Source of the DNA: Hamadaea sp.
GTDB taxonomy: Bacteria; Actinomycetota; Actinomycetes; Mycobacteriales; Micromonosporaceae
NCBI RefSeq assembly: GCF_013362815.1
Contig: NZ_JABFVK010000097.1
Coordinates: forward strand, 1-64,000
Length of the DNA stretch: 64,000 bases
Reading direction: 5' to 3'
A model generated the notes under the pieces. It was not told the origin of the DNA and did no database searches. It saw nothing but the letters and a program-made list of their open reading frames with translations. Position numbers and translations under genes: made by a program. How positions within the stretch are numbered: position 1 is the first letter of the stretch; each line of letters starts with the position of its first letter. Below, one piece after another: positions 1-64,000 of the stretch.

Positions 1-434
1 CGGTGCTGGACCGGATGACGGCCGATTGGCTGGCCGTCGTCCGGATGCTCGGCGCGGAGCGGGTCGCGTACGTCGGGCTCTCCCTCGGCGCTCGCCTCGG
101 GCTACCGGTGGCGGCTGCGCTCGGCGACCGGCTGCGATGCGCGGTTCTCGGCAAGTTCGGGCTGGTCCAACAGCATCCGGAGATGCCGCCCGGGCTGGCC
201 CGGCCGGAACGCGTACGCCGGGAAGCGCGCGCTCTGACGGCTCCGGTCCTCTTCCATGTGCAGTGGGACGACGAGCTCTTCGCGCGCGACGGGCAGCTGG
301 CCCTCTTCGACGCGCTCGGCTCACCCGGCAAGCAGCTCATCGCGTACGCGGGCGGGCATGGGGTGACCCCGCCCGGGGCGGTGGAACACTGGCGGACCTT
401 CGTCCACCGCCACCTGGGCGAGGATTCGGCTTAA
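1..434 (+). CDS. alpha/beta hydrolase, C-terminal part (5' end outside window)
   Basis: The open frame enters from the left edge and ends at TAA 432-434, so only the C-terminal ~143 residues are visible. The nucleophile elbow VGLSLG (serine near visible residue 27), an acidic WDDELF loop and a late AGGHG histidine are the serine-hydrolase triad in the usual order. The spacing between nucleophile and acid is short, so the lid is small. Substrate unknown. Its stop overlaps by 4 nt the stop of the convergent hydrolase gene, leaving no room for a terminator. The true start lies upstream of this window. Confidence 0.8.
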   Translation, partial: VLDRMTADWLAVVRMLGAERVAYVGLSLGARLGLPVAAALGDRLRCAVLGKFGLVQQHPEMPPGLARPERVRREARALTAPVLFHVQWDDELFARDGQLALFDALGSPGKQLIAYAGGHGVTPPGAVEHWRTFVHRHLGEDSA

Positions 435-1291
435 CCCAGCACGGTACGCAGCGTCGCGGCGAAGGCGTCGGGGTCGCCCTTCATCCACGGGTTGTCGCCG
501 AGGAAGCCGCCGTGGTGGCTGGGGAAGGTGACCGGAGCGGTGCCGAGACGGGCCGCCATCGCTTCGCCGCCCCGGTGGGCCATCTCGCCCTCCGACTCCG
601 CGCCGACGCCGATGACGATGCGGGTCGCCGACGCCTTCAGCGCCTCGAAGTCGTGCTCGTAGTGCGTGCAGCTCAGCAGGTTCTGCCCGATGAGGGCGTC
701 GTCGCGCCGTCCGTCGTCCTCGGTCGGCAGCCCGAACGCAGCCGGGTCCGGGATCGGCAGCGTGGCGAAGTCGGCCGGGTATTCGCCGCGGTGACTGGTC
801 AGCATGATGAACATGGCCATCGCCGGGCCGAAGCCGCGGTCGGCGTACACCTCGTTCAACCGCTTGGCCGCGGCCAACGCGACCTCGCGGTCGGGCAGGT
901 TCGGCATCGAGGGCGGCTCGTGGGCGACGAGCGTACGCACGATGCCCGGATACTGCGCGACCAACGCCAGCGCGTTCACCGCGCCGCCACTGCTGGCGAA
1001 GACGTCGACCGGCGCGCCGACCGCCTCGATCACCCGGCGCACGTCGTCGGCGTGCTGGTCCGGGGTCGACGGCGAGGCGGGCTCCTCCTTCGGGCTGCGG
1101 GCGGTGCCGCGCGGGTCGTAGGTGACGATCGTCCGGTCGGGGAACCGGGCGGCCAGCTCGGCGAAGCCGCCCGCGTCCATCGGCGAGCCGATGAGGAGCA
1201 GGGCCGGTTCGGTCGTGCCGTCGGCCGGGCGGACGTCATAGGTGATGACTGCGCCCGGCGCGCCGACGGTGCTGGTCTGGATCTCGCTCAT
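431..1291 (-). CDS. alpha/beta hydrolase
   Basis: A 286-residue cytoplasmic protein without signal peptide. It shows the fold's early GSPMDAGGF and YDPRGTARS strands (oxyanion/HG-like region), a nucleophile elbow with ASSGGA (serine near residue 100) and a late SHHGGF histidine; length is typical of the family. The ATG at 1291 is preceded by AAGGAG, which supports this start. It lies downstream of the lipoprotein operon on the same strand with a 76-nt gap and is convergent with the truncated hydrolase at the window edge. Whether it is an esterase, lactonase or epoxide hydrolase cannot be told. Confidence 0.85.
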   Translation of the reverse strand: MSEIQTSTVGAPGAVITYDVRPADGTTEPALLLIGSPMDAGGFAELAARFPDRTIVTYDPRGTARSPKEEPASPSTPDQHADDVRRVIEAVGAPVDVFASSGGAVNALALVAQYPGIVRTLVAHEPPSMPNLPDREVALAAAKRLNEVYADRGFGPAMAMFIMLTSHRGEYPADFATLPIPDPAAFGLPTEDDGRRDDALIGQNLLSCTHYEHDFEALKASATRIVIGVGAESEGEMAHRGGEAMAARLGTAPVTFPSHHGGFLGDNPWMKGDPDAFAATLRTVLG

Positions 1292-1367
1292 CTGTGCTCC
1301 TTGAGGCTCCTTGGAGAATGTGTGCTCTACGAAAGGTAAGACGGGCCGGCCGGGCCGGACTCATCGG

Positions 1368-2516
1368 TCACCAGACGGAAATCTCGTCGAGCACCGATCC
1401 GGAGAAACCGAAGCGGTCATTGCGTACGCACGCCAGCCGGGCAGTCGTGGGCGGGTCGACCCGGGTGACTCGAATGTCGTCGTTCGCCCCATCCGGTGAT
1501 TTTGCGGAGGTACGCCCCACGCTGCGGAACCGTTTGCCGTCGGTGGTCAGCTCGACGACCGTCCCGTCGCTGAGGAACGGAGTCCGGTAGACCACCAGGG
1601 AGACGCTCCGGGGCGTACCGAGGTCGACGCAGATGCGATGCCGGGTGGGCTGCGAGCACGCCGACGAACCCGCCGAGCACGGCGTACGCACCGCTTCGTT
1701 GGTGGTGAGGTCGCCGTCGGTCAGGGCGCACGGGCTCACCGCCGAGACGAGCGGCTTGCCGACGTCGCCCACCTTGCACTCGGCGTTCCGGGACGGCGGT
1801 GCGGTGCCGACCGGCAACGCGACGCTGCCGGTGCGGTAGAGGAAGTCCTTCGACGTCGCCACCACGATCACGGCCGCCGCCCGGTCCTCGTAGGGCCGCC
1901 GGTCCAACACCGCCCGCGTCTCGTGGGTCGTGATCCCGGTCGACTGCGGCTGCTCCTTCTCGCCGAGGGTCCACAGGGCGTACTCGGCGTCGCCGGGCAA
2001 CCCGGTCCAGGAGACGGTCACCCGTTCGCCCGATCCGTCGACCCGGATCGGCGGCTCCCAGTAGCGCAGGTCGGGTACGCGTTGCTGCGTACCGGTCTGG
2101 TGCTGGAACGAGACCGCGACCTCCGGCCCCGCCAGCTGCCCGGCTTCGGGCGCATGCCGGGCGGTGACGGTGATGTTCTTGACCGGCTTGATCTTCTCGG
2201 CTGGAAAGGCGTACCCGCCGCGCTCGTCGACCTTGGCCGGCACCGGACTCGGGCAGAACCCCGGGACCAGGCAGAACAGGCCGAGGGAGAACATCGCGAA
2301 GCCGGTCCGCACGGTGTCTTCATCCGACACCTGGTACGCCTCGACGGTGGAGCGCGTCGCCGCCCGGCCGTCCTGGCGCAGCACCCGCCCGTAGAGCACG
2401 CCGGACGGCGCGGGCTCGGGGGCTGCGCCGGTCGGCTCCGGAGTGGTGGGCATGTCCTGGTAGGCGCATCCCGTCAGCAGCAGCACGGTCAGCAAGACGA
2501 GCAATCGGCGCGACAT
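1368..2516 (-). CDS. secreted lipoprotein with Ig/discoidin-like domains
   Basis: I chose the ATG at 2516 because it begins a lipoprotein signal: MSRR, a hydrophobic LLVLLTVLLL stretch and lipobox LTGC. The open frame continues upstream but would overlap the preceding gene and bury the signal. Mature protein (~360 aa): a VLYGRVLRQDGR segment like a carboxypeptidase-regulatory beta-sandwich, a middle FN3-like stretch (VTVSWTGLP) and a C-terminal VDLGTPRSVSLVVYR/VELTTDGKRF segment like the F5/8C (discoidin) carbohydrate-binding fold. Domain calls are by eye. It lies 56 nt after the DUF1501 gene and is probably co-transcribed with the DUF1800-DUF1501 pair, suggesting a cell-surface role. Confidence 0.7.
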   Translation of the reverse strand: MSRRLLVLLTVLLLTGCAYQDMPTTPEPTGAAPEPAPSGVLYGRVLRQDGRAATRSTVEAYQVSDEDTVRTGFAMFSLGLFCLVPGFCPSPVPAKVDERGGYAFPAEKIKPVKNITVTARHAPEAGQLAGPEVAVSFQHQTGTQQRVPDLRYWEPPIRVDGSGERVTVSWTGLPGDAEYALWTLGEKEQPQSTGITTHETRAVLDRRPYEDRAAAVIVVATSKDFLYRTGSVALPVGTAPPSRNAECKVGDVGKPLVSAVSPCALTDGDLTTNEAVRTPCSAGSSACSQPTRHRICVDLGTPRSVSLVVYRTPFLSDGTVVELTTDGKRFRSVGRTSAKSPDGANDDIRVTRVDPPTTARLACVRNDRFGFSGSVLDEISVW

Positions 2517-2572
2517 CCGTCGATTATGCGGTCGTACGACAGTCCCAGCGCGCATCGACACAGGGGGCGCGA

Positions 2573-3817
2573 TCAGCGAAACAGCCCCGCGAGATCGCCC
2601 TTCCATCCATTGAGGACATGCGCCGGATCCGCGCCGAGGACGCCGGTCAGGACGGCCGCGTACACGTCGCGGAAGTCGGTGTGGAACTTCAGGTCGCCGT
2701 TGTCGAGGTCGGTCAGGCTCGGCTGGTCGCCGATCAGCCGCCCGCCCGCGACACCGGCTCCCGCGATCAGGATGTTCGACGCGGTGCCGTGGTCGGTGCC
2801 GTCGGAGGCGTTCGCGCGTACCCGCCGGCCGAACTCGGAGTAGACCATCACCACTACCTTGCGCCCGTTCTCGGTGCGCTTCATCCGGTCGAGGAATCCG
2901 CCGATGGCGGAGTCGACCGTCTTGAGCTGCGTCTGCTCCCCGGCCTTCTCGCCCGCGTGGAAGTCGAAGCCGCCCATCGACACGGAGAACACCCGGGTCA
3001 TGACGCCCGCCTCGACGCAGGTGGCGACGAGGTCGAGCTGCGCGGCCAGCGGAGACTGCGCGCCGCCGGTGCCCGTCGCAGGGTCGTGATCGTCGTCTGC
3101 GCCGTCGTGGTCGTCGTCGGCGAGCGCCGCCGTGACCAGCTTGTCCACACTGACGAGGTCACCGAAGCACGCCGCCGCGCGCGCCTGCAACGCCGGTTCG
3201 CCGGGCATGGCCGCGCCGAGCGCGCGCAGGTCCGCGTCGGTCACGCTCTTCGGCACGGCGACGCTGCCGAGCGGGACGGCGGCGCCCGCGCAGGTCGCCC
3301 CCGCGAGCACCGGGGGCAGCACCGGCTCCAGCGAGATCGCCGACCGTGGGTCCCGGCCTGCCTGGTCAAGCCAGCGCCCGAGCCAGCCGGTCGCGCCGGG
3401 GCGCACCGGGTCCGCGGTCTGCCAGATGTCCATGGACCGGAAATGACTGCGGTCGGGCTTCGGGTAACCGACGCCGCGCACGATCGTCAGTTCTTTCCGG
3501 TCGTACGCCGAATGCAATCCCGTCATCGCCGGGTTGAGTCCGGTGTGCTCGTCGAGGCGGAGCACCTCCGAAGCCTCGTACGCCAGCTCGCCGCGCGCGT
3601 CGTGGTAGGCCGGATCGGCGTACGGGATGACGGTGGCGAGCCCGTCGTTGCCGCCGTAGAGCGTGACGAGCACCAGGGTGCGGTCGGCGGCGGCCGTCGG
3701 CTCCCCGGCGGTCGCGAGGATGTCGGCGATCGTGTAGACGCCCGCTCCGGCGGCCAGCGCGGTGCCACCGACGACGCCCGAGGCGAGGAGGAACTTGCGG
3801 CGGGTGACGGTGTCCAT
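2573..3817 (-). CDS. DUF1501 family protein, Tat-exported
   Basis: A 414-residue protein starting MDTVTRRKFLLASG, a twin-arginine signal followed by a hydrophobic stretch. DUF1501 hallmarks: LVLVTLYGGNDGLATVIPY after the signal, RSHFRSMDIWQT, SVSMGGFDFHAGE, VVMVYSEFGRRVRAN and TDHGTASN, the last resembling the metal-binding end of the alkaline-phosphatase/sulfatase superfamily. The ATG at 3817 has a strong GAAGGAGG ribosome site, which overlaps the stop of the upstream DUF1800 gene. A D/H-rich insert (DDDHDGADDDHD, near residue 230) may bind metal or be a linker. Function is unknown; DUF1501 and DUF1800 genes commonly pair. Confidence 0.9.
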   Translation of the reverse strand: MDTVTRRKFLLASGVVGGTALAAGAGVYTIADILATAGEPTAAADRTLVLVTLYGGNDGLATVIPYADPAYHDARGELAYEASEVLRLDEHTGLNPAMTGLHSAYDRKELTIVRGVGYPKPDRSHFRSMDIWQTADPVRPGATGWLGRWLDQAGRDPRSAISLEPVLPPVLAGATCAGAAVPLGSVAVPKSVTDADLRALGAAMPGEPALQARAAACFGDLVSVDKLVTAALADDDHDGADDDHDPATGTGGAQSPLAAQLDLVATCVEAGVMTRVFSVSMGGFDFHAGEKAGEQTQLKTVDSAIGGFLDRMKRTENGRKVVVMVYSEFGRRVRANASDGTDHGTASNILIAGAGVAGGRLIGDQPSLTDLDNGDLKFHTDFRDVYAAVLTGVLGADPAHVLNGWKGDLAGLFR

Positions 3818-3828
3818 CGGGTCCTCCT

Positions 3829-5145
3829 TCAGCTGACCGCGTACTCGGGGCTGATCAACGCCAGGGTGACCAGTCGCTGCGGCTTCTTCGCGGCTTCGGT
3901 GAGCGCCTTGTGCGTCCGGTCGGTCCAGGCGTCGACGGCGAGCAGCCGGCCGAGCGTCTCGATCTTGGTGGCCGCCGAGCCGGAGCCCAGAGCGGACACA
4001 GTGGACTCTGGCAGAGCGGATGCGATCGCGGCCGCACCGCGCATCCGCGCCTGCAGGGAAGAGGTGGTGAGCCAGGCGGTCCCGGCCGGCCAGCCGCCGA
4101 CGCTGGGCGGCCGCAGCGGCACCTGGCCCATGCCCCGGGTGGCGTTCAGCGCCGAGGTCAGCGCCTTGCCCTTCGCCGGTACGCCGAGCTGCCGCAGCGC
4201 GCCGACCGCCCACTCGACGGGTTGCTTGACGAGCTGACCGGCGGCGGAGCCGAACGCGTCGGCGGTGAACAACGCGGTCAGCAGCGCGCTGACGTCGTGC
4301 CCGCTCCCGTACGCCGTCACCAGACTGTCCCGAGTGGACGAAGACAGGGGCTCCCCGGAGCCGAAGCGCCGCCAGAACCGGGCCGCGAGGAACTCGGGAT
4401 GAGCCCGCTGTTCCACCAGGAGCCGGACGAAGGAGTCCGCGTCGTGCGCTGACGTCTGGCCGAGAATCGTCGTGCTGCCCTGGGCGTGCCGGCGAGGAGT
4501 GAATACGGCCGCGCCGGTGGCGCGATCCAGACTCCAGCCGGTGAGCGCCTTGGCGCTCGCCTTCACATCGTCCTCGGTGTACGCGCCGACGCCGAGCGTG
4601 AACAGCTCCATCAGTTCACGGGCCAGGTTTTCGTTGGGCGCCTTGGCCGTGTTGCGCTGGCCGTCGAGCCAGTAGACCAGGGCCGCGTCGCGCACCATCG
4701 CGCGGGCGAAGACGCCGAAGTCCCCGGAGCCCAACGAACGAAACGTTTCGAGCTGCGTACGCATGAGCCGGGCGGACTGCACCTTCTGCGCGCTCGTCGC
4801 CCAATGCCCGTGCCAGAAGAACACCAGTTTCTCGGCGAACCCGTGATCCGCCGTCGCCATCCGGCCCACCCACGCCTGAGTCAGCGTCGTGAGCTGGTCC
4901 CGGGCCAGTTGCCGGGCCTGCGCCCGCTGCTCCCGGGTGGCCTCCTTGGCCGCCTTCTCCGTACGCCCGAAGAGCGGATCGTCGGCGAAGACCGGCAACG
5001 GCGCGGCCTTCTCCGGCCCACCCGGGCGGATCAGGTCCGCCACGACGTCGCGATAGTCGCGCGCCGCCGCGGCGTCCACCTCGGCCGCGGTGGGGCCGAA
5101 GGTCGCCCGGCGCAACAGATGCGCGACCAGCTTCCGGTCTGCCAT
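3829..5145 (-). CDS. DUF1800 family protein
   Basis: A 438-residue protein with the DUF1800 opening HLLRRATFGPT, KLVFFWHGHWATS, NENLARELMELFTLGVG, YTEDDV..ALTGW and the late VGGWPAGTAWL motif. No signal peptide is seen, unlike its Tat-exported partner. ATG 5145 and GTG 5151 (two codons upstream) are both possible starts; neither has a strong ribosome site. The stop lies 12 nt before the DUF1501 start, so the two are translationally linked. The function of the DUF1800/DUF1501 pair is not established. Confidence 0.9.
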   Translation of the reverse strand: MADRKLVAHLLRRATFGPTAAEVDAAAARDYRDVVADLIRPGGPEKAAPLPVFADDPLFGRTEKAAKEATREQRAQARQLARDQLTTLTQAWVGRMATADHGFAEKLVFFWHGHWATSAQKVQSARLMRTQLETFRSLGSGDFGVFARAMVRDAALVYWLDGQRNTAKAPNENLARELMELFTLGVGAYTEDDVKASAKALTGWSLDRATGAAVFTPRRHAQGSTTILGQTSAHDADSFVRLLVEQRAHPEFLAARFWRRFGSGEPLSSSTRDSLVTAYGSGHDVSALLTALFTADAFGSAAGQLVKQPVEWAVGALRQLGVPAKGKALTSALNATRGMGQVPLRPPSVGGWPAGTAWLTTSSLQARMRGAAAIASALPESTVSALGSGSAATKIETLGRLLAVDAWTDRTHKALTEAAKKPQRLVTLALISPEYAVS

Positions 5146-5209
5146 GGCCACGACCGTACCGACGGCCGCTTCGCCGCGCAGCCGGGGGAGGTTCGGGGAA
5201 TGTAAACCG

Positions 5210-5626
5210 TCAGAGGCGCTCGACCACGCGGAAGCGCTGAAGCACCGCCATCGTGTCGTCTCCGACGGTGAACTCCGGATCGTTCAGCCAGCCGCGATAG
5301 TCGGCCCCGTGCCAGAAGTCCTCGTGCCCCTCGCGCCACTCCGCGACCGAGGTGTACCCCTCGCCCTCGTCACGGGCGTGATCGAGGTCGACGTCGCCGA
5401 TCCGGGCGATGCGTACCTCGGTCAGCTCGATCACGGCGACCAGGCGCTCGTCGGAGTCGGGCACGACAGCGCGCGTACCGACGACGGGCAGCGGATCGCC
5501 GTCGATCTCCCAGTCCTGCAGCAGTCCGGTGGTCGACGTCTTGGTGCCGTCGAGCACGGCTGCGACGAGTAGGTCACGCAGCGGACCCGGGAACCCGAGC
5601 TGGAACAGCGGAAGATCGTCGGTCAT
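5210..5626 (-). CDS. ASCH domain protein
   Basis: A 138-residue single-domain protein. It has the ASCH beta-barrel signature: DGTKTSTTGL (the GxKxxT-type motif near residue 27), VAVIELTEVRIARIGDVD and EGEGYTSVAEWREGHEDFW. ASCH proteins resemble PUA domains and are proposed RNA binders; some bacterial members cleave modified nucleosides (N4-acetylcytidine amidohydrolase is a small ASCH enzyme). No neighbour indicates its substrate. The gene is monocistronic between DUF1800 and the MFS gene on the same strand. Confidence 0.85.
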   Translation of the reverse strand: MTDDLPLFQLGFPGPLRDLLVAAVLDGTKTSTTGLLQDWEIDGDPLPVVGTRAVVPDSDERLVAVIELTEVRIARIGDVDLDHARDEGEGYTSVAEWREGHEDFWHGADYRGWLNDPEFTVGDDTMAVLQRFRVVERL

Positions 5627-5645
5627 CGGGCGAGGCTAGCAACGT

Positions 5646-6863
5646 TCACTGGTTGTCCGCGGCTGCTTTTCCGCGCTCCATCTGCTCGACTGCGGGCGTG
5701 CCCGGCAGGGGGCGTACGCTGCCCGCGACCAGCGCGGCGAGACCGAGCATCACCGCGACCACGGTCAGCGCCCGGAGCACGGTGGCGTGCTCGCCGAGGA
5801 AACCGATCAGCGGCGGACCGGCGAGGAACGCGCAGTAGCCGATCGACGCGATGACGGAGACTCGGGCGGCCGCCCGCTGGGGATCGTCGCCACCGGCGCT
5901 CATCCCGACCGGGAAGCCGAGGCTGACGCCCACGCCCCAGAGCAGGGTGCCGGCGAACGCGTACGCCGGATTCGGCCCGAAGACGAACAGCAGCACGCCG
6001 CCGACCCCGATGACGCAGAGCACCCGCACGACCGGTACGCGTCCGTAGCGGTCGAGGATGCCGGGTCCGAACCATCGGCCGATCGTCATCGCGGTGAGGA
6101 ACGCGGCGAACGCCAATGTGCCCAGGGCGGGGGAGACGCCGTGGCCGTCGATCGCGGCGACGCTGATCCAGTCGTTGCCGGTGCCCTCGGCGAAGGCGAA
6201 CGCCAGCGTGAAGACCCCGACGAGCAGCGTACGCGGTTCCAGCCAAGCGGCCAGCGGGCTCGTCCGGACGGCGCCCTCCGCCGGAGCCGACTCCGACTCG
6301 GTGCGGTCGTTGAGGAAGCGTTGTGCGTACCACGGGATCGTCAGGACGATGACCACCGCGACGCCGAGCAGATGCGCGGTGACCGGGACCTTCAGGGCGA
6401 TCATGAGCGTGCCCAGCAGCGCGCCCGCCACCGTCCCGAGGCTGAACCCCGCGTGGAAGCGCGACATGATCGAGCGGCCGAGCCGCCGCTCCACGATCGT
6501 GCCCTGCACGTTCATCGCGACGTCCCACGCACCGTTGGCGAATCCGAGCATCGCCAGGCCGACGACCACCGGGAACACCCCGGCGAGCGCACCGAGCGCG
6601 ACCACCGTCAACGCCACCGACAGCAGCAACGCCATCGCGGTGACCGTTCGGGCGGAGCCGAACCGGCTGACCACCGGGCCCGACAGCGGCAGCGCGAGCA
6701 GCGAGCCGGCCGCGATGGCGAGCAGCACGAGGCCGAGCGTCGCCGGATCGAGTTCGAGCTGGTCACGGACCTGCGGGATGCGGGAGGCCCAGCTGGCGAA
6801 GGCGAAGCCCGAGCCGATGAAGGCGGCGTAGGTGGCCGTCGTCGCGGCGCGCGTGCTCGTCAT
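5646..6863 (-). CDS. MFS transporter, YbjJ-like
   Basis: A 405-residue polytopic membrane protein with about 12 hydrophobic segments in two halves joined by a charged central loop (FLNDRTESESAPAEG near residue 205). The N-terminal FASWASRIPQVRDQL and the FGSARTV loop between TM2 and TM3 match the YbjJ/Fucose-permease-like branch of the MFS. The substrate is unknown. It starts 13 nt after the stop of the MarR-family gene on the same strand, so the regulator and exporter form an operon under the palindromic operator at 7372-7415. Confidence 0.88.
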   Translation of the reverse strand: MTSTRAATTATYAAFIGSGFAFASWASRIPQVRDQLELDPATLGLVLLAIAAGSLLALPLSGPVVSRFGSARTVTAMALLLSVALTVVALGALAGVFPVVVGLAMLGFANGAWDVAMNVQGTIVERRLGRSIMSRFHAGFSLGTVAGALLGTLMIALKVPVTAHLLGVAVVIVLTIPWYAQRFLNDRTESESAPAEGAVRTSPLAAWLEPRTLLVGVFTLAFAFAEGTGNDWISVAAIDGHGVSPALGTLAFAAFLTAMTIGRWFGPGILDRYGRVPVVRVLCVIGVGGVLLFVFGPNPAYAFAGTLLWGVGVSLGFPVGMSAGGDDPQRAAARVSVIASIGYCAFLAGPPLIGFLGEHATVLRALTVVAVMLGLAALVAGSVRPLPGTPAVEQMERGKAAADNQ

Positions 6864-6879
6864 GATCTAGAAAGTACCC

Positions 6880-7350
6880 TCACCACTGCGGGCGCAACGC
6901 GGGTAGCCGATCCCCGGTGAGCTCGCGGATCAGCCGCGCGAGCCCGGTCCGCAACGCGGCGAGCTCGGCCTCGCCCAGGCTCGCCCCGAGTTCGGCCTCC
7001 AGCCCATGCAGTACGCGTCCCGCCGCGCGCAGGTGCGTCTCGGCCTGTTCCGTCAGCACGACGAGTTTGCGCCGGCCACCGGCCGGATGGGGTTCCCGGC
7101 GGACGTAACCGCGCGCTTCCAAGTCGTCGACGAGCTGCCCGGCGGCCTGCTTCGTGACGCCGAGGCGCTCGGCGAGTTCCGTGCCGGTCGCGCCATGGCC
7201 CTTCAACGCCTGGAACACCGCGCCGTGCACGGGGCGCAGGTCACTGTGCCCGGCGGCGTCCATGCGCCGGACGAATTCGCCCAGCACCAGCTGGAAGCCC
7301 AGCCCCATCAAGTAGGTCAGCTCGGCGTCGGCGAGCGGATCGGTCCTCAC
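6880..7350 (-). CDS. MarR family transcriptional regulator
   Basis: A winged-helix regulator of about 156 residues: LRPVHGAVFQAL, GTELAERLGVTKQAAGQLVDDLEARGYVRREPHPAGGRRKLVVLT is the classic MarR recognition helix and wing (read in two blocks). I prefer GTG 7350 (VRTDPLADAEL) because the longer TTG start at 7377 falls inside the left arm of the palindromic operator. It heads an operon with the downstream MFS gene and is divergent from the cupin gene, so it probably represses both and is relieved by a small-molecule ligand. Confidence 0.88.
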   Translation of the reverse strand: MRTDPLADAELTYLMGLGFQLVLGEFVRRMDAAGHSDLRPVHGAVFQALKGHGATGTELAERLGVTKQAAGQLVDDLEARGYVRREPHPAGGRRKLVVLTEQAETHLRAAGRVLHGLEAELGASLGEAELAALRTGLARLIRELTGDRLPALRPQW

Positions 7351-7371
7351 CCGTCCATGTTGACACAGCCG

Positions 7372-7415
7372 AGTCAAGTTGCTTTACTCATCCGAGCGAG
7401 TAAAGCAACTTGACT
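7372..7415. promoter_or_regulatory. 18-bp-arm inverted repeat, likely MarR operator
   Basis: Arms AGTCAAGTTGCTTTACTC (7372-7389) and its exact reverse complement (7398-7415) flank an 8-nt spacer. The site fills the gap between the divergent marR-type and cupin genes. TTGCTT (7379-7384) and TAAAGC (7401-7406) are 16 nt apart and, by symmetry, also present a promoter on the other strand, so one bound dimer pair could block both promoters. The assignment to the adjacent MarR protein is inference. Confidence 0.75.
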
Positions 7416-7425
7416 TGGAGTCGTC

Positions 7426-7800
7426 ATGAAGATCGTCCGCCCGACCGAAGACCGCCTCATCACCACGGCCGCGGCCGTCACCACGGCCCTCGCCGCACCG
7501 AGCCAGGGCAGCACCGAGCTGTGCAACTGGCGCGTACGCATGGAGCCCGGAACCGCCGGACCGCTGCACGCCATCGACCGCGAGCAGCTCTGGACGGTGC
7601 TCGCCGGATCACTCACCATCACCTGCGACGGAGCCACCGATCAGGCGGCGGCGGGGGAGACCGTGATCCTGCCCGCCGGGGTCCAGCGGCAGATCACCGC
7701 CGGTGACGAGCCCGCCGACATCCTCGTATGCATGGCGGTCGGCGGGATGGCTTCCGTTCCCGGAGACTCTTCTCCTGTTCCGCTTCCTTGGGCTCGCTGA
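7426..7800 (+). CDS. cupin domain protein
   Basis: A 124-residue single-domain beta-barrel: NWRVRMEPGTAGPLHAIDREQLWTVLAGSLTIT (read as two blocks) is a degenerate cupin motif 1 in which His (PLHAID) and Glu (REQLW) positions are present, and AAGETVILPAGVQRQITAG is motif 2. The start ATG 7426 lies 10 nt beyond the operator arm with GGAG at 7417-7420 as ribosome site. It is divergent from MarR/MFS and probably co-regulated, perhaps acting on the same toxic compound. Confidence 0.82.
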   Translation: MKIVRPTEDRLITTAAAVTTALAAPSQGSTELCNWRVRMEPGTAGPLHAIDREQLWTVLAGSLTITCDGATDQAAAGETVILPAGVQRQITAGDEPADILVCMAVGGMASVPGDSSPVPLPWAR

Positions 7801-8094
7801 CGCTCCCTCCTTCGTTCTTGGGGCGGTCGGCGCGCTTTCGCGGGTGGTCGAGCGCGCGTCGCGTCTTAGGGCGGCGCGGGTTGGGGGCGGGCGTCGCACG
7901 TTTTCCGGGCGGTCGTCCCGCGTGTTGGGGGCGGTCGTCCCGCGTTTCCGGGATAACGCGGCCTCGAACACTGTGCGAGACCGCGTTTATCCCGGAAAAC
8001 GCGAACCCCCCGCGCCCGACCACCCCGCGCGCCCGACCACCCCGCGTGAGCCCGCCCCCGCGAGCCCGACCACCCCGCGAGCGCACCGCGAAAG
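7801..8094. repeat. repeat-rich intergenic gap
   Basis: No coding signal is convincing here. It holds two direct copies of a 17-bp unit starting GGGCGGTCGTCCCG (7907-7923, 7929-7945), the 48-nt hairpin element at 7948-7995, and three copies of the 15-bp unit CCCGACCACCCCGCG (8015-8029, 8032-8046, 8065-8079). The whole block is low-complexity G/C-rich DNA between a + gene and a - gene ending face to face, where a terminator would be expected. Confidence 0.8.
7948..7995. repeat. dispersed 48-nt hairpin repeat, copy A
   Basis: The ends CCGGGATAACGCGG and CCGCGTTTATCCCGG are inverted repeats with a single-base indel. The core, read on the minus strand (CTCGCACAGTGTTCGAGG, continuing CCGCGTTATCCCG), matches copy B at 37270-37300 at 30 of 31 positions. 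It is a REP-like intergenic element. Confidence 0.8.
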
Positions 8095-8997
8095 CTAGCG
8101 CCAAAGCACCAGGTCAGGGTCGCAAGCGACAGCGACAAGCTGGTCCAAGGTCAGCGGAGGCGTAGGCCGGCTGACCGGCCACCGCCCGTCAGCGTCAGCG
8201 GTGTTGTGCGTACGCGCAACAACAGCAGTCTGTCCGGTGTAGACATAGAGGACGTAGCCGATCATCCCGTCCGGGTCGCTGGTCTGATATACCTCGATGA
8301 CCTCGCCGTGCGGACCCGTACGCAGAGTGCACAGCGTCCCGGTCAAACAGCGATCGGGTTCGGGCCGAGCTCGAACGGGGCCGGCTTCGATGACGACGGA
8401 ACCCCGGCCGAGCCGGTCCTGAGTTGCCGCCCCGGCCAGGACCCCGCCACTGGTCATGGCGAAACCCGTCGAAACGCCCGCCGTCAGCGGCGGCGGCCCG
8501 GTCCAGTACGCGTCCCGCAGCTGGGCGAACTTCGTGCCGGGCAGGACGGCGGCCACACCACGGCGTACGGCGCAGGTGAATTTGTCGAGTTGTTCCGGCG
8601 ACACCGAATCGGGGACGTCCGGTTCCTTCGGTTGGTGGCTGGAGCTGGGCAGCCCGGTCGGCTCAACCGACTGAGCCTGGGCGTCCGTGCTCGGCCCGAC
8701 GCCGGGCAGGTTGTCGCCGAACGGGAACTCCGAACCGGCCGGCAGCGGCGTCGGCGCGTTCGTGGGCACGGTGGTGTCGCACGGCCCGGCCGCCGCGCCG
8801 CCGGCGAAGGGTTCCAGGTAGAAGACCGCCCCGAACAGCACGAAACCCGCGCCCATCGCGGCGGTGGCCATGCGCAACATCTCCGCCCGCCGCTTGCGCC
8901 GCCCGGCCGCGATGGCCTGCCGGGCCGTGATGCCCAACGGCGGCTCGGCGCGTCCGATCTGCTCCCGCAACGCGTCGCTGAACCAGTCTTCGCTCAT
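8095..8997 (-). CDS. membrane-anchored partner of SigE-family sigma factor (putative anti-sigma)
   Basis: A 300-residue protein: short N-terminal cytoplasmic part (MSEDWFSDALREQIG, residues 1-40), one transmembrane helix (MATAAMGAGFVLFGAVFYL), then a Pro/Ser-rich linker and an extracytoplasmic domain with cysteines (FTCAVRRG, DRCLTGTLCTL). No zinc-binding anti-sigma motif is seen. Its ATG lies 1 nt after the sigma-factor stop, with AAGGAGG inside the sigma gene, so the pair is translationally coupled. The anti-sigma role is inferred from topology and context only. Confidence 0.7.
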   Translation of the reverse strand: MSEDWFSDALREQIGRAEPPLGITARQAIAAGRRKRRAEMLRMATAAMGAGFVLFGAVFYLEPFAGGAAAGPCDTTVPTNAPTPLPAGSEFPFGDNLPGVGPSTDAQAQSVEPTGLPSSSHQPKEPDVPDSVSPEQLDKFTCAVRRGVAAVLPGTKFAQLRDAYWTGPPPLTAGVSTGFAMTSGGVLAGAATQDRLGRGSVVIEAGPVRARPEPDRCLTGTLCTLRTGPHGEVIEVYQTSDPDGMIGYVLYVYTGQTAVVARTHNTADADGRWPVSRPTPPLTLDQLVAVACDPDLVLWR

Positions 8998-8998
8998 C

Positions 8999-9484
8999 TC
9001 ACGCCTCCTTGACCAGCCGCGACCGCAACAACGCCAGCCCCCGCGACGACTGACTCTTCACCGATCCCTCACTCATCCCGACCAGCTCCGCGACCTCGGC
9101 GATCGGCAGATCCTCCAGATGCCGCAACACGATCACCGCACGCTGCCGCGGCGGGAGCTGCGCGAGCATCGCCAGCACGTCGGTGTCCGTACCGCCCTGG
9201 CCAGGCGCCGGGTGGTCCGGCACGTCGGCCACGACACGTTCGCGTTTGCTCACTCTTCGATTACTCAGGTACGCGTTGAGCAGCGTCCGTCGTGTGTAGG
9301 CGTCGAGAGTGGCCGGCTGAATGCGCCGCCAATGCCGATAGAGCTGCACGAACGTGTGCTGAACCAGGTCCTCGGCAAGATGCCAGTCGCCGCACAAGGC
9401 GTACGCGATACGGCGCAGCTGAGCCGCGCGAGCGGAGAAGTACTCCGCGAACTCGGCGTCCTTGGTCTGCCCGGCTTCGGTCAC
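8999..9484 (-). CDS. SigE-family RNA polymerase sigma factor (ECF)
   Basis: A 161-residue ECF sigma factor: region 2 (ALCGDWHLAEDLVQHTFVQLYRHW read in two parts) and region 4 (LPPRQRAVIVLRHLEDLP, EVAELVGMSEGSVKSQSSRGLALL) are intact. The start is GTG 9484; no other start codon is available before region 2. The promoter-like motif at 9486-9517 ends 1 nt before the GTG, so the mRNA may be leaderless. The downstream membrane protein is its likely regulator. A second sigma/membrane pair of the same architecture lies at 32910-34825. Confidence 0.92.
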   Translation of the reverse strand: MTEAGQTKDAEFAEYFSARAAQLRRIAYALCGDWHLAEDLVQHTFVQLYRHWRRIQPATLDAYTRRTLLNAYLSNRRVSKRERVVADVPDHPAPGQGGTDTDVLAMLAQLPPRQRAVIVLRHLEDLPIAEVAELVGMSEGSVKSQSSRGLALLRSRLVKEA

Positions 9485-9485
9485 A

Positions 9486-9517
9486 CATCATGTACGCACG
9501 AATACCCGTAAAAGTTG
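9486..9517 (-). promoter_or_regulatory. candidate ECF (SigE-type) autoregulatory promoter
   Basis: Read on the minus strand it begins CAACTTTT and ends GTACATGATG, a 32-nt block. The same spacing and words (CAACCTTTT ... TTCATGAGG) occur at 32853-32884 before the second SigE-type gene. CAAC is a plausible ECF -35 and the CGT/CATGA part a -10. Autoregulation is inference. Confidence 0.5.
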
Positions 9518-9613
9518 AGACGCAGTGCGGACAATTTCGGGCCTGTGATCGTGGCACTTTCTCGCGACCTTGACCCCCTGGAAGGTGTCATACCTTCGTT
9601 CTAATGTTGATCT

Positions 9614-11194
9614 GTGAACGGGGCATTGGCGCAGGCAGAGGCGGATGTCGCCGAGCTTGCTGCTGGTCCCCTGTGGACGTTTTCCGACGCCGAGATCACC
9701 GATGAGGTGCGCCGTACGTTTGCGTTGGTGCAGCGGTTGTCGGCCCGGCTGCTCGCGTTGGTGGGGACGGCCGAGGGGCGGGAGGTGCCGTACAACGCTG
9801 GGGCCACTGGGACGGCGAACTGGTTGACGTTTCTGCTGGCGGTCAAGCACACCACCGCCAAGGACATGGCCAAACTGGCGAAGTTGCTGCCGACGGTGCC
9901 GGTGCTGGAGGAAGCTCTCGCCGCTGGGCGGGTGAACGTCGAGCAGGCGCAGGTGATCGCGTCGACGGTGCACGGGCTGCCGAACGCGGTCGGTGAGCAG
10001 GGCAAGGCCAAAGCAGCCGAGGTGCTGACCAAGCTGGCCGTCGAGCAGCGGGAACGGCCCGACGTGCTGGAGCGGCACAAGCGGCAGATCTTGGAGCTGG
10101 TGGCTCCGGAGATCGCCGAGGAACGCCTGCGCAAGGAGTTGGAGCGGGCCGAGCGGTCGGCGCACGACCGGCGTGACTTCACCCTGATCCCGAACGGTGA
10201 AGGCGAGTACCGCATCCGCGGCATCCTGGACGCGGAGATGGCTGCGATCCTCCGCGCCGCGTTGGATCCATTGTCGGCACCGCGCCGGCCCGCACCTATC
10301 GCCACGGCAGACCAAACGCTGAGCGGTGACAACTCAGACTTCCCGGACGGCAGCGGCGGCCAGCCGGACCTCGGCGCAGCATTCGGCGGATCTGGCACGC
10401 GCCCCGGCGGCAGCGGCGATCATCCGGTGTTCGGCGGCGTGGCGACCGCGGCTGGCGGCGCGATCGCGGCTGGCGGCTCAGACGCGGCTGGCGGCGCGCG
10501 TTCGGCAGGTGGCGGCACGGTACCCGGCTTGGCGACGGCGGCCGAGGCGGATCTGGCAGGCGATGCGCATCCGTCGCACGGCGGGAGTGGCCGGACGGGC
10601 CGGGTGTTGCCGGGTGATCCGGATCTGCGGTCGGCCGGTGCCCGCCGGGCGGATGCGCTGATTGAGCTGTGTGAGCGGATCCTGCACGCGGGGGAGCTGC
10701 CGGACAATGGTGGCCAGAAACCGCATCTCACGGTCACTTTGCCGTGGGAGCAGCTGAAGGCCAAGGTCGGCGCCGGGCTGCTGGACACCGGCGACCTGCT
10801 CACCCCGGAAACCGTCCGCCGCCTCGCCTGTGACGCGGTCATCATCCCCGCCGTCTTGGGCGGTGACGGGCAGGTCCTCGACGTCGGCCGCGCCCGCCGC
10901 CTCATCGACGGCCCGCTACGACGTGCGCTTGTGTTGCGAGACCGCGGATGCGCCTTCCCGGGATGTGATCGCCCACCGCAGTGGTGCGACGGCCACCACG
11001 TCCAGGCGTGGGCAGACGGCGGCACTACCTGTTTAGCGAACTCTGTCCTGCTTTGCGGCTTCCACCACCGCGAGATCCACCACGGACACTGGCAAGTACG
11101 CATCAGAACCGACGGCTTCCCCGAATTCCTCCCACCCGCCTTCATCGACCCGTTCAGACGGCCCGTGCAGAACACCCTGCACAGACGCTGCTGA
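9614..11194 (+). CDS. DUF222 / HNH endonuclease family protein
   Basis: A 526-residue protein starting GTG 9614. The N-terminal two-fifths is the helical DUF222 region (13E12-repeat family); the C-terminus is an HNH module, DRGCAFPGCDRPPQWCDGHH then LLCGFHHREIHHGHW, with the zinc cysteines and HH catalytic residues in place. Between them (about residues 238-335) sits a Gly/Ala/Ser-rich stretch built of near-repeats of GGS and AAGG, unlike the rest of the gene. Such proteins are present in many copies in actinobacterial genomes; a DNA-cleavage role is expected but the biological role is unknown. Confidence 0.9.
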   Translation: MNGALAQAEADVAELAAGPLWTFSDAEITDEVRRTFALVQRLSARLLALVGTAEGREVPYNAGATGTANWLTFLLAVKHTTAKDMAKLAKLLPTVPVLEEALAAGRVNVEQAQVIASTVHGLPNAVGEQGKAKAAEVLTKLAVEQRERPDVLERHKRQILELVAPEIAEERLRKELERAERSAHDRRDFTLIPNGEGEYRIRGILDAEMAAILRAALDPLSAPRRPAPIATADQTLSGDNSDFPDGSGGQPDLGAAFGGSGTRPGGSGDHPVFGGVATAAGGAIAAGGSDAAGGARSAGGGTVPGLATAAEADLAGDAHPSHGGSGRTGRVLPGDPDLRSAGARRADALIELCERILHAGELPDNGGQKPHLTVTLPWEQLKAKVGAGLLDTGDLLTPETVRRLACDAVIIPAVLGGDGQVLDVGRARRLIDGPLRRALVLRDRGCAFPGCDRPPQWCDGHHVQAWADGGTTCLANSVLLCGFHHREIHHGHWQVRIRTDGFPEFLPPAFIDPFRRPVQNTLHRRC

Positions 11195-11256
11195 TGCAGT
11201 CGGACAAGCAAGCGTTCGGGCACAGTGGTTCCAGTCGGGCGGACACGGCTGGCGTG

Positions 11257-11421
11257 TCAGGGACGCAAACCGGTGATCGTCTCCGGGGTGAGACGCCGGC
11301 CGAACGCGGCGAGCGCGCCGAGCATCTTGGTGTCGCTCCGGAGACGTTGCCCGGCGGCCACAACGGCAACCTGACCTACCCGCGAGCCTTCGCCGGACGG
11401 GTGGCGGAGCTGCTGAAGTGA
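11257..11421 (+). pseudogene. C-terminal remnant of an alpha/beta hydrolase
   Basis: The frame ending at TGA 11419-11421 reads ERGERAEHLGVAPETLPGGHNG then LTYPRAFAGRVAELLK, which looks like the last strand, catalytic histidine (GGHNG) and terminal helix of an alpha/beta hydrolase. Nothing of the nucleophile region precedes it; the HNH gene ends immediately upstream. I therefore read it as a gene fragment left after a deletion or insertion, not a small gene, although an ATG at 11194 keeps the frame open. Confidence 0.5.
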
Positions 11422-11437
11422 CCGCCAGCGGCGCGAC

Positions 11438-12025
11438 TCAGGTGAGCTGGCCGATCGCGTCGATGAGCAGCCAGACGCCGAAGATCACGAACAGCACGGC
11501 CGCGCCGTATTTGATCGCCTTCTCCGGCAGCGCCTTGCCGAGCCAGCGTCCGACCAGGATCGCGAGGGCGTCGGCCGCCACCATGCCGACGGTCGAGCCG
11601 ATCCAGGTGCCGAACCACCCGTGCTGAGTTGCGAGGGTGATCGTGGCCAGCATCGTCTTGTCGCCGAGCTCGGCGAGGAAGAATGCGCCGCCGACGGCCC
11701 ACAGCGCGGATCGGCCGGCACGACCGGCTTTGGCCTTCTCGTCGTCGGTGAGGCTGTCACCGCGCAGCGTCCACGCGCCGAACCCGAGGAATGCGATGCC
11801 GGCTGCCAAGCCGATCCACCCGGTCGGCAAGGCCGCCCCGAGTCCGTAGCCGATCGCGACCGAGACCAGGTGCACTACCGCGGTGGCGATGCTGATGCCT
11901 GCCAACACCGTCGTTGCGCGATATCTCGTTGCGAACGTCATCGCCATGAGCTGTGACTTGTCGCCGAGTTCGGCGACGAAGACCACGCCGAAACTGATCG
12001 CGAGCGCGACCAGGAAACCTTCCAC
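11438..12025 (-). CDS. TMEM165/GDT1 family cation (Mn2+) exporter
   Basis: A 195-residue membrane protein with two homologous halves, each opening with the family signature: VAELGDKSQ (TM1) and LAELGDKTM (TM4). Six transmembrane helices with a short charged central loop (DSLTDDEKAKAGRAGRS). The family moves Mn2+/Ca2+ against H+ and bacterial members export Mn2+. The start is GTG 12025 with GGGAGGA six nt upstream, and that Shine-Dalgarno lies inside a hairpin downstream of a yybP-ykoY riboswitch, which fits Mn2+-induced expression. Confidence 0.92.
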   Translation of the reverse strand: MEGFLVALAISFGVVFVAELGDKSQLMAMTFATRYRATTVLAGISIATAVVHLVSVAIGYGLGAALPTGWIGLAAGIAFLGFGAWTLRGDSLTDDEKAKAGRAGRSALWAVGGAFFLAELGDKTMLATITLATQHGWFGTWIGSTVGMVAADALAILVGRWLGKALPEKAIKYGAAVLFVIFGVWLLIDAIGQLT

Positions 12026-12031
12026 TGTGCG

Positions 12032-12057
12032 TCCTCCCGGGGTGTACGCCGGGAGGA
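12032..12057 (-). promoter_or_regulatory. Shine-Dalgarno-sequestering hairpin
   Basis: On the minus strand TCCTCCCGG (12057-12049) pairs perfectly with CCGGGAGGA (12040-12032) around an 8-nt loop; the second arm contains the GGGAGGA ribosome site of the GTG at 12025. This is the likely expression platform of the riboswitch, off when the hairpin forms. Confidence 0.7.
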
Positions 12058-12084
12058 GAACGCGTGCGACGACCTCGACCCGGC

Positions 12085-12215
12085 ATGGCTGCCTGAGCCG
12101 AAGGTCTCGCCCACCCGTCCTCGGTCACGCCGAGTGCGGGCCGGAGGACCGGGTCCCGGGGGACCAGTGTGTCGACCACTCCGTGGGGGGCTACTCCCCT
12201 TCGCTGCGGATGAGG
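12085..12215 (-). ncRNA. yybP-ykoY family manganese riboswitch
   Basis: On the minus strand the leader of the GDT1-type gene carries the family's conserved blocks in order: AGGGGAGTAGC (12200-12190), GTCGACACACTGG about 22 nt later, a variable GC-rich arm, and GGGCGAGACCTTCGG near 12113-12099. These are the conserved sequence blocks of the Mn2+-sensing yybP-ykoY aptamer, and regulation of TMEM165/GDT1-type exporters is its known role. Ends are approximate because I did not fold P1. Confidence 0.85.
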
Positions 12216-12323
12216 CTACCGGGCCGTCGGTTACGGGCGGGCGACGACGTGATCAAGGCCACGGGCAACGTTTCGGGGTCCCGATTCCGTCTCCTTCACG
12301 ACGGGCTAGCGGGGGAGGGCCGG

Positions 12324-13457
12324 ATGGCTGAGTCGAGGCGCGTACGCAAGACGAAGGTCAAGTCGCCGGTGTGGGCGCGGTTGGTCGTGACCCTGGGCCT
12401 GCTGGTGGGCCTGGCCGGATTCGGCGGCATGGCCATGGTCGGCAAGTACTTCGGGGACTTGACGGGAGGCATCGAGACCGGGACGACCAGCGAATCGGGC
12501 GCGCCGGTCGAGAAGGTTTCCGCGGGCAAGGCGTTGAAGGGCCCGATCACGCTGTTGCTGCTCGGTATCGACCACCGCGAGGGCTGGGCGGCCAACGACG
12601 CGCGGGCGGACACGATCATCATCCTGCACATCTCCGCCGACCACGATCAGGCGTATCTGATCTCGTTGCCCCGAGACCTCGCCGTGCCCATTCCCGCCTG
12701 GTCGAAGTCCGGGTTCAAGGGAAGCATCATGAAGATCAACGCGGCCTATGAGAAGGGAGCGCAGCGGGGCGTCGGCTGGCAGGGCGGAGCCGGGCTGACG
12801 GAGAAGACGATCAAACAACTCGCCGGGATCACGTTCAACGGCGTCGTCGTCATCGACTTCAGCGGCTTCAAGAACGTCATCACCGCGATGGGCGGCGTAC
12901 ACATGTGCGTCGAGAAGAACACCTGGTCCAGCCACTACATCAAGAACTCCAAGGGCCAGCCCGAGTACTACAGCTACAAGGGTGAGAAGCCCCTGCCGAA
13001 CAGCTGGATCCATCAGAAGGGCTGCCGGGACATGGCCGCCTGGGAGGCGCTCGACTATTCGCGCCAGCGCTACGGGCTGCCCAACAGCGACTACGACCGG
13101 CAGAAGCACCAGCAGCAGCTGCTGAAGTCGATGGCGAAGAAGGCGACCAGCGCGGGCGTACTGACCAATCCCGGGAAGCTGTCGGAGATCTTCAAGGCGG
13201 CGGGGAGCTCCTTGAAGATGGACACCAAGGGCGTACCCCGGGACGACTTCGTCTTCTCGCTGAAGTCGCTGGCCGCCGCCGACCTGATCACGCTCAAGAC
13301 CAACGGCGGCCACTTCGCTGAATGCGCCTACGACATCGGCAGCAGTTGCGAGGGAATCACCCAGGGCACGAAGGACATGCTCGCCGCCGTCAAGACCGAC
13401 ACCTTGGGTGACTTCATCACCGACAACCCCGAGTACCTGAGCATTCCGGCCGCTTAG
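12324..13457 (+). CDS. LytR-CpsA-Psr (LCP) family glycopolymer transferase
   Basis: A 377-residue protein: short basic cytoplasmic N-terminus (MAESRRVRKTKVKSPV), one TM helix (LVVTLGLLVGLAGFGG), then the LCP domain with LLLLGIDHRE, NDARADTIIILHI (the conserved Arg/Asp), SLPRDLAVPIP, IKQLAGITFNGVVVIDFSGF and the DYSRQRYGLPNSDYDRQKHQQQLL block. The known role is transfer of undecaprenyl-linked glycopolymers to peptidoglycan, outside the membrane. I take ATG 12324, preceded by GGGGGAGGG; upstream in-frame starts would run through the riboswitch region on the other strand. Confidence 0.92.
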   Translation: MAESRRVRKTKVKSPVWARLVVTLGLLVGLAGFGGMAMVGKYFGDLTGGIETGTTSESGAPVEKVSAGKALKGPITLLLLGIDHREGWAANDARADTIIILHISADHDQAYLISLPRDLAVPIPAWSKSGFKGSIMKINAAYEKGAQRGVGWQGGAGLTEKTIKQLAGITFNGVVVIDFSGFKNVITAMGGVHMCVEKNTWSSHYIKNSKGQPEYYSYKGEKPLPNSWIHQKGCRDMAAWEALDYSRQRYGLPNSDYDRQKHQQQLLKSMAKKATSAGVLTNPGKLSEIFKAAGSSLKMDTKGVPRDDFVFSLKSLAAADLITLKTNGGHFAECAYDIGSSCEGITQGTKDMLAAVKTDTLGDFITDNPEYLSIPAA

Positions 13458-13469
13458 CACCCCGGCGGC

Positions 13470-13958
13470 CTAGAACAGGGGAATCCCGGCGATCTTGCAC
13501 AACTCCTGCATGGCCTTGTACGCCTTGCTGAAGTCCGCGCCCGATCGTGCGCTCAGAACGCTCTTCAACGCGTCCGAGCAACTGGTGAGCTGCTCGACCT
13601 TGCCGGTGTCGGTGCCGCCGCTCGCGGCGTTCTCGGCCCGGGCCTTGGCCGCGTCCGCCTGGGCCGCCGCGACCTGCGCCTGGAGCTCCTGCACTTTGCG
13701 CTGGCCGTCGGCCACCTGCGCGGCGAGCTGGTCCTCTCGCTCGCGGTGGGCCTTGTCGGCCGAGAGGAAGTAGCCCGTCACGGCGGTCAGCGCAATCAGG
13801 AGGACCACGACGAGCCCGGTCAGGATCTTGACCGTCGGCCGCCGCGGCGGGCGGTCGTAAGGCACGGCCGTCACGGGATAGTCCTGGACCGTGGTCGGAA
13901 CGGCGGCGCGGCCGTGCACGGGCACGGTCGGTTCGTCGGGGGCGGTCGGCATCGCCAT
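13470..13958 (-). CDS. single-pass membrane protein with coiled coil
   Basis: A 162-residue protein: Pro-rich cytoplasmic N-terminus (residues 1-42), TM helix VKILTGLVVVLLIALTAVTG, then a heptad-rich Ala/Gln/Glu coiled coil (REREDQLAAQVADGQ to about residue 110) and a C-terminal segment with two cysteines (QLTSCSDALK, MQELCKIAG) that may form a disulfide outside the cell. It is convergent with the LCP gene (12-nt gap). I do not recognise the family. Confidence 0.6.
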   Translation of the reverse strand: MAMPTAPDEPTVPVHGRAAVPTTVQDYPVTAVPYDRPPRRPTVKILTGLVVVLLIALTAVTGYFLSADKAHREREDQLAAQVADGQRKVQELQAQVAAAQADAAKARAENAASGGTDTGKVEQLTSCSDALKSVLSARSGADFSKAYKAMQELCKIAGIPLF

Positions 13959-14050
13959 CTCCCAGGGGATCTCGCCGGATCTGGCCGGAGTGGATCAAGT
14001 GTCTTCGCACCTAGTGTGGCCCCCGAGGGCAAACCCCGCTCGGCAATGTC

Positions 14051-14103
14051 GTCAGGCTGTCAGGAAAAGTCAGGCGATCGGGATAGTCAGGCCGTCCGGA
14101 AAA
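14051..14103. promoter_or_regulatory. direct repeats upstream of the rtcB-prfH operon
   Basis: GTCAGGCTGTCAGGAAAA (14051-14068) and GTCAGGCCGTCCGGAAAA (14086-14103) agree at 16 of 18 positions and begin 35 bp apart; a further GTCAGG lies between them. They sit ~100 nt before the operon start and may be regulator sites. No regulator gene is adjacent. Confidence 0.4.
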
Positions 14104-14206
14104 TCGGTTGGCCAGATCCCCGGCTTCGGCGATCCTCGTGGCATGACGTACTGACGCGCACCTCCGGTTCCGAGTCCGTTCTTCCTCCCGAAGCGAGCGT
14201 CTTCTT

Positions 14207-15394
14207 TTGTCTCAGCCCTTCGCGGCCGTCACCGAATCCGGTACGGCCACTGTCACCGTGTTCGCCGCGCCCACCAGCTGGATCGAGTCCGACGCCGTCG
14301 CGCAGTGCCATCAGGTCGCGGCGTTGCCGGGCATGATCCACGTCGCCGGGATGCCCGACCTCCACCCCGGCAAGGGCGCCCCGATCGGCGCGGCCATGTC
14401 GTCGTCCGTGCTCTATCCGCTACTCGTCGGCTCCGACATCGGTTGCGGGATCGCCGTCTTCCCGATCCGGCTCAAGCGCGTCGTGCCCGAGAAGCTCGCG
14501 GCCCGGTTCCCCGACCTCGACGTGCCGCTGCATCCGGCGGTGGACGCCGACGACCCCGCCTGGTCGGTGCTCGACGGCGAGATCATGGCGAACATCCCGG
14601 CCGGTCACCTCGACAGCCTGGCCACCGTCGGCCGAGGCAACCACTTCGTCGAACTCGCCCGGGTCGGCCCGATCCTGGCGGCCGCCCACGCCGAGCGCAT
14701 TGAGCTCGCCGAAGGCGACCTCGTCCTCATCGTCCACAGTGGCTCCCGGGGATTCGGCGAGCGGATTCTTCGTGAGCACACCGAGGTCCACGGCGCGGGT
14801 CCGGCCGCCGATCCAACGGCGTACCTGGCCGCCCATGATGACGCCGTCCGGTGGGGTTCGCTCAACCGGCGGCTGATGGCAGCCCGGGTCGCGTACGCGT
14901 TGGGAGCCGAACCGGCCGACCCGATCGTCGACGAATGCCACAACCTCGTCGAAGTACGCGACGGCGGTTACCTGCACCGCAAGGGAGCCGCCCGCGGCGA
15001 CGGTCGCGACGTGCTGATCGCCGGCACCCGCGGTACGCCGTCCTACCTGGTGGCGGCGCATGCCGGGGCGGAGGCGAACTACTCCGTGGCGCACGGGGCC
15101 GGACGTAAGATGTCGCGCGCCGACGCGCTGCGGCGCGGTCGCGCCAAGCACACCGTCGAGGAGTTGCGGCGTACGCCGGTCGGCTCGGTGGTGGTCTGCG
15201 GCGACCGGCAGCTGCTGTTCGAGGAGGCGCCGACGGCGTACAAGCGGATCGAGCAGGTGATCGGCGACCTCGTCGGGCATGACCTCGCGACGCCGATCGC
15301 CACGACGATTCCCCTCGTCACCTACAAGACCGCCGAGGCGGGCGCCGCTGACGGGGATGCCCGACGCGACCGGCGGAAGCGGGGCCGGCGGTGA
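14207..15394 (+). CDS. RtcB-family RNA ligase, PrfH-associated type
   Basis: A 395-residue RtcB: LPGMIHVAGMPDLHPGKG, PLLVGSDIGCG with the metal-binding Cys80, GRGNHFVEL, VHSGSRGFGE and AHGAGRKMSR with the guanylylated histidine at residue 296. It joins 3'-phosphate (or 2',3'-cyclic) and 5'-OH RNA ends using GTP and Mn2+. It is somewhat shorter than housekeeping RtcB and, like the RtcB copies paired with PrfH, is followed by a GTGA-overlapping release-factor-like gene. TTG 14207 is the only start that keeps the N-terminal strand; its ribosome site is weak. The C-terminal tail is basic (DARRDRRKRGRR). Confidence 0.9.
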   Translation: MSQPFAAVTESGTATVTVFAAPTSWIESDAVAQCHQVAALPGMIHVAGMPDLHPGKGAPIGAAMSSSVLYPLLVGSDIGCGIAVFPIRLKRVVPEKLAARFPDLDVPLHPAVDADDPAWSVLDGEIMANIPAGHLDSLATVGRGNHFVELARVGPILAAAHAERIELAEGDLVLIVHSGSRGFGERILREHTEVHGAGPAADPTAYLAAHDDAVRWGSLNRRLMAARVAYALGAEPADPIVDECHNLVEVRDGGYLHRKGAARGDGRDVLIAGTRGTPSYLVAAHAGAEANYSVAHGAGRKMSRADALRRGRAKHTVEELRRTPVGSVVVCGDRQLLFEEAPTAYKRIEQVIGDLVGHDLATPIATTIPLVTYKTAEAGAADGDARRDRRKRGRR

Positions 15395-16005
15395 GCGTAC
15401 ACCTGCTGTTGTCGGCTGGACGTGGCCCGCAGGAATGTGCGTGGGCTGTAGCGATGCTGGCCCGCCGGCTCGAAGCCGACGCCGGGCGACGCGGGGTGAC
15501 CGCTCGCCGGATCGAGACCGTGCGCGGCGAGCGGCCGGGCACGCTGCTGTCGGTGCTGGTCGCGCTCGACGGCGAGGACACCGGAGCCGTGGCGGCGTTC
15601 GCAGCGAGCTGGACGGGAACGCTGTGCTGGCAAGCGCCGAGTCCTTATCGGACGGTGGGCCGGAAGAACTGGTACGTCACCGCCCAGCCGTGCCAGGTCG
15701 ACGCCGAGCGGATCGGATTCGACGAGTCCGAGGTGGACGTCGTCGCGTGCCGCACCGGCGGACCGGGCGGCCAGCACCGCAACAAGGCCAGCACGGCGGT
15801 ACGGGCGACGCACCGGCCGACCGGCACGGTCGTCGTGGTGGACACCGAACGGCACTTCGCACTGAACCGCCGCATCGCGATGCAGCTGCTTCGCAGCCGG
15901 ATCGCCGAGCGGGACGAGGCGGCCGGGCGTGAGCTCGTCGCCGGTCGATGGCGAATCCACGACGAGCTGATCCGGGGCAATCCGACGCGGGTCGAGCGCC
16001 CCTGA
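15391..16005 (+). CDS. prfH: peptide chain release factor H-like protein
   Basis: A 204-residue protein with the class I release-factor catalytic loop TGGPGGQHRNKAST (GGQ at residues 126-128) but without the codon-recognition domain, which is the PrfH layout. The N-terminal VHLLLSAGRGPQECAWAV opening is also typical. PrfH releases peptides from ribosomes whose 16S rRNA decoding centre has been cut, after which the partner RtcB can reseal the rRNA. GTG 15391 overlaps the rtcB stop (GTGA), so the two proteins are coupled. A hairpin follows 15 nt after the stop. Confidence 0.9.
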   Translation: MSVHLLLSAGRGPQECAWAVAMLARRLEADAGRRGVTARRIETVRGERPGTLLSVLVALDGEDTGAVAAFAASWTGTLCWQAPSPYRTVGRKNWYVTAQPCQVDAERIGFDESEVDVVACRTGGPGGQHRNKASTAVRATHRPTGTVVVVDTERHFALNRRIAMQLLRSRIAERDEAAGRELVAGRWRIHDELIRGNPTRVERP

Positions 16006-16019
16006 AGCTATCCACAGTG

Positions 16020-16057
16020 GGCTGGCGGCTTTGCGTCATTTCGTAAAGCCGCCAGCC
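16020..16057 (+). terminator. hairpin terminator after rtcB-prfH
   Basis: Perfect 13-bp arms, GGCTGGCGGCTTT (16020-16032) and AAAGCCGCCAGCC (16045-16057), around a 12-nt loop, 15 nt after the prfH stop. There is no U-tract, as is common in high-GC actinomycetes. Confidence 0.75.
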
Positions 16058-16132
16058 GGAAACGTATCCAGGGCAACCCGCCGCTGCCAGGATCGCTAAC
16101 CAGGATCTGCGCACGCGGAAGGAAACCCCCTC

Positions 16133-19100
16133 ATGCATGTCCATTCCAGACGGACGCGCGGCGTACGCATCGCCGCGGCCGCCACGCTGACCTTGTCAGT
16201 GCTAGCCGTCCCGACGCGTACGGGAGCCGCCGAGAGCCACCCGCTCGTCGGCTCGGCCGGGTCGGCCTCCTCGGCTGCAGCGGCCGCCGGCCGGGAGATC
16301 ACCCTGATCACGGGCGATCGCGCGCTGCTGACCATCGACGCGCAGGGTCATCCGGCCGCCACGCTGATCGCCGGGCCGGCCGCCGCCGACGGCTACGTGA
16401 CCCGGCAGTTCCGCGGCGACCTCTACGTCATCCCCGCCCAGGCGATGCCGCTGATCAGCCAGGGCAAGCTGGACGAGGAGCTGTTCAACGTCACCGCGCT
16501 GGCCCGCCAGGGTTACGACGACGCGGCGACCGGCCAGCTGCCCCTGCTCGCCACCTACGCCGGCCAGGTCGCGCGTACGCGGGAAGCACCGAAGCCGCTC
16601 GACGGCACCAGCGTCGCCGCGACGCTGCCGATCGCCGACGCCGTCGCGCTGACCGCCGCGAAGGAGAAGACCGCCGAGCTGTGGCGGGATCTGACCGACG
16701 GCGAGGGGCCGGAGATCGGCAAGCTGTGGCTGGACGGCAAGGTCACCGCCGACATGGCCGAGAGCAACGCGCAGATCCACTCCGCACAGGCGTGGGCGGC
16801 CGGGTTCGACGGCGCGGGCGTGACCGTCGCGGTGCTCGACAGCGGATACGACGCCACCCATCCCGACCTCGCCGGGCAGGTGGTGAACGCCAAGAACTTC
16901 ACCACCGAGAGCGGCGGAGCCGTCGACCGCAACGGCCACGGCACCCACGTCGCCTCCACCATCGCGGGGACCGGCGCGGCGTCGGGCGGGACGGAGAAAG
17001 GCGTCGCACCCGGTGCGAAACTGCTCGTCGGCAAGGTGCTCAACTACGCCGGCAGCGGGCAGGACTCCTGGATCATCGCCGGCATGCAGTGGGCGGTCGA
17101 CTCCGGGGCCGACGTCGTCAGCATGAGCCTCGGCAGCAGCAGCCCCTCCGACTGCACCGATCCGATGGGGGTGGCCGCACAGAAGCTGACCGAGCAGAGC
17201 AAGACGCTCTTCGTCGTCGCGGCCGCCAACGCCGGGCCGGCGCTGCAGACCATCAGCGCGCCCGGCTGTGCTCCCGGCGTACTGACGGTCGGCGCGGTCG
17301 ACTCAGCCGGGGGGACGGCCTGGTTCTCCAGCCGGGGCCCGGTCATCGGCCGGCACACGGTCAAGCCGGAGATCGCCGGGCCGGGCGTGGGCATCGTCGC
17401 CGCCGCGCTGAACACCGGCGGCTACATCGCGATGTCCGGCACCTCGATGGCGACCCCGCACGTCGCCGCCGTGGCCGCCCTGCTCAAGCAGCGGCACCCC
17501 GACTGGACGGCGCAGCAACGCAAGACGGCGCTGATCTCGGCCGCCACGCCCAGCACCACCGCTACGGTGTACGAACAGGGCAGCGGTCTGCTCGACGCGT
17601 ACAAGCCGCTGACGGCGACGGTTTTCGGGCCGGGGACGGCGTATGCCGGCTCGTTCAGCTGGCCGCATCTGCATCAGGACCCCGTCACGACGCCGGTCAC
17701 CCTCACCAACACGGGGGACAAGGCGGTCACCTTCGACCTCGCCATCGTCGGCGCGACCGGTGAGGACGGCACCGCTTTGGCGAACAAGACCCTGACCGTC
17801 GGTGCCTCCAAGGTCACGGTGCCCGCCCAGGGAACCGCCACGGTGCCGGTCGTCTTCGACCCCGCGAAGAACCAGACGGCTGCGGCGTACGGAAACGTCG
17901 GCGGACGCCTGGTCGCCACCGCCGCCGACGGAGCCACCGTCACGACGGCGGTCGGGGCGTACCTGGAGCCGCACTACGTCTCGGTGAACCTGCACGTGCT
18001 CGACCGCCGTGGCCAAGCTCCGGCGTCACCGTCGTTCGTGGACGTCGTCGACGCCGACCGGCTCACCGCGCAGCGGTTCACCGTGTTCACCACAGACCCG
18101 GTGCTCCGCCTGCGGGAAGGCAGCTACTCGATCACCGCAGTGATCGCCAGCCGGGACGAGGGCACCACCGGCGCAGCCGGGCTGGTCAAGTCGATCAGCT
18201 TCCTCGGCGATCCCGACCTGCGGATCAACAACGACGACGTCGACCACACCATCACTTACGACGCGCGGGACGCCGTCCGTCAGGAGGTCCGGGGCAACCG
18301 GCCGCTGGAGGCGCAGTCCACGGCGGTGGAGTTCGTCCGTGACTGGGACGGCGTCTACCTGGCCGCGGGCATGGTCGGCGGCAGCTCGGTCGACGACGTC
18401 TACATCGGACGGACGAAGCCCGTGATCAACGGCGACTTCACCGTCGGCACCTTCTACCGCATGTACGCGCCGGAGCTGGCGCTGCGGACCACCGGTGGGC
18501 TCACACTCGGCGCGGAGTACATCGCCACCCCGACCTTCGGCCCGCTCATGCCGGTGAAGTTCGACGGCAACGGGCAAGCCGACGTCGTCGCGGCCGGCAC
18601 CGGCACGGCGGCTGAGCTCGCCGCGGCCGGAGTCAGCGGCAAGGTGGCGTTCGTCGTCGGCGCGGGAAACATCGGCACGGTGCTGACCGCGGCGGCAGCC
18701 GCGGGTGCGAAGGCGGTGGTATTCGGGCAGGCCGCGGCAGGCCGGTGGACCGGCGTGGCGACCGTCGCCACCACGGTCCCCGGAGTCACGGTCAGTGGGG
18801 CGGACACCACCGCGTTGCAGGCCGCACTGGCGGCGGGTCCGGTGACCCTGGCCTGGCAGGGCACGGCCGCCAGCCCGTACGTCTACAACCTGGCCTTCAC
18901 CGACACCAAGAAGACCCAGCCCGACGTCACGAAGTGGGTCCGCGACGACGACCTGGCCAGCGTCACGGAGAACTTCTACGCCCAGCGCACCGACCGGCCG
19001 CTGATCGACTTCGTCCGCGCGTACTGGGACGGGTTCCCCGTGACGATCACGTCCAGCCAGCAGAAGTTCGCCGCGCCGTTCACGCGGACGGCGTACTTCA

Positions 19101-19912
19101 CGGCGGGACGCCAGTGGCAGTCGCTGGTGGGCGGGGCAGGCGTCTTCTCCGAGGTCATGCTGGACGTGCCCCGCACGTACGCGGCCGGCTCGGCGCGTAC
19201 CGCCGACTGGTACAAGGCTCCGGTGCGGTCCACCGGCACTCGGCGGGCCGACTGGTCGCCCGAGCACATCGGCGAGCGGCAGGAAGGGCTGATCGGCATG
19301 GCGATGCTGCCGTTCGGCGACAGCGATCCCGACCACTGGAGCGGCGGCGGGTCCTTCGGCGACGGGGGCAACGCCGAGCTGCTTCGCGACGGCGTCAGCC
19401 TCGGCAAGTCGGCGTGGCCGTCCGGGCTGTGGGACGTGCCCGACGCCGACGGCGCGTACGAGCTGAAGGTCTCGACGGGCCGGTTCAGCACGAACCCCGT
19501 CTGGTACCCGGGCTGGAACATGTTCCGGCGGACGGACACGTCGTTCCGGTTCCGCTCGGCCCGGCCGTCCGACGCCGGCCTGTACGCGCTGCCGCTGCTG
19601 GTCCCGACCTACGACATCCCGGCCGACCAGCGCAGCCTGACCCCGGCGAGGGCCGGATTCCAGCTGGGCTTCGGTGCGACCGGGCAGCGGGACTACGACG
19701 CGGGCACGATCGTCGCCGCGAAGGCCTGGGTCTCGGTCGACGACGGCACGACCTGGACGGAAGTCCCGGTGGCCCGGTCGGGTGCCGGCTTCACCGCGAC
19801 GGTCGACCAGTCGGCTGGGGCGGGCAAGTACGTCTCGCTGCGGGTCGATCTGACCGACGAGCATGGCAACGGCGTCCAGCAGACGATCATCCGGGCGTAC
19901 GGCGTGCAGTAG
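16133..19912 (+). CDS. secreted S8 (subtilisin-like) serine protease
   Basis: A 1,259-residue exported protease. A Sec signal (RRTRGVRIAAAATLTLSVLA, cleavage near TGAAES) is followed by a ~200-residue propeptide, then the S8 domain: Asp236 in VAVLDSGYDATHPDL, His269 in NGHGTHVAS, AAANAGP oxyanion region and Ser438 in SGTSMATPHVA. After the catalytic domain come beta-rich modules; VGGSSVDDVYIGRTK and the AAGVSGKVAFVVGAGN region near residues 820-900 look like a PA-type insert. It is about three times the size of a simple subtilisin. No membrane anchor. It is flanked by hairpins and is monocistronic; ATG 16133 has GGAAGGAAA upstream. Confidence 0.93.
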   Translation: MHVHSRRTRGVRIAAAATLTLSVLAVPTRTGAAESHPLVGSAGSASSAAAAAGREITLITGDRALLTIDAQGHPAATLIAGPAAADGYVTRQFRGDLYVIPAQAMPLISQGKLDEELFNVTALARQGYDDAATGQLPLLATYAGQVARTREAPKPLDGTSVAATLPIADAVALTAAKEKTAELWRDLTDGEGPEIGKLWLDGKVTADMAESNAQIHSAQAWAAGFDGAGVTVAVLDSGYDATHPDLAGQVVNAKNFTTESGGAVDRNGHGTHVASTIAGTGAASGGTEKGVAPGAKLLVGKVLNYAGSGQDSWIIAGMQWAVDSGADVVSMSLGSSSPSDCTDPMGVAAQKLTEQSKTLFVVAAANAGPALQTISAPGCAPGVLTVGAVDSAGGTAWFSSRGPVIGRHTVKPEIAGPGVGIVAAALNTGGYIAMSGTSMATPHVAAVAALLKQRHPDWTAQQRKTALISAATPSTTATVYEQGSGLLDAYKPLTATVFGPGTAYAGSFSWPHLHQDPVTTPVTLTNTGDKAVTFDLAIVGATGEDGTALANKTLTVGASKVTVPAQGTATVPVVFDPAKNQTAAAYGNVGGRLVATAADGATVTTAVGAYLEPHYVSVNLHVLDRRGQAPASPSFVDVVDADRLTAQRFTVFTTDPVLRLREGSYSITAVIASRDEGTTGAAGLVKSISFLGDPDLRINNDDVDHTITYDARDAVRQEVRGNRPLEAQSTAVEFVRDWDGVYLAAGMVGGSSVDDVYIGRTKPVINGDFTVGTFYRMYAPELALRTTGGLTLGAEYIATPTFGPLMPVKFDGNGQADVVAAGTGTAAELAAAGVSGKVAFVVGAGNIGTVLTAAAAAGAKAVVFGQAAAGRWTGVATVATTVPGVTVSGADTTALQAALAAGPVTLAWQGTAASPYVYNLAFTDTKKTQPDVTKWVRDDDLASVTENFYAQRTDRPLIDFVRAYWDGFPVTITSSQQKFAAPFTRTAYFTAGRQWQSLVGGAGVFSEVMLDVPRTYAAGSARTADWYKAPVRSTGTRRADWSPEHIGERQEGLIGMAMLPFGDSDPDHWSGGGSFGDGGNAELLRDGVSLGKSAWPSGLWDVPDADGAYELKVSTGRFSTNPVWYPGWNMFRRTDTSFRFRSARPSDAGLYALPLLVPTYDIPADQRSLTPARAGFQLGFGATGQRDYDAGTIVAAKAWVSVDDGTTWTEVPVARSGAGFTATVDQSAGAGKYVSLRVDLTDEHGNGVQQTIIRAYGVQ

Positions 19913-19922
19913 TCACTCTATA

Positions 19923-19954
19923 TGGACGCCGGGGTGCTCGCGCCCCGGCGTCCA
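19923..19954. terminator. bidirectional hairpin terminator
   Basis: Perfect 12-bp arms TGGACGCCGGGG (19923-19934) and CCCCGGCGTCCA (19943-19954), 8-nt loop, between the convergent protease and synthase genes. It can serve both transcripts. Confidence 0.75.
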
Positions 19955-19975
19955 CGCGTTTCACGTCTGGTCGGT

Positions 19976-21037
19976 TCAGATGAGGTCCCAGCTCAGTGGG
20001 GTGCCCTTGGCGGCGTCGCGGGTGAAGGTGCGGCCGAGGACTTTGTCGATCTCGATCGGGGGCAGGCCGTTGGCGGGCCGGATCGAGCGCACGTTGGCCG
20101 GGGTGACCGGGTCACCGGCCTGGACGTCTTCGACCACGTACAGCGAACGGCGGAACCGCAGGCCTTCCTTCTCCGACTCGGTCGGGCCGATGTGCGTACT
20201 GCCCAGGGCGAGCCAGGCACGTTCGGACTCGTCGACCAGGGCACGCATCTCGGCCGGGGTCATCGAGAACGCCGAGTCGACCCCGCCGTCCTCCCGGGCC
20301 AGGGTGATGTGCTTTTCGATCACGGTCGCCCCGAACGCCACACTGGCGATCGGCACCCCGATGCTGAGCGTGTGATCCGACAGACCGACCTGTACGCCGA
20401 AGGCCTCGGCCAGGATCGGGATGCGCCGCAGGTTGGAGTCTTGCGGCGGCGACGGATACGACGCGGTGCAGGCCAGCAGCACGATCTGGGTCGCACCCGC
20501 ACCACGGGCGGTGTCCAGCGCGGCGGCGATGTCGGCGACGCTGGCCATCCCAGTGGAGATGATCAACGGTTTGCCGGTCTGCGCGGCGAGCCGGATCAGC
20601 GGCAGGTCCACCAGCTCCGACGAAGCGATCTTGTACGCCGGTGCGCCCAACGACTCCAGCAGCTCGATCGCGGTCGGGTCGAACGGGGCCGAGAACACGG
20701 TCAGCCCGTGCGACGCGGCCCGCTGGAAGATCGGCTGGTGCCACTCGAACGGCGTGTGCGCCTTCTGGAACAGCTGATACAGCGACTCGCCGCCCCACAG
20801 GTCGTGCCCGGCCGAGATCCGGAACTCCGGGGTGTCCACGTCGATCGTGATCGTGTCCGGGGTGTAGGTCTGCAACTTCAACGCATGCGCACCGGACTCG
20901 GCGACCGCGTCGACGATCTGCAACGCCCGCTCCAGGGAACCGTTGTGGTTACCCGACATCTCGGCGATGACGAACGGCCGATGCCCCGGCCCGACCGGCT
21001 GCTCACCGATCCTGATCTCATCCTTGATCGAAGTCAT
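19976..21037 (-). CDS. pseudaminic/sialic acid synthase family protein
   Basis: A 353-residue NeuB/PseI-type enzyme that condenses a modified hexose with phosphoenolpyruvate to a nonulosonic acid. Seen: FVIAEMSGNHNGSLERAL, KLQTYTPDTITID, KIASSELVDLPLI, STGMASVADI, LLACTASYPSPPQDSNL, GLSDHTLS and a C-terminal antifreeze-like SAF domain (PANVRSIRPANGLPPIEI, LGRTF). TYTPDTITID and the spacing look more like PseI than NeuB. ATG 21037 is preferred over an upstream in-frame ATG, as it starts just before the barrel. No other nonulosonate gene lies in the window, so the pathway must be elsewhere or absent. Confidence 0.85.
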   Translation of the reverse strand: MTSIKDEIRIGEQPVGPGHRPFVIAEMSGNHNGSLERALQIVDAVAESGAHALKLQTYTPDTITIDVDTPEFRISAGHDLWGGESLYQLFQKAHTPFEWHQPIFQRAASHGLTVFSAPFDPTAIELLESLGAPAYKIASSELVDLPLIRLAAQTGKPLIISTGMASVADIAAALDTARGAGATQIVLLACTASYPSPPQDSNLRRIPILAEAFGVQVGLSDHTLSIGVPIASVAFGATVIEKHITLAREDGGVDSAFSMTPAEMRALVDESERAWLALGSTHIGPTESEKEGLRFRRSLYVVEDVQAGDPVTPANVRSIRPANGLPPIEIDKVLGRTFTRDAAKGTPLSWDLI

Positions 21038-21107
21038 GACCCGAGTCTGCGGCGTACGCCCGGGCGGGGTCCAAGACATGAGCGCGCCGCAGTGACAGGA
21101 TCTGGTT

Positions 21108-22031
21108 ATGAATCCAGGTCAGGGGGCATCCGTCGCCGACGACATCGACCTGCGGCTGCTGCGCTACTTCCTCGTCCTCGCCGAGGAGCTGCACTTCACG
21201 CGGGCCGCTCAGCGGCTGTTCGTGTCCCAGCCGGCACTGAGCAACCAGGTCCGCCGCCTGGAGCGATACGCCGGAAGCCGCCTCTTCGACCGCACCACCC
21301 GCGGCGTCGAGCTGACCCCGGCCGGGCAGGCGTTCCACCCGTACGCCGAACGGGCGGTCGCCGCGCTCCGGGCGGGTATCGCCGCGATGGGGGAGGACGC
21401 GGCGATCCGCGTCGACGTGCTGGACGCCGAACTCGCCACGCCGCGCGCGGTGCTCAGCCGGTTGCGCCGGGCGCAGCCGCAGGCCCGAGTCGTCGTCGGC
21501 GCGGAGGGCAGCGTCAGCCAGCGCCGCCGCATCCTCGCGGGCGACCTCGACGCGGGTTTCTGCGGACTAGGCGCAGTGAATCCGGATCTCGCGTACGAGG
21601 TCGTGCGCCGGGAACCGGTCGACCTCATCCTGCCGGCCGGGCATCGGCTCGCCCGGCGTCGCCGGATTCCGTTCGGCGACCTTGCTGGGGAGACGTTCTA
21701 CCTGCCCAACGAAGGGCTGGCCCCAGAGTGGAACGCGTTCGTCGTGGATGCGTGCCACCGGGCCGGCTTCGACCCCGTCCGGTACGCGGTAAGCACCGCG
21801 ACGGCGACGGCTGCGCTCGACCTCGTCGCCGAGGGCGTCTGCGTGACCCTGAGCCTGCGCTCGACGCCGCATCCGGCCGGCACCGCCCGGCGAAGACTGG
21901 AACCGGAGCTCACCGGCGATCGGGCGTACGCCTGGGTGCTGGTCTGGCATCCCGACCGGGCCGACGCCGAACCCGTACGCCTGCTCCGGCAGGCGGTGGC
22001 CGACGCGCGTCACGACGAGAGCTGGGAGTGA
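21108..22031 (+). CDS. LysR family transcriptional regulator
   Basis: A 307-residue regulator: N-terminal winged HTH IDLRLLRYFLVLAEELHFTRAAQRLFVSQPALSNQVRRLE (read in parts), then a periplasmic-binding-like effector domain (VRREPVDLILPAGHRLARR). It is divergent from the synthase gene with a 70-nt gap and lies 30 nt before the VOC gene on the same strand. LysR proteins often control a divergent neighbour, so the synthase is a possible target. Confidence 0.9.
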   Translation: MNPGQGASVADDIDLRLLRYFLVLAEELHFTRAAQRLFVSQPALSNQVRRLERYAGSRLFDRTTRGVELTPAGQAFHPYAERAVAALRAGIAAMGEDAAIRVDVLDAELATPRAVLSRLRRAQPQARVVVGAEGSVSQRRRILAGDLDAGFCGLGAVNPDLAYEVVRREPVDLILPAGHRLARRRRIPFGDLAGETFYLPNEGLAPEWNAFVVDACHRAGFDPVRYAVSTATATAALDLVAEGVCVTLSLRSTPHPAGTARRRLEPELTGDRAYAWVLVWHPDRADAEPVRLLRQAVADARHDESWE

Positions 22032-22061
22032 CTGTCACAGCCCGCGGCTAGGGTTCGCGGA

Positions 22062-22457
22062 ATGGCGATTGTGACCCTGCGTACGGTCAATCTCGACTGT
22101 TCCGACGCTCACGCGATGGCCCGGTTCTACGGCGGCCTGCTCGGCTGGGAGCCCACCTACACCGAACCGGACTGGGTGCTCATGCGTGATCCGGGCGGCG
22201 CGACCGGCCTGTCGTTCCAGCGGACGCCGGACTTCGTCCAGCCGACTTGGCCCGAGCAGCCCGACCGGCAACAGAAGATGATCCACCTCGATCTCAAGGT
22301 GGAACCGGCCGACGGGCAGGACGAGCAGGCGGCGCTGGCCGAGGCGGTCGCGCTGGCGCTCTCCCTCGGCGGGACGCTCGCCGAGCCGCAGGACCGCGCG
22401 GACCTCCGGGTCGTGCTCGATCCGTCCGGGCATCCGCTGTGCCTGTTCCTAGTGTGA
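22062..22457 (+). CDS. VOC (glyoxalase/bleomycin-resistance) family protein
   Basis: A 131-residue VOC protein with two beta-alpha-beta-beta-beta modules: LRTVNLDCSDAHAMARFYGGLLGW and, in the second half, MIHLDLKVEP and VVLDPSGHPLCLFLV. Metal-ligand positions His (MIHLD) and a late Glu/His are only partly obvious. It may be a resistance or isomerase protein; the substrate is unknown. It follows the LysR gene by 30 nt. Confidence 0.85.
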   Translation: MAIVTLRTVNLDCSDAHAMARFYGGLLGWEPTYTEPDWVLMRDPGGATGLSFQRTPDFVQPTWPEQPDRQQKMIHLDLKVEPADGQDEQAALAEAVALALSLGGTLAEPQDRADLRVVLDPSGHPLCLFLV

Positions 22458-22486
22458 ATACGCCGAGTGATTCTGAAGGGGATCAG

Positions 22487-23044
22487 ATGATCGACTTCGC
22501 GCCGCAGACTGCGAGCGGCAAAGTGCTGTGGCACTTCACCATGTCGCTGGACGGCTTCGTGGCCGGGCCGAACCACGAGATGGACTGGATGTTCGGCGCG
22601 ACTATCCGGCCCGGACTGATCGACGAGTACGTGCAGACGACGGGCGCGATCCTGGCCGGCCGGGACGGCTGGGAGGTCATCAACAAGGCGCGCCCATACG
22701 GCGGGGATTGGGAAGGGTCGTTGTTCGTGCTCACCCACCACCCCGAGGACGCGACGCCCACTCCCGGCGTCACATTCCTCAGCTGTGACGTCGCCGAAGC
22801 CGCCCGGATCGGACTCGAGGCCGCCAAGGGCAAGAACCTCGAGGTGTTCTCGCCGACCATCGGTCGTCAGCTGCTGGAACTGGGCCTGATCGACGAAATC
22901 GATCTGCACATCGCGCCGGTGCTGCTCGGTTCAGGCAAACGTCTCTACGACAACCCCGGCGGCCCGACGATCCGGCTCGGGCGCGCCGGCGCCGGCGATC
23001 CCGCCGCCGTCCTCAACGTGCGGTACCACCCGATCACCGGGTGA
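22487..23044 (+). CDS. dihydrofolate reductase / RibD-C family protein
   Basis: A 185-residue protein: LWHFTMSLDGFVAGPNHEMDWMF opening (in parts), a GRDGWEVIN segment, LFVLTHHPED and a C-terminal IDEIDLHIAPVLLGSGKRLYDN, all typical of the RibD-C/DHFR-like superfamily that binds NADPH. The true folate-site residues of DHFR are not apparent, so it is more likely a small stress- or secondary-metabolism reductase. ATG 22487 has GAAGGGGA upstream. It follows the VOC gene with a 29-nt gap. Confidence 0.85.
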   Translation: MIDFAPQTASGKVLWHFTMSLDGFVAGPNHEMDWMFGATIRPGLIDEYVQTTGAILAGRDGWEVINKARPYGGDWEGSLFVLTHHPEDATPTPGVTFLSCDVAEAARIGLEAAKGKNLEVFSPTIGRQLLELGLIDEIDLHIAPVLLGSGKRLYDNPGGPTIRLGRAGAGDPAAVLNVRYHPITG

Positions 23045-23277
23045 CGCCGCCTTCCGACAGTCTTGGCGCTGACTTCTTTCATGATCGTCGGATGCCGACG
23101 ATCAGTGCACGATTCGGCCCACGATTGTCGGAAGCCGACGATCATGCCGGCGCGGACCGCCAAGAATGTCGGCTTCCGACGATCATCGCGACTGTGAGCG
23201 GACGAAGCTGAGGCCGAAAGCCCCCGCGCCCAAACGCTGGCCGCGCCGAAGTGGGCTTCTCACGCTGTGAACGCGCC
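23045..23277. repeat. intergenic gap holding a 119-bp palindromic element
   Basis: No gene is supported. The segment 23054-23172 has 15-bp inverted ends (CCGACAGTCTTGGCG and CGCCAAGAATGTCGG, 14/15 complementary) and contains small hairpins with arms around CCGACGATCA at 23082-23104 (perfect 10-bp arms, ATG loop), 23123-23143 and 23167-23183. This resembles a miniature non-autonomous mobile element. The rest (23173-23277) shows nothing. Confidence 0.65.
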
Positions 23278-23315
23278 GTAGACAGTGTCTATGCCGCGTG
23301 GTAGACACTGTCTAC
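23278..23315. promoter_or_regulatory. double palindrome, TetR-type operator
   Basis: GTAGACAGTGTCTA (23278-23291) and TAGACACTGTCTAC (23302-23315) are exact reverse complements, and each is itself palindromic (TAGACA-S-TGTCTA). They lie 28 nt before the ketoacyl synthase start. This layout is typical of TetR-family operators, but no TetR gene is adjacent. Confidence 0.7.
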
Positions 23316-23342
23316 AGACAGCGATCATGGAAGGTGACGGCG

Positions 23343-24278
23343 ATGCGCGGTTCCCGAGTCGTCTCAGCGGGCCACTTCCAGCCCGCGAAGGTCCTCACCA
23401 ACGACGACCTCGCTCAGCTGGTCGAGACCAACGACGAGTGGATTCGGAGCCGGGTCGGCATCCGCGAACGCCGGATCGGCGGGCCGGACGAGCCGCTCGA
23501 CCTGCTCGCGGCCGAGGCCGCCGCCGACGCGCTGCGCCAGGGTGGTGTCGATCCGGCGGACGTCGACCTCGTGATCGTCGCGACCTGCACCGCGCTCGAC
23601 CGCAGCCCGAACATCGCCGCGCGAGTGGCCCGGCGGCTCGGGCTCGGCTCTCCGGCCGTCATGGATGTCAACGTCGCCTGTTCCGGGTTCGGCCACGCGC
23701 TGGCCACTGCAGATGCGCTCGTCCGAGTGGGATCGGCGTCGACTGCGGTGGTGATCGGGGCGGAGCGGCTTTCGGACTTCACCGACTGGACCGACCGGAC
23801 GACGTGCGTACTGGTCGGCGATGGTGCGGGCGCGGTCGTGATCACGGCGAGCGACGAGCCCGCGATCAGCCCGGTCGTCTGGGGATCGTTCCCGGAGATG
23901 GGCGACGCCGTCGTCATCGAGGGGGATCAGAAGTTCAGCCAGGCCGGGCAGAAGGTATACCGCTGGGCGGTCACCACGCTGCCCGACATCGCCCGCGAAA
24001 TCTGCGTCGCGGCCGAGATCAGCCCGGAGGACCTCGGCGGCGTCGTGCTGCACCAGGCCAACCTCCGGATCATCGAGCCGGTCGCGCAGCGTATCGGCGC
24101 GCCCAAGGCGATCGTCGCCCGGGACGTCACCGAATCGGGCAACACCTCGGCCGCCAGCATCCCGATCGCGCTCTCCAAACTGCTGCGCCGCGGCGAACTC
24201 ACCCCCGGCTCGCCGGTGCTGCTACTCGGCTTCGGCGGTGGTTTGGCGTACGCGGGACAGGTGATCCGCTGTCCGTGA
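23343..24278 (+). CDS. beta-ketoacyl-ACP synthase III family protein
   Basis: A 311-residue thiolase-fold enzyme with the full KAS III triad: Cys113 in VNVACSGF, His237 in VLHQANLRI and Asn267 in TESGNTSAAS, plus the final LLGFGGGLAYAG. It would start a fatty-acyl or polyketide-like chain from an acyl-CoA and malonyl-ACP. No acyl carrier protein, fabD or fabF lies nearby, so it is not the housekeeping fab locus. ATG 23343 with GGAAGG upstream is preferred; the gene sits directly behind the double palindrome at 23278-23315. Confidence 0.92.
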   Translation: MRGSRVVSAGHFQPAKVLTNDDLAQLVETNDEWIRSRVGIRERRIGGPDEPLDLLAAEAAADALRQGGVDPADVDLVIVATCTALDRSPNIAARVARRLGLGSPAVMDVNVACSGFGHALATADALVRVGSASTAVVIGAERLSDFTDWTDRTTCVLVGDGAGAVVITASDEPAISPVVWGSFPEMGDAVVIEGDQKFSQAGQKVYRWAVTTLPDIAREICVAAEISPEDLGGVVLHQANLRIIEPVAQRIGAPKAIVARDVTESGNTSAASIPIALSKLLRRGELTPGSPVLLLGFGGGLAYAGQVIRCP

Positions 24279-24317
24279 CGAGTGGCCGGGAGTGCAGCCC
24301 GGGTAACGTGACGCCGG

Positions 24318-25160
24318 ATGAACACCTATCGCACGCATGACGACGCCGACCTGCACTACGACCGGCTGGGCGCCGGAGACGGTGAGCCGATCGTCGTCCT
24401 GGCCGGTGGCGCAGCCGCTCATCCGTCCTACTTGGACGATCTCGCCGGGCTGTCCGGCGTACGCTCGCTGGTCGTTCCGCAGCTGCGCGGGGTCGGTGAC
24501 TCACCGTTGCCCGCCGATCCCGAGGTCGCCTCGTTCTGGCGGCAGGCCGAAGACGTCGACCGCCTCCGGCGGCATCTCGGACTCGACCGTGTCGTCCTCC
24601 TCGGCCACTCCGCCGGTACGCGGCTAGCCATCTCCTACGCCGCCCAGTTCCCGGCGTACGTGGGCGGACTGGTGCTGGTCACGCCACCGACCGGGTACCT
24701 GATCCCGGGCGGGCCCGGGGTCGACCAAGTGACGGAGGCCCGGCGCGGCGACCCCGACTTCGACGCGGCGTACGCGGCCTGGCAGACCGGTCCCGAACAG
24801 CACGACGAGGAAGGACTCACCGCCTGGTACGCCCGCGTCGCGCCGGTGTCGTACGCGAAATGGGGTCCGGCCGAGCAGGAGCACGCGCGCAAGTTCCACT
24901 ACAGGTACGCAGCCAACCGGGCGTACTTCAGTGTCGAGCCGCCCGAAGATCTCGCCGGGCGACTGCGGGCCGTCGAAGCTCCGGTGCTCGTCGTCGCGGG
25001 AGCACAGGACACGGGGGTCGGCGTCGGCCCGGTGACCGAGCTGGCCCGGCTGTTCCCGGCCGGGGAGATCGCCGTGATCGACGGCAGCGGGCACTTCCCC
25101 TGGTTCGAGCAGCCCGCCGCATTCCGTTCCATAGTGGACACATTCCTGGCCCGGCGGTGA
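24318..25160 (+). CDS. alpha/beta hydrolase (proline iminopeptidase-like)
   Basis: A 280-residue hydrolase: VVLAGGAAAHPSYL (oxyanion region), nucleophile LLGHSAGTRL (Ser near residue 97), acid VVAGAQDTGVG and histidine DGSGHFPWFEQP. The order and spacing fit the S33 peptidase-like branch. It lies 39 nt after the KAS III gene on the same strand and may share its transcript. A 17-bp tandem repeat begins at its stop codon. Confidence 0.87.
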   Translation: MNTYRTHDDADLHYDRLGAGDGEPIVVLAGGAAAHPSYLDDLAGLSGVRSLVVPQLRGVGDSPLPADPEVASFWRQAEDVDRLRRHLGLDRVVLLGHSAGTRLAISYAAQFPAYVGGLVLVTPPTGYLIPGGPGVDQVTEARRGDPDFDAAYAAWQTGPEQHDEEGLTAWYARVAPVSYAKWGPAEQEHARKFHYRYAANRAYFSVEPPEDLAGRLRAVEAPVLVVAGAQDTGVGVGPVTELARLFPAGEIAVIDGSGHFPWFEQPAAFRSIVDTFLARR

Positions 25161-25207
25161 AAGCGGCCCGGCTGTGAGAGCGGCCCGGCTGTGAGAGCGG
25201 CGCGGCC
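25157..25207. repeat. three tandem 17-bp repeats
   Basis: GTGAAAGCGGCCCGGCT (25157-25173), GTGAGAGCGGCCCGGCT (25174-25190) and GTGAGAGCGGCGCGGCC (25191-25207) follow head to tail; the first contains the hydrolase stop codon. Confidence 0.9.
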
Positions 25208-25594
25208 GTGGGCGACCATCCGCGACGCTCGGCGCGATGCGTTGATCAGGGCGTTTCCGGTTACGACACACTGACTGCATTCCTGGCGGCTCGCGCAAGC
25301 GCTCCCCGGCGCGAGACGAAGGTTGGAGCCTGTTGGGCAAGGAGTGGGGGCGTGCGCCAAGATCACGTTCCCGTGGTCTGCGTTTTCTGGCCAGAAATGA
25401 TGATCAAGTACCCATGGTCTGCGGAAATCCGCCTTCGGGCGCATATCACGGGCACATGTCGGTCGATGCGAGCCGAAAATCGCAGACCCAGGGAACAGGA
25501 TCATGTCCAGGTCCTCGGCGGCGCTTTGCCGACGGACTGTAACTCCATGACCACCGGCCCGGGCGGGGGCGGGGGAGAGAGGGCGGGGGCGGCG
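25208..25594. repeat. intergenic gap with three copies of a ~28-nt repeat
   Basis: No gene is supported in this gap. Two direct copies, GATCACGTTCCCGTGGTCTG (from 25361) and GATCAAGTACCCATGGTCTG (from 25402), and one inverted copy (25475-25502; minus strand GATCCTGTTCCCTGGGTCTG) share the pattern GATC-N2/3-GT-N-CCC-N2-GGTCTGCG followed by an A/T-rich end. A 14-bp palindrome TTTCTGGCCAGAAA lies at 25384-25397. Confidence 0.7.
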
Positions 25595-26242
25595 TTAGGA
25601 GACCAGGCGGGTCTGCCAGGCCCAGGCGGCGATCTCCACCCGATTGCGTACGCCGAGCTTCGTCTGGATGCCGGAGACGTGGCTCTTCACCGTGCTCAGC
25701 GAGATGAACAGCTCGGCGGCGATCTCCTGATTGGTCAGCCCGCGGGCGATCGCCCGGACGACGTCCAGCTCACGATCCGACAGTTTGCCCCACGGCTTGA
25801 TGGTGTCGACGGTCGTCGCCGCGGTGAGATGCCGCAACAGGCGTACGGTGATCGACGGTGAGATGAGGGAGTCGCCGGCGTACGCCGCTCGCACGGCTTC
25901 GGCGAGCAACGCCGGACCGGCGTCCTTCAGCAGGAACCCGGCCGCGCCGTCCCGCAGCGCGCCGTAGACGTATTCGTCGAGGTCGAACGTGGTGACCACG
26001 ACGACTCGCAGTGGGGCGGCGACGCCCGGTCCGGCCAGCGCGCGGGTCACGGCGAGCCCGTCCAGCCGGGGCATCCGGATGTCGACCAGGCAGACGTCCG
26101 GCCGAAGCCGCCGGGCTTGCTCGATCGCCGCCACGCCGTCGGCCGCCTCGCCCACGACTTCGATGTCGGGCTGGTCGGACAGGATCAGCCGCAGGCCGCT
26201 GCGGACCATCGCCTGGTCGTCGGCGATCAGGACGCTGATCAT
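25595..26242 (-). CDS. NarL/LuxR-type response regulator
   Basis: A 215-residue response regulator: receiver with ADDQAMVR acidic pair, phospho-acceptor in CLVDIRMPRLDG (Asp near 53), VVTTFDLDEYVYGAL and the KDAG lysine; C-terminal LuxR HTH (LSDRELDVVRAIARGLTNQE, AELFISLSTVKSHV). ATG 26242 overlaps the kinase stop (ATGA). It pairs with the upstream kinase and likely controls the divergent ABC exporter at 27615-29353. Confidence 0.93.
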   Translation of the reverse strand: MISVLIADDQAMVRSGLRLILSDQPDIEVVGEAADGVAAIEQARRLRPDVCLVDIRMPRLDGLAVTRALAGPGVAAPLRVVVVTTFDLDEYVYGALRDGAAGFLLKDAGPALLAEAVRAAYAGDSLISPSITVRLLRHLTAATTVDTIKPWGKLSDRELDVVRAIARGLTNQEIAAELFISLSTVKSHVSGIQTKLGVRNRVEIAAWAWQTRLVS

Positions 26243-27495
26243 CGGACCGTCCCGGCCTCGTCCGAGGTCCCGGCCGGGGCGGAAGAGCCGCGAGCGCCGG
26301 GAGCGGGGAGCGAAGCGGACACGACCCACCCGCCGCCCGGCGCAGGTCCGGCAGTCAGCGTCCCGCCGAGCGCCGAAACTCGCTCGCGCATCCCGAGCAG
26401 CCCGTGCGACGAGCCGGAAGACATGACGCCGGAAGACATGACGCCGGAAGACATGACGCCGGAAGACAAGACGCCGGACGACAACCCCGAGGACGTGGCC
26501 GGTCCGTCATCGGCCACCCGCACGGTGAGCACCCCGTCCACCGGTGACTCCACGGTGACGGAGACCTGCCGTGCTCCCGGCGCGTGCCGGGCGACGTTCG
26601 TGAGCGACTCCTGCACGATCCGGTAGACCGTCGTCGCGAGCTCGGGCGGCCACGCTGCGCCGGAGGCGTACTCGGGCGGCGTACGCAGATCGACGGGTGG
26701 CCCGGGAAACCGGCGAACCAGGTCGGCGAGACCTTCCGGCTGGGGCGTCGTCGGCGGGGCGTCGCCGGAATCCCGCAGTACGCCGACCACGCGCCGGGTC
26801 GCGGTGAGCGCCTCGGCCGCCGCCGTCTCGATCTCCGCCAGCGCGTCGGCCACCTCCGCCGGTCGCGTACGCGCGACGATCCGAGCCGCCTGGGTCTGCA
26901 CGACGATTCCGGTCAGGTGGTGCGCGGCGACGTCGTGCAGTTCGCGGGCCAGCGCCAGGCGCTCGTCTCGGCGTACCTGGTCGGCGGAGTAACGGCGACG
27001 CAGGTCGACCAGCCGCAGGCTGAGTCCGGTGGTCACCGCGCCCAGCCAGCCCAGCACGGCGAAGCCGGTGACAGTGCCCGACGAGGTCGCCGGGGCGAGT
27101 AGATGGCTGCCGACCACGATGACGGCGTACGCCGCCGTGACCAGGCCGCCCCACACGACCGGCTGCCGCCGGATCGCCGCGCCGACCAGTACGGACAGCG
27201 CCAGGATCGAGGCCGGGCCGGGTTCCCTCGGCAGCTCGAAGGCAGACGCGATCGGCGTCGCGACCGCGGCGACGGCCAATCCCGCGACGGCGGCGTACGC
27301 TCCCGGCAACCGGTCGCGGAGCAGCGCGAACATACCCGTGACGAGGCCGGTCACCAGCCCGAACAACGCCGCGCGCCCGCCCCAGCTCACGGTGACGGCT
27401 AGCGCCACCAGGGCCGCGGTCGCCGCCAATGCTCCGGCCAGCAACACGTTGGCGGTGGAGACGACGCGTCGTTCGAACTGCTCCCAGGTAGGCAC
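26239..27495 (-). CDS. sensor histidine kinase with in-frame repeat in the ATP lid
   Basis: A 418-residue kinase: about six N-terminal TM helices with almost no loops (residues 15-165), HisKA_3 dimer domain with His187 in ARELHDVAAHHLTG, and HATPase_c (VQESLTNVARHAPGA, VRVADDGPA, HGLLGMRERV). Between the VRVADDG box and GLLGM the protein has five tandem SSGVM-type pentads (residues about 337-361), coded by a 15-bp repeat at 26413-26487. This lengthens the ATP lid relative to the family. The ligand is unknown; the short loops suggest an intramembrane sensor. Confidence 0.9.
   Translation of the reverse strand: MPTWEQFERRVVSTANVLLAGALAATAALVALAVTVSWGGRAALFGLVTGLVTGMFALLRDRLPGAYAAVAGLAVAAVATPIASAFELPREPGPASILALSVLVGAAIRRQPVVWGGLVTAAYAVIVVGSHLLAPATSSGTVTGFAVLGWLGAVTTGLSLRLVDLRRRYSADQVRRDERLALARELHDVAAHHLTGIVVQTQAARIVARTRPAEVADALAEIETAAAEALTATRRVVGVLRDSGDAPPTTPQPEGLADLVRRFPGPPVDLRTPPEYASGAAWPPELATTVYRIVQESLTNVARHAPGARQVSVTVESPVDGVLTVRVADDGPATSSGLSSGVLSSGVMSSGVMSSGVMSSGSSHGLLGMRERVSALGGTLTAGPAPGGGWVVSASLPAPGARGSSAPAGTSDEAGTVR
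26413..26487. repeat. 15-bp tandem repeat, five units, in-frame in kinase gene
   Basis: Three identical units GCCGGAAGACATGAC start at 26413, 26428 and 26443; the fourth (26458) has one change (A for T) and the fifth (26473-26487) three. Read on the minus strand they encode repeated SSGVM pentads. Confidence 0.95.
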
Positions 27496-27614
27496 GCGCC
27501 CACGCTACCCACGGCGTGAGCTGCGCCGTCACCGCCGAAAGTAGGGTTCGCCGCTGTGCGTACCCCTTCTTCGAGCCGATGCGCGACCACCCGGCGGCGA
27601 CCCAGGCTGGCCGC

Positions 27615-28325
27615 ATGTCAACGGAAGCGTTGAGGGCCACGGCCCTCACCAAACGGTATGGCCGGCGGACCGCGCTGGCCGAGGTGGAGCTGGCGGTGCC
27701 GCCGGGCCGGATCGTCGGGCTGGTCGGGCCGAACGGCGCGGGCAAGTCGACGTTGTTGCAGCTCATCTGTGGTTTGATCGAGCCGAGCGGCGGCGTGCTG
27801 ACGGTGCTCGGCCGCCGTCCGGGCGCGGACCCGGCGGCCGTCGGTTTCGTGGCGCAAGATACGCCCGTCTATGCCGGGCTGTCCGTCGGCGAGCACCTGC
27901 GGCTCGGCGAGCGGTTGAATCCGCGCTGGGACGCGGCGCTGGCCCGCCGGCGGATCGAGCAGCTCGGCATCGATCTGCGTCAGCGTGCCGGGCGGCTGTC
28001 CGGTGGTCAGCGCGCGCAGCTGGCGCTCACCGTGGCCGCCGCGAAACGCCCCGACCTGCTCGTCCTGGACGAACCAGCCGCGGCATTGGACCCGTTGGCA
28101 CGCAACGGCTTCATGACAAGCCTGGTCGAGTTCGTGACCGACCTCGGCGCGAGCGCGGTGTTGTCCTCACACCTGCTGTCCGATGTGGAGCGAGTCTGCG
28201 ACTACCTCGTGCTGCTTCGCGACGGCCGGGTCCAGCTCGCGGGCGAGGTCCGCGACATTCTCGCGCGGCACAGCGGCGGGCTCGAGGAGATCGCGCTCGG
28301 CTACATGACGGGAGGCCCGCGATGA
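27615..28325 (+). CDS. ABC transporter ATP-binding protein
   Basis: A 236-residue ATPase: Walker A VGPNGAGKST, Q-loop VAQDTP, signature LSGGQRAQL, Walker B LLVLDEPAAALDP and the switch HLLSD. ATG 27615 is preferred because the domain begins there; upstream in-frame starts would reach into the divergent promoter. Its stop overlaps the permease start (ATGA). With the divergent NarL-type system 120 nt away, it is probably a sensor-controlled exporter. Confidence 0.93.
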   Translation: MSTEALRATALTKRYGRRTALAEVELAVPPGRIVGLVGPNGAGKSTLLQLICGLIEPSGGVLTVLGRRPGADPAAVGFVAQDTPVYAGLSVGEHLRLGERLNPRWDAALARRRIEQLGIDLRQRAGRLSGGQRAQLALTVAAAKRPDLLVLDEPAAALDPLARNGFMTSLVEFVTDLGASAVLSSHLLSDVERVCDYLVLLRDGRVQLAGEVRDILARHSGGLEEIALGYMTGGPR

Positions 28326-29353
28326 TCTGGCTCAGCTGGCGGCAATTCCGGACCTCCGCGCTGGCCGGGCTGATCGCCCTGCTCGCGGCCGTGGTTCCCC
28401 TTCTCCTGCTGGGGATACGCCTGAAGCAGTCCCGTCGTTCGTACCTCGCGAGCTGCGCCGATGCGGTGAGATGCGCCGACGCGCTGCGGCAGTACGCCGC
28501 TGAACACCAGAACATGCTGTTGTTCATCGACGCGGGTGTGCTGCTGGTGCCCGCCCTGATCGGGATGTTCTGGGGTGCACCGCTGATCGCGCGCGAGTTC
28601 GAGACCGGTACGCATCGACTGGTGTGGAGTCAGAGCATCGGCCGGCGACGGTGGTTCACGATCAAGATGCTGGTCGTCGCGGCTGCGGTCGTGCTTGCCG
28701 TATCCGTGCTGACCGGGATGCTGACCTGGGCGGCCGGCCCGGTCGACACGGCGGCGGGGGATCGGTTCACCACCATCGTCTTCGGCGCTCGCGACGTCGT
28801 GCCGATCGCGTACGCCGTGTTCGGGTTCGTGACCGGCGCGGTTCTCGGCCTCGTCATGCGGCGTACCGTGCCGGCGATGGCGCTGACCGGCCTGCTCGTG
28901 ATCGTCACGCAATTCGTGGTGGCCAACGGCGTACGCCCGCATCTGCTGCCGCCGTCCCACGAGACCCGGGCGATGACCGCGTCCGCCATCAACGAATTGC
29001 GGGGATTGGGCGGGCTGACCAACCGGCCCTCCGTACGCGGGTTGACCGTGCCGGACGCTTGGGTCACCTCCGCCAGCGATCTGCGTACGCGGGACGGCCG
29101 GACGCTGGACCCCGCCGTGTTCGGCGCTTGCATCGCGCCGCCGGCCCCGGGCTCTTCCGGCTCTGGCTCTTCCGGGTCTGGGGGCACCTTTGGCGCTGCG
29201 GCTGACTGCCTGGGCGCGCGCGACTTGCACGTCGACGTGGCGTACCAGCCGAATCGGCGGTACTGGCCCTTTCAGCTGATCGAGTCGGGCCTGCTGATCG
29301 GGCTCGCGATGCTGGTGGGCGGGTTCGGGTGGTGGCGGATCCGGCGTCGCTGA
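28322..29353 (+). CDS. ABC transporter permease
   Basis: A 343-residue permease with about six TM helices: one near residues 15-35, then FIDAGVLLVPALIGMFWG, VVAAAVVLAVSVLTG, AYAVFGFVTGAVLGLVM, ALTGLLVIVTQFVV and a C-terminal LIESGLLIGLAMLVGGFGWW. REFETGTHRLVWSQSI between the second and third helices is typical of ABC-2-type permeases of actinomycetes. The large extracytoplasmic loop between the last two helices holds two cysteines and a Ser/Gly tandem (GSSGSGSSGSGG). Start overlaps the ATPase stop. Confidence 0.88.
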   Translation: MIWLSWRQFRTSALAGLIALLAAVVPLLLLGIRLKQSRRSYLASCADAVRCADALRQYAAEHQNMLLFIDAGVLLVPALIGMFWGAPLIAREFETGTHRLVWSQSIGRRRWFTIKMLVVAAAVVLAVSVLTGMLTWAAGPVDTAAGDRFTTIVFGARDVVPIAYAVFGFVTGAVLGLVMRRTVPAMALTGLLVIVTQFVVANGVRPHLLPPSHETRAMTASAINELRGLGGLTNRPSVRGLTVPDAWVTSASDLRTRDGRTLDPAVFGACIAPPAPGSSGSGSSGSGGTFGAAADCLGARDLHVDVAYQPNRRYWPFQLIESGLLIGLAMLVGGFGWWRIRRR

Positions 29354-29371
29354 CGCTCGGGGTATGGGCGG

Positions 29372-29560
29372 TCAGGTGAGTCCGACCTGGTGGCGCCCGG
29401 TGCAGTCCTGATCTGTGTGGTTCAGGGTGTGGCAGGGCGACAGCTGGTCTCCGGCGTCGGCGACCTCGGCGAAGTCACGGGGCCGCTGGTCAGTGGATTC
29501 GTTCCGGATTCGGTCGGCGACGATGGTCTGGCCAGGCTCGGGGATCATGGCGCCGTCCAT
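29372..29560 (-). CDS. possible small Cys/His protein
   Basis: A 62-codon frame with strongly G/C-biased third positions reading MDGAMIPEPGQTIVADRIRN and ending CHTLNHTDQDCTGRHQVGLT. Two cysteines and four histidines in the last 20 residues suggest metal binding. An internal ATG (29548) is an alternative start, closer to a GGACGG ribosome site. I do not recognise the family. It occupies most of the 322-nt gap between the permease and SDR genes; the rest of that gap holds the SDR promoter. Confidence 0.45.
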   Translation of the reverse strand: MDGAMIPEPGQTIVADRIRNESTDQRPRDFAEVADAGDQLSPCHTLNHTDQDCTGRHQVGLT

Positions 29561-29637
29561 ACCCGGTTGCGCAGTTCGATAATCCTGCAAGGTCGTACTT
29601 CGGGAGTGGCCGTAGTCACAATCGCACGTTTTGAGGT

Positions 29638-29666
29638 TTGCGTTCGAGCGCGCTCGAAGCCATAGC
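29638..29666 (+). promoter_or_regulatory. promoter with 16-bp palindrome for SDR/merR operon
   Basis: TTGCGT (29638-29643) and CATAGC (29661-29666) are 17 nt apart, and the perfect palindrome TTCGAGCGCGCTCGAA (29643-29658) lies between them. The start codon follows at 29676. Binding by the MerR protein encoded downstream is a reasonable guess; the 17-nt spacer is shorter than a classic MerR promoter. Confidence 0.45.
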
Positions 29667-29675
29667 GTCGCGGCC

Positions 29676-30542
29676 ATGACGAAGACACAACTGACCTGGA
29701 TCATCACCGGAGCGTCCCGGGGCTTCGGCCGCTCGCTCGCCGAGAAAGCGCTGGCCGGCGGGGATCTCGTCGTCGCGGCTGTGCGGCGGCCAGAGAGTTT
29801 GACCGACCTGGCGGCGAAGTACCCCGACACCTGCCTGGTCACGAAGTACGACGCCCGGGACGTCTCCGCCGCGGCGACACTCGTCCAAGCCGCGGTCGAG
29901 CGGTTCGACCGGATCGACGTGCTCGTGAACAACGCCGGACGGGCGGTCGTCGGAGCCGTCGAGGAGGTGTCCGACGCTCAGCTGCGCGAGCTGATGGACC
30001 TGCACCTGTTCGGTCCGGCCGCCCTGGTCCGGGCGGTGCTGCCGGTGATGCGAGCCCAAGGCTCCGGGTCCATCGTCCAGATGAGCAGCCAGGGCGGCCG
30101 GACGTCGTTCCCCGGCGTGGCGGCGTACTCGGCATCGAAGTTCGCGCTGGAGGGCTGGTCCGAGGCGCTCGCGGGAGAGGTCGCGCCGTTCGGCGTACGC
30201 GTGATGATCGTCGAACCGAGCCGCTTCCGGACCGACTTCAACTCCGGTGGCACGCTGGAGTTCGCGGACACGTCCGACGCGTACGCCTCGATGCTGGCCG
30301 CCGTCCGCGCCGACATGGCCGGGGCCGACGGCCGCCAGGAAGGCGACCCGGATCGGGCGGCCGACATCATCGTCTCGCTGGTCCACGGCGAGTCTCTGCC
30401 GCTCCGGCTGCCGTTGGGGCGGGAGGCGGTCGACCGGATCTCCGGGGCGTACCGGCGTGGGCTCGCGGAGGTCGCCGAGTGGGCGGACGTCGCCCGTAGC
30501 GCAGACTTCGCCGACGTCCCGGCCTCGGCCCGCCCGGTCTAG
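29676..30542 (+). CDS. SDR family oxidoreductase
   Basis: A 288-residue classical short-chain dehydrogenase: TGASRGFGRSLA (NAD(P) glycine motif), NNAGRAVVGA, catalytic Ser in IVQMSSQGG and YSASKFALEG (Tyr/Lys). The arginine after the glycine motif (VAAVRRPESL) favours NADPH. Length is typical of the subgroup acting on ketones and small carbonyls. It lies 9 nt before the MerR gene, so regulator and enzyme are co-transcribed. ATG 29676 begins the domain. Confidence 0.93.
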   Translation: MTKTQLTWIITGASRGFGRSLAEKALAGGDLVVAAVRRPESLTDLAAKYPDTCLVTKYDARDVSAAATLVQAAVERFDRIDVLVNNAGRAVVGAVEEVSDAQLRELMDLHLFGPAALVRAVLPVMRAQGSGSIVQMSSQGGRTSFPGVAAYSASKFALEGWSEALAGEVAPFGVRVMIVEPSRFRTDFNSGGTLEFADTSDAYASMLAAVRADMAGADGRQEGDPDRAADIIVSLVHGESLPLRLPLGREAVDRISGAYRRGLAEVAEWADVARSADFADVPASARPV

Positions 30543-30551
30543 GCTTGCGCC

Positions 30552-31025
30552 ATGGCGACGGAAGACCTGATGACGCGGGTGCTGGAAACTCTCGGCGAGG
30601 ACGATCCGTTGTCGGTCGAAGCCATTCACCGGCTCACCGGCCTCGGCGACGTCCCGGCGGCGATGGCCATCAATGAGGTGGCCGACATGCTGGATATCTC
30701 GCCGCATACGTTGCGCTACTACGAACGGGCCGGGCTGGTCGAGGTCGCTCGCGACGCCAACGGCTACCGGGTCTACGACGCGGACGCCGTACGGCGGCTC
30801 GTCTTCCTGACCCGGATGCGGCTGTCCGGGATGCCGATGCGCGATCTCCAGCACTACATCGAGCTGGTGGACGCCGGACCGGACACGGTGCCCGAGCGGC
30901 TGGACATGCTGCTCGAGCACCGGGACATCATCCGCCGCCGCCTCCGGGAACTGACCTTGTCGCTGGCCGCCACCGAATACAAGATCTCGACCTACGGCGG
31001 CGAGACCGGCCCGGACGGGGTCTGA
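30552..31025 (+). CDS. MerR family transcriptional regulator
   Basis: A 157-residue MerR protein, but with ~40 residues before the HTH (INEVADMLDISPHTLRYYERAGLV). The wing (NGYRVYDADAVRRL) and dimer helix (LDMLLEHRDIIRRRLREL) are present. No effector cysteines typical of metal sensors are seen, so it is more likely a small-molecule or aldehyde-responsive type. It follows the SDR gene by 9 nt; its stop is 4 nt from the convergent desaturase stop. Confidence 0.92.
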   Translation: MATEDLMTRVLETLGEDDPLSVEAIHRLTGLGDVPAAMAINEVADMLDISPHTLRYYERAGLVEVARDANGYRVYDADAVRRLVFLTRMRLSGMPMRDLQHYIELVDAGPDTVPERLDMLLEHRDIIRRRLRELTLSLAATEYKISTYGGETGPDGV

Positions 31026-31029
31026 CGGC

Positions 31030-32055
31030 TCAGGCCGTGCGCAGGGGCCGGCCGACTGCGTGCAGATGGCGCAGCGCGATCGCGTACGACCGGAACAGGC
31101 CGCACTCCTCGTAGGGCACCCCGATCTCGGCGCAGAACCGCCGGACGATCGGCTTGGCCCGGCGCAGGTTGGCCGACGGCATACTCGGGAACAAGTGGTG
31201 CTCGATCTGGTGGTTCAGGCCGCCGAGCACGACGTCGAGCACCGGCCCGCCGGTCACGTTCCGCGAGGTCAGCACCTGCTTACGGAGGAAGTCGAGGTCG
31301 TCGGTCGCCATCGGCATGCCCTTGTGGTTGGGGGCGAACGTGCAGCCGAGGTAGAGGCCGAAGGCGGCCTGGTGCACGGCGATGAAGGCGAGTCCCTTGC
31401 CCAGCGGCAAGACGGTGAAGACCGCCCCGAAGTACGCCGCGAAGTGCAGCACGAACAACACGATCTCGGCAGCCCGGTGCCGCATGCCGCCCTTTCGCAG
31501 CGCCCGGACGCCGGAGACGTGCAGGTTCAGCCCTTCCAGCAGCAGCAGCGGGAAGAACAAGAACCCCTGGACACGGCCGACGAACCGGGCCACCCCCTTC
31601 GCCGTCCGCGCCTGATCGGTCGACCAGATCAGGATGTCGGGGGAGACGTCGGGGTCGTGGTCCTCATGGTTGGGGTTGGCGTGGTGGCGGGTGTGCTTGT
31701 CCATCCACCAGCCGTAGCTCATGCCGATGCCCAGGTTGCCCGCGAGGAGACCGGCGACCTCGCTCGCCTTGCGGGTGCTGAACACCTGGCGGTGGGCCAG
31801 GTCGTGGGCGACGAGGGCCACCTGGGCGAACACGGCGGCCAGCGCGAGCGCGACGATGATCTGCAGCCAGGAATCGCCGACCATTGCGAAGGCGACCCAG
31901 CTTCCGGCGTACGCCGCGATCACCAGCCCGATGCGAAGGGCGTAGTAGCCGGGCCGCCGGTCGAGCAGCCCGGCTCGTTTGACGCGTTCGGACAGGCGGG
32001 CGAAATCGCTGCCGCGGACGGTGGCCGGACTGGCGAGGGCCGTCGTATCAGTCAT
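31030..32055 (-). CDS. membrane fatty acid desaturase
   Basis: A 341-residue di-iron desaturase: histidine boxes HDLAH (residues 84-88 region), HTRHH and QIEHH, four main TM helices in two pairs, and a final HLFPSMP. The QIEHH third box places it with acyl-lipid front-end/omega-type desaturases. It needs ferredoxin or a similar donor, none of which is encoded nearby. A 14-bp palindrome TGGGGCTGGCCCCA (32114-32127) lies upstream and could bind a regulator. Confidence 0.92.
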   Translation of the reverse strand: MTDTTALASPATVRGSDFARLSERVKRAGLLDRRPGYYALRIGLVIAAYAGSWVAFAMVGDSWLQIIVALALAAVFAQVALVAHDLAHRQVFSTRKASEVAGLLAGNLGIGMSYGWWMDKHTRHHANPNHEDHDPDVSPDILIWSTDQARTAKGVARFVGRVQGFLFFPLLLLEGLNLHVSGVRALRKGGMRHRAAEIVLFVLHFAAYFGAVFTVLPLGKGLAFIAVHQAAFGLYLGCTFAPNHKGMPMATDDLDFLRKQVLTSRNVTGGPVLDVVLGGLNHQIEHHLFPSMPSANLRRAKPIVRRFCAEIGVPYEECGLFRSYAIALRHLHAVGRPLRTA

Positions 32056-32113
32056 GCTCCCAGCCTCGTGGCCGGGGCGCTCCGAACCAATCCCGCTGCC
32101 CCCCGAGCGGGGG

Positions 32114-32127
32114 TGGGGCTGGCCCCA
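32114..32127. promoter_or_regulatory. palindrome upstream of desaturase gene
   Basis: TGGGGCTGGCCCCA is a perfect 6-bp-arm inverted repeat about 60 nt before the desaturase start and 160 nt before the divergent DDN-like gene. A regulator site is possible; GC-rich chance palindrome not excluded. Confidence 0.3.
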
Positions 32128-32285
32128 GTCCGATCCCTCGGGCGGGCCTCAATCCGCCGGCTGATCCGTCAGTTCGCGACGCAGTTCCAACTGGACGGCC
32201 GACCGACTGTCCAGATTGGATCGGCGATGCGTGGCCGAGCCGTGGAATAGCAGCTCGGGCCGGGGCGTTGGAGAGCAGCGTGACG

Positions 32286-32720
32286 ATGACCGGAGACTAT
32301 GAACCGAGCGCGACCGGGTGGGTCCGCAAGCACGTCGAGCAGATCATGCGGACCGGGACGACCGACGGAGTGACGATCCGAGGGCTGGCGACCGTGCTGA
32401 TGACCTATCGGGGCGCCAAGAGCGGCAAGATCCGCAAGACTCCGGTCATGCGGGTCGAACACGACGGGGCGTACGCGGCCGTGGCATCCCAGGGCGGCGC
32501 GCCCAAGAACCCCCAGTGGTACGCGAGCCTGGTCGCCGAACCGGTCGTGGAACTCCAGGATGGCCGGACAAACCGGGAATATCGGGCGCGTGAGGTGTCC
32601 GGCGACGAGAAGGCGATCTGGTGGGAGCGGGCGGTCGCGGCCTATCCGCCTTACGCCGACTATCAGCGCAAGACCGAGCGCCAGATCCCCGTCTTCGTGC
32701 TGGAGCCGATAAGCGGCTGA
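32286..32720 (+). CDS. deazaflavin (F420)-dependent nitroreductase family protein
   Basis: A 144-residue DDN-like protein: LMTYRGAKSGKIRKTPVMRV (strand-loop binding the F420 phosphate tail), YAAVASQGGAPKNPQWYASL and VVELQDGRTNREYRAREV. The family uses F420 for hydride transfer to quinones or nitro compounds. ATG 32286 or GTG 32280 could be the start; GGAGAG at 32270 serves either. F420 use fits an actinomycete. Confidence 0.88.
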   Translation: MTGDYEPSATGWVRKHVEQIMRTGTTDGVTIRGLATVLMTYRGAKSGKIRKTPVMRVEHDGAYAAVASQGGAPKNPQWYASLVAEPVVELQDGRTNREYRAREVSGDEKAIWWERAVAAYPPYADYQRKTERQIPVFVLEPISG

Positions 32721-32773
32721 CCGCTGACGATCTCCGTAACGTTCGTCGTCGCCTGGCGAGCGGGCGTCGGATG

Positions 32774-32839
32774 GTGATCCACAGCCCGTACCGTGTCAGA
32801 TTCGTCCACCGAAACGACACGCGCCGGGATGTGGATCAC
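32774..32839. repeat. nested inverted repeats in intergenic gap
   Basis: GTGATCCAC (32774-32782) pairs with GTGGATCAC (32831-32839), and inside it CGTGTC (32792-32797) pairs with GACACG (32816-32821). The 189-nt gap between the DDN-like and sigma-factor genes otherwise holds the candidate ECF promoter. It may act as terminator or be a decayed repeat. Confidence 0.45.
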
Positions 32840-32852
32840 GCGTAGGACCGCT

Positions 32853-32884
32853 CAACCTTTTGGCGCGGTCACGTGTTCATGAGG
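32853..32884 (+). promoter_or_regulatory. candidate ECF (SigE-type) autoregulatory promoter
   Basis: CAACCTTTT at the left and TTCATGAGG at the right enclose the same 32-nt spacing as the block before the first SigE-type gene (9486-9517). The sigma start ATG follows at 32910, 25 nt on. The shared motif suggests both genes are read by SigE-family factors. Confidence 0.5.
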
Positions 32885-32909
32885 GTAGAGGCGACCAGAA
32901 AGCGAGCCG

Positions 32910-33434
32910 ATGCCCGACGACGAATTCCGTGCCTTCGTAGAACAGCGCTACACCGCGCTGCTGCGGACGGCGTACCTGCTGTGCGGGTCGCCGGATCGCG
33001 CCGAGGACCTCCTGCAGGCGGCCCTGCTCGCCGCGATGCCCCGCTGGCGGCGCATGGACCATCCGGAGGCGTACGTCCGCCGGATCATGGTCAACCAGCT
33101 GGCCAACTCGTGGCGGCGGCCGATCCGGGAGATCCTCACCGCGGTGCTGCCCGACCGGCCCGTGCGAGACACCGCCATCGAGGAACGGGACGCGATGTGG
33201 GTGGCGCTGAGCCGGTTGCCGGCTCGGATGCGGGCCGTGCTGGTGCTGCGCTACTGGGAAGACTTGTCCGAAGAGGAGACCGCCAGGGTGCTGGAGGTGA
33301 GCCTCGGCACGGTGAAGAGCCACTCCTCCCGGGGTCTCGCCCGGCTGCGGGATCTGCTCGGCGAGCCGCTGGTGCTCGACGCGGGCGGACCTCGGGACAA
33401 GCTACGCATCAACGGGACCGGAGGCGCGCGATGA
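32910..33434 (+). CDS. SigE-family RNA polymerase sigma factor (ECF)
   Basis: A 174-residue ECF sigma factor: region 2 (YLLCGSPDRAEDLLQAALLAAMPRW in parts) and region 4 (LPARMRAVLVLRYWEDLSEEE, VLEVSLGTVKSHSSRGLARL). The C-terminal ~20 residues (DAGGPRDKLRINGTGG) extend beyond the family core. It overlaps the next gene by ATGA and forms the second sigma/membrane-partner pair of the window. Confidence 0.93.
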   Translation: MPDDEFRAFVEQRYTALLRTAYLLCGSPDRAEDLLQAALLAAMPRWRRMDHPEAYVRRIMVNQLANSWRRPIREILTAVLPDRPVRDTAIEERDAMWVALSRLPARMRAVLVLRYWEDLSEEETARVLEVSLGTVKSHSSRGLARLRDLLGEPLVLDAGGPRDKLRINGTGGAR

Positions 33435-34825
33435 TCGACGAGCTGCAACGAACCCTTCGCGAGCGCGCCGAGGTGGTGGTGGCCCGGCCTCAGCCGTACG
33501 AGCGGCTGCTGCGCCGACGCCGGGTTCGCCGGCGGACGACGGCGATGACGGCCGCCGCAGTGGCGATCCTGATCGCGGTGCCCCTCGGGTTCAAGGCGAT
33601 CGTTCTGCCGACTTATGATCCGGAGCCGGGACCGCCGCCCGCCGCGGTGGCTCCGCTGCTGAACTCGCCGACGCGCGGCAGCCTCGCCGGGGACGAGAAG
33701 TTCCTGGCCGGCCTACGCGAGCGGGCGGCAGCGGTCGCCAACGTGGGACGGGGACCGAACGGCCCGCACATGCCCTCCGACCCGGACCTGATCAAGGTGC
33801 TCTTCGCCGGCGACGTCGGCACCCGCCGGATCGCAATCGTCGCCGGACTCGACGGGTGGCCGCTGGAGGCGCTCTTCCAAGGCTCGGTCGGCGACGACCC
33901 GGGCGACCTCTACAACAGCGGGTCGGGCGAGCTGGAACCCGTCGTGCACACGGATACGGCGAAGATGGGCTCCGATCGGTCGGAGACCTACCTGCTTCTC
34001 GGCCCGGCCGGGGCGAGCATCGACAAGGCGACTTCGGTCTACAGCTCGACCGGCGTCCGGCGTACGTGGACTCCGGTCGCGGCAGATCAGGGTTACGTGG
34101 CGTACCCGGATCTGACCTGGCGCGAGCGGCTGCGCGTACGCATGGGGGACATGGTGATCTGGGAGGGCGTCGGCGGGCGAGCGCCCGATGCGGCCGTGGA
34201 GGTCGACCCGCAGCCGGTGCTTGGACATGGAACCGCGATTCCGGCGTCGTACGCGCAGATGGCGGCGAACTATCTCGCCTACTCGACTGGCCTATCCGGA
34301 CCGGGAGCGAAGTACCGGGTGTTGTGGAGCGACCGCCTCACCATGCCCGGCACCAAGCAAGGCGAGGCGTACGCCGTCGTAGTGCAGGCGATCACGGCCG
34401 ACGGCGGCGGTCCGTACTCCCTCTACGTCTTCGAGGCCGGCACCGAGGACACCCGCAACCTTCCGATTGGAAACGGCACCGCCGGGCCGCCGGATCAGGC
34501 CTTCCTCTTGCTGCGGTTGCCGTCGTTCGCGGCGATGACCGACGATCGGGTGTACGCCGTCGCTCCTCCGGCAGCGGCTCGAGCCGAGTTCACCGACGCG
34601 AGCGGGCACACCGTCGGCATCGGGCTCAGCAACGGCGTCGGCTGGCTGAACACGCCCGCCGGGATCGACAGCGAGGTCCGGTTCTACGACGGCGGGGGAG
34701 CGCTGCTGGCGACGCGTCAGTTCAGCGACAAGGACCGCGGCGCGAGCTGCGACGAGCACGATCCGTCCATCTGCGACGGGCCGATCTCGGTCCGGGAGAG
34801 CCGGCCGGCTGAGCCGGTCCGGTGA
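33431..34825 (+). CDS. membrane-anchored partner of second SigE-family factor
   Basis: A 464-residue protein: cytoplasmic N-terminus rich in arginine (LLRRRRVRRRTT), one TM helix (AMTAAAVAILIAVPLGFKAIV), then a large extracytoplasmic domain with repeated beta-strand stretches and a late CDEHDPSICDG cysteine pair. It has no anti-sigma zinc motif. Coupling to the sigma gene (ATGA) and the topology, parallel to the 8095-8997 protein, suggest a sigma regulator or a sensor. The family is not recognised. Confidence 0.7.
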   Translation: MIDELQRTLRERAEVVVARPQPYERLLRRRRVRRRTTAMTAAAVAILIAVPLGFKAIVLPTYDPEPGPPPAAVAPLLNSPTRGSLAGDEKFLAGLRERAAAVANVGRGPNGPHMPSDPDLIKVLFAGDVGTRRIAIVAGLDGWPLEALFQGSVGDDPGDLYNSGSGELEPVVHTDTAKMGSDRSETYLLLGPAGASIDKATSVYSSTGVRRTWTPVAADQGYVAYPDLTWRERLRVRMGDMVIWEGVGGRAPDAAVEVDPQPVLGHGTAIPASYAQMAANYLAYSTGLSGPGAKYRVLWSDRLTMPGTKQGEAYAVVVQAITADGGGPYSLYVFEAGTEDTRNLPIGNGTAGPPDQAFLLLRLPSFAAMTDDRVYAVAPPAAARAEFTDASGHTVGIGLSNGVGWLNTPAGIDSEVRFYDGGGALLATRQFSDKDRGASCDEHDPSICDGPISVRESRPAEPVR

Positions 34826-34826
34826 T

Positions 34827-35315
34827 TCAGCGCAGCGGGTGATACATGACATGCAGGCCGACGAGCCCGTGGCGCGGGTGGCGGAACGCCTCCGGGACCG
34901 TGCCGATGATCCGGAAGCCCAGGTCCTGCCACAGGTGCACGGCCGGTTCGTTGGTCTCGACGACCGCGTTGAACTGCATGCCGTGGTATCCCCGCTGCCG
35001 CGCCCACGCCAAGGCGTACTCGCCGAGCGCCCGTCCCACGCCGCGGCCCTGCGCCTGCGGGCTCACCATGAAGCTCGCGGTCGCGATGTGCGCGCCCCGG
35101 CCGGGCCGGTTCGGCCCGAACTTCGCCGAGCCCAGCACGGACTCACCGTCGACGGCCACGACCGTCTGTGCCGGCGGCGTCTCCATCCACAACGGACGCG
35201 CGGTTTCCGAGGTCAGGTCTTCCGGGTACGCGTAAGTCTCACCGGCAGCGACGATCGCGGAGAAGAAGGGCCAGATCCGGGGCCAGTCGGAGTCCACGGC
35301 AGCTCGAATGATCAC
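34827..35315 (-). CDS. GNAT family N-acetyltransferase
   Basis: A 162-residue GNAT: RAAVDSDWPRIWPF opening, ASFMVSPQAQGRGVGRALGEY (acetyl-CoA loop Q/RxxGxG/A) and MQFNAVVETNEPAVHLWQDLGF near the end. The YAYPEDLTSETARPLWME insert is seen in phosphinothricin-type acetyltransferases, so an amino-group substrate is likely. It is convergent with the sigma-partner gene (1-nt gap). Confidence 0.9.
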   Translation of the reverse strand: MIIRAAVDSDWPRIWPFFSAIVAAGETYAYPEDLTSETARPLWMETPPAQTVVAVDGESVLGSAKFGPNRPGRGAHIATASFMVSPQAQGRGVGRALGEYALAWARQRGYHGMQFNAVVETNEPAVHLWQDLGFRIIGTVPEAFRHPRHGLVGLHVMYHPLR

Positions 35316-35355
35316 ACCGAGACATTATCGTCGGAGAGCAGATATCCTTCCGCGC

Positions 35356-35880
35356 ATGTGGGCGCGCATGTTCTCGGGCGTACGCCGGTGGTATTGGCTG
35401 GCGGGCGCGGGTCTGATTCTCATCGTCATCGCTGCCTTCGTGCTCTGGCCGCGATCCGAGGAGGAGCCGCGCGCGCGTCAATACCGCGACGTCAGCGCTT
35501 GCCTGCTGACCGATTCGGCGGGGATCTCGTCATCGGCGGCGAAACCCGTCTGGGCCGGTATGCAGGACGCCTCGCTGAAGACGCTCGGCCAGGTGCGGTT
35601 CCTGTCCATCGCGGGGCCGCAGGACGTGTCGAACGGGCGCACCTTCGTGAACTCGCTGGTCCTCAGCCGATGCGCGGTGATCGTGGCCGCCGGGAAGCTG
35701 CCGGTCGAGACGGTCACCGAGGTCGCCCGGGAGAGCCCCCACCAGAAGTTCGTCATCGTGGTGGCCGGCGACCAGACGCCCGCCCCCGGGGTGGGCAACG
35801 TGTCGGTGGTCTCCGCCACGGGTGAGGACGCCACGCGTACGGCGGTGAGCAACGCCATCGCCCAAGCCCTCAGCGCGTAG
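35356..35880 (+). CDS. membrane-anchored BMP-like protein
   Basis: A 174-residue protein: TM helix WLAGAGLILIVIAAFVLW near the N-terminus, then an extracytoplasmic domain opening DVSACLLTDSAGISSSAAKPVW and continuing CAVIVAAGKLPV and KFVIVVAGDQ. This resembles the first lobe of BMP/PnrA-type substrate-binding proteins, but is too short to be a full two-lobed binder. Its stop overlaps the convergent MarR gene by 11 nt. Function unknown. Confidence 0.6.
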   Translation: MWARMFSGVRRWYWLAGAGLILIVIAAFVLWPRSEEEPRARQYRDVSACLLTDSAGISSSAAKPVWAGMQDASLKTLGQVRFLSIAGPQDVSNGRTFVNSLVLSRCAVIVAAGKLPVETVTEVARESPHQKFVIVVAGDQTPAPGVGNVSVVSATGEDATRTAVSNAIAQALSA

Positions 35881-36301
35881 TCTCGCGCGTACCGCCGAGG
35901 GTGGTGACGATCTTCGTCAGCGCGTTCTCCAGGTGCGTGAGCTCCTCCGGCGTGAGCGCGGCGAGCGCACGCGCGGCGATTTCGCGCCGGGCGGCGGAGA
36001 TGGGTGCCTCGGCGGCGCGGGCTTTCGGGGTGAGGTAGAGCCGGACCAGCCGCCGGTCGTCCGGATCGCGGCGGCGTTCGAGCAGGCCCGCGGCTTCCAT
36101 GCGAGCGGCGGTGTTGACCACGGTGGGGGTGGCGACGTCCAGCCGGGCCGCCAGGTCGCCCGGAGTGAGACCGTCGGTGTCCCAGAGCACTTCGAGGACG
36201 AGGTTCTGGCCGATGCGTACGCCGTGTTCCTGCATCGCCGAATCGGTAGCGGTGCGTAGCAGCTTCTGGGCCCGGGTGAGTAGGCGGACGACGTCGGTCA
36301 C
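35870..36301 (-). CDS. MarR family transcriptional regulator
   Basis: A 143-residue MarR: HGVRIGQNLVLEVLWDTDGLTPGDLAARLDVATPTVVNTAARMEAAGLLERRRDPDDRRLVRLYLT (in parts) gives HTH and wing. The start is GTG 36301. A perfect 9-bp-arm operator lies in the 48-nt gap before the divergent epimerase gene, so it likely controls itself and that gene. Confidence 0.92.
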   Translation of the reverse strand: MTDVVRLLTRAQKLLRTATDSAMQEHGVRIGQNLVLEVLWDTDGLTPGDLAARLDVATPTVVNTAARMEAAGLLERRRDPDDRRLVRLYLTPKARAAEAPISAARREIAARALAALTPEELTHLENALTKIVTTLGGTRETTR

Positions 36302-36315
36302 GCGTCCAGTGTATG

Positions 36316-36335
36316 ATCGTTAGCAGGCTAACGAT
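36316..36335. promoter_or_regulatory. MarR-type operator
   Basis: ATCGTTAGC (36316-36324) and GCTAACGAT (36327-36335) are exact inverted repeats with a 2-nt centre, 14 nt before the epimerase start and 14 nt from the MarR GTG. The length and position fit a MarR dimer site. Confidence 0.7.
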
Positions 36336-36349
36336 TTGGAGCGGCCCTC

Positions 36350-37216
36350 ATGATTCTGGTTACCGGTGGTGGAGGTTTCCTCGGCACGCACGTCACGCAG
36401 GCGCTGCGCGACTTCGGCGAAGAGGTCGTGATCGCCCGGCGGCAGGGGCCGACGCCCGTGGACGTCACCGATCTGGCGAGCGTGCTGGCCTTGGGCAGTC
36501 GCTACCCGATCACGCGCGTCGTGCACCTCGCCGCGGCCGGGTTGACCGAAGGGTCCACACTCGACAAGCTCTGGGCCGACACGCTCGGCCTGTTCAGCGT
36601 GCTCCGCGCGGCGTACGAGTGGAACGTGGAGCGAGTGCTGCTCGCCAGCAGCATCGGCGTCTATGCCGGGGTCACGCCGGACGACGGGTTCTACCACGAG
36701 GACGCCCGATTGCCGGTCGCGAGCCCGCACGCCATCCCGGCCGTGAAGAAGATCGCGGAGACGGTCGCCGCGGCTCAGCGGGAGGTCCCGGCGGTCACGG
36801 CCCGCATCGGCGCGATCTGGGGACCGCGCGGCCGGTCCGCGTCACCCTTCTTCGCCGCGCCAGGTCTCATTCACCAGGTCGTACGCGGAGAGCAGCCCAC
36901 GGCGGCCGCCGACGACGCCATAGACATGCTGTACGCCAAGGACTGCGGCGCAGCAGTGGCCCATTTGGCGACGTCATCCCGACTGCGGCATTCGGCGTAC
37001 AACATCGGGAGCGGCAGAGTGACCTCGAACCGGGAGCTGGCGGGGGCGATCGAGCGGGTGGTGCCCGGGGCCCGGATCGCGCTGACGGACGGGGGTGAGG
37101 CGCAGGCTGCGCTGGACGTGACGCGGCTGAGCGCGGACACGGAGTTCGTGCCCGCGTACGCCCTGGACCGCGCGGTGGCGGACTACACGGCGTGGCTGGC
37201 TGTGCACGAGCGATGA
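36350..37216 (+). CDS. NAD-dependent epimerase/dehydratase family protein
   Basis: A 288-residue extended SDR: TGGGGFLGTHVTQAL glycine motif, VVHLAAAG and a serine-containing LLASSIGVYAG strand. At the place of the catalytic YxxxK it reads HAIPAVKKIAE: lysine is kept but tyrosine is missing. It may be catalytically altered or act as an NAD(H)-binding sensor. Control by the divergent MarR protein is likely. Confidence 0.85.
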   Translation: MILVTGGGGFLGTHVTQALRDFGEEVVIARRQGPTPVDVTDLASVLALGSRYPITRVVHLAAAGLTEGSTLDKLWADTLGLFSVLRAAYEWNVERVLLASSIGVYAGVTPDDGFYHEDARLPVASPHAIPAVKKIAETVAAAQREVPAVTARIGAIWGPRGRSASPFFAAPGLIHQVVRGEQPTAAADDAIDMLYAKDCGAAVAHLATSSRLRHSAYNIGSGRVTSNRELAGAIERVVPGARIALTDGGEAQAALDVTRLSADTEFVPAYALDRAVADYTAWLAVHER

Positions 37217-37449
37217 GCGTCGGCCGCCGGCGTTCGTCATGATCATCGCAGAATGCCGGATAACGTCCCCTCGCACAGTGTTCGAGACCGCGTTATCCCG
37301 GATAACGCGAGCGCGCCCACCCGAGCGCGCCTCGGGACAACGCGGGCGCGCCCCGGATAACGCGAGCGCGCAGGACCCTGAGGAAGCTCAGGGTCAGCGG
37401 CGACGTTCGGCAGAAGCCGGAGCCCGCCAAGATCCATAACGTCGAGGGC
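37217..37449. repeat. repeat-rich intergenic gap
   Basis: No gene is supported. It carries copy B of the dispersed hairpin (37256-37301), two identical 18-bp words CGGATAACGCGAGCGCGC (37299-37316 and 37354-37371), and further CGCGGGCGCGCC-type low-complexity DNA between them. Confidence 0.8.
37256..37301. repeat. dispersed hairpin repeat, copy B
   Basis: CTCGCACAGTGTTCGAGA followed by CCGCGTTATCCCG (37270-37300) matches the minus strand of copy A (7949-7979) with one difference in 31 nt. The left flank is less conserved than in copy A. Opposite orientation, 29 kb apart. Confidence 0.8.
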
Positions 37450-38103
37450 ATGATGCACATGCTGGAGTCGGCGGTCGCCTCGCCCTGGGTCTACCTGGTG
37501 TTGTTCGCGGTCGCCGTGCTCGACGGGTTCTTCCCGATCGTCCCGGCCGAGACGATGGTGATCACCGCGGGCGTCTTCGCCGCCGGAGGCCGGCCCAACC
37601 TGGCACTGGTGATCGGAGTGGCGGCGCTTGGCGCGTTCGTGGGCGATCACGTCTCGTATCACATCGGCCGCACCGCCGGGCAGGGTCTGCTGCGCCGGAT
37701 GCCCCCGGACAGCAAGCGGCGGGCGGCGTACGAGTGGGCGTCGAAGGCATTGCAGGAACGGGGCGGGCTGTTGCTGGTCGTCGCCCGGTACATCCCCGGT
37801 GGCCGGACCGCGGCGACGATGACCACCGGGGCGGCGGCGTACCCGAGGCGGAAGTTCGCGATGTTCGACGCGATCGCCGCGTCATCCTGGGCCCTCTACT
37901 CGGGACTGATCGGCTACCTGGGCGGGCGGGCGTTCGAGGACGACCCGTTGCACGGGCTCTTGCTGGGACTCGGCATCGCGGTCTCGATCACCGTGGCGGT
38001 GGAGGCGACTCGGTATCTGCGGCACCGGAAAGCCCGGCCTCGTACGCCAGAATCGCCGCCTGCACCCGGTTACGCAGATCGAGTCGGGTCAAGATCGAAC
38101 TGA
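37450..38103 (+). CDS. DedA family membrane protein
   Basis: A 217-residue DedA protein: FFPIVPAETMVITAG (re-entrant loop with Pro/Glu), GDHVSYHIGRTAG, VVARYIPGGRTAATMTTGAA and SSWALYSGLIGYLGG. The family flips undecaprenyl phosphate or phospholipids. ATG 37450 or 37453 may start it. Its last 116 nt overlap the convergent response regulator gene, so one of the two tails is under double constraint. Confidence 0.92.
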   Translation: MMHMLESAVASPWVYLVLFAVAVLDGFFPIVPAETMVITAGVFAAGGRPNLALVIGVAALGAFVGDHVSYHIGRTAGQGLLRRMPPDSKRRAAYEWASKALQERGGLLLVVARYIPGGRTAATMTTGAAAYPRRKFAMFDAIAASSWALYSGLIGYLGGRAFEDDPLHGLLLGLGIAVSITVAVEATRYLRHRKARPRTPESPPAPGYADRVGSRSN

Positions 38104-38671
38104 CGTGGGTCTTGACGGTCCCCGCCCCGAGGAAGAGCCGTTCGCTGATCTCCTGATTGGACAGTCCGGCCCCGATCAGGGCGAGCACCTCCCGTTCCCG
38201 CTCGGACAACCGGCCGACCCGGGCGCGGGCGTCGGCGACCCGGGTGAGCTGGTCGCCGCCGAGGTGGGCGATGACTCGCCGGGCGACGCGGGGGGACAGG
38301 AAAGCCGCGCCCTCCGCCGCCGCGCGTACGCCGGCCGGCAGTTCGCGGGGATCACCGGATTTCAGCAGGAACCCGGATGCTCCGGCGGCCAGCGCCGCCG
38401 AGATGTACTCGTCCTCGCCGAACGTGGTCAGCATGAGAACGGCCGTCTCCGGGAGGCCCCGGCGGATCTCCCGGGCGGCGGCCAGACCGTCGAGCTTGGG
38501 CATGCGGATGTCGAGCAGTGCGACGTCGGGCCGATGGCGAAGAGCCAGCTCAACCGCTTCGCGGCCGTCACCCGCCTCGGCGACGAGCTCGATGCCCGGG
38601 TCGCTCGCCAGGATCGCGCGTACGCCCGACCGGATCATCGGCTCGTCGTCGGCGACGAGGAGCCGGATCAT
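37988..38671 (-). CDS. NarL/LuxR-type response regulator
   Basis: A 227-residue response regulator: ADDEPMIR, phospho-acceptor in ALLDIRMPKLDG, LTTFGEDEYISAAL, LLKSGD, then LuxR HTH (LSEREREVLALIGAGLSNQE, RLFLGAGTVKTHV). The last ~38 codons overlap the DedA gene on the other strand and end in a Pro-rich tail (ESPPPPR). The ATG overlaps the kinase stop (ATGA). Confidence 0.93.
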   Translation of the reverse strand: MIRLLVADDEPMIRSGVRAILASDPGIELVAEAGDGREAVELALRHRPDVALLDIRMPKLDGLAAAREIRRGLPETAVLMLTTFGEDEYISAALAAGASGFLLKSGDPRELPAGVRAAAEGAAFLSPRVARRVIAHLGGDQLTRVADARARVGRLSEREREVLALIGAGLSNQEISERLFLGAGTVKTHVSSILTRLDLRNRVQAAILAYEAGLSGAADTESPPPPR

Positions 38672-40173
38672 CGGGACCGGCCCGGGATCAGGTCCTTGGT
38701 GACCAGGCGGCCGTCGCGGAAACACAGCCGGTAGACGTCGATGGGACCGGCGAACAGATCGGTGTTCACCCGGTAATACTCGCATTCCGCCCCGTCGGGC
38801 GCGGCAGGCTCGGTCACCTCGGGACGCCCGTCCACCTGGTGCGACGGCAGGTCCAGGTCGGACCGGAGCTGCCCGAGCTGGAAGGACTGGTAAGCGGCTG
38901 TGTCTACATAGGATGTCGTGACCTCATACACCCGGAGCCCCAGCACGATGAGCCCGATCGCCGCGAACGCCGCGAGCTGCACCGCGACGCCGCCCCACAG
39001 CGTACGGCGGACGGACCGGCGAGCCGATTCGCGCGCCGGTGGCGGTGGCGGCGGCATCGGGGGAGCGCCGTCCACCGGCAGCTCCGCGACCAGCTCGAAT
39101 CCGCCGTCGATCGGCCCCGCCCGCAGCGTCCCGCCCGCCAGCCGGGCCCGCTCCGTCATCCCGACCAGGCCCCGGCCGCCCGGTTCCACCGTCGCGGGTC
39201 CACCCGGTCCGTTACGCACGGTCACCGTCACCCGGTCACCCACGCGCCGCACGTCGACGGTCACGGCCGCGCCCGGCGCGTGCTTCGCCGCGTTGGTCAA
39301 GGCTTCCTGCACTATGCGATACGCCGAAAGCCGTCCCATGGCCGGTAAGTCGTCGGCCGCAGAGCCACTGAGCGAGACGGCCATCCCGGAGTCCCGCGTA
39401 CGCCGGACCAGCTCGACGAGGTCCGGCACGTGCGGCTCGGTCGGGGCGACCTCGGGGCCGGCGTCGCCGGCGAGCACGCCGATGATCTCCCGCAGCCGTT
39501 CGGTGGCGTCGGCGGCCGCGACTCGGACGTCGGCGGCTGCCGTGCGATGGTCTTCCGACAGGTGCGAATCGAGTTCGAGGGCTCCAGCGCGCAGGGCGAT
39601 GAGGCTGAGTTCGTGGCCGAGCGAGTCGTGCATGTCCCGCGCGATCCGGGTGCGCTCCCGGAGGCGGGCCTCCTCGGCGACGAGTTGCCGTTCACGTTCC
39701 AGCTGTTCGGCCCGGAGCCAACCGGCCTCCACGAGCGCGGCTCGCTGACGGGCGTACTGCCCGGCCCACCAGGGCAGCACGGCGAACACCGCCAGCGGGA
39801 TCAGCACCTCGATCCAGGCCCACAGATCACCGAGCCCGGCGACGGCGAGGCCCAGCCCGGCCAGCGCGACCAGCCCGAACACAACGGCGGCCGGTGCGGC
39901 GCGGGGCATCCGGCGACCGGCCACCAGGGCGGCGAGGATCGACAGCAGGATCGGCCAGACCGGCAGCTCGTTGGTGCCGATCGGGATCACTAGGTTCGCC
40001 GCGGAACCGGCCGCCAGCGTCCAGACGGGCGCTCGCCTGGCCGCAGCGTACGCGATCGCGGTCAACCCGAGCCCGAGAACCATCCCGGGCCAGCCACCCC
40101 AGAGCTCCGCCACGACGACGGCCGCAACTCCGACGGCGCCGACGCCGTCGCGGAGCCGGGCGGCATGGAGCAT
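38668..40173 (-). CDS. sensor histidine kinase with C-terminal TM and outer domain
   Basis: A 501-residue kinase: five or six N-terminal TM helices (residues 10-140), HisKA_3 dimer helix with IARDMHDSLGHELSL, HATPase_c (VQEALTNAAKHAPGA, RGLVGMTERARL). After it comes a poly-Pro linker (PPMPPPPPPARES), another TM helix (VAVQLAAFAAIGLIVLGL) and ~85 residues that should lie outside the membrane with two cysteines (AECEYYR, YRLCFRDG). A post-catalytic membrane domain is unusual for this class. It pairs with the regulator gene by ATGA. Confidence 0.9.
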   Translation of the reverse strand: MLHAARLRDGVGAVGVAAVVVAELWGGWPGMVLGLGLTAIAYAAARRAPVWTLAAGSAANLVIPIGTNELPVWPILLSILAALVAGRRMPRAAPAAVVFGLVALAGLGLAVAGLGDLWAWIEVLIPLAVFAVLPWWAGQYARQRAALVEAGWLRAEQLERERQLVAEEARLRERTRIARDMHDSLGHELSLIALRAGALELDSHLSEDHRTAAADVRVAAADATERLREIIGVLAGDAGPEVAPTEPHVPDLVELVRRTRDSGMAVSLSGSAADDLPAMGRLSAYRIVQEALTNAAKHAPGAAVTVDVRRVGDRVTVTVRNGPGGPATVEPGGRGLVGMTERARLAGGTLRAGPIDGGFELVAELPVDGAPPMPPPPPPARESARRSVRRTLWGGVAVQLAAFAAIGLIVLGLRVYEVTTSYVDTAAYQSFQLGQLRSDLDLPSHQVDGRPEVTEPAAPDGAECEYYRVNTDLFAGPIDVYRLCFRDGRLVTKDLIPGRSR

Positions 40174-40210
40174 GAACCCACGGTAGCGGGCCTACCGTTA
40201 GGGTGTGGTC

Positions 40211-40990
40211 ATGAAGATCGCGATCACCGGCAGCACCGGCCGGGTGGGCGGCCGGGTCGCTCAGCGGCTCCTCGAGTCGAGCACCGAGTCGGTCGCCGAG
40301 TCGCAGATCGTCCGGCTCACCCGGCGAGACGCTCCGTATGAGGATGTGTCGGCGCTGCGGGCGGCCCTCAAGGGCGTGGACACCCTCGTCTTCGTCTCCA
40401 GCGACGGCGAAGCCGCCCGGATGATCGCGCATCACCAGAACGTGCTGCAGGCGGCGGCCGACGCCGGAGTCGGGCACGTCGTGCTGCTCAGCGGGCTCGA
40501 CTCGGCTTTGGACTCGCCCTTCTGTTACGCGTACACGAATGGCTTCACCGAGCAGATGTTGCGCGGCAGTGGGCTGGGCTACTCGATCGCCCGCGCGGGC
40601 CTGTTCGCCGAATTCTTCGGCGGCCTGGTGCGGCAGGTCGCGGCGGACGGCACTGTGCGGCTGCCGACCGGCGGTTGCAGCGTGTCGCTGGTGGCCCGAG
40701 ACGACGTGGCCGACTGTCTCGCCGCGCTGGCGCTGGCCGGTCCGACGAACCGCCACCACGATCTGACCGGCGAGCAGAGCCTCTCCGGCGCGGACGTCGC
40801 CGCTGCCGCCGGGTACGCCTTCGAAGAATGCCCGGAGGCGGAGTTCGCGGCCTCGCTGACGCTCGGCGGCGAGGAACCCTGGTGGGTGTACGCCTACACC
40901 TCGATGTTCGCCGCCATCCGGCAGAACCGCTGGTCAGCGGTCAGCGATGAGGTCAACCGGCTGCTCGGCCGGCCGGCGGCGCGCATCTGA
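40211..40990 (+). CDS. NAD(P)H-binding SDR (NmrA/QOR2-like)
   Basis: A 259-residue atypical SDR: MKIAITGSTGRVGGRVAQRL glycine motif, VVLLSGLDSALD, and IARAGLFAEFFGGLV. It has no YxxxK, as in NmrA-like and quinone-reductase-2-type proteins, which either reduce quinones or sense NADP. ATG 40211 is preferred over GTG 40205. It is divergent from the kinase gene with a 37-nt gap. Confidence 0.88.
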   Translation: MKIAITGSTGRVGGRVAQRLLESSTESVAESQIVRLTRRDAPYEDVSALRAALKGVDTLVFVSSDGEAARMIAHHQNVLQAAADAGVGHVVLLSGLDSALDSPFCYAYTNGFTEQMLRGSGLGYSIARAGLFAEFFGGLVRQVAADGTVRLPTGGCSVSLVARDDVADCLAALALAGPTNRHHDLTGEQSLSGADVAAAAGYAFEECPEAEFAASLTLGGEEPWWVYAYTSMFAAIRQNRWSAVSDEVNRLLGRPAARI

Positions 40991-41035
40991 AGGGTCGGAT
41001 CTGGGTAGAGGTCGTTCGCTAGGGAAGGAGGAGGC

Positions 41036-41908
41036 GTGTCGGAACCGATCACGGTCGACGAGTTGCGTCCGGGCGACCACGCGTGCCTGACCTACTCCGA
41101 CCGCGACGAACGACTGGACATCGTGGCCGCGTTCATCGCCGACGGGCTGGATCGCGGTGACAAGATCATCTGCTACACCGAGGACCTCTCGGCAGACCAG
41201 ATGACGGCCGAGCTGGTCAGCCGGGATGTCACTGGGGCCCGCGCGGGGCAGCTGGTGATCGCGCCGAGCCGGGACGCCGGCCTGGCGGGGGTCGGTGCGC
41301 AACCTGTCGTCGACGTTCTCAGCACCGAACTGGCCGCCTCGGTCGAGCAGGGCTTCCCCGGCCTACGGGTCTCGGCCGACATGTGCTGGGCGGTCTCGCC
41401 GTCCCCGGCGGCGGAGCGGCTGGCCGAGTTCGAGACCGCGCTCGGCAGCCTGTTCAGTTCGGGCAAACTGACCGCGATCTGCGAATACGACCGCGACCGT
41501 TTCGACCCGGTCACGCTGGCCTTCGCCGCGCGGTCGCACGCCAAGACGGTCGCGGCGCTGGCGTACCACGACGATCCGGTGCTCCGGATCTGCCGGCAGC
41601 ACCGGCCGCCCGGCGTACGCATCGCCGGTGAACTCGACTACACCCATCGCGACCCGCTGGAACAGGCGTTGTCCGAAGCGGTCCGGCTCGACCACCAGCT
41701 GTACTTGAACCTGGCCAAGTTGCAGTTCATCGACGTCGCGTGCGCCACGCTCGTCGCGAAGACGGCGCTCTCGCTGCCGCCCGGGCGGACGATGACGATC
41801 GTGGCCTCTCCGGTGGTCGCCGCCGTCCTTCGGCTCCTCGGCGTACGGTCCTCGGGTTCGCCGTCCGACGTCCGAATACGATTGATCGAAGTCGATGAGC
41901 ACCCCTGA
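41036..41908 (+). CDS. MEDS-STAS domain protein
   Basis: A 290-residue protein: N-terminal MEDS domain (PGDHACLTYSDRDERLDIVA, IICYTEDLS; residues 1-185), proposed to sense hydrocarbon-like or small ligands, followed by a STAS-like domain (GVRIAGELDYTHRD, LNLAKLQFIDVACATLV). No phosphorylatable Ser/Thr of a classic anti-anti-sigma factor is certain: the expected serine position reads as IDVAC. GTG 41036 has AAGGAGGAGG upstream. The 14-nt overlap with the next gene links it to a RsbW-like kinase. Confidence 0.85.
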   Translation: MSEPITVDELRPGDHACLTYSDRDERLDIVAAFIADGLDRGDKIICYTEDLSADQMTAELVSRDVTGARAGQLVIAPSRDAGLAGVGAQPVVDVLSTELAASVEQGFPGLRVSADMCWAVSPSPAAERLAEFETALGSLFSSGKLTAICEYDRDRFDPVTLAFAARSHAKTVAALAYHDDPVLRICRQHRPPGVRIAGELDYTHRDPLEQALSEAVRLDHQLYLNLAKLQFIDVACATLVAKTALSLPPGRTMTIVASPVVAAVLRLLGVRSSGSPSDVRIRLIEVDEHP

Positions 41909-42323
41909 GCTGCGCCCGCCCGAACGCGACCGGCCCGGCGTCGCGGCCGATCTGCTCGAGCAACAGTTCGACGCGGCCGGCCTGTACGCCCTGCGCTCGG
42001 CGATCGCGGCGCATGCCTCCGAACTCGGCGCAGACTCACGGCGAGCGGGGGAGATCGTGCTCGCCTGCCACGAGCTCGCCATCAACGCCGTACGCCACGG
42101 CGGCGGGCGCGGCCGGCTTCGCCTCTGGCGCTCCGGCGACCTGCTCTATTGCCAGGTCGCCGACGACGGCCCGGGCCTGACCGACCTCGACAGCGGCTCG
42201 CAGCCGGTGCCGCTGGCCGATCCCGGCGGCCGGGGACTGTGGATCGTCCGCCGGCTCGCCGCCAGCGTCGAGATCGCCAACCATCAGGGTGCCACCGTGA
42301 CGGCCGCCTTCGCCCTCCACTAG
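41895..42323 (+). CDS. RsbW-like ATP-binding anti-sigma/serine kinase
   Basis: A 142-residue GHKL ATPase: LACHELAINAVRHGGG (N-box), VADDGPGLTD (G1) and GGRGLWIVRRLA (G2). It lacks a phospho-acceptor or sensor part and fits RsbW-type partner-switching proteins. Overlap with the MEDS-STAS gene suggests the two bind each other. No sigma factor is adjacent. Confidence 0.9.
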   Translation: MSTPELRPPERDRPGVAADLLEQQFDAAGLYALRSAIAAHASELGADSRRAGEIVLACHELAINAVRHGGGRGRLRLWRSGDLLYCQVADDGPGLTDLDSGSQPVPLADPGGRGLWIVRRLAASVEIANHQGATVTAAFALH

Positions 42324-42344
42324 CCCGCTCGGCATGATGTCCCG

Positions 42345-42833
42345 ATGACGACGATCACCGTGCGCCAGGCCGGCCTCGCCGACACGGACGGCGTACGCGC
42401 GGTCGGTTTGGCCGCGTGGCCGCCGACGTATGTGCCGCTGACCGGTCCGGAGTATGTGGAGTGGGCGCTGGCCACCTGGTGGTCGATCGAAGCCACCGAG
42501 CGCGGGATCGCGACAGGCGACGTGCTGGTCGCCGAGGTGGGCGGGCGCATCGTCGGCATGGCGGGACTGGGCGCGAAGGATGGCGTACCGGTGCTGTGGA
42601 AGCTGTATGTGCTCCCCGGAATGCAGGGCGCAGGTGTGGGTTCGGCGCTGATGGCGGCCGTCTTCGACCGGCTGCGCCGACGCGGCGACGACCGGCTCCG
42701 CCTGGAGTACCTGGAGGGCAACGAGCGGGCGGCGGCGTTCTATCGGGCTCACGGGTTCCGGGAGATCGGCCGGACCACCGACCCCGAGCGTCCCGGCGTA
42801 CCGGAGGACGTGTGGATGGAGGTCGCGCTCTAG
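42345..42833 (+). CDS. GNAT family N-acetyltransferase
   Basis: A 162-residue GNAT: VRQAGLADTDGVRAVGLAAW, VLPGMQGAGVGSALMAAVF (acetyl-CoA loop) and RLEYLEGNERAAAFYRAHGF. The substrate is unknown. It is 21 nt after the RsbW-like gene and may share its transcript. Confidence 0.92.
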   Translation: MTTITVRQAGLADTDGVRAVGLAAWPPTYVPLTGPEYVEWALATWWSIEATERGIATGDVLVAEVGGRIVGMAGLGAKDGVPVLWKLYVLPGMQGAGVGSALMAAVFDRLRRRGDDRLRLEYLEGNERAAAFYRAHGFREIGRTTDPERPGVPEDVWMEVAL

Positions 42834-42873
42834 AGCGGCTACCGTTCCCGCGCCGGCGGTACGATCATGGGCG

Positions 42874-43464
42874 ATGTCCATGCCCTATGAGGCCACCGGC
42901 CGGGTCGGCCAGAAGGCCCGCACCCGGCAGGCGCTGGTCGACGCGACCCGGCGACTGCTCGCCGATGGTCAGACGCCGCAGGTCGAGGAGGCTGCGGAGG
43001 CGGCCGGCATCTCGCGGACGACGGCCTACCGATACTTTCCGAATCAGCGCCTGCTGCTCATGGCGGCGCACCCCGAGATCTCCCCGGACTCGTTGCTGGG
43101 CCCGGACGCGCCCGCCACCCTGCCGGACCGGCTCGACGCGTTCATGGCGGCGTTCTGCGAGTACAACTTCACCTGGGAACCTCAACTGCGCGCTGCTTTA
43201 CGCGTATCCCTGGAGCCGGAAGCGGAACGGCCGACGTTGCGTCAGGGCCGCGCGGTGCGGTGGATCGAGGACGCCTTGGCGCCTTTGCGGGAGACCCACC
43301 CGGAGCTGGACGTGCACGCCCTGGCCGTGGCGATCCGGTCGGCCGTGGGCATCGAAGCGTTGATCTGGCTGCTCGACGTGGCGGGTTACGGCCACGCGGA
43401 GGCGGCACGGACCGTTCGGGAGACTGCGCGGGCCCTGGTGGCGGCGGCGACCCGCGAAGTGTGA
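42874..43464 (+). CDS. TetR family transcriptional regulator
   Basis: A 196-residue regulator: HTH TRQALVDATRRLLADGQTPQ, AEAAGISRTTAYRYFPNQRLL, and a mostly helical ligand domain. It converges on the ABC permease gene, with a perfect 12-bp-arm hairpin between them. No obvious operator is next to it; its target may be its own promoter or a distant gene. Confidence 0.9.
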   Translation: MSMPYEATGRVGQKARTRQALVDATRRLLADGQTPQVEEAAEAAGISRTTAYRYFPNQRLLLMAAHPEISPDSLLGPDAPATLPDRLDAFMAAFCEYNFTWEPQLRAALRVSLEPEAERPTLRQGRAVRWIEDALAPLRETHPELDVHALAVAIRSAVGIEALIWLLDVAGYGHAEAARTVRETARALVAAATREV

Positions 43465-43489
43465 ATGGCCGCCGGCTGAACCGGCGGCC
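43461..43489. terminator. bidirectional hairpin terminator
   Basis: AATGGCCGCCGG (43461-43472) and CCGGCGGCCATT (43478-43489) are perfect 12-bp arms with a 5-nt loop, between convergent genes; the left arm overlaps the TetR stop codon. Confidence 0.75.
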
Positions 43490-43503
43490 ATTGTCGAGAA
43501 GAG

Positions 43504-44235
43504 TCAGGACCAGCGGAAGAACCGAGCCGCGACTCCCCACGCCACCGCCGCGTACGCGCACAGCACCACCACGTGCAGCGCCTGCCGCCAGTGCCCGACG
43601 GTCGCGTCCTGCATGACCTGGACGCCCGCCCCGAGCGGGGTGTATTCGCCGATGCGCTGCAACGTCTCGGGCATGACCTCACGTGGAACCCAGAGGCCGG
43701 CGAAGAACATCAGGGGGAAGAAGGTCAGCGACCCGAGACCTTGCGTCATCTTGGCGCTGCCGGCCGTGGCCAGCACGAGCCCGATGCCGAACAAAGTGGC
43801 TGCGACCAGCAGGAAGCCCAGCACGAACGCGGTCGGGTTGCTGGGCAGGTCGACGCCGTACGCGAGCCAGCCGACCGTCAGCACGAGCAGCACCCCGATG
43901 CCCAGCACGGTGAGCTGGGTCAGCGCCTGAGCGGCCAGCAGGTCACGGGCCCGCGCCGGGGTGGCCGCCAGGCGGCGCAGGATCCCGCGTTCCCGGTAGG
44001 TTGCGAGCTGCGCCGGCAGCATGCTGAGCGCGACCATCGCGACCGCCATGGTGAGCATGATCGGCACGTAGATCGAGATGGTCGACCGCCCGCCGAGTTC
44101 CGGATCGGCCGCCCGGAACGCCGGTACGCTCCCCAGCACCGCCAGGATCGCCGGGGCGAGCAGGATGCCGAAGATGACGGCCGCGACGTCGCGGAAGTAA
44201 AGACGCAGTTCGGTGCGGAACATGGTCGCGTTCAT
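43504..44235 (-). CDS. ABC-2 type transporter permease
   Basis: A 243-residue permease with six TM helices: FRTELRLYFRDVAAVIFGILLAPA opening in parts, RERGILRRLAATPARARDLLAAQ loop typical of DrrB-like exporters, and VPREVMPETLQRIGEYTPLGAG near the end. ATG 44235 overlaps the ATPase stop (ATGA). An open frame runs far upstream but has no domain. Confidence 0.92.
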   Translation of the reverse strand: MNATMFRTELRLYFRDVAAVIFGILLAPAILAVLGSVPAFRAADPELGGRSTISIYVPIMLTMAVAMVALSMLPAQLATYRERGILRRLAATPARARDLLAAQALTQLTVLGIGVLLVLTVGWLAYGVDLPSNPTAFVLGFLLVAATLFGIGLVLATAGSAKMTQGLGSLTFFPLMFFAGLWVPREVMPETLQRIGEYTPLGAGVQVMQDATVGHWRQALHVVVLCAYAAVAWGVAARFFRWS

Positions 44236-45164
44236 CGGGTCACTCCATCGGTGCTCGCGGAAGCGGTGCTTGCGGAAGTCTGGGCGGTTAGCTGCACGAA
44301 AGCGTCGTCGAGTGTGGACTGTTCGACGCGGAGGCCGAGCGGGCTGAGCCCCTGCCGGGCCAGCTCGGCGACGACGGCGGGCAGCGCTTCGTCGTTGCCG
44401 CGTACGGTGAACCGGTCGCCGTCGGCGGTGACGGCTGTGACGCCGGGCAGGCCGTCGAGCGGGACCGGCCGGGCGAGGCGGAAGGTGAGCACCTGGCCGG
44501 TGGCGACCTTGGCGGCGAGCCCGGCCGGAGTGTCCAGGGCGGCGATCCGCCCGTCGTGGATCACGGCGACCCGGTCGCACAGCCGCTCCGCCTCGTCCAT
44601 GAAGTGCGTGACCAGCAGAATCGTCACGCCGCGGTCGCGGATGTCGGAGATGAGCTGCCACGTGTCGCGGCGCGCCTGCGGGTCGAGCCCAGTCGTCAGC
44701 TCGTCCAGGATGGCCAGGCGAGGGTTGCCTACCAGCGCCAACGCGATCGACAGCCGCTGTTTCTGACCGCCCGACAGCTTCGCGTACGCCGTGTTCGCCG
44801 AGCCGGCGAGCCCGAGGTCGTCGATCAGCTGCTCCGGCCGGGCGGGGTCGGGGTAGAAGGAGGCGAACAACTGCAACGCCTCGCGTACCGTGATCCGGTC
44901 CTGCAGGGCCGACTCCTGGAGCTGCATGCCCAGGATCCGGCGGAGCCGGTCGCGGTCGCGCTGCGGATCGAGGCCCAGCACCCGGATGTCGCCCCGGTCC
45001 GGCGTACGCAGTCCGCCGACGCACTCGACGGTAGTCGTCTTGCCGGCGCCGTTGCGTCCGAGGATGCCGAAGATCTCGCCGCGCTCTACGGAGAAGCTCA
45101 CGTCGTCGACGGCGATCCGCTCGCCGTACCGCTTGTGAAGGTTGAGGACTTCCAGCACTGTCAT
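44232..45164 (-). CDS. ABC transporter ATP-binding protein (DrrA-like)
   Basis: A 310-residue ATPase: Walker A GRNGAGKTTT, Q-loop MQLQES, signature LSGGQKQRL, Walker B LAILDELTTGLDP, and H-loop LVTHFMDEAERLCD. In the usual DEPT position it reads DELT: the catalytic Glu is kept. A C-terminal ~80-residue extension (LTFRLARPV, VTAVTADG, VRGNDEALPAVVAEL) is a DrrA-type regulatory domain. ATG 45164 is preferred; the divergent kinase gene and the 13-bp-arm operator start just upstream. Confidence 0.92.
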   Translation of the reverse strand: MTVLEVLNLHKRYGERIAVDDVSFSVERGEIFGILGRNGAGKTTTVECVGGLRTPDRGDIRVLGLDPQRDRDRLRRILGMQLQESALQDRITVREALQLFASFYPDPARPEQLIDDLGLAGSANTAYAKLSGGQKQRLSIALALVGNPRLAILDELTTGLDPQARRDTWQLISDIRDRGVTILLVTHFMDEAERLCDRVAVIHDGRIAALDTPAGLAAKVATGQVLTFRLARPVPLDGLPGVTAVTADGDRFTVRGNDEALPAVVAELARQGLSPLGLRVEQSTLDDAFVQLTAQTSASTASASTDGVTR

Positions 45165-45213
45165 GCCCAAGACGCTAGAAATCGGCGGCGTCGCGCAGTA
45201 TCCGGTTGGCTCT

Positions 45214-45247
45214 CCGATGGGGGTAGACCTAGCCCTACCCCCATCGG
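45214..45247. promoter_or_regulatory. 13-bp-arm operator between ABC exporter and kinase
   Basis: CCGATGGGGGTAG (45214-45226) and CTACCCCCATCGG (45235-45247) are perfect inverted repeats with an 8-nt centre. They lie 50 nt from both divergent starts and are well placed for the NarL-type regulator encoded at 47205. Confidence 0.7.
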
Positions 45248-45297
45248 GGACCTGGCCCCCGTGCGAAGTCGCCGCCGGACCCGCCAGACTGGGCTCC

Positions 45298-47265
45298 ATG
45301 TCGGCCCGATTGCGCGCGTTCGCGGCAGGTCTGGAGCTCTACGCTCTGAGCCTGTTCGGCCTGCTGTGCCTGATTCCCGTGCTCGCCATGTTCGTCCCGG
45401 GGTTCCTGCTCGGCCTGGTCTTCCTCGTGCCCGGCCCGCTGCTCGCCGTGCGCCGGCTCACCGGCGTCGTGCGGCGGCGTACCGGCGAGCTCACCGGCAT
45501 CGAGATCCGCGAACCCTACGTGCCCGCGCCGCCCTTGCCGCAGCCCCAGGCCGACGGCTGGTATCAGCGCGATCGCCAGCTCTACAAGCGACTGTGGTGG
45601 CCCCGGCTCGCCGATCGCATCGACTGGGTGCTGGGCGACAACGCGACCTGGCGCGATCTGGGCTGGCTGGCCGTCTCGCCGCTCGCCGGGCTGCTGGGCG
45701 TCCTGCCGCTGGCGTTGCCGGTCGCGGCCGCGATCTTCGCCCCCGCGCCCAGCCCACTCCTGACGTTCCTGCTGGTCGCGGCGGGTGCGGTGGTCGGCCT
45801 CGCCGTCGCGCCGCAAGGTCTGCGGGTGACCGCGCGGTTCCATCGGCGCCTGCTGGGCGGCTCGGTGCTGCGGACCGACGTCCAGGACGTCCAAGCAGAT
45901 CATCGGGTACGCGCATGGGTCGCGAAGGCCTCGTCACCGGTGGTGCGACTGGCCCTGCTCCTGCTCACGAGTCTGGTCGCGATCCCGGTGTTCGCCGCGA
46001 CCGCGATCGCCTTGATTCTCGGCTACGGTGTCGGCCTGGTCTTCGTGGTCCCATGGGCGCAGGCGGATCTGCGCTGGCTGGCCGACTGGCGGAGGTCGCT
46101 CGCGCATTGGTCGGGCGTGTCGATCCCGAGCCCCTACCGGCCGCTGCTGCCGTTGGTGCGCCGCCCGGACGGCATGTTCCGGGTGCGCAAGAGCCTCTAC
46201 AAGTCGGAGCGCTGGGCATCCTGGACTCAGCGGCTCTACTGGGTGCAGAGCGATCCGGCGACGTGGCGGGAATTCGTGTGGCGGGGAACCGATCCGATCA
46301 TCGGCGGGCTCATCGCGGGAGTGCCGGTGGCACTGGTCGTCTACGGCATCTGGGGTCTCATCCTGCCTCGGATCGTGCACCTGTTCGTGAGCGATTCGCC
46401 CGCGAGCTTCTGGTATGGGACCTTCTTCGGTCATCCCGGCCTGGCGATTCCGGGCGGCCTGATACTGGCCGCGACGGGGGTGGCGATCGCACCGGCCGCC
46501 CTGCGGCTGCACGGCCGCTGGACCCGGCTACTCCTGCAACCGGCCGGCGAGACCGTGCTCGCCCAGCGGGTCGAGCAGCTGACCCTGTCGAGGGCCGACG
46601 CGAGCGACGCCGCGGCCCGGGAGTTGCGCCGCATCGAGCGGGACCTGCACGACGGCACGCAGGCCCGGCTGGTGGCGCTGGGTCTGCGGCTGGGCGCGAT
46701 CGAGCAGCTCATCGACACCGATCCGGCGGCCGCCAAGGACCTGGCCGGGCAGACCCGGGAGGCGGCCGCGCTGGCGCTGCGCGAACTCCGGGAGGTCGTC
46801 CGCGGCATCCATCCGCCGGTGCTGGCCGAACGAGGTCTCGCCGACGCCGTACGCGCGCTGGCGCTGGACAGTCCGCTCACGGTGACCGTCGACATCGACC
46901 TGCCGATGCGGCTGCCCGAGCCGATCGAGGCGGCGGCGTACTTCTCGCTGGCCGAGGCGCTCGGCAACGCCGCGAAGCACGCCCGCGCCCGGAAGGTCGC
47001 CGTACGCCTGGACCTCATCCTCGGCGAGCGCACCGGTGACCCCGACGTGCTGCGGATGTGCGTACGCGACGACGGGCAAGGCGGCGCGGACCCGGATCGG
47101 GGGAGCGGCCTGCGCGGGCTCGCCCGGCGGCTCGGTATCTTCGACGGGACCCTGTCGCTGTCGAGTCCGCCCGGCGGTCCCACCGAGCTGATCATGGAGC
47201 TGCCATGCGTGTCGTCCTCGCCGAGGACCTCTACCTCCTCCGGGAAGGACTGGTTCAGCTTCTGA
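45298..47265 (+). CDS. sensor histidine kinase with two 'Sensor' domains
   Basis: A 655-residue kinase. The N-terminal 400 residues are two related membrane units: QLYKRLWWPRLADRIDWVLGDNATWRDLGW and SLYKSERWASWTQRLYWVQSDPATWREFVW (each in parts), a duplicated putative sensor domain with four TM helices. Then HisKA_3 (RRIERDLHDGTQARLV) and HATPase_c (LAEALGNAAKHARARK, VRDDGQGG, GSGLRGLARRLG). The frame runs 61 nt into the next gene after the usual MELP end. ATG 45298 begins the first unit. Confidence 0.9.
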   Translation: MSARLRAFAAGLELYALSLFGLLCLIPVLAMFVPGFLLGLVFLVPGPLLAVRRLTGVVRRRTGELTGIEIREPYVPAPPLPQPQADGWYQRDRQLYKRLWWPRLADRIDWVLGDNATWRDLGWLAVSPLAGLLGVLPLALPVAAAIFAPAPSPLLTFLLVAAGAVVGLAVAPQGLRVTARFHRRLLGGSVLRTDVQDVQADHRVRAWVAKASSPVVRLALLLLTSLVAIPVFAATAIALILGYGVGLVFVVPWAQADLRWLADWRRSLAHWSGVSIPSPYRPLLPLVRRPDGMFRVRKSLYKSERWASWTQRLYWVQSDPATWREFVWRGTDPIIGGLIAGVPVALVVYGIWGLILPRIVHLFVSDSPASFWYGTFFGHPGLAIPGGLILAATGVAIAPAALRLHGRWTRLLLQPAGETVLAQRVEQLTLSRADASDAAARELRRIERDLHDGTQARLVALGLRLGAIEQLIDTDPAAAKDLAGQTREAAALALRELREVVRGIHPPVLAERGLADAVRALALDSPLTVTVDIDLPMRLPEPIEAAAYFSLAEALGNAAKHARARKVAVRLDLILGERTGDPDVLRMCVRDDGQGGADPDRGSGLRGLARRLGIFDGTLSLSSPPGGPTELIMELPCVSSSPRTSTSSGKDWFSF

Positions 47266-47855
47266 CGGCGCACGGGTTCACCGTCGTCGCGGCGGCCGAG
47301 ACCGGCCCGGAGCTGGCAGCCGCGCTGGACGAGCACGAGCCCGACGTCGCGATCGTCGACGTACGCCTCCCGCCGACCAACACCGACGAAGGACTCCGGA
47401 TCGCCTTGGCGGCCCGCCGACGCCGTCCCGGCCTCCCCGTCCTGGTCCTCTCCCAGCACGTCGAGCAGCTGTACGCCCGCGAGCTGCTCGAGGACGGCTC
47501 CGGTGGCGTCGGCTACCTGCTCAAGGATCGCGTACTGAACGCCGACCAGTTCGTCGACGCGATCCGCCGAGTGGCCGCGGGCGGCACCGCGATGGATCCG
47601 GACGTCATCGCCAAGCTGCTCACCCGCGCACAGCCGAACGGCCCGGTCGACCAGCTGACTCCTCGGGAAACCGAAGTACTCGGGCTGATGGCCGAAGGCC
47701 GGTCCAACGCGGCGATCGCCCAGCGGCTGTACATGAGCGAGGGCGCGGTCGGCAAACACACCGCGAGCATCTTCGGCAAACTCGGGCTGGCCCCGTCCGA
47801 CGACGACAATCGGCGGGTGCTGGCGGTTCTCGCGTATTTGAACAGCGCCCGCTGA
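47205..47855 (+). CDS. NarL/LuxR-type response regulator
   Basis: A 216-residue response regulator: LAEDLYLLREGL, IVDVRLPPTNTDEG (phospho-acceptor Asp), LVLSQHVEQLYA, LLKDRV, and LuxR HTH (LTPRETEVLGLMAEGRSNAA, RLYMSEGAVGKHT). ATG 47205 lies inside the 3' end of the kinase gene. It likely binds the operator at 45214-45247 and controls the exporter. Confidence 0.93.
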   Translation: MRVVLAEDLYLLREGLVQLLTAHGFTVVAAAETGPELAAALDEHEPDVAIVDVRLPPTNTDEGLRIALAARRRRPGLPVLVLSQHVEQLYARELLEDGSGGVGYLLKDRVLNADQFVDAIRRVAAGGTAMDPDVIAKLLTRAQPNGPVDQLTPRETEVLGLMAEGRSNAAIAQRLYMSEGAVGKHTASIFGKLGLAPSDDDNRRVLAVLAYLNSAR

Positions 47856-47889
47856 ACGCGCGCGGGGCACCCAGCCTTCAGCGGTGACG

Positions 47890-48789
47890 TCACCGGCGAA
47901 GGGAGCGGTACGAGCCGGGCGGGACGCCGTACCGCTGCCGAAACGCGCGGCTGAAATGCGAAGCGCTGGGAAAGCCGGACGCGGCGGCGACCCGTTCGAC
48001 CGGCAGCTCGGTCGCCTCGAGCAGCCGGGCGGCGAACACCAGCCGGGCGTCACGCAGGGCTTGCATCGGGCTCTGGCCGGTCTGGTCGGCGTACAGGTGG
48101 GCGAACCGCGACGGCGAGATCGCGACGGCGGCGGCCAGCGACCGCACCGTATGCGGTGCGCCCGGGTCGGCGGCGATCAGCGCCTGCGCCCGGCTGATCC
48201 GGTCGTCGAGCCGGGGTTCGGGCCGATCCGGCCGGGCGGCCGTCGTGGCGAGCAGGACGATCTCCTCCAACGCGCACAGCGCCAATTCCCGGGCGGCGTC
48301 GCTGTGTGCCACTGCCGCTCGGGTGGTGGTGAGCTCGGGTTCGGGCGGGGCGGCCGTGCCGGTCCAGCGGGCGTCGGCGTGCATACGCCGGAAGCCGGTC
48401 TCGACACGTTCCCGTACGCCCTCCGGCACACCGCCGACCGCGTACAGCCGATCGCCCCGGGAGTAGGGCCGCAGCCAGGACGACCACGTCGCGCGGGCCT
48501 GGCAATGCGCCCACCAGAAGGTCCACTGCCCGGTTCCGGGAGCCACTTCGTAGTGCTGCCGGACGCCGGGGCCGAGCACGACGAGGTCGCCTGGACCGGT
48601 GTCGACGACGGTCCGGCCTTGCCGCATCCGCCCCGAGCCACCGGTCGTCCAGGTGAACAGCCAGCTGTCCGCGCCGTGCGGACGGCTGACGCTGTAGCCG
48701 GCCGCCTGGTCGTAGTGATCGACGATCACGAGTCCCGACAGCGGTGGCACGTCAGCAGAATCGGGCACGGGGGCAGCAGTCATGGGCAT
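47890..48789 (-). CDS. AraC family transcriptional regulator
   Basis: A 299-residue AraC: N-terminal cupin-like ligand domain (LFTWTTGGSGRMRQGR, GDLVVLGPGVRQHY), and two HTH (VRSLAAAVAISPSRFAHLYADQTG, VERVAAASGFPSASHFSRAFRQRYG). ATG 48789 or 48783 may start. It is divergent from the PhyH-GH35 genes with a 60-nt gap and is the likely sugar-responsive activator of that pair. Confidence 0.93.
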   Translation of the reverse strand: MPMTAAPVPDSADVPPLSGLVIVDHYDQAAGYSVSRPHGADSWLFTWTTGGSGRMRQGRTVVDTGPGDLVVLGPGVRQHYEVAPGTGQWTFWWAHCQARATWSSWLRPYSRGDRLYAVGGVPEGVRERVETGFRRMHADARWTGTAAPPEPELTTTRAAVAHSDAARELALCALEEIVLLATTAARPDRPEPRLDDRISRAQALIAADPGAPHTVRSLAAAVAISPSRFAHLYADQTGQSPMQALRDARLVFAARLLEATELPVERVAAASGFPSASHFSRAFRQRYGVPPGSYRSLRR

Positions 48790-48849
48790 CCCTTCACGAC
48801 GCCGATAAGCCTAGCGTTGCTGGTGTAACGAGACGCCAGGAGGAGAGGC

Positions 48850-49650
48850 ATGACAGCGACAGACAATTTGGTCGAGCAGTTCGAGGAGCAGGGCTACCTG
48901 GTGGTCCGGGGACTGTTCAGCGCGGCCGAGATCGAGGAGTTGCGGACGGAGTTCATGGCGATGCCCGCCGCCGGGCCCGTCCCCGGGCATTTCCAGCCGC
49001 GGGTGCCGGAGGACGGCGAGCCCTTCGATCCCCTGCACACCTATCCGCGGGTGATGCATCCCCACCAGATCAACGACCTCGCGCTGCGCTATCTGCTGGA
49101 GCCGAGGCTGCGTACCGTCCTGGAGACGTTGCTCGGCGAGGAGGTGCTCGCCGCGCAGAGCATGTTCTACTTCAAGCCGCCGGGCGCGCGCGGTCAGGCG
49201 CTGCACCAGGACAACTTCTACCTCCGGGTCGAACCGGGCACCTGCGTCGCCGCCTGGATCGCCTGTGACGTCATCGACCGCGAGAACGGCGGGCTGGAAG
49301 TCGTCCCCGGTACGCACCGAATGGACCTGTTCTGCCCGGAGGAGGCCGACCCCGAGCTGTCGTTCGTCCGGGAGTACGTGCCGCCGCCGCCGGGCCTGGC
49401 CGCGGTGCCGGTGGACATGCAGCCGGGTGACGTGCTGTTCTTCAACGGCAGTCTGGTGCACGGTTCGCAGCCGAACCGCACCGCCGACCGCTTCCGCCGC
49501 TCGTTCATCTGTCACTACGTGGGCCGGTCGGCGGAGCGCATCGGCAGCTGGTACCAGACGATGTCGATGAGCGGCGACCGGGTGGTGCTGCCGCTGAGTG
49601 AGGGAGCGGGGCCCTGCGGTACGGAGTTCGAAGCGATGGGGCCGCACTGA
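48850..49650 (+). CDS. PhyH family Fe(II)/2-oxoglutarate dioxygenase
   Basis: A 266-residue dioxygenase: LHQDNFY (HxD of the 2-His-1-carboxylate triad), the PGTHRMDLF strand, and the distal HGSQPNRTADRFRRSF (His and the 2-oxoglutarate-binding Arg). It would hydroxylate an unknown small molecule. GGAGGAGA precedes ATG 48850. It is followed within 40 nt by the GH35 gene on the same strand. Confidence 0.92.
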   Translation: MTATDNLVEQFEEQGYLVVRGLFSAAEIEELRTEFMAMPAAGPVPGHFQPRVPEDGEPFDPLHTYPRVMHPHQINDLALRYLLEPRLRTVLETLLGEEVLAAQSMFYFKPPGARGQALHQDNFYLRVEPGTCVAAWIACDVIDRENGGLEVVPGTHRMDLFCPEEADPELSFVREYVPPPPGLAAVPVDMQPGDVLFFNGSLVHGSQPNRTADRFRRSFICHYVGRSAERIGSWYQTMSMSGDRVVLPLSEGAGPCGTEFEAMGPH

Positions 49651-49685
49651 CCCCGCCGGCCGCATACCGGTGGACTTCGCCGGAT

Positions 49686-51872
49686 GTGCCCGCGCCCGCC
49701 CAGGCCGGGCACATCCCGATGGGTGGTGGCAGGATCGCCGTCACGAGCCGGTACCTGACCCGCGACGGCCGGCCGTGGCTCCCGGCGACCGGCGAGTTCC
49801 ACTTCAGCCGGTATCGGCGCGATCGATGGCGCGAAGACCTGCTCAAACTCCGGGCCGGTGGGCTGACCGGGGTGTCGAGCTATCTGTTCTGGCTGCACCA
49901 CGAGGAGACCGAGGGCGAGCTGAGTTTCGCGGGCGACCTCGACGTGCGGCACTTCGCCGAGCTTTGTGCCGAGGCGGGTCTCGATTTCGTCGCCCGGATC
50001 GGTCCCTGGGTGCACGCCGAAGCCCGCAACGGCGGACTGCCCGACTGGGTGCTGGCGGGATGCGTACCGCGCTCGAACGATCCGGTCTACCTCGCCCGGG
50101 TACGCCGTTGGTACGCAGCCGTCGCCGAGCAGTTGAGCGGTCTCGATCACGCCGGCGGGGGACCGGTGATCGCGGTCCAGATCGACAATGAGTACCACGG
50201 CGGCGACGGCCATCTGCGTACGCTGAAAGACATGGCGCAGGAAGCCGGCCTGGTAGCTCCACTATGGACGGCGACGGCGTGGGACGGCGTGGATCTGGCG
50301 GGAACCGGCCTGCTGCCGACGTACGCCGGCTACGCGGACGGATTCTGGTTCGACGCCGACGAGGGCTGGCCGGAATCGTGCCGGACTCAGTTCGGCTTCA
50401 GCCACGCCCGCGACGGGATCAGCGACGGGCCGACCGAGTTCCCGTTCCTGACCTGCGAACTCGGCGGCGGGATGGCGACCGCGTACCACCGGCGACCTGT
50501 CGTGACGCCCGACGACGTCGCCGCGGTGGCGCTGACCAAGCTCGGCAGCGGTGCGAACATGCTCGGCTACTACATGTTCCACGGCGGCACCAACCCGATC
50601 GGCCGGCACAGCACCTTCCAGGAGTCGCGAGCCACCGGTTACCCCAACGACCTGCCGATCCTCAGCTACGACTTCCAGGCGCCGCTCGGCGAACACGGCC
50701 AGTACCGACGCCACTATCACCGATTGCGGCGGCTCCATCTGATGCTGGCGGACTTCGGCGAGGTGCTCGCGCCGATGCCGATGGTTCTGCCCGGTCCGAG
50801 TCCGCTGCGCTGGGCCGTTCGCAGTGACGGCCGGTCGGCGTTCCTGTTCGTCAACAATCACCAGCCGCATGAACCGCTGCCGTCGCGCGACGGGGTTCGG
50901 TTCCGGCTCGAACTGCCCACGACCATGGTGGAACTGCCCAGCCTGCCGGTCACGGTTCCGGCCGGCGCGAGTTTCTGCTGGCCGGTCAACCTACGGTTCG
51001 CGGGTGTGTCCATCTTGTACGCGACTGCGCAGCCGATCTGTGTGGTCGACGACGACTGCGGGCGACCCGTGCTCGTGCTGGCCGCCACGGAAGGCGTCGA
51101 GGCCGAAGTCGTCCTCGCCTCGGGCGAGGTGTTCCGCGGTCTGCGCCCCGGGACGGACTGCCTGATCAGCATCGGCGACGACGCGAAGGTGCTCGTGCTG
51201 GACTCGGCCAACGCCGACCGGCTCTATCGGGGCGACCTCGGCGGACGGCGGCGGCTCCTGCTCTGTGCGGACGGGGTCGTCTTCGACGGCGGTTCGCTGC
51301 GATTGCATACCGGCCGGGCGGAGCCGAGTTTCTCGGTGTTCCCGCCACCGTCCACCCCGCCGGAGGTGGCCGGAGCCCGCGTGGAGTCCGATGTGGACGG
51401 CTGCTTCACCCGGTACGCCGTGGTGTTCGACGAGCCGCCGGTGGCTCCGCCTGCGCTGCCATTCGAGCAGCTCCGAGCAGCCGGACAACAGCCGGAACGG
51501 GCGGGGGTTCCGGAAGACTCCGATTTCGACGAGGCGGCGGTGTATCGGATCGACATCCCAGCCGCACTGCGCGCGGCTGCATACGACGTGTTGCTCCGAC
51601 TGGACTGGCAGGCTGACGTCGGTCGTGCATACCAAGGAGATCGCCTGGTGGCCGACCAATTCTCCCAGGGTGAGCCGTGGGAGATCAGCTTGAGCCGGCT
51701 CGAGCCCGGCGACCTGACGGTGCGGTTGTTGCCGGTACCCGGGTCCCAGGCGGAGCTTCGGCAGGTCACCGCCGTGCCGTCGTACGCCGTTACGGTCACC
51801 GGAACCGGCTGGCGGGCCGAACCCGATTGGACGGCAGCGCACCGGCCGAGTACTGTTGCTCCTCGGCCGTGA
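49686..51872 (+). CDS. GH35-type beta-galactosidase
   Basis: A 728-residue glycosidase: RPWLPATGEFHFSRYRRDRW, YLFWLHHEETEGELSF, acid/base Glu169 in VIAVQIDNEYHG, nucleophile Glu258 in FLTCELGGG, and FHGGTNPIGRHS, then a C-terminal beta-sandwich region. There is no signal peptide. GTG 49686 is the first ordinary start, but the reading frame upstream (AYRWTSPDVP) already looks coding and reaches a CTG at 49647 overlapping the PhyH stop. Together with AraC and PhyH it suggests use of a modified galactoside. Confidence 0.88.
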   Translation: MPAPAQAGHIPMGGGRIAVTSRYLTRDGRPWLPATGEFHFSRYRRDRWREDLLKLRAGGLTGVSSYLFWLHHEETEGELSFAGDLDVRHFAELCAEAGLDFVARIGPWVHAEARNGGLPDWVLAGCVPRSNDPVYLARVRRWYAAVAEQLSGLDHAGGGPVIAVQIDNEYHGGDGHLRTLKDMAQEAGLVAPLWTATAWDGVDLAGTGLLPTYAGYADGFWFDADEGWPESCRTQFGFSHARDGISDGPTEFPFLTCELGGGMATAYHRRPVVTPDDVAAVALTKLGSGANMLGYYMFHGGTNPIGRHSTFQESRATGYPNDLPILSYDFQAPLGEHGQYRRHYHRLRRLHLMLADFGEVLAPMPMVLPGPSPLRWAVRSDGRSAFLFVNNHQPHEPLPSRDGVRFRLELPTTMVELPSLPVTVPAGASFCWPVNLRFAGVSILYATAQPICVVDDDCGRPVLVLAATEGVEAEVVLASGEVFRGLRPGTDCLISIGDDAKVLVLDSANADRLYRGDLGGRRRLLLCADGVVFDGGSLRLHTGRAEPSFSVFPPPSTPPEVAGARVESDVDGCFTRYAVVFDEPPVAPPALPFEQLRAAGQQPERAGVPEDSDFDEAAVYRIDIPAALRAAAYDVLLRLDWQADVGRAYQGDRLVADQFSQGEPWEISLSRLEPGDLTVRLLPVPGSQAELRQVTAVPSYAVTVTGTGWRAEPDWTAAHRPSTVAPRP

Positions 51873-51895
51873 CATTGCGCTAGGAGGTGAGCCCC

Positions 51896-51949
51896 GTGAA
51901 CGTTGTATCGATGTGGGTGCTCCCCCCGTCGTCACGGCCCGGCGATTGA
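51896..51949 (+). CDS. 17-codon leader ORF or frameshifted gene start
   Basis: AGGAGGTGA (51883-51891) stands before GTG 51896, which opens the frame MNVVSMWVLPPSSRPGD and stops at TGA 51947. This has a much better ribosome site than the overlapping GNAT start (TTG 51903) in another frame. It may be a regulatory leader peptide, or the true N-terminus of the GNAT gene cut off by a 4-nt insertion near 51945 (GATTGATC). Confidence 0.5.
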   Translation: MNVVSMWVLPPSSRPGD

Positions 51950-52799
51950 TCTGACCATCGCCCGGGAGCGTCTGGACCAGGCACTCCCGAAAGGCGAATC
52001 TTTGGACTCTGCACATCTGTTCTCCGGTGTCGGCGAGCACTCCGTCACCGTCAATCGCATCTCGGCGCGGCACTGGCACGCGCTCGACGACGACGAAGTA
52101 GCCGGCCGTGGCGAGGCTCACCAACGTCCCGACGGCCGGCTGTTCCTCAGCATCGACGCCTGGTCCGAGCCGGTCTTCGATCGGCTGGCCCATGCGATGC
52201 TCGCCGACCTGCCCCGGCCGCTGCATACCGTGGTCGACGAGGCGGATCTGGACCTGCTAGTGCAGTGGGAACGAGCGGGCTTCGCGCCCCGGCGTCGCGA
52301 ATTCGAGTACGTCATACCCACTGATCCGCAGGTCACCGGCCTTGATTCGGCCCAGCCTCCGTCGGGTATGCACATCCTCGGGTTGGGCGCGGCCGCCGAA
52401 GGGCCGTTGCGCGTACTGGACGGGGTCATCCGCGACGAAGTGGACGCCACGATCGGCTGGCAGGAGATGCCGGCGGAGGTGCTGTCCGGTCCGGACGGAC
52501 GGCTGCCCGTCGATCCGGCGAAGTACGCCGTCGCCGTTCGCGACGACGAATACGTGGGGCTCGTACGCGTGGCTCCGTTGCCCCGCCAGCCCCACATCGG
52601 CCTGGTCGCGGTCCGATCCGGGGTACGCCGCCGGGGTGTGGCGCGAGCGCTGCTGGCCGAGGTGCTGGCATCGGCGTACCGCCGTGGTCTCGGCACGGCA
52701 TCCGCAAACGTGAACCAGTCCAACGGGCCGGCGATCGCACTGTTCGAAGGGCTCGGCGCCCGCCGGGCCGGCAGCACCCTGGAGCTGGTGCTGCGATGA
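51903..52799 (+). CDS. GNAT family N-acetyltransferase
   Basis: A protein of up to 298 residues with a C-terminal GNAT domain: VGLVRVAPLPRQPHIGLVAV, GVRRRGVARALLAEVLASAY (acetyl-CoA loop) and NVNQSNGPAIALFEGLGA. The N-terminal half (WERAGFAPRRREFEYVIP) resembles a degenerate second GNAT fold. The start is uncertain: TTG 51903 has no ribosome site, while the strong one belongs to the leader frame. It lies 24 nt before the IF-1 paralogue. Confidence 0.85.
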   Translation: MYRCGCSPRRHGPAIDLTIARERLDQALPKGESLDSAHLFSGVGEHSVTVNRISARHWHALDDDEVAGRGEAHQRPDGRLFLSIDAWSEPVFDRLAHAMLADLPRPLHTVVDEADLDLLVQWERAGFAPRRREFEYVIPTDPQVTGLDSAQPPSGMHILGLGAAAEGPLRVLDGVIRDEVDATIGWQEMPAEVLSGPDGRLPVDPAKYAVAVRDDEYVGLVRVAPLPRQPHIGLVAVRSGVRRRGVARALLAEVLASAYRRGLGTASANVNQSNGPAIALFEGLGARRAGSTLELVLR

Positions 52800-52823
52800 C
52801 GGCTTCTCGATGGGAGCAACGAT

Positions 52824-53051
52824 ATGATCAAGAAATCCACTGACGGCATCCAACTGGAAGGCACCGTCGTCGAGTGCCTCCGCAACGCCACGTTCCGGGT
52901 GGAGCTGCAGAACGGGCACAAGGTTCTGGCGCACATCAGCGGGAAGATCCGGAAGAACTACATCAAGATCCTCCCGTTCGACCGGGTGCTCGTGGAGGTC
53001 AGCGCGTACGACCTCGACCGCGGTCGCATCCTCTTCCGGTACCGCAACTAG
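52824..53051 (+). CDS. infA: translation initiation factor IF-1 paralogue
   Basis: A 75-residue OB-fold protein clearly of the IF-1 family: [40 protein letters not shown] and [19 protein letters not shown]. Compared with standard actinobacterial IF-1 it starts MIKKSTD instead of MAKKDG and has FDR in place of EDR or GDR at the loop. It is not in a ribosomal-protein operon (no rpmJ, rpsM nearby), so it is probably an additional copy. It converges on the kinase gene, sharing CTAG. Confidence 0.9.
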
Positions 53052-54235
53052 TACTCCAGTCGCGGGCACGGGAACGTGACTTCGACCGACAGTCCGCCAC
53101 CCGTTCTCGGCCGGGCGTCGACGGTCGCGGCGTGGGCGGTGGCGATGGCCTGGACGATGGACAGGCCAAGGCCGTGCCCGCCGTCGTGGCCGGCCCGCCG
53201 GTCGCCGAGCCGGACGAACGGCTGGAAGAGCCGCCCGACCTCGTCGGCCGGAATGGCGACCCCGGTGTTGCCCACTTTCAGGACGGCGTGACCGTCCCGG
53301 GTCGTGGTGCCGACCTCGACTTCGCCGCCGGCGGTGTTGTGGCGGATGGCGTTGGCGACCAGGTTGGCGACGAGCCGTTCGATCAGCACCTTGTCGCCGA
53401 CCAGGACGGCGGGGGAGAGCGCGGCGGTCACGGACACCCCTCGCCGTTGTGCCTCCGGCGCCGCCGAGTCCAGCACGTTGCCCGTGATCGCGGCCAGGTC
53501 GGCGACCTCCCGGTCGGCCGGGCCGGCTTGGCTGCCGGCCAAGGCGAGCAGCGCCTCGATGAGGCTCTCCTGCTCGGCGTTGGAGGCGAGCACTCCCGTG
53601 GCGACCGCCCGCCAGGTCTCGGCGCTCGTGCCGGGATCGTCCAACGCGACCTGCAGCATCGCCCGTTCCCGGGTCAGCGGCGTACGCAGCTCGTGGGAGG
53701 CGTTGGCGACGAAGTTCCGCTGCGCGTCGAACGAGGCTTCCAGCCGGGCGAACAGATCGTCGAGCGTGTCGCCGAGTGCCTTCAGTTCGTCGTCGGGCCC
53801 GCGTAAGGCAAGGCGCTGACTGAGATTGCTGGCGGAGATCCGCCGGGCGGTCGCGTTGATCACAGCCAGCGGACGGAGTACGCGTCCGGCCGCCAGCCAG
53901 CCGAGGCCCAGTGCGACGACCGTGACAATAGCCAGCGCGATCGGGGCGTCGATGAGTACCTGCCGCAGATCGCTGGCGGCGATCTCCTTGCCCAGCGCGG
54001 TCTCCAGCTGGGCGAGGTCGGGCAGCTGACCATCGGGCAACTGCTCCTTGCTCAGCGGACCGCTGGAGACGGTGATGTCGCTCGGCGGGAAGTTCTCTCT
54101 GTTGATGTGCCCGTCCGGATTGATCGCATGCCGTACGAGGAGATAGGTGACCACCAGCAGGATCGCTCCGCAGGCGAGGAACAGGCCGCCGTAGAGCAGG
54201 GTCAGCCGGAATCGCGCGGTTCGGCGGGGCATCAT
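53048..54235 (-). CDS. OmpR-type sensor histidine kinase
   Basis: A 395-residue kinase: TM1 ([24 protein letters not shown]), a ~70-residue extracytoplasmic loop, TM2 ([19 protein letters not shown]), HAMP, HisKA with [14 protein letters not shown], and HATPase_c ([20 protein letters not shown]). It pairs with the regulator by ATGA. The sensor loop has no known domain. It is the receptor of the system facing the lipoprotein/MacAB-like operon. Confidence 0.93.
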
Positions 54236-54894
54236 TCGGCTCCGATGCGATAGCCGCTGTCGCGGACGGTGTGCAGGACGGGCGGGTCGCCGAGCTTGGC
54301 GCGCAGCCGGCCGACCGTGGTCTTCACGGTGGTCGTGAACGGGTCGGCGGCCGAGTCCCAGACGTGCTCGAGGAGTTCCTCCGCGGAGACGGGCCGTCCG
54401 TCGGCTCGCAGCAGGTACGCCAGCACCGCGAACTCCTTCGGGTTCAGTGCGAGCTTCCGCCCGGCCCGCGTCGCGGTACGCCGTCCGGGATCCAGCACGA
54501 GATCGGCGTACCCGAGCTCGTCGCGTACCGGAGCGCCCGGCCGGCGGGCCAGCGCCTGGATGCGGGCCACGAGTTCGGTGAAGTCGAACGGCTTGGGCAG
54601 GTAGTCGTCCGCGCCCAGGCCGAGCCCCTCCACGCGGTCGCGAACCGACCGGGCGGCGGTGAGCATGAGGATGCGGCTGGGCGAGCGCGTCGCGACCAGA
54701 TGGCGGCAGATGTCGTCCCCCGGCACGCCCGGCAGATCCCGGTCGAGCACGACGACGTCGTAAGCCGTGGCCGCGAGTTGCGCGAGCGCGCTGCCGCCGT
54801 CGAGCGCCACGTCGACCGTCATACCGCGGCGGAGCAGCCCGGCCGCCACTGCCCGGGCCAGCCGGTCGTCGTCCTCAGCTATCAGCACTCTCAT
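54232..54894 (-). CDS. OmpR-type response regulator
   Basis: A 220-residue regulator: IAEDDDRLAR, VVLDRDLPGVPGDD (phospho-acceptor Asp), LGADDYLPKPFDF, and winged HTH (LNPKEFAVLAYLLRADGRPV, TVKTTVGRLRAKLG). It is divergent from the export operon; direct repeats in the shared gap are its probable binding sites. Confidence 0.94.
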   Translation of the reverse strand: MRVLIAEDDDRLARAVAAGLLRRGMTVDVALDGGSALAQLAATAYDVVVLDRDLPGVPGDDICRHLVATRSPSRILMLTAARSVRDRVEGLGLGADDYLPKPFDFTELVARIQALARRPGAPVRDELGYADLVLDPGRRTATRAGRKLALNPKEFAVLAYLLRADGRPVSAEELLEHVWDSAADPFTTTVKTTVGRLRAKLGDPPVLHTVRDSGYRIGAE

Positions 54895-54942
54895 CGACTC
54901 TCACCGGCTCACCATGGCAGGGCGCGGTCGCCCGGCGCCGGA

Positions 54943-54985
54943 AGGTGACAGCCAGGTGACAGCTGGCACCCGCGTGTCACCTGTC
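54943..54985. promoter_or_regulatory. 11-bp direct repeats, likely OmpR-type binding sites
   Basis: AGGTGACAGCC (54943-54953) and AGGTGACAGCT (54954-54964) are head-to-tail at one helical turn, followed by an inverted partner GTGTCACCTGTC (54974-54985). This is the usual geometry for OmpR/PhoB-type dimers and lies between the regulator and the lipoprotein genes. Confidence 0.7.
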
Positions 54986-55035
54986 GTCGCCTAAACCTGA
55001 CTGCCGACGGTACCCATCGGCGAAGGAGACGCGAA

Positions 55036-55626
55036 ATGAAACCGTTCGAACGGACCGCCACGCTCGTCGCGGCGGTGCTGCTCAGCCTGGTGACGGCGGC
55101 GTGCGCAGGCGGCTCGGCGCAGGACACCGGTTCGGCCGCGACGCCGTCCGCCACGCCCCGTCCGGCCGGCTCGCCTTCCCGGATCGCCTTCTCCCACTGC
55201 ATGCGTACGCACGGCGTGCCGAACTTCCCCGACCCCGACAGCAAGGGCAACTATCAGGCCACCGGCCCGGGGGCGCTCGGGGTCAGCAGCACCCAGTACG
55301 AAGCGGCTGAACAGGCCTGCCTGTCCCAGCTCCCGACCGGGGGTTCGCTGGAGGAGCAGACGAATCAGTGCTTGTGGTTCGGCGCGTGCCCGCCGGCTTT
55401 GCTTCAGCAGCTGATGAACATCGAGCGCCAGTACGCCGAGTGCATCCGTACGCACGGCGTCCCGAACTGGCCCGATCCGGAGATCAACAAGGGCAACCGG
55501 CCCGCCTTCAACCTGAGCAAGGCCGGCATCGATCCGGACTCGATGGGCACCGCCCGGTTCGAGGCGCTGGATCGGGACTGCCGCAGCCGGCTCGGCGGCT
55601 CCGTGCCCAAGCTGCCGACCTCCTGA
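55036..55626 (+). CDS. lipoprotein with duplicated HGVPNFPDP motif
   Basis: A 196-residue lipoprotein: signal with lipobox VTAAC (Cys near residue 23), then two copies of a motif, FSHCMRTHGVPNFPDPDS and YAECIRTHGVPNWPDPEI, and two further cysteines (EQACLSQ, RDCRSR). Four to six cysteines may form disulfides. Such proteins often stand with MacA/MacB-like exporters in actinomycetes, as here. Function unknown. Confidence 0.8.
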   Translation: MKPFERTATLVAAVLLSLVTAACAGGSAQDTGSAATPSATPRPAGSPSRIAFSHCMRTHGVPNFPDPDSKGNYQATGPGALGVSSTQYEAAEQACLSQLPTGGSLEEQTNQCLWFGACPPALLQQLMNIERQYAECIRTHGVPNWPDPEINKGNRPAFNLSKAGIDPDSMGTARFEALDRDCRSRLGGSVPKLPTS

Positions 55627-55635
55627 GGCGACGTC

Positions 55636-56741
55636 ATGACGGACAGGAAACGAGTCTTCTCCCGGCGTCGGCTGGTGGTCGGTGCGCTGGCCGTCGGCGT
55701 CGTGGGCGTGGGTGCCCCGCTGGTGGCGGTCAGCGGAGTGCTGGACGGTACGCCGGACGACGGCGAACCGGCCGGGCAACCGACGACTTCGCTGGCGACG
55801 GTGAAACGGGGATCGCTGTCGAAGCAGATCCAGCTTGCCGGCACGCTCGGGTACGCGGGCAGCTACACCGTGACGGGCCGTCGGCCGGGGACGGTCACCT
55901 GGCTCCCCGCATCCGGTCAAGTGATCGAGCAGGGTCACGTGCTCTACGAGGTGGACGGCGTACCGGTGATCCTGCTCTTCGGAGCGACACCGGCGTACCG
56001 GTCGCTCGGGGCGGCCGCAGTCGGAAAGGACGTGGCGCAACTCAACCACGCCCTGGTAGCCCTGGGATTCCTACGAGCGTCCGATGTGGACGGACGATGG
56101 GCACGGTTCGGCGGGACGACCCGGACCGGCGTCAAGCGACTGCAGCATCGCCTGGGCTTGCCGCAGACCGGCGAACTGGATGCCGGTGACGTCGTGTTCC
56201 TCCCGACGGCCGCGCGCGTGACGGAGCTGGCAGCCGATCTCGGCGGGCCTGCGGACGGCGCGGTGCTCCGGGCTACGTCGACGACTCCGGTGGTGACCGT
56301 GGCGCTGGCGGCCGACCTGCAATCGGTCGTCGCTGTTGGTGATCAGGTCGCCATCACGGTGCCGGACGGCAAGGTCACCACCGGCACGGTGGCGTCGGTG
56401 GGCAAGGTCGCGGTCGCGGCCTCCGAGCAATCCGGCGGCTCGGTCGCGACGCCGACCGTGCCGGTGACGGTCACGCCCGCCGATCGGGTGGCGACCAGCG
56501 GCTGGGATCAAGCGCCGGTCCTCGTGGCGATCACCACGGCCACCGTCGCCGACGTCTTGGCGGTTCCCGTGTACGCGCTGCTCGCCCGGTCCGGCGGCGG
56601 GTACGCCGTCGAGGTCGTCGACGCGAACGGAGCACGCCGTCTCGTCGAGGTGACTCCCGGGCTGTTCGACGACGCCACCGGCCTGGTGCAGGTAGCGGGA
56701 GCGGGACTCGCCGACGGTCAGCGGATCGTGGTGCCGGCCTC

Positions 56742-56745
<4 letters not shown>
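55636..56745 (+). CDS. efflux periplasmic adaptor (HlyD/MacA-like) with peptidoglycan-binding insert
   Basis: A 369-residue protein: N-terminal TM ([22 protein letters not shown]), a lipoyl/barrel-sandwich part ([40 protein letters not shown]), a PG_binding_1 helix bundle ([27 protein letters not shown]) and a C-terminal beta-barrel. This is the common actinomycete adaptor layout. It is 10 nt after the lipoprotein gene and overlaps the ATPase start (ATGA). Confidence 0.9.
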
Positions 56746-57460
<715 letters not shown>

Positions 57461-57464
<4 letters not shown>

Positions 57465-58678
57465 CCGCATCGCTCGCCCCGTATCGGCTGCGCCTCGGCG
57501 ATCTGAGCCGGTTGGCCGCCGTCGGCCTGCGTACGCGCAAACTCCGAGCGGGGCTGTCCGCGCTGGGCATCGCGATCGGCGTCGCCGCGATCGTCGCCGT
57601 CCTCGGCTTGTCCTCGTCCTCCCAGGCCGGGCTGCTGGCCGAGATCGACCAGCTCGGCACCAATCTGCTCACTGTCGCGAATGGACAGAACTCGGTCGGC
57701 GGCCCGGCCGAGCTCCCGATCGCCGCGCCCGGCATGATCACTCGGATCGCCGGAGTGACCGACGTCCAGTACACCGGCCGGGTCGGCGGCCAGCACGTCT
57801 ACCGCAGTCCGCTGATCCCCGCGATCAACACGAACGTCCTGTCGGTGCAGGCCACCAGCCTCGACCTGCCCGCGACTCTGGGCGCGTCCGTCGCCGTGGG
57901 CCGGTTCCTCGATGCGGCCACCGCCCAGGAACCCGTCGTGGTGCTGGGTGCGGCCGCCGCCGCGCGGCTCGGCGTAGACCGGCTCCATCCCGGCGAGCGG
58001 ATCTGGATCGGCCCGAGTTCGCGGATCGGTCAGTGGTTCTACCTCACCGGCGTCCTGCAACCGGCCGTGCTCGCGCCCGAGATCGACTCGGCCGTTCTCA
58101 TCGGCTTCCCGGCCGCGAAGGCGTACCTCGGATTCGACGGGCATCCCTCGCAGATCTATGTGCGTACGGCGACCGATCAGGTCAACGCAGTGCACGACCT
58201 GCTCGCGGCCACCGCCAGCCCGGCGAATCCGGGACAGGTCACCGTCTCGCAGCCCTCCGATCTACTGGTCGCCCGGGCGGCGGCGAAATCGGCGCTCAAC
58301 GGCCTGTTCCTCGGGCTCGGCGCGGTGTCACTGCTGGTCGGTGCGGTGGGGGTGGCGAACACGATGATCATCTCGGTGCTGGAACGGCGGTCGGAGATCG
58401 GCCTCCGCCGGGCGCTGGGCGCGACTAGGCGGCACATCCGGCTGCAGTTCCTCGGCGAGGCGATCCTGCTCGCCACGCTCGGCGGTGCGATCGGTGTCGC
58501 CGCCGGAGCCGCCGCGACCGCGCTCTACGCCCACGCCCGACAGTGGACCGCTGTCGTCCCGGCGATCGCCTGGGGCGGTGGGCTCGCCGCCGCGGTGCTG
58601 ATCGGTGCCGTCGCCGGTCTGCTTCCGGCACTCCGAGCCGCTCGGATGTCACCCACGCAGGCGTTGTGGGCCGTCTGA
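57461..58678 (+). CDS. ABC transporter permease (MacB/FtsX-like)
   Basis: A 405-residue permease: one N-terminal TM ([19 protein letters not shown]), a large extracytoplasmic domain (~200 residues), and a C-terminal FtsX block of three TMs ([41 protein letters not shown], final [13 protein letters not shown]). It is a mechanotransmission-type exporter part; the substrate may be a peptide, lipoprotein or antibiotic. Confidence 0.93.
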
Positions 58679-58816
58679 GGGGTGGCTCCGTGGCGGGTTC
58701 CGTGACCGGGTCCGTAGCCGCCACGGATGTTCCGCCGCCGTCCGGCCGAGATCCTTGAACCTATCGGGCCGGTCTGGCCCCCATGACTCAGCCCACGACA
58801 CAAGGAGTGATCGGAC

Positions 58817-59371
58817 ATGACCTCTCAGATCAGCGCGGACGTTCTGCCCGTCGGCACCGGGCAGCGGCGTACGCGGATCACCGCCAACGGAGTGCTCTGG
58901 GTGCTGCAGGCGCTGCTGGGCCTGTTCTTCGCCGGCAGCGGGTTCGGCAAGGTGCTGCTCCTCGACGACGCCTGGTACACCGCCGCACCACAAGCCGTCG
59001 CCTGGTACGCCGCGGTGTCGCAGCCGTTGATCGTGTTCATCGGGGTCGCCGAGGTGCTCGGCGGTCTCGGCGTGCTCTTCCCGGCGATGACCCGGGTGCG
59101 GCCGAGTCTGACGCCGCTCGCCGCGGCCGGTCTGACGCTGACGATGATCCTCGCCGGTGGCTTCCACGTCGTACGCGGCGAGTTCGACCTGCTCCCGTAC
59201 AACATCGTGCTGGGCGCGGTGGCCGCCGTCGTCGCGATCGGCCGCTGGGCCAAGCGCCCCATCGCCGCCGCGCCACTGACCCGCGGCCGCGTGATTCTGT
59301 CGGCGGTGGTCGCGGTCCTGCTGATCCTGCTGGTCTTCGCCCCGACCTGGTACTCGATGACCCGCTTCTGA
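58817..59371 (+). CDS. DoxX family membrane protein
   Basis: A 184-residue protein with four TM helices: VLWVLQALLGLFFAGSGFGKVLL, VSQPLIVFIGVAEVLGGLGVLFPA, ALAAAGLTLTMILAGGFHVVRGE and VILSAVVAVLLILLVFAP. The family is linked to thiol or oxidative-stress membrane complexes. It is monocistronic, 139 nt after the permease. Confidence 0.88.
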   Translation: MTSQISADVLPVGTGQRRTRITANGVLWVLQALLGLFFAGSGFGKVLLLDDAWYTAAPQAVAWYAAVSQPLIVFIGVAEVLGGLGVLFPAMTRVRPSLTPLAAAGLTLTMILAGGFHVVRGEFDLLPYNIVLGAVAAVVAIGRWAKRPIAAAPLTRGRVILSAVVAVLLILLVFAPTWYSMTRF

Positions 59372-59380
59372 GCGAGCGCG

Positions 59381-60307
59381 TCAGGCGGGCGGCGACAGGC
59401 GCTCGTGCCGTTCGATCAGCAGCCGGATGCCGTCCGGTTCGAGCGCCAGCAGGCTCGGCACGATCTCACCCGCCGCGTACGGCGAATCGACCACAGCGCG
59501 TTGCAGGAAGTCCACGAAGCCCGCGTCCTGCCGGGTGACCAAAACGGTGTCGGGATCGGGGAGGGCCACGACGAGCCGTTCGCCGTTGAGCGAGCGGCTC
59601 ATCTGCTCGTGGAAGTCGGGCAGGGCCAGGGCGGACGAGGCGAACCCGCCGTCGCGGCGCAACGTGAGGAAGCGGCCGAGCTCGGGCCGGTCATGGTCCT
59701 CGCCGACGTCGACGCGCAGGCCGGCCACGAGTGCGCCGTACGCCGTCGCGAGTACCTCCTCGAACGGCTGGCTCCCCAGTTTGGCGTGGGTCAGGTGGTT
59801 CATGCCGATGCGGCCCTGCGGAGTCGGGGCGACGGCTGCCACTGTCACGTGCATCCGCCCGGGCACGACGTCGCGGTGGGGGAGATGCTGCAGCAGGTCG
59901 ATCGTCGGCGACGACCAGCTCCAGAGCACCGGCAGAAGCTGGCCGTTCTCGGCGACGTAGTCCATGTTGTCGACGGCCTGTGCGGCGGCGTGCTGCCGTT
60001 CGGCCTGCTCCATGGTCTGCCGGACCTCGGCGAACGCGGCCTCCCAGCCGCCCGGGCCGGGCCGGTCGAAGCTGTAGGTGACCGCCGCGCGCGGGAACGT
60101 CCGCCCGATGAAGTCTTCGTCCACCAGCGACGGTTGCCACTCCGAGTAGATGCGGCTCACGTCGGCGGCGGCCCGGCGCTCCACCGGCACGGCGAACCAG
60201 GCCTGCTGCACGCAGTCGTCGGCCTGCGTCGGCCCACTCGAGATGAACGGCTCCGGGTAGCCGGGGATCTCGAAGACCACCATGTTCGTCGACGGGTCGG
60301 TGTTCAC
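59381..60307 (-). CDS. DUF1444-like protein of unknown function
   Basis: A 308-residue cytoplasmic protein. GTG 60307 with GGGAGGA upstream is the likely start. The second half, HLTHAKLGSQPFEEVLATAY, LRRDGGFASSALALPDFHEQ and RLVVALPDPDTVLVTRQ, has the order and spacing of DUF1444 (UPF0354) proteins, but I am not certain. An in-frame extension upstream has no coding features. Confidence 0.6.
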   Translation of the reverse strand: MNTDPSTNMVVFEIPGYPEPFISSGPTQADDCVQQAWFAVPVERRAAADVSRIYSEWQPSLVDEDFIGRTFPRAAVTYSFDRPGPGGWEAAFAEVRQTMEQAERQHAAAQAVDNMDYVAENGQLLPVLWSWSSPTIDLLQHLPHRDVVPGRMHVTVAAVAPTPQGRIGMNHLTHAKLGSQPFEEVLATAYGALVAGLRVDVGEDHDRPELGRFLTLRRDGGFASSALALPDFHEQMSRSLNGERLVVALPDPDTVLVTRQDAGFVDFLQRAVVDSPYAAGEIVPSLLALEPDGIRLLIERHERLSPPA

Positions 60308-60411
60308 ACGTCCTCCCAAGGCCAGCGCGTCCCTCCTGGCAAGATCGTCAGGGACGGTACCACTGCCCGGCAAGATTAGCCGTCTGTCCGAAGTGGATGA
60401 CATCGGCCCGG

Positions 60412-61152
60412 TCAGAGCAGCCGGTTCCGGCCCCAGCCCCGGGTCATCCGCCAGGAGGCGAACGCACCCAGGACGGTCGCGACCGCCAGCAACACGGCCG
60501 CGGCGCGTACGGTGGCGGCCCCGTCGCCGGTCAGGGCGGCGGTCAACGCGTGCAGCGCCCAGTATCCAGGTGAGGCGGGGGCGGCGGCGCGCATCCACGC
60601 CGGCATCAGTGCCAGGGGCACCATCGCACCGCCGAGCACGGTGAAGAACATCCCGCCCAGGTCGTTCACCGCGCTCAGCTCGCTCTGGCTGCGTACCACC
60701 GTGGCAAGCGCGGCGCCCGCGGCGAGCAAGGTCACCGCCCAGCTCACGCCGGCGACCAGCAGGAGGTCCGGCCGCGGCACGCGCAGCCCTAAGAAAATCA
60801 TCGAGTACGCGATGATCGCGCCCTGTTGGGCGATCAGCATCGCACCGAGCGGAACGGCCTTGCCGACCAGGATCTGCGCGGGCCGGGCGGGGGTGGCGCG
60901 GAGCCGGTCGAGCGTGTGCCACGAGCGTTCGGTGAGGATGCCCCCGGCGATGATGTTGAGCCCGAGCAGCGAGAACAGCACGAGCATGCCGGTGACCGCC
61001 TGGGTGAGCCCGGCGGACCCGAGCGCGGCCGAGTAGAGCGGGCGAAGCGCCGTGATCAGCACGAGCGGCATGCCGACGCGGCTGAGCGCCGGCCCGGGCT
61101 CGGCGAACAGGAGGGCGAAGTTGTGCCGGATCAGGACGGCCGAAGCGCTCAT
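60412..61152 (-). CDS. ABC-2 type transporter permease
   Basis: A 246-residue permease with six TM helices: GPALSRVGMPLVLITALRPL, TERSWHTLDRLRATPARPAQILVGK loop typical of drug exporters, LLVAGVSWAVTLLAAGAALAT and the final VLLAVATVLGAFASW. ATG 61152 overlaps the ATPase stop (ATGA). With the divergent TetR gene it forms a repressor-controlled exporter. Confidence 0.9.
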   Translation of the reverse strand: MSASAVLIRHNFALLFAEPGPALSRVGMPLVLITALRPLYSAALGSAGLTQAVTGMLVLFSLLGLNIIAGGILTERSWHTLDRLRATPARPAQILVGKAVPLGAMLIAQQGAIIAYSMIFLGLRVPRPDLLLVAGVSWAVTLLAAGAALATVVRSQSELSAVNDLGGMFFTVLGGAMVPLALMPAWMRAAAPASPGYWALHALTAALTGDGAATVRAAAVLLAVATVLGAFASWRMTRGWGRNRLL

Positions 61153-61976
61153 CGAGAAACCGCCAGACTGTGGTAGAGATCGTCGAGGGTCGCCGGCCGG
61201 ATGTCCACAGCCGACGGCCGTACGCCGTCCGCGAGCAGCCGGGCCAGCGTGCCGGTCGGGTCCGGCGTGGTGATCTGCTCGACGCTGCCGTCGGCGCGGG
61301 TCACGTCGAGGTGGCCGGGCAGCCCCGCGAGCAGGCTCTCCTGGTCGCCCCGGGCGATGACCCGACCGGCCGAGCACAGCGCCAGCGTCGCGCCGAGGTC
61401 GACGAGTTCGGGCAGGTAGTGCGTGGTGTAACAGACGGCTGTGCCGGTCGCGGCGATGTCCTTGATGAGGTCGAGCAATGCAGCTCTGGTCTCGGGGTCG
61501 GCCCCTACCGTCGGCTCGTCCAGAAGCAGCAGTCGAGGTCGATGCAGCAGCGCGGTAGCGGCCTGGGCCCGGCGACGCTGGCCGCCCGACAGCAACCCGA
61601 CGGGACGGTCGAGGCAGTCGGTCAAGAGGAGGCGCTCGGCTGTCTCCGTGATCGCATCGCGCAGCGTACGCCCGCGCAGCCCGGCGAGGCCGCCGAACAG
61701 ACGCAGGTTCTGCCGCAGGCTCGCCGACAGGTAGAGGGCCAGTTCCTGCGGTGCGAGCCCGATGCGATCGCGGGCCTGAGACGGCGTACGCCCGTCGACG
61801 GTGACGACACCGCCGTCGGGGCGGACGAGTCCGGTGACGATCTCGACGAAGGTGGTTTTCCCGGCGCCGTTGTGCCCGATGAGCCCGCAGATCTCGCCGG
61901 CCGCGATCGAAAGGGTGAAGCCGTCGAGCGCGAGACGCTCGGCGTACTGCTTGACCAGGGCTTCCGCCTGAAGCAT
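61149..61976 (-). CDS. ABC transporter ATP-binding protein
   Basis: A 275-residue ATPase: Walker A GHNGAGKTTF, Q-loop LAPQELALY, signature LSGGQRRRA, Walker B LLLLDEPTVGADP, and H-loop TTHYLPELVD. A C-terminal ~60-residue extension (LDVTRADGSVEQITTPDPTG) resembles the drug-exporter type. AAAGGAGG precedes ATG 61976. Divergent from TetR at 62025. Confidence 0.93.
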   Translation of the reverse strand: MLQAEALVKQYAERLALDGFTLSIAAGEICGLIGHNGAGKTTFVEIVTGLVRPDGGVVTVDGRTPSQARDRIGLAPQELALYLSASLRQNLRLFGGLAGLRGRTLRDAITETAERLLLTDCLDRPVGLLSGGQRRRAQAATALLHRPRLLLLDEPTVGADPETRAALLDLIKDIAATGTAVCYTTHYLPELVDLGATLALCSAGRVIARGDQESLLAGLPGHLDVTRADGSVEQITTPDPTGTLARLLADGVRPSAVDIRPATLDDLYHSLAVSR

Positions 61977-61994
61977 CGGCCCGCCTCCTTTGTG

Positions 61995-62024
61995 ATCTAC
62001 GTTGTATAGATCTACACTGTAGAG
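61995..62024. promoter_or_regulatory. two adjacent 15-bp TetR-type sites with -10 element
   Basis: ATCTACGTTGTATAG (61995-62009) and ATCTACACTGTAGAG (62010-62024) are head-to-tail, the second containing the perfect palindrome CTACACTGTAG. A TATAGA (62005-62010) overlaps them, and the TetR GTG begins at 62025, so the tetR transcript is probably leaderless. Binding would silence tetR and the divergent ABC genes. Confidence 0.65.
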
Positions 62025-62654
62025 GTGCCCGATGACGATCGCAAGCGCCGGATTCTGGACGCCGCGCTGGAGCTGGCCGACGAACGCGGCCTCACCGGCG
62101 TGACCATGCGCGCCCTAGCGCAGAAACTCGGCGTCACCGCGATGGCGCTCTATCCGCACATCGGGGACAAGGACGGCCTGCTCGACGGGCTGGTGGACCG
62201 GATGCTCGCCGAGATGCTGCCCGCCGTGACCGTCGACGGGACCCCGGAGGAGCGGCTGATGGCCGTCGGCCAGGCCGCCCGCGAGCTGGCCCGCCGGCAC
62301 CCCTCGGCGTACGCGTTGCTGCTGGCCCGCCCCGCAGTCACGCCGGACGCCGTGCGCCTGGTCGACGCCATCTACGGCGCGCTGCTGGAGCTCGGCGTAC
62401 CGGAGTCGGAGGTGCCCCGGGTCGAGCGGCTCATCACCACCTTCGCCCTCGGGTACGCCAGTAGCGAGGCGAACGGCCGGTTCTCGGCGGGCACGATCAA
62501 TCCCCGGGGCCGGCGGGCGCAGTTCCCGGCCGAGGAGGTGCCGGCGCATCGGCGGCTGAGCGAGGTGCTCGACCGGATCCCGGACTGGGACGCGGAGTAC
62601 GAGGCGGATCTGCAGGATCTGCTGCTGATGCTGCGAGCGCGCTGGCCCGCCTGA
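62025..62654 (+). CDS. TetR family transcriptional regulator
   Basis: A 209-residue regulator: KRRILDAALELADERGLTGV, MRALAQKLGVTAMALYPHIG, with a C-terminal helical ligand domain (VERLITTFALGYASSEANG). It probably represses itself and the ABC exporter at 60412-61976 and responds to an exported drug. GTG 62025 has no ribosome site. Confidence 0.93.
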   Translation: MPDDDRKRRILDAALELADERGLTGVTMRALAQKLGVTAMALYPHIGDKDGLLDGLVDRMLAEMLPAVTVDGTPEERLMAVGQAARELARRHPSAYALLLARPAVTPDAVRLVDAIYGALLELGVPESEVPRVERLITTFALGYASSEANGRFSAGTINPRGRRAQFPAEEVPAHRRLSEVLDRIPDWDAEYEADLQDLLLMLRARWPA

Positions 62655-62659
62655 TTCCC

Positions 62660-62689
62660 GGCTCAGTTCACGACGGCTCAGTTCACGAC
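62660..62689. repeat. 15-bp tandem duplication at a stop codon
   Basis: GGCTCAGTTCACGAC occurs at 62660-62674 and again at 62675-62689. The second copy holds the C-terminal codons and the stop of the O-methyltransferase; the first is an untranslated replica of them. Confidence 0.95.
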
Positions 62690-63343
62690 GGCGAGCACGA
62701 AGCCGTCGTGCCCCTTCACCCCGACCGTCTGCACCGCGGTCGCCGCCAACCGGGGCTCGGCCGCGATGAGCTCGGTGAAACGGCGTACGCCGACGACCCG
62801 GGGATCGTCCTCCGTGGGATCGGTGACCGCGCCCTCGCGGACCACGTTGTCGCCGACGATGACGCTGCCCGGCCGGGTGAGCTTGAGCGACCACTCGAGA
62901 TAGTCCGGATTGGACGGCTTGTCGGCGTCGATGAACACGAGGTCGAACGGGCCGGCCTCCTCCGCCTCCAGCTGCGGCAACGTCTCCAGCGCGCGGCCCA
63001 CCCGGATGTCGACGAGATGCCCGACGCCGGCCCGCTCGACGTTGGCGGCGGCGACCGTCGCGGCGTGCTCGTCCACCTCCAGCGTCACGAGCCGCCCGTC
63101 CTCGGGCAGCGCGCGGGCCAGCCAGATGGTGCTGTAGCCGCCGAGCGTACCGATCTCGAGGATGCTGCGGGCGCCTTTGATCCGCGCGATGAGGTTCAGC
63201 AGCTTGCCCTGGTTCGGGGCGACCTGCAGGGCGCTGAGTCCCGCCGCGTCGCTGTCCTCCACCGCCGCGACGAGTGCGGAGTCCTCCTTCACGAGAAGGT
63301 CCGCGAAGTAGCCGTCGACTGCGGTCCAGGTGCTCTGCGTCAT
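62678..63343 (-). CDS. class I SAM-dependent O-methyltransferase
   Basis: A 221-residue protein of the catechol/caffeoyl-CoA O-methyltransferase family: ILEIGTLGGYSTIWLARALP (SAM-binding glycine loop), RLVTLEVDEHAATVAAAN, DLVFIDADKPSNPDYLEW (metal-binding Asp) and VIVGDNVVREG. The substrate is a catechol-like compound by family; not fixed. It is divergent from nothing; upstream gap 63344-63495 holds a possible hairpin. Confidence 0.93.
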   Translation of the reverse strand: MTQSTWTAVDGYFADLLVKEDSALVAAVEDSDAAGLSALQVAPNQGKLLNLIARIKGARSILEIGTLGGYSTIWLARALPEDGRLVTLEVDEHAATVAAANVERAGVGHLVDIRVGRALETLPQLEAEEAGPFDLVFIDADKPSNPDYLEWSLKLTRPGSVIVGDNVVREGAVTDPTEDDPRVVGVRRFTELIAAEPRLAATAVQTVGVKGHDGFVLAVVN

Positions 63344-63446
63344 GCGGGTTCCTTTCGGAGACTGAGCAGCGTGAGCGACGTTACCACTGGTGGCGACCGT
63401 TCGGGTTGAGCAACAGACCCGTGTCCGGCGTACGCCGCAGACACCG

Positions 63447-63477
63447 GTGGCCCGTCACCTCGTCGGCGGCGGGCCAC
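63447..63477. terminator. possible hairpin terminator
   Basis: GTGGCCCG (63447-63454) and CGGGCCAC (63470-63477) are perfect 8-bp arms with a 15-nt loop, 18 nt after the stop of the minus-strand hydrolase gene. Confidence 0.4.
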
Positions 63478-63495
63478 AAGAACGGCGCGGTCGCG

Positions 63496-64000
63496 TCAGT
63501 TCTTCTCCTGGTCCAGGAAGTCCACAGCGACCGCGGAGAACAGCGGCGACAAGAACAGGTTGTAGTGCGTCAGCCCGGGCAGGATGGCCAGCGCGTGCCC
63601 GCCCGCCGGCCGCCCCTCGGCCATCCAGCCGCCATCGCGCTGACCGCCGTCGAGCAGGCCGAAGACCTCTACGTAGTGGCTCGGGGGAGCCATGTCGGCG
63701 TCAGCCGCCACAACGAGGGTCGGCACCTGGACGGCCCGGACCTCCTCGGTGAAGTCGAAGTCCTTCGCCATCGCCGCGCCGATCTTGTCGAGCAGCTGCG
63801 GGAAGTCCTCGGGGCGCGGTGCCACCCGCTGGTACAGCTGGTACATCGGGGTGTCCTTCATGAACTCGGCCGCCGCCGCGCTCACCTGCCCCTGCTGACC
63901 CAGCATCTCCGGGTAGATGGCGCTGCGCTTGATGTTCGCCGAGGCCGCGACCAGACGGCCGATCTTCTCCGGGTGGCGGAACGCGACGTGCCAGGCGACG
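63496..64000 (-). CDS. alpha/beta hydrolase, C-terminal part (5' end outside window)
   Basis: The frame runs in from the right edge (VAWHVAFRHPEKIGRLVAAS), so an ATG at 63906 is internal and not the start. Visible ~167 residues include the acid in VVAADADMAPPSHYVEVF and the late histidine GLTHYNLFLSP. The nucleophile elbow lies just outside the window. Cytoplasmic hydrolase of unknown substrate. Confidence 0.82.
   Translation of the reverse strand, partial: VAWHVAFRHPEKIGRLVAASANIKRSAIYPEMLGQQGQVSAAAAEFMKDTPMYQLYQRVAPRPEDFPQLLDKIGAAMAKDFDFTEEVRAVQVPTLVVAADADMAPPSHYVEVFGLLDGGQRDGGWMAEGRPAGGHALAILPGLTHYNLFLSPLFSAVAVDFLDQEKN

Follow-up and report, generated by a model that had tools for sequence, protein, structure and literature searches.

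A probable Mn2+ riboswitch of the yybP-ykoY class, of a form without P2, precedes a GDT1-type exporter gene in an actinomycete

The association of yybP-ykoY riboswitches with genes of the UPF0016 (GDT1) family is known already: in a review, the riboswitch was found at 328 of the 333 bacterial UPF0016 genes screened, and Mn2+ was transported by all six members of the family that had been studied (PMC7380456). The locus described here is a further case. The closest known relatives include the riboswitches of X. oryzae and L. lactis (RF00080), whose crystal structures have a four-way junction that includes P2; in the X. oryzae structure, the Mn2+-selective contact is A48, which lies in L3 (ACAUACU) (PMC6754395). 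In E. coli, the class is represented by the validated leaders of mntP and alx, and the former acts as a translational on-switch in which the ribosome site is hidden without Mn2+ (PMC11647493). The same combination of exporter family and riboswitch class occurs, in a different phylum, at mneA (UPF0016) of V. cholerae and V. parahaemolyticus (PMC13274385). Lastly, C. glutamicum terC has a yybP-ykoY leader supported by RNA-seq, which begins 6 nt away from where Rfam places its start (PMC3890552).

We analyzed a 64,000-nucleotide stretch of Hamadaea sp. DNA (hereafter, the window), in which an open reading frame on the minus strand (Table 1) matches PF01169 with an E-value of 3.5e-43 (Pfam). Its translation contains two E-x-G-D-K-(S/T) motifs (AELGDKSQ and AELGDKTM), and thus the family signature, E-x-G-D-(K/R)-(S/T). 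Upstream of the gene, the minus strand read 5′ to 3′ from 12206 to 12023 presents the yybP-ykoY blocks, then two hairpins, and then the GTG start codon. The blocks are, in order, GCGAAGG-GGAGUAG (12204-12191), GUCG-ACACACU-GG (12176-12164), and GGGCGAGACCUUCG (12112-12099). This order, together with the Pfam match, bears out the original prediction, made from the letters alone, that all conserved blocks of the aptamer stand upstream of a GDT1-type exporter. The span then proposed, 12032-12215, encloses a real feature, but its upper end was set too far out, as 12215 enters a conserved -10-like box and the aptamer proper is confined to 12206-12098. In our assessment, the leader is very probably a Mn2+ riboswitch of the yybP-ykoY class, in an actinobacterial form without P2, that turns on translation of the GDT1 manganese exporter through a relay of alternative pairings.

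Table 1. Features of the leader and the exporter gene (positions in the window)
Feature	Position	Strand	Evidence or remark
-10-like box TAGCCT	12213..12218	-	Predicted start ~12206-12204, at the 5′ edge of the aptamer; weak
yybP-ykoY (Mn2+) aptamer; three-way junction, no P2	12098..12206	-	Leave-out covariance model and covariation
P1.1 switch helix, 5′ strand CGAAGG	12198..12203	-	99.5% of cells paired, 72 homologues
P1.1 switch helix, 3′ strand CCUUCG, beginning of segment A	12099..12104	-	Covariation alignment
L1 GGGGAGUAG	12191..12199	-	3′ side is CGAGA, 12109-12105; invariant in 72/72 from the second base onward
P1.2	12191-12188 with 12112-12109	-	Pair at columns 18/117 covaries: UA 32, CG 20, UG 7
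P3.1, 5′ strand	12173..12183	-	Partner 12151-12142; both-side changes in 5/8 pairs
L3 ACACACU	12166..12172	-	A at 12170 invariant, 72/72
P4 hairpin	12114..12140	-	Alignment covariation and folding
Segment A	12104-12090	-	P1.1 3′ strand and following bases
Segment B	12086-12073	-	Relay
Segment C	12057-12046	-	Relay
Segment D	12040-12032	-	Shine-Dalgarno arm
Antiaptamer hairpin A:B, CUUCGGCUCAGGCA / UGCCGGGUCGAGG	12073..12103	-	-18.1 kcal/mol; mutually exclusive with P1.1
Antisequestor B:C, 5′ strand AUGCCGGG, partner CCCGGCGU	12079..12086 with 12053-12046	-	Part of B with part of C
Sequestor hairpin C:D, UCCUCCCGG-8 nt-CCGGGAGGA	12032..12057	-	9 bp, -17.2 kcal/mol
Shine-Dalgarno GGGAGGA in D, 3′ arm of sequestor	12032..12038	-	6 nt upstream of GTG
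GDT1/UPF0016 divalent cation exporter gene	11438..12025	-	195 aa; GTG start at 12025-12023

A scan with the Rfam model RF00080 had been put forward as one check on this assignment, with a score below threshold as one possible refutation. At the gathering score (45 bits), RF00080 makes no call in the window, and a permissive scan yields a local match of 17 bits, to P3, which counts against our reading. When the same library was applied to the E. coli controls, mntP scored 41.6 bits, likewise below the cutoff, and alx gave no match at E-values up to 5. Nor does RF00080 exceed its cutoff in any of the 296 genomes of the class. Since validated members and a whole class of genomes fail in the same way, the low score is no evidence against membership, and with the current Rfam model it is unsound as a criterion for refutation; we discarded it as a decisive test once the positive controls had failed as well. 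In the model as printed, the P1 pairs are absent and the GAGACC block is unrecognisable.

We therefore relied on covariance models built from the clade itself. Model R3 comprises 65 leaders, with the window and its congeners left out and with zero proteobacterial sequences, whilst its sister, R2, includes the window. R3 finds the window's leader with 73.3 bits (E 6.1e-20; 14.1 bits at the second-best place) and, built from actinobacterial leaders alone, recovers alx (35.1 bits, E 2.4e-9) and mntP (28.1 bits, E 3.3e-7) of E. coli at their known places in the respective leaders. R3 has matches in 133 of 151 genomes of the Micromonosporaceae and in 32 of 149 genomes sampled across the phylum; R2 matches 169 of the 296 class genomes (E 0.01). 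Set against the complete lack of RF00080 calls in those 296, this last count implies that most actinobacterial Mn2+ riboswitches have been missed, and that annotation based on RF00080 would leave actinobacterial exporters without their regulator. Among the best 80 GDT1 homologues in GTDB genomes, the leader is at the same place in all 80, in genera including Catellatospora, Micromonospora, Actinoplanes, Pseudonocardia, Rhodococcus, and Nonomuraea. Among the whole-genome homologues, one close Micromonosporaceae GDT1 gene (L100, G036:C96) has no aptamer, and the gap to its upstream gene is short. The Hamadaea genome also encodes a second, distant GDT1 paralogue (G000:C83:103200-103769, 32% identity), which has no model match, R2 finding one site only in that genome.

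Aptamer homology, the helices, and their covariation were all computed. Across 72 non-redundant aptamers, the proposed structure is paired in 96.2% of cells, falling to 29-46% when the partner is slid by 1-3 columns. Both-side changes occur in 15 aptamer pairs, and none of 500 shuffles reaches any of five measures. There is little or no variation in P1.1, in L1, or in the ACA of L3. Pure coincidence, in which a GC-rich leader happens to offer random hairpins and motif look-alikes, might be argued from the missing RF00080 call and from a whole-leader folding energy just modestly lower than that of shuffled sequences (z -1.8); we regard it as having next to no chance, as the three blocks in this order turn up a single time in the 64 kb window and in none of 100 dinucleotide shuffles, and conservation with covariation of the leader across dozens of genera already refutes it.

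With the X. oryzae and L. lactis riboswitches, the window's aptamer shares P1.1, both sides of L1, the L3 bulge with its Mn-contacting adenine, P3, and P4, as well as a Mn-handling gene downstream. In contrast to them, its junction is three-way, its GC content is much higher, it goes unrecognised by RF00080, and it has no terminator platform. We looked for a P2 between P1.2 and P3, where a few linker bases leave no room for one; P2 is thus absent and the junction three-way. As E. coli alx, a validated member, is by alignment also without P2, we did not count P2 as a defining feature, and its absence here is a variation already found among validated members. The alx leader further shares the P1.1/L1 blocks, but has an L3 of the UCAUUAC type and precedes TerC/Alx rather than GDT1. 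The mntP leader has the same type of L3 and is a translational on-switch, as predicted here, but differs in possessing its own P2 hairpin, another exporter family, and another platform. One irregularity, a bulged U in the window's P3.1 that is absent from most relatives, speaks against our reading. Membership of the aptamer in the yybP-ykoY class is supported by covariation, by the invariant Mn-contact residues, and by homology to the validated mntP and alx leaders.

In L3, A12170 is the equivalent of the Mn2+-contacting A48 of X. oryzae and A41 of L. lactis (residue role: PMC6754395). Breaker and colleagues expect a changed ligand in some yybP variants (PMC7266159), and the window has C in L3 where X. 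oryzae has U49. Even so, another divalent metal, or pH, in place of Mn2+ seems to us improbable: neither the Mn-selective adenine nor any of the L1 contacts varies (72/72), both C and U at the variable L3 position adjoin GDT1 genes in the family, and the downstream gene belongs to a Mn2+ transporter family (PMC7380456). Established knowledge of the class would make Mn2+ the ligand, "on" the direction of its effect, and Mn2+ export the function of the protein. Where the original prediction held that the riboswitch identifies the exporter's substrate, we go less far, and infer Mn2+ from the riboswitch class and the protein family.

Transcription probably starts near 12206-12204. In 58 of the 72 homologues, a TANNNT motif stands 11-12 nt ahead of the aligned 5′ end, and a start at the edge of the aptamer agrees with that of C. 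glutamicum terC. We looked for a consensus -35 element upstream of TAGCCT and found none, a point against our reading that makes the evidence for the -10-like box weak. An early version of P1, pairing GGUAGCCU (12220-12213) with AGGCAGCC (12094-12087), was dropped, given that its upstream arm falls on the conserved -10-like box and that P1.1 is, by homology, CGAAGG/CCUUCG.

Between the aptamer and the gene, four segments, A to D, can pair in a chain (Table 1). On the alignment, A:B is paired in 94.6% of cells (59 homologues) and B:C in 93.7%, the covariation score of the latter being matched by none of 500 shuffles; C:D is paired in 67%, a weaker value that is in part due to arms shifted by indels. 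We therefore also compared the duplex energy of each genome's own segments with that of segments dealt from other genomes. The three chain pairings are matched within genomes (A:B, z -11.4; B:C, z -6.9; C:D, z -6.3), whereas the non-chain pairings in the same test are not (A:C, z 0.2; A:D, z 0.3; B:D, z -0.6). Shuffle controls of this kind leave some relatedness, but the signal persists when the set is thinned to 17 divergent leaders (A:B, z -6.6; B:C, -5.2; C:D, -2.2), with controls near zero. Matched neighbors and unmatched controls are the pattern expected of a relay. The GGGAGGA that had been predicted to lie in a 9-bp hairpin is confirmed there (12038-12032, in hairpin 12057-12032), and the arrangement is also conserved: in 62 of 62 homologues with a recognised Shine-Dalgarno, the platform fold pairs half or more of it, a count to be read with the GC-richness of the leaders in mind, as it has no shuffled control.

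The antiaptamer/antisequestor relay, overlooked in the original prediction, would explain how the state of the aptamer reaches this hairpin. Without Mn2+, segment A, which includes the 3′ strand of P1.1, would pair with B to form the antiaptamer hairpin, leaving C free to pair with D, so that the Shine-Dalgarno would be buried and translation off. With Mn2+, an ion between L1 and L3 would hold P1.1 together; B would then be free as it is transcribed and is assumed to capture C before D emerges. Once B:C had formed, the Shine-Dalgarno would be open and the exporter made. We infer the co-transcriptional order of capture. When the aptamer is enforced in equilibrium folding, the sequestor is still favored by ~4 kcal/mol (-81.9 vs. 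-77.9), a point against our reading, and the switch must therefore depend on co-transcriptional folding or on unmodelled contacts. As equilibrium folding favors the sequestor in both states, thermodynamic folding alone was discarded as proof of switching.

We looked for an intrinsic terminator in the leader and found none, and intrinsic termination was dropped accordingly. Transcription could still be the main point of control, with the same aptamer, if Rho terminated the untranslated mRNA in the off state and the Shine-Dalgarno hairpin were secondary; E. coli mntP is reported to be under Rho-dependent control besides its translational riboswitch (PMC11647493). We consider this unlikely here, given that the leader has no intrinsic terminator and that C:D pairing around the Shine-Dalgarno is matched within genomes. 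Translational control, as predicted originally, is the best reading, supported by the missing terminator and by sequestor, antisequestor, and antiaptamer helices that are matched within genomes.

Whether the GDT1 leaders of actinobacteria constitute a P2-less subclass of their own, largely invisible to RF00080 and equipped with an undescribed, conserved A-B-C-D co-transcriptional relay platform, is a broader proposition to which we would give even chances. Neither the subclass nor the platform was met in the literature that we searched, a search of limited reach. The relay offers a testable mechanism for the control of manganese efflux in Micromonosporaceae and much of the Actinomycetes. A simpler, direct platform is seen in the TerC-type leaders L163, L181, L185, and L187, where the antiaptamer hairpin that competes with P1.1 carries the Shine-Dalgarno in its own 3′ arm.

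At other actinobacterial loci, the aptamer lies upstream of GDT1, TerC/Alx, and sodium/calcium-exchanger genes, a set of targets consistent with metal efflux. Two aptamers with an mntP-like L3 (L178 and L188) precede genes of the sodium/calcium exchanger family (PF01699), whose products may thus export Mn2+. At L172, L173, L179, L180, and L182, aptamers of the Alx type, in which pyrimidines follow the L1 sequence GGGGAGUA and L3 is CGUCANUACGG, stand before genes for two unknown proteins, a PGPGW membrane protein, GreA/GreB, and V-type ATP synthase subunit D, which have no obvious link to Mn export; these leaders are possible candidates for a change of ligand or a broader regulon. A further Alx-type aptamer (L189) precedes a gene for a long protein (724 aa or more) whose covered part matches nothing in Pfam or NCBIfam. 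Elsewhere in the window, on the plus strand at 14207-16005, a gene for an RtcB-family RNA ligase is directly followed by one for peptide chain release factor H (PrfH) (NCBIfam NF007153 and TIGR03072), which is the known RtcB-PrfH pair.

Follow-up and report, generated by a model that had tools for sequence, protein, structure and literature searches.

The rtcB2-prfH pair found in a 64,000-nucleotide stretch of Hamadaea sp. DNA (hereafter the window) is best explained as a ribosome-damage repair operon turned on by translation stress, a reading to which we give a probability of roughly two in three. The identity of the two genes, their catalytic residues, the match of the upstream region to a known promoter type, the conservation of a three-codon mini-ORF and the presence of WhiB7 in the genome are all backed by the sequence. 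The operon and its upstream elements are described in Table 1.

Table 1. Features of the rtcB2-prfH region, in window coordinates.
Feature	Position	Strand	Remarks
WblC/WhiB7-type box GAAAAT	14099..14104	+	matches GAAAWY; 3 bp before -35; conserved
-35-like TTGGCC	14108..14113	+	TTGCCG in most relatives
-10-like GATCCT	14131..14136	+	17-bp spacer from -35
Mini-ORF ATG-ACG-TAC-TGA (Met-Thr-Tyr-stop), predicted leaderless	14143..14154	+	conserved upstream of rtcB2
Leader, mini-ORF to rtcB2	14155..14206	+	no significant fold, z +0.35
rtcB2, PrfH-associated RNA ligase	14207..15394	+	TTG start, 395 aa; profiles, tree, residues
prfH, peptide chain release factor H	15391..16005	+	GTG start, 204 aa; profiles, solved-chain alignment
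16-bp hairpin 3' of prfH, putative terminator without T tail	16020..16057	+	

Identity of the two genes

Two overlapping ORFs are present on the + strand exactly where the original prediction had placed them, and they share the GTGA at 15391-15394. The first product scores 304.5 bits against TIGR03073 (release_rtcB; curated cut-off 271.8) and 460.2 bits against NF007153 (curated cut-off 407). The second scores 181 bits against TIGR03072 (peptide chain release factor H; curated cut-off 166.65). A tree of 107 RtcB proteins separates the canonical enzymes from the rest by a branch with support 100. The window RtcB lies apart from them, in the PrfH-linked RtcB2 clade, where the proteobacterial RtcB2 proteins also group; its nearest row is that of the same-genus genome G061 (93%). 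With family cut-offs exceeded and RtcB in the PrfH-linked clade, the proposed identity of an RtcB-PrfH repair and rescue pair stands. Judged by sequence, the pair is an RtcB2-PrfH operon, the actinomycete copy of a known ribosome-repair system.

TTG 14207 is taken as the real rtcB2 start because relatives use TTG, GTG or ATG at the same position (91, 16 and 5 of 112 loci, respectively). Provided that translation begins there, the numbering of Cys80 and His296 given previously is exact. The metal-binding and guanylylated residues D77, C80, H146, H177 and H296 are all kept in the window RtcB2, and they show little or no variation across 91 actinobacterial and five proteobacterial RtcB2 proteins. 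Comparison with G061 gives a dN/dS of 0.11 for rtcB2 and 0.16 for prfH; both genes are under purifying selection.

The near-invariance of the ligase residues in the 91 actinobacterial proteins also bears on the idea that RtcB2 is an anti-repressor controlling drug efflux, as ArmZ acts on MexZ. In its favor, PA5471 is an RtcB-like ligase beside PA5470, induced through a leader and able to bind MexZ (PMC12057347), and RefSeq annotates the E. coli homologue with a reference to mexXY. Given the conserved catalytic residues and the lack of a conserved efflux gene near the operon, this role is hardly credible here.

PrfH carries the predicted GGQ motif and the hallmarks of the RFH family, namely GRGPQEC, where GP replaces GG, PSPYR, where S-x-Y is followed by R, and GGPGGQ; the rules for these motifs (GP for GG, S-x-Y-R, GGQ) have been described (PMC1586002). 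Residues 7-177 align with positions 122-291 of the RF2 profile, corresponding to RF2 domains 2-4. The nearest solved relatives are the PrfH chains 7sa4 (E = 1.6e-33) and 9mor, and these sequence matches settle the domain content. PrfH has no domain 1 but retains a diverged codon-recognition domain 2, so the description of a factor devoid of any codon-reading domain has to be abandoned. PrfH proteins in general lack domain 1 and keep domain 2 (PMC6514570, PMC9223846). Because every PrfH has such a diverged domain, its presence cannot refute the earlier reading of the pair.

The hairpin said to close the operon is present, with 16 pairs, but it lacks a T tail. A scan of the region for T-rich terminators found none, and Rfam and tRNA scans of the window gave no match.

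Distribution and genomic context

The search for RtcB-PrfH pairs in other genomes showed that rtcB2 adjoins prfH in all 43 actinobacterial prfH loci, as well as in 30 of the 30 first loci from the window's family. The 43 loci, obtained by scanning a genome collection, belong to Micromonospora, Actinoplanes, Nonomuraea, Planotetraspora, Plantactinospora, Asanoa, Dactylosporangium, Pseudonocardia and others; at three of them, the upstream rtcB2 appears disrupted, shortened or interrupted by the end of a contig. Within the family, prfH is found in 82 of 201 genomes (74 above the cut-off and 8 just below it), with a wide gap between PrfH scores and those of RF2. Among a 297-genome sample of the phylum, only the window's own genome passed the RtcB2 cut-off. 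At least 15 family genomes have RtcB2 without PrfH, and therefore the two steps are not always coupled. Solo rtcB2 genes (L080-L094, L208) have the same promoter and mini-ORF as the paired operon and no prfH. Some are intact and others contain stops or frameshifts, and L089 keeps a remnant of the prfH start.

A PF01139 search of the window's genome (assembly 97% complete) identified RtcB2 as the single RtcB gene, and no archease was found in this assembly. RtcB2 could thus also mend tRNA or mRNA as a general repair enzyme, and the persistence of solo RtcB2 genes without prfH, several of them intact, goes in the same direction. Nevertheless, many relatives hold a canonical RtcB besides RtcB2, and the translational overlap with prfH is conserved. 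In E. coli, RtcB2-PrfH guards against colicin E3 in vivo but gives no protection from colicins D and E5, which target tRNA, and canonical RtcB gave no E3 protection (PMC9223846). We therefore consider general RNA repair decidedly improbable.

The same E. coli specificity and the patchy presence of the pair described above favor the view expressed in the original prediction, a stand-alone operon without dedicated regulation that would defend the cell against competitors' decoding-centre ribotoxins. According to that view, the pair stands alone, with neither toxin nor regulator nearby. As to the toxin, no E3-type nuclease domain or cognate ribotoxin was found in the window's genome, and no neighbor is constant. 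As to the regulator, the view is incomplete: a conserved, stress-type promoter and a conserved mini-ORF stand ahead of the operon (described below). Further, few relatives have an E3-type nuclease domain (2 of 201 family genomes, both lacking a PrfH above the cut-off), and neighboring genes are not conserved beyond close clades. Defense against the rRNA-cutting toxins of competitors was only inferred, and as a full account of the operon it now appears unlikely.

A constant third gene was searched for at the operon and rejected, neighbors being common only to close Micromonospora. The neighborhood in G061 matches that of the window over about 8 kb with 84% identity. Another genome of the same genus, G039, has its RtcB2-PrfH pair at a different place, with an RtcB2 identity of only 76%, which suggests a separate gain or an exchange of the pair. 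In three Actinoplanes loci (L009:5602-6000, L012:5692-6000 and L039:5539-6000), about 310-460 bp replace the rtcB2/prfH overlap. Two short Arg-rich ORFs seem to lie in these inserts, one beginning at the rtcB2 stop and the other reading M/V-IGWW(K/N)RA...RIAPFRRW. Unrelated inserts of 315 and 790 bp separate rtcB2 and prfH in L015 and L018. The pair is also located on plasmids. It lies between qnrA6 and sul1 in the conjugative multidrug-resistance IncC plasmid NZ_CP086440.1 of Klebsiella (L124), and, in a Skermanella plasmid (L121), close to a polynucleotide kinase-phosphatase with an RNA-repair annotation.

A promoter of the WblC/WhiB7 type

The candidate promoter region 14099-14136 fits the published WblC/WhiB7 pattern, typical of genes that respond to ribosome-targeting antibiotics and composed of GAAAWY, 3 bp, TKGMNN, 16-19 bp and TANNNT, with the start 7-8 bp after the -10 element (PMC7157823). 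The order in the window is GAAAAT, CGG, TTGGCC, 17 bp, GATCCT, 6 bp and then the ATG at 14143. TTGGCC and GATCCT are each one base off the published consensus; in the strongest WblC promoters, T is less frequent at the first -10 base (PMC7157823). Nearly all aligned rtcB2 upstream regions share an A-rich box, three bases, a TTG-type -35 element and a -10 element with A second and T last. According to the published spacing rule, transcription is predicted to start at the A of 14143, 7 bp past the -10 element. Scanning for generic sigma-70 promoters returned no match in this region because the hexamers are too degenerate.

The window's genome encodes WhiB7 (L140), recognized by the signature described for this protein (PMC10727445), with an EPW-GVWGG motif (EPWGVWGG) and an RGRP AT-hook (RGRPRK). 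The strict WblC box occurs at 6 sites in this genome, versus 0 for the reversed pattern. Genes downstream of these sites encode an EF-Tu paralogue, a RIO-type kinase, a HelD-like helicase and an ABC exporter, names assigned by reading the translations; the other two are less clear. Among the WblC targets named for Streptomyces is an EF-Tu paralogue (PMC7157823). Two other WblC-type boxes of the genome are each followed 7 nt later by an ATG. One of these (L134, C76) opens MYIA-stop, and the other (L133, C72:90328) opens an ORF of about 28 codons ahead of the EF-Tu paralogue.

A three-codon ORF at the predicted transcription start

Since the ATG of the mini-ORF lies exactly at the predicted transcription start, the transcript would be leaderless. 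The mini-ORF is kept in 121 of 127 distinct actinobacterial rtcB2 upstream regions. It has three codons in 119 of them and four in L010; L090, whose intact mini-ORF was missed by automatic anchoring, is included in the count. As for the remaining six, the stop is lost in L159 and no mini-ORF is present in L038, L040, L044, L091 and L155. Codon 2 varies between ACG, ACT, AGG, ATG, TCG, AAT and GCG, and codon 3 between TAC, TTC, CTC, CAC, CGC, TTA and TTG. The stop is TGA, with TAA once (L007) and TAG once (L160).

When changes were mapped on the rtcB2 tree by parsimony, flanking bases changed about 20-50 times per site, which is near saturation. The bases of codons 2 and 3 changed 2 to 17 times and those of the stop 0-2 times, always into another stop; the zeros at the start codon arise by construction, as the set was pre-selected for an ATG and a stop at codon 4. 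This pattern fits selection on start and stop rather than on a fixed DNA word. An alternative is that ATGACGTWCTGA acts as a DNA site, or as a site in the initially transcribed region, and is not a translated ORF. Conservation indeed extends past the stop (CGG) and to the C before the ATG, and two TGACG repeats lie inside. However, it is codons 2 and 3 that change, TAA or TAG can take the place of the usual stop, and the sole insertion, that of L010, is of three bases and in frame. We thus regard the alternative as improbable, although conservation just past the stop leaves scope for a further function in DNA or RNA.

The combination of box, -10 element and mini-ORF occurs at 26 sites in 1.13 Mb (loci and window), all of them before rtcB2, versus 0 in the reversed control. 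A looser pattern of promoter and mini-ORF, searched in 101 whole genomes, gave 20 matches, 17 at rtcB2, with 0 in the reversed search; one solo RtcB2 was discovered in this way. A second copy of the 12-mer in the window's genome is located inside a response-regulator gene and was dismissed as chance. We found no description of a conserved three-codon ORF at WblC/WhiB7 start sites in the main texts of PMC7157823 and PMC10727445.

Between the mini-ORF and rtcB2, folding is weak across relatives (median z -1.15), and a conserved leader fold is not convincing given these z scores. Pairing between the mini-ORF and the rtcB2 start reaches -14.3 kcal/mol for true pairs versus -13.0 kcal/mol for swapped ones, a slight excess that relatedness alone could produce. 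With folding this weak and the excess this slight, an attenuator, be it an alternative terminator/antiterminator or masking of the ribosome-binding site, is no more than a possibility. The accessibility of the ribosome-binding region is slightly lower than in shuffles (0.40 vs 0.44). The leader is C-rich (40% C, 29% G), a composition that, speculatively, would suit Rho-dependent termination.

Proposed mechanism

By analogy with E. coli, PrfH would act on 70S ribosomes that a break in the 16S decoding centre has stalled, entering their A site and hydrolysing the peptidyl-tRNA. The subunits could then separate, and RtcB2 would re-seal the 2',3'-cyclic-phosphate/5'-OH break. It is on this analogy that we infer repair of cut 16S rRNA by the window pair.

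Upstream, WhiB7/WblC and the main sigma factor would start transcription at the GAAAWY-N3-(-35)-(-10) promoter. WhiB7 dependence and leaderless transcription of the operon are suggested by the promoter layout. The predicted 5' end of the transcript is the AUG of the three-codon ORF, on which ribosomes would load directly. Failing decoding or termination would then alter the occupancy of the mini-ORF and raise rtcB2-prfH expression, as PA5471.1 does for armZ. This sensing step is the least certain part; a three-codon ORF may be too short for sequence-specific stalling.

In its full form, the proposal is that actinobacterial RtcB2-PrfH belongs to the WhiB7 regulon, that the start-site ORF senses failing ribosomes and that damage thereby induces repair, with longer leaders in proteobacteria. 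We offer it tentatively, judging it somewhat more likely to need revision than to hold in every part. The regulatory sequence points to translation stress, for which antibiotics would be as plausible a trigger as ribotoxins.

Little is known about inducers of RtcB2-PrfH outside Pseudomonas, and the promoter and mini-ORF are kept across Micromonosporaceae, Streptosporangiaceae and Pseudonocardia. If the proposal is true, repair of cut rRNA would join the WhiB7 intrinsic-resistance response and would be inducible by ribosome-targeting antibiotics as well as by ribotoxins. As a regulatory reading frame, the mini-ORF would be about as short as is possible, and it would serve as a very small model for a leaderless ORF reporting on ribosome health.

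Comparison with known systems

The RtcB2-PrfH operon was originally described by Baranov et al. in 2006 (PMC1586002) and has been studied in E. coli ATCC 25922 (PMC9223846). There, PrfH frees the peptide from E3-cut ribosomes, the subunits split and RtcB2 re-seals the 16S rRNA (PMC9223846). The window operon shares with that of E. coli the gene order, the overlap, the protein families, the catalytic residues, GGQ, GP and S-x-Y-R, with identities to the E. coli M11 copy of about 41% for RtcB2 and about 38% for PrfH. It differs by its TTG start, its WblC-type promoter and its three-codon, predicted leaderless ORF, whereas in the E. coli copy the leader ORF spans 15 codons and has a strong ribosome-binding site. 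ORFs of 13-16 codons precede rtcB2 in E. coli, Proteus, Klebsiella, Shinella, Methylosinus, Tritonibacter and Rhizobium (loci in numerical order: L122, L123:2300-2347, L124, L125, L210, L211, L212), mostly with strong ribosome-binding sites. The leaders of E. coli, MTNPLSMTLCRPFQD, and Proteus, MTTTNMNTLCGQSQK, have sequence in common, and their ribosome-binding sites are nearly identical. No leader ORF was found upstream of rtcB2 in Skermanella and Novosphingobium.

Pseudomonas is not known to have WhiB7. The armZ (PA5471) and prfH (PA5470) genes of P. aeruginosa are the same pair. Their PA5471.1 leader stalls ribosomes and so allows armZ transcription in cells whose ribosomes are targeted by antibiotics (PMC12057347, PMC13041342). 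As in the window, an RtcB-like ligase and prfH lie behind a small leader ORF. In P. aeruginosa, ribosome-targeting antibiotics are the inducers (PMC12057347, PMC13041342). The P. aeruginosa system differs by a longer leader peptide and a terminator/antiterminator, and ArmZ also binds MexZ.

The WblC/WhiB7 regulon of Streptomyces and mycobacteria (PMC7157823, PMC10727445) has in common with the window's genome the promoter layout and the WhiB7 protein; the main texts of these two papers make no mention of rtcB. The uORF attenuator of whiB7/wblC (reviewed in PMC11550727) is likewise actinobacterial and senses translation stress, as proposed for the window ORF. It lies ahead of the regulator gene and works through a terminator, while the window ORF is only three codons long and shows no evident terminator. 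In the main texts of open-access papers, we found nothing that ties rtcB or prfH to WhiB7/WblC in a substantive way and no literature on a uORF of bacterial rtcB2. A leader ORF ahead of RtcB2-PrfH is thus a solution that recurs, and its actinobacterial form, with three codons, a predicted leaderless start and a WblC-type promoter, appears to be new.
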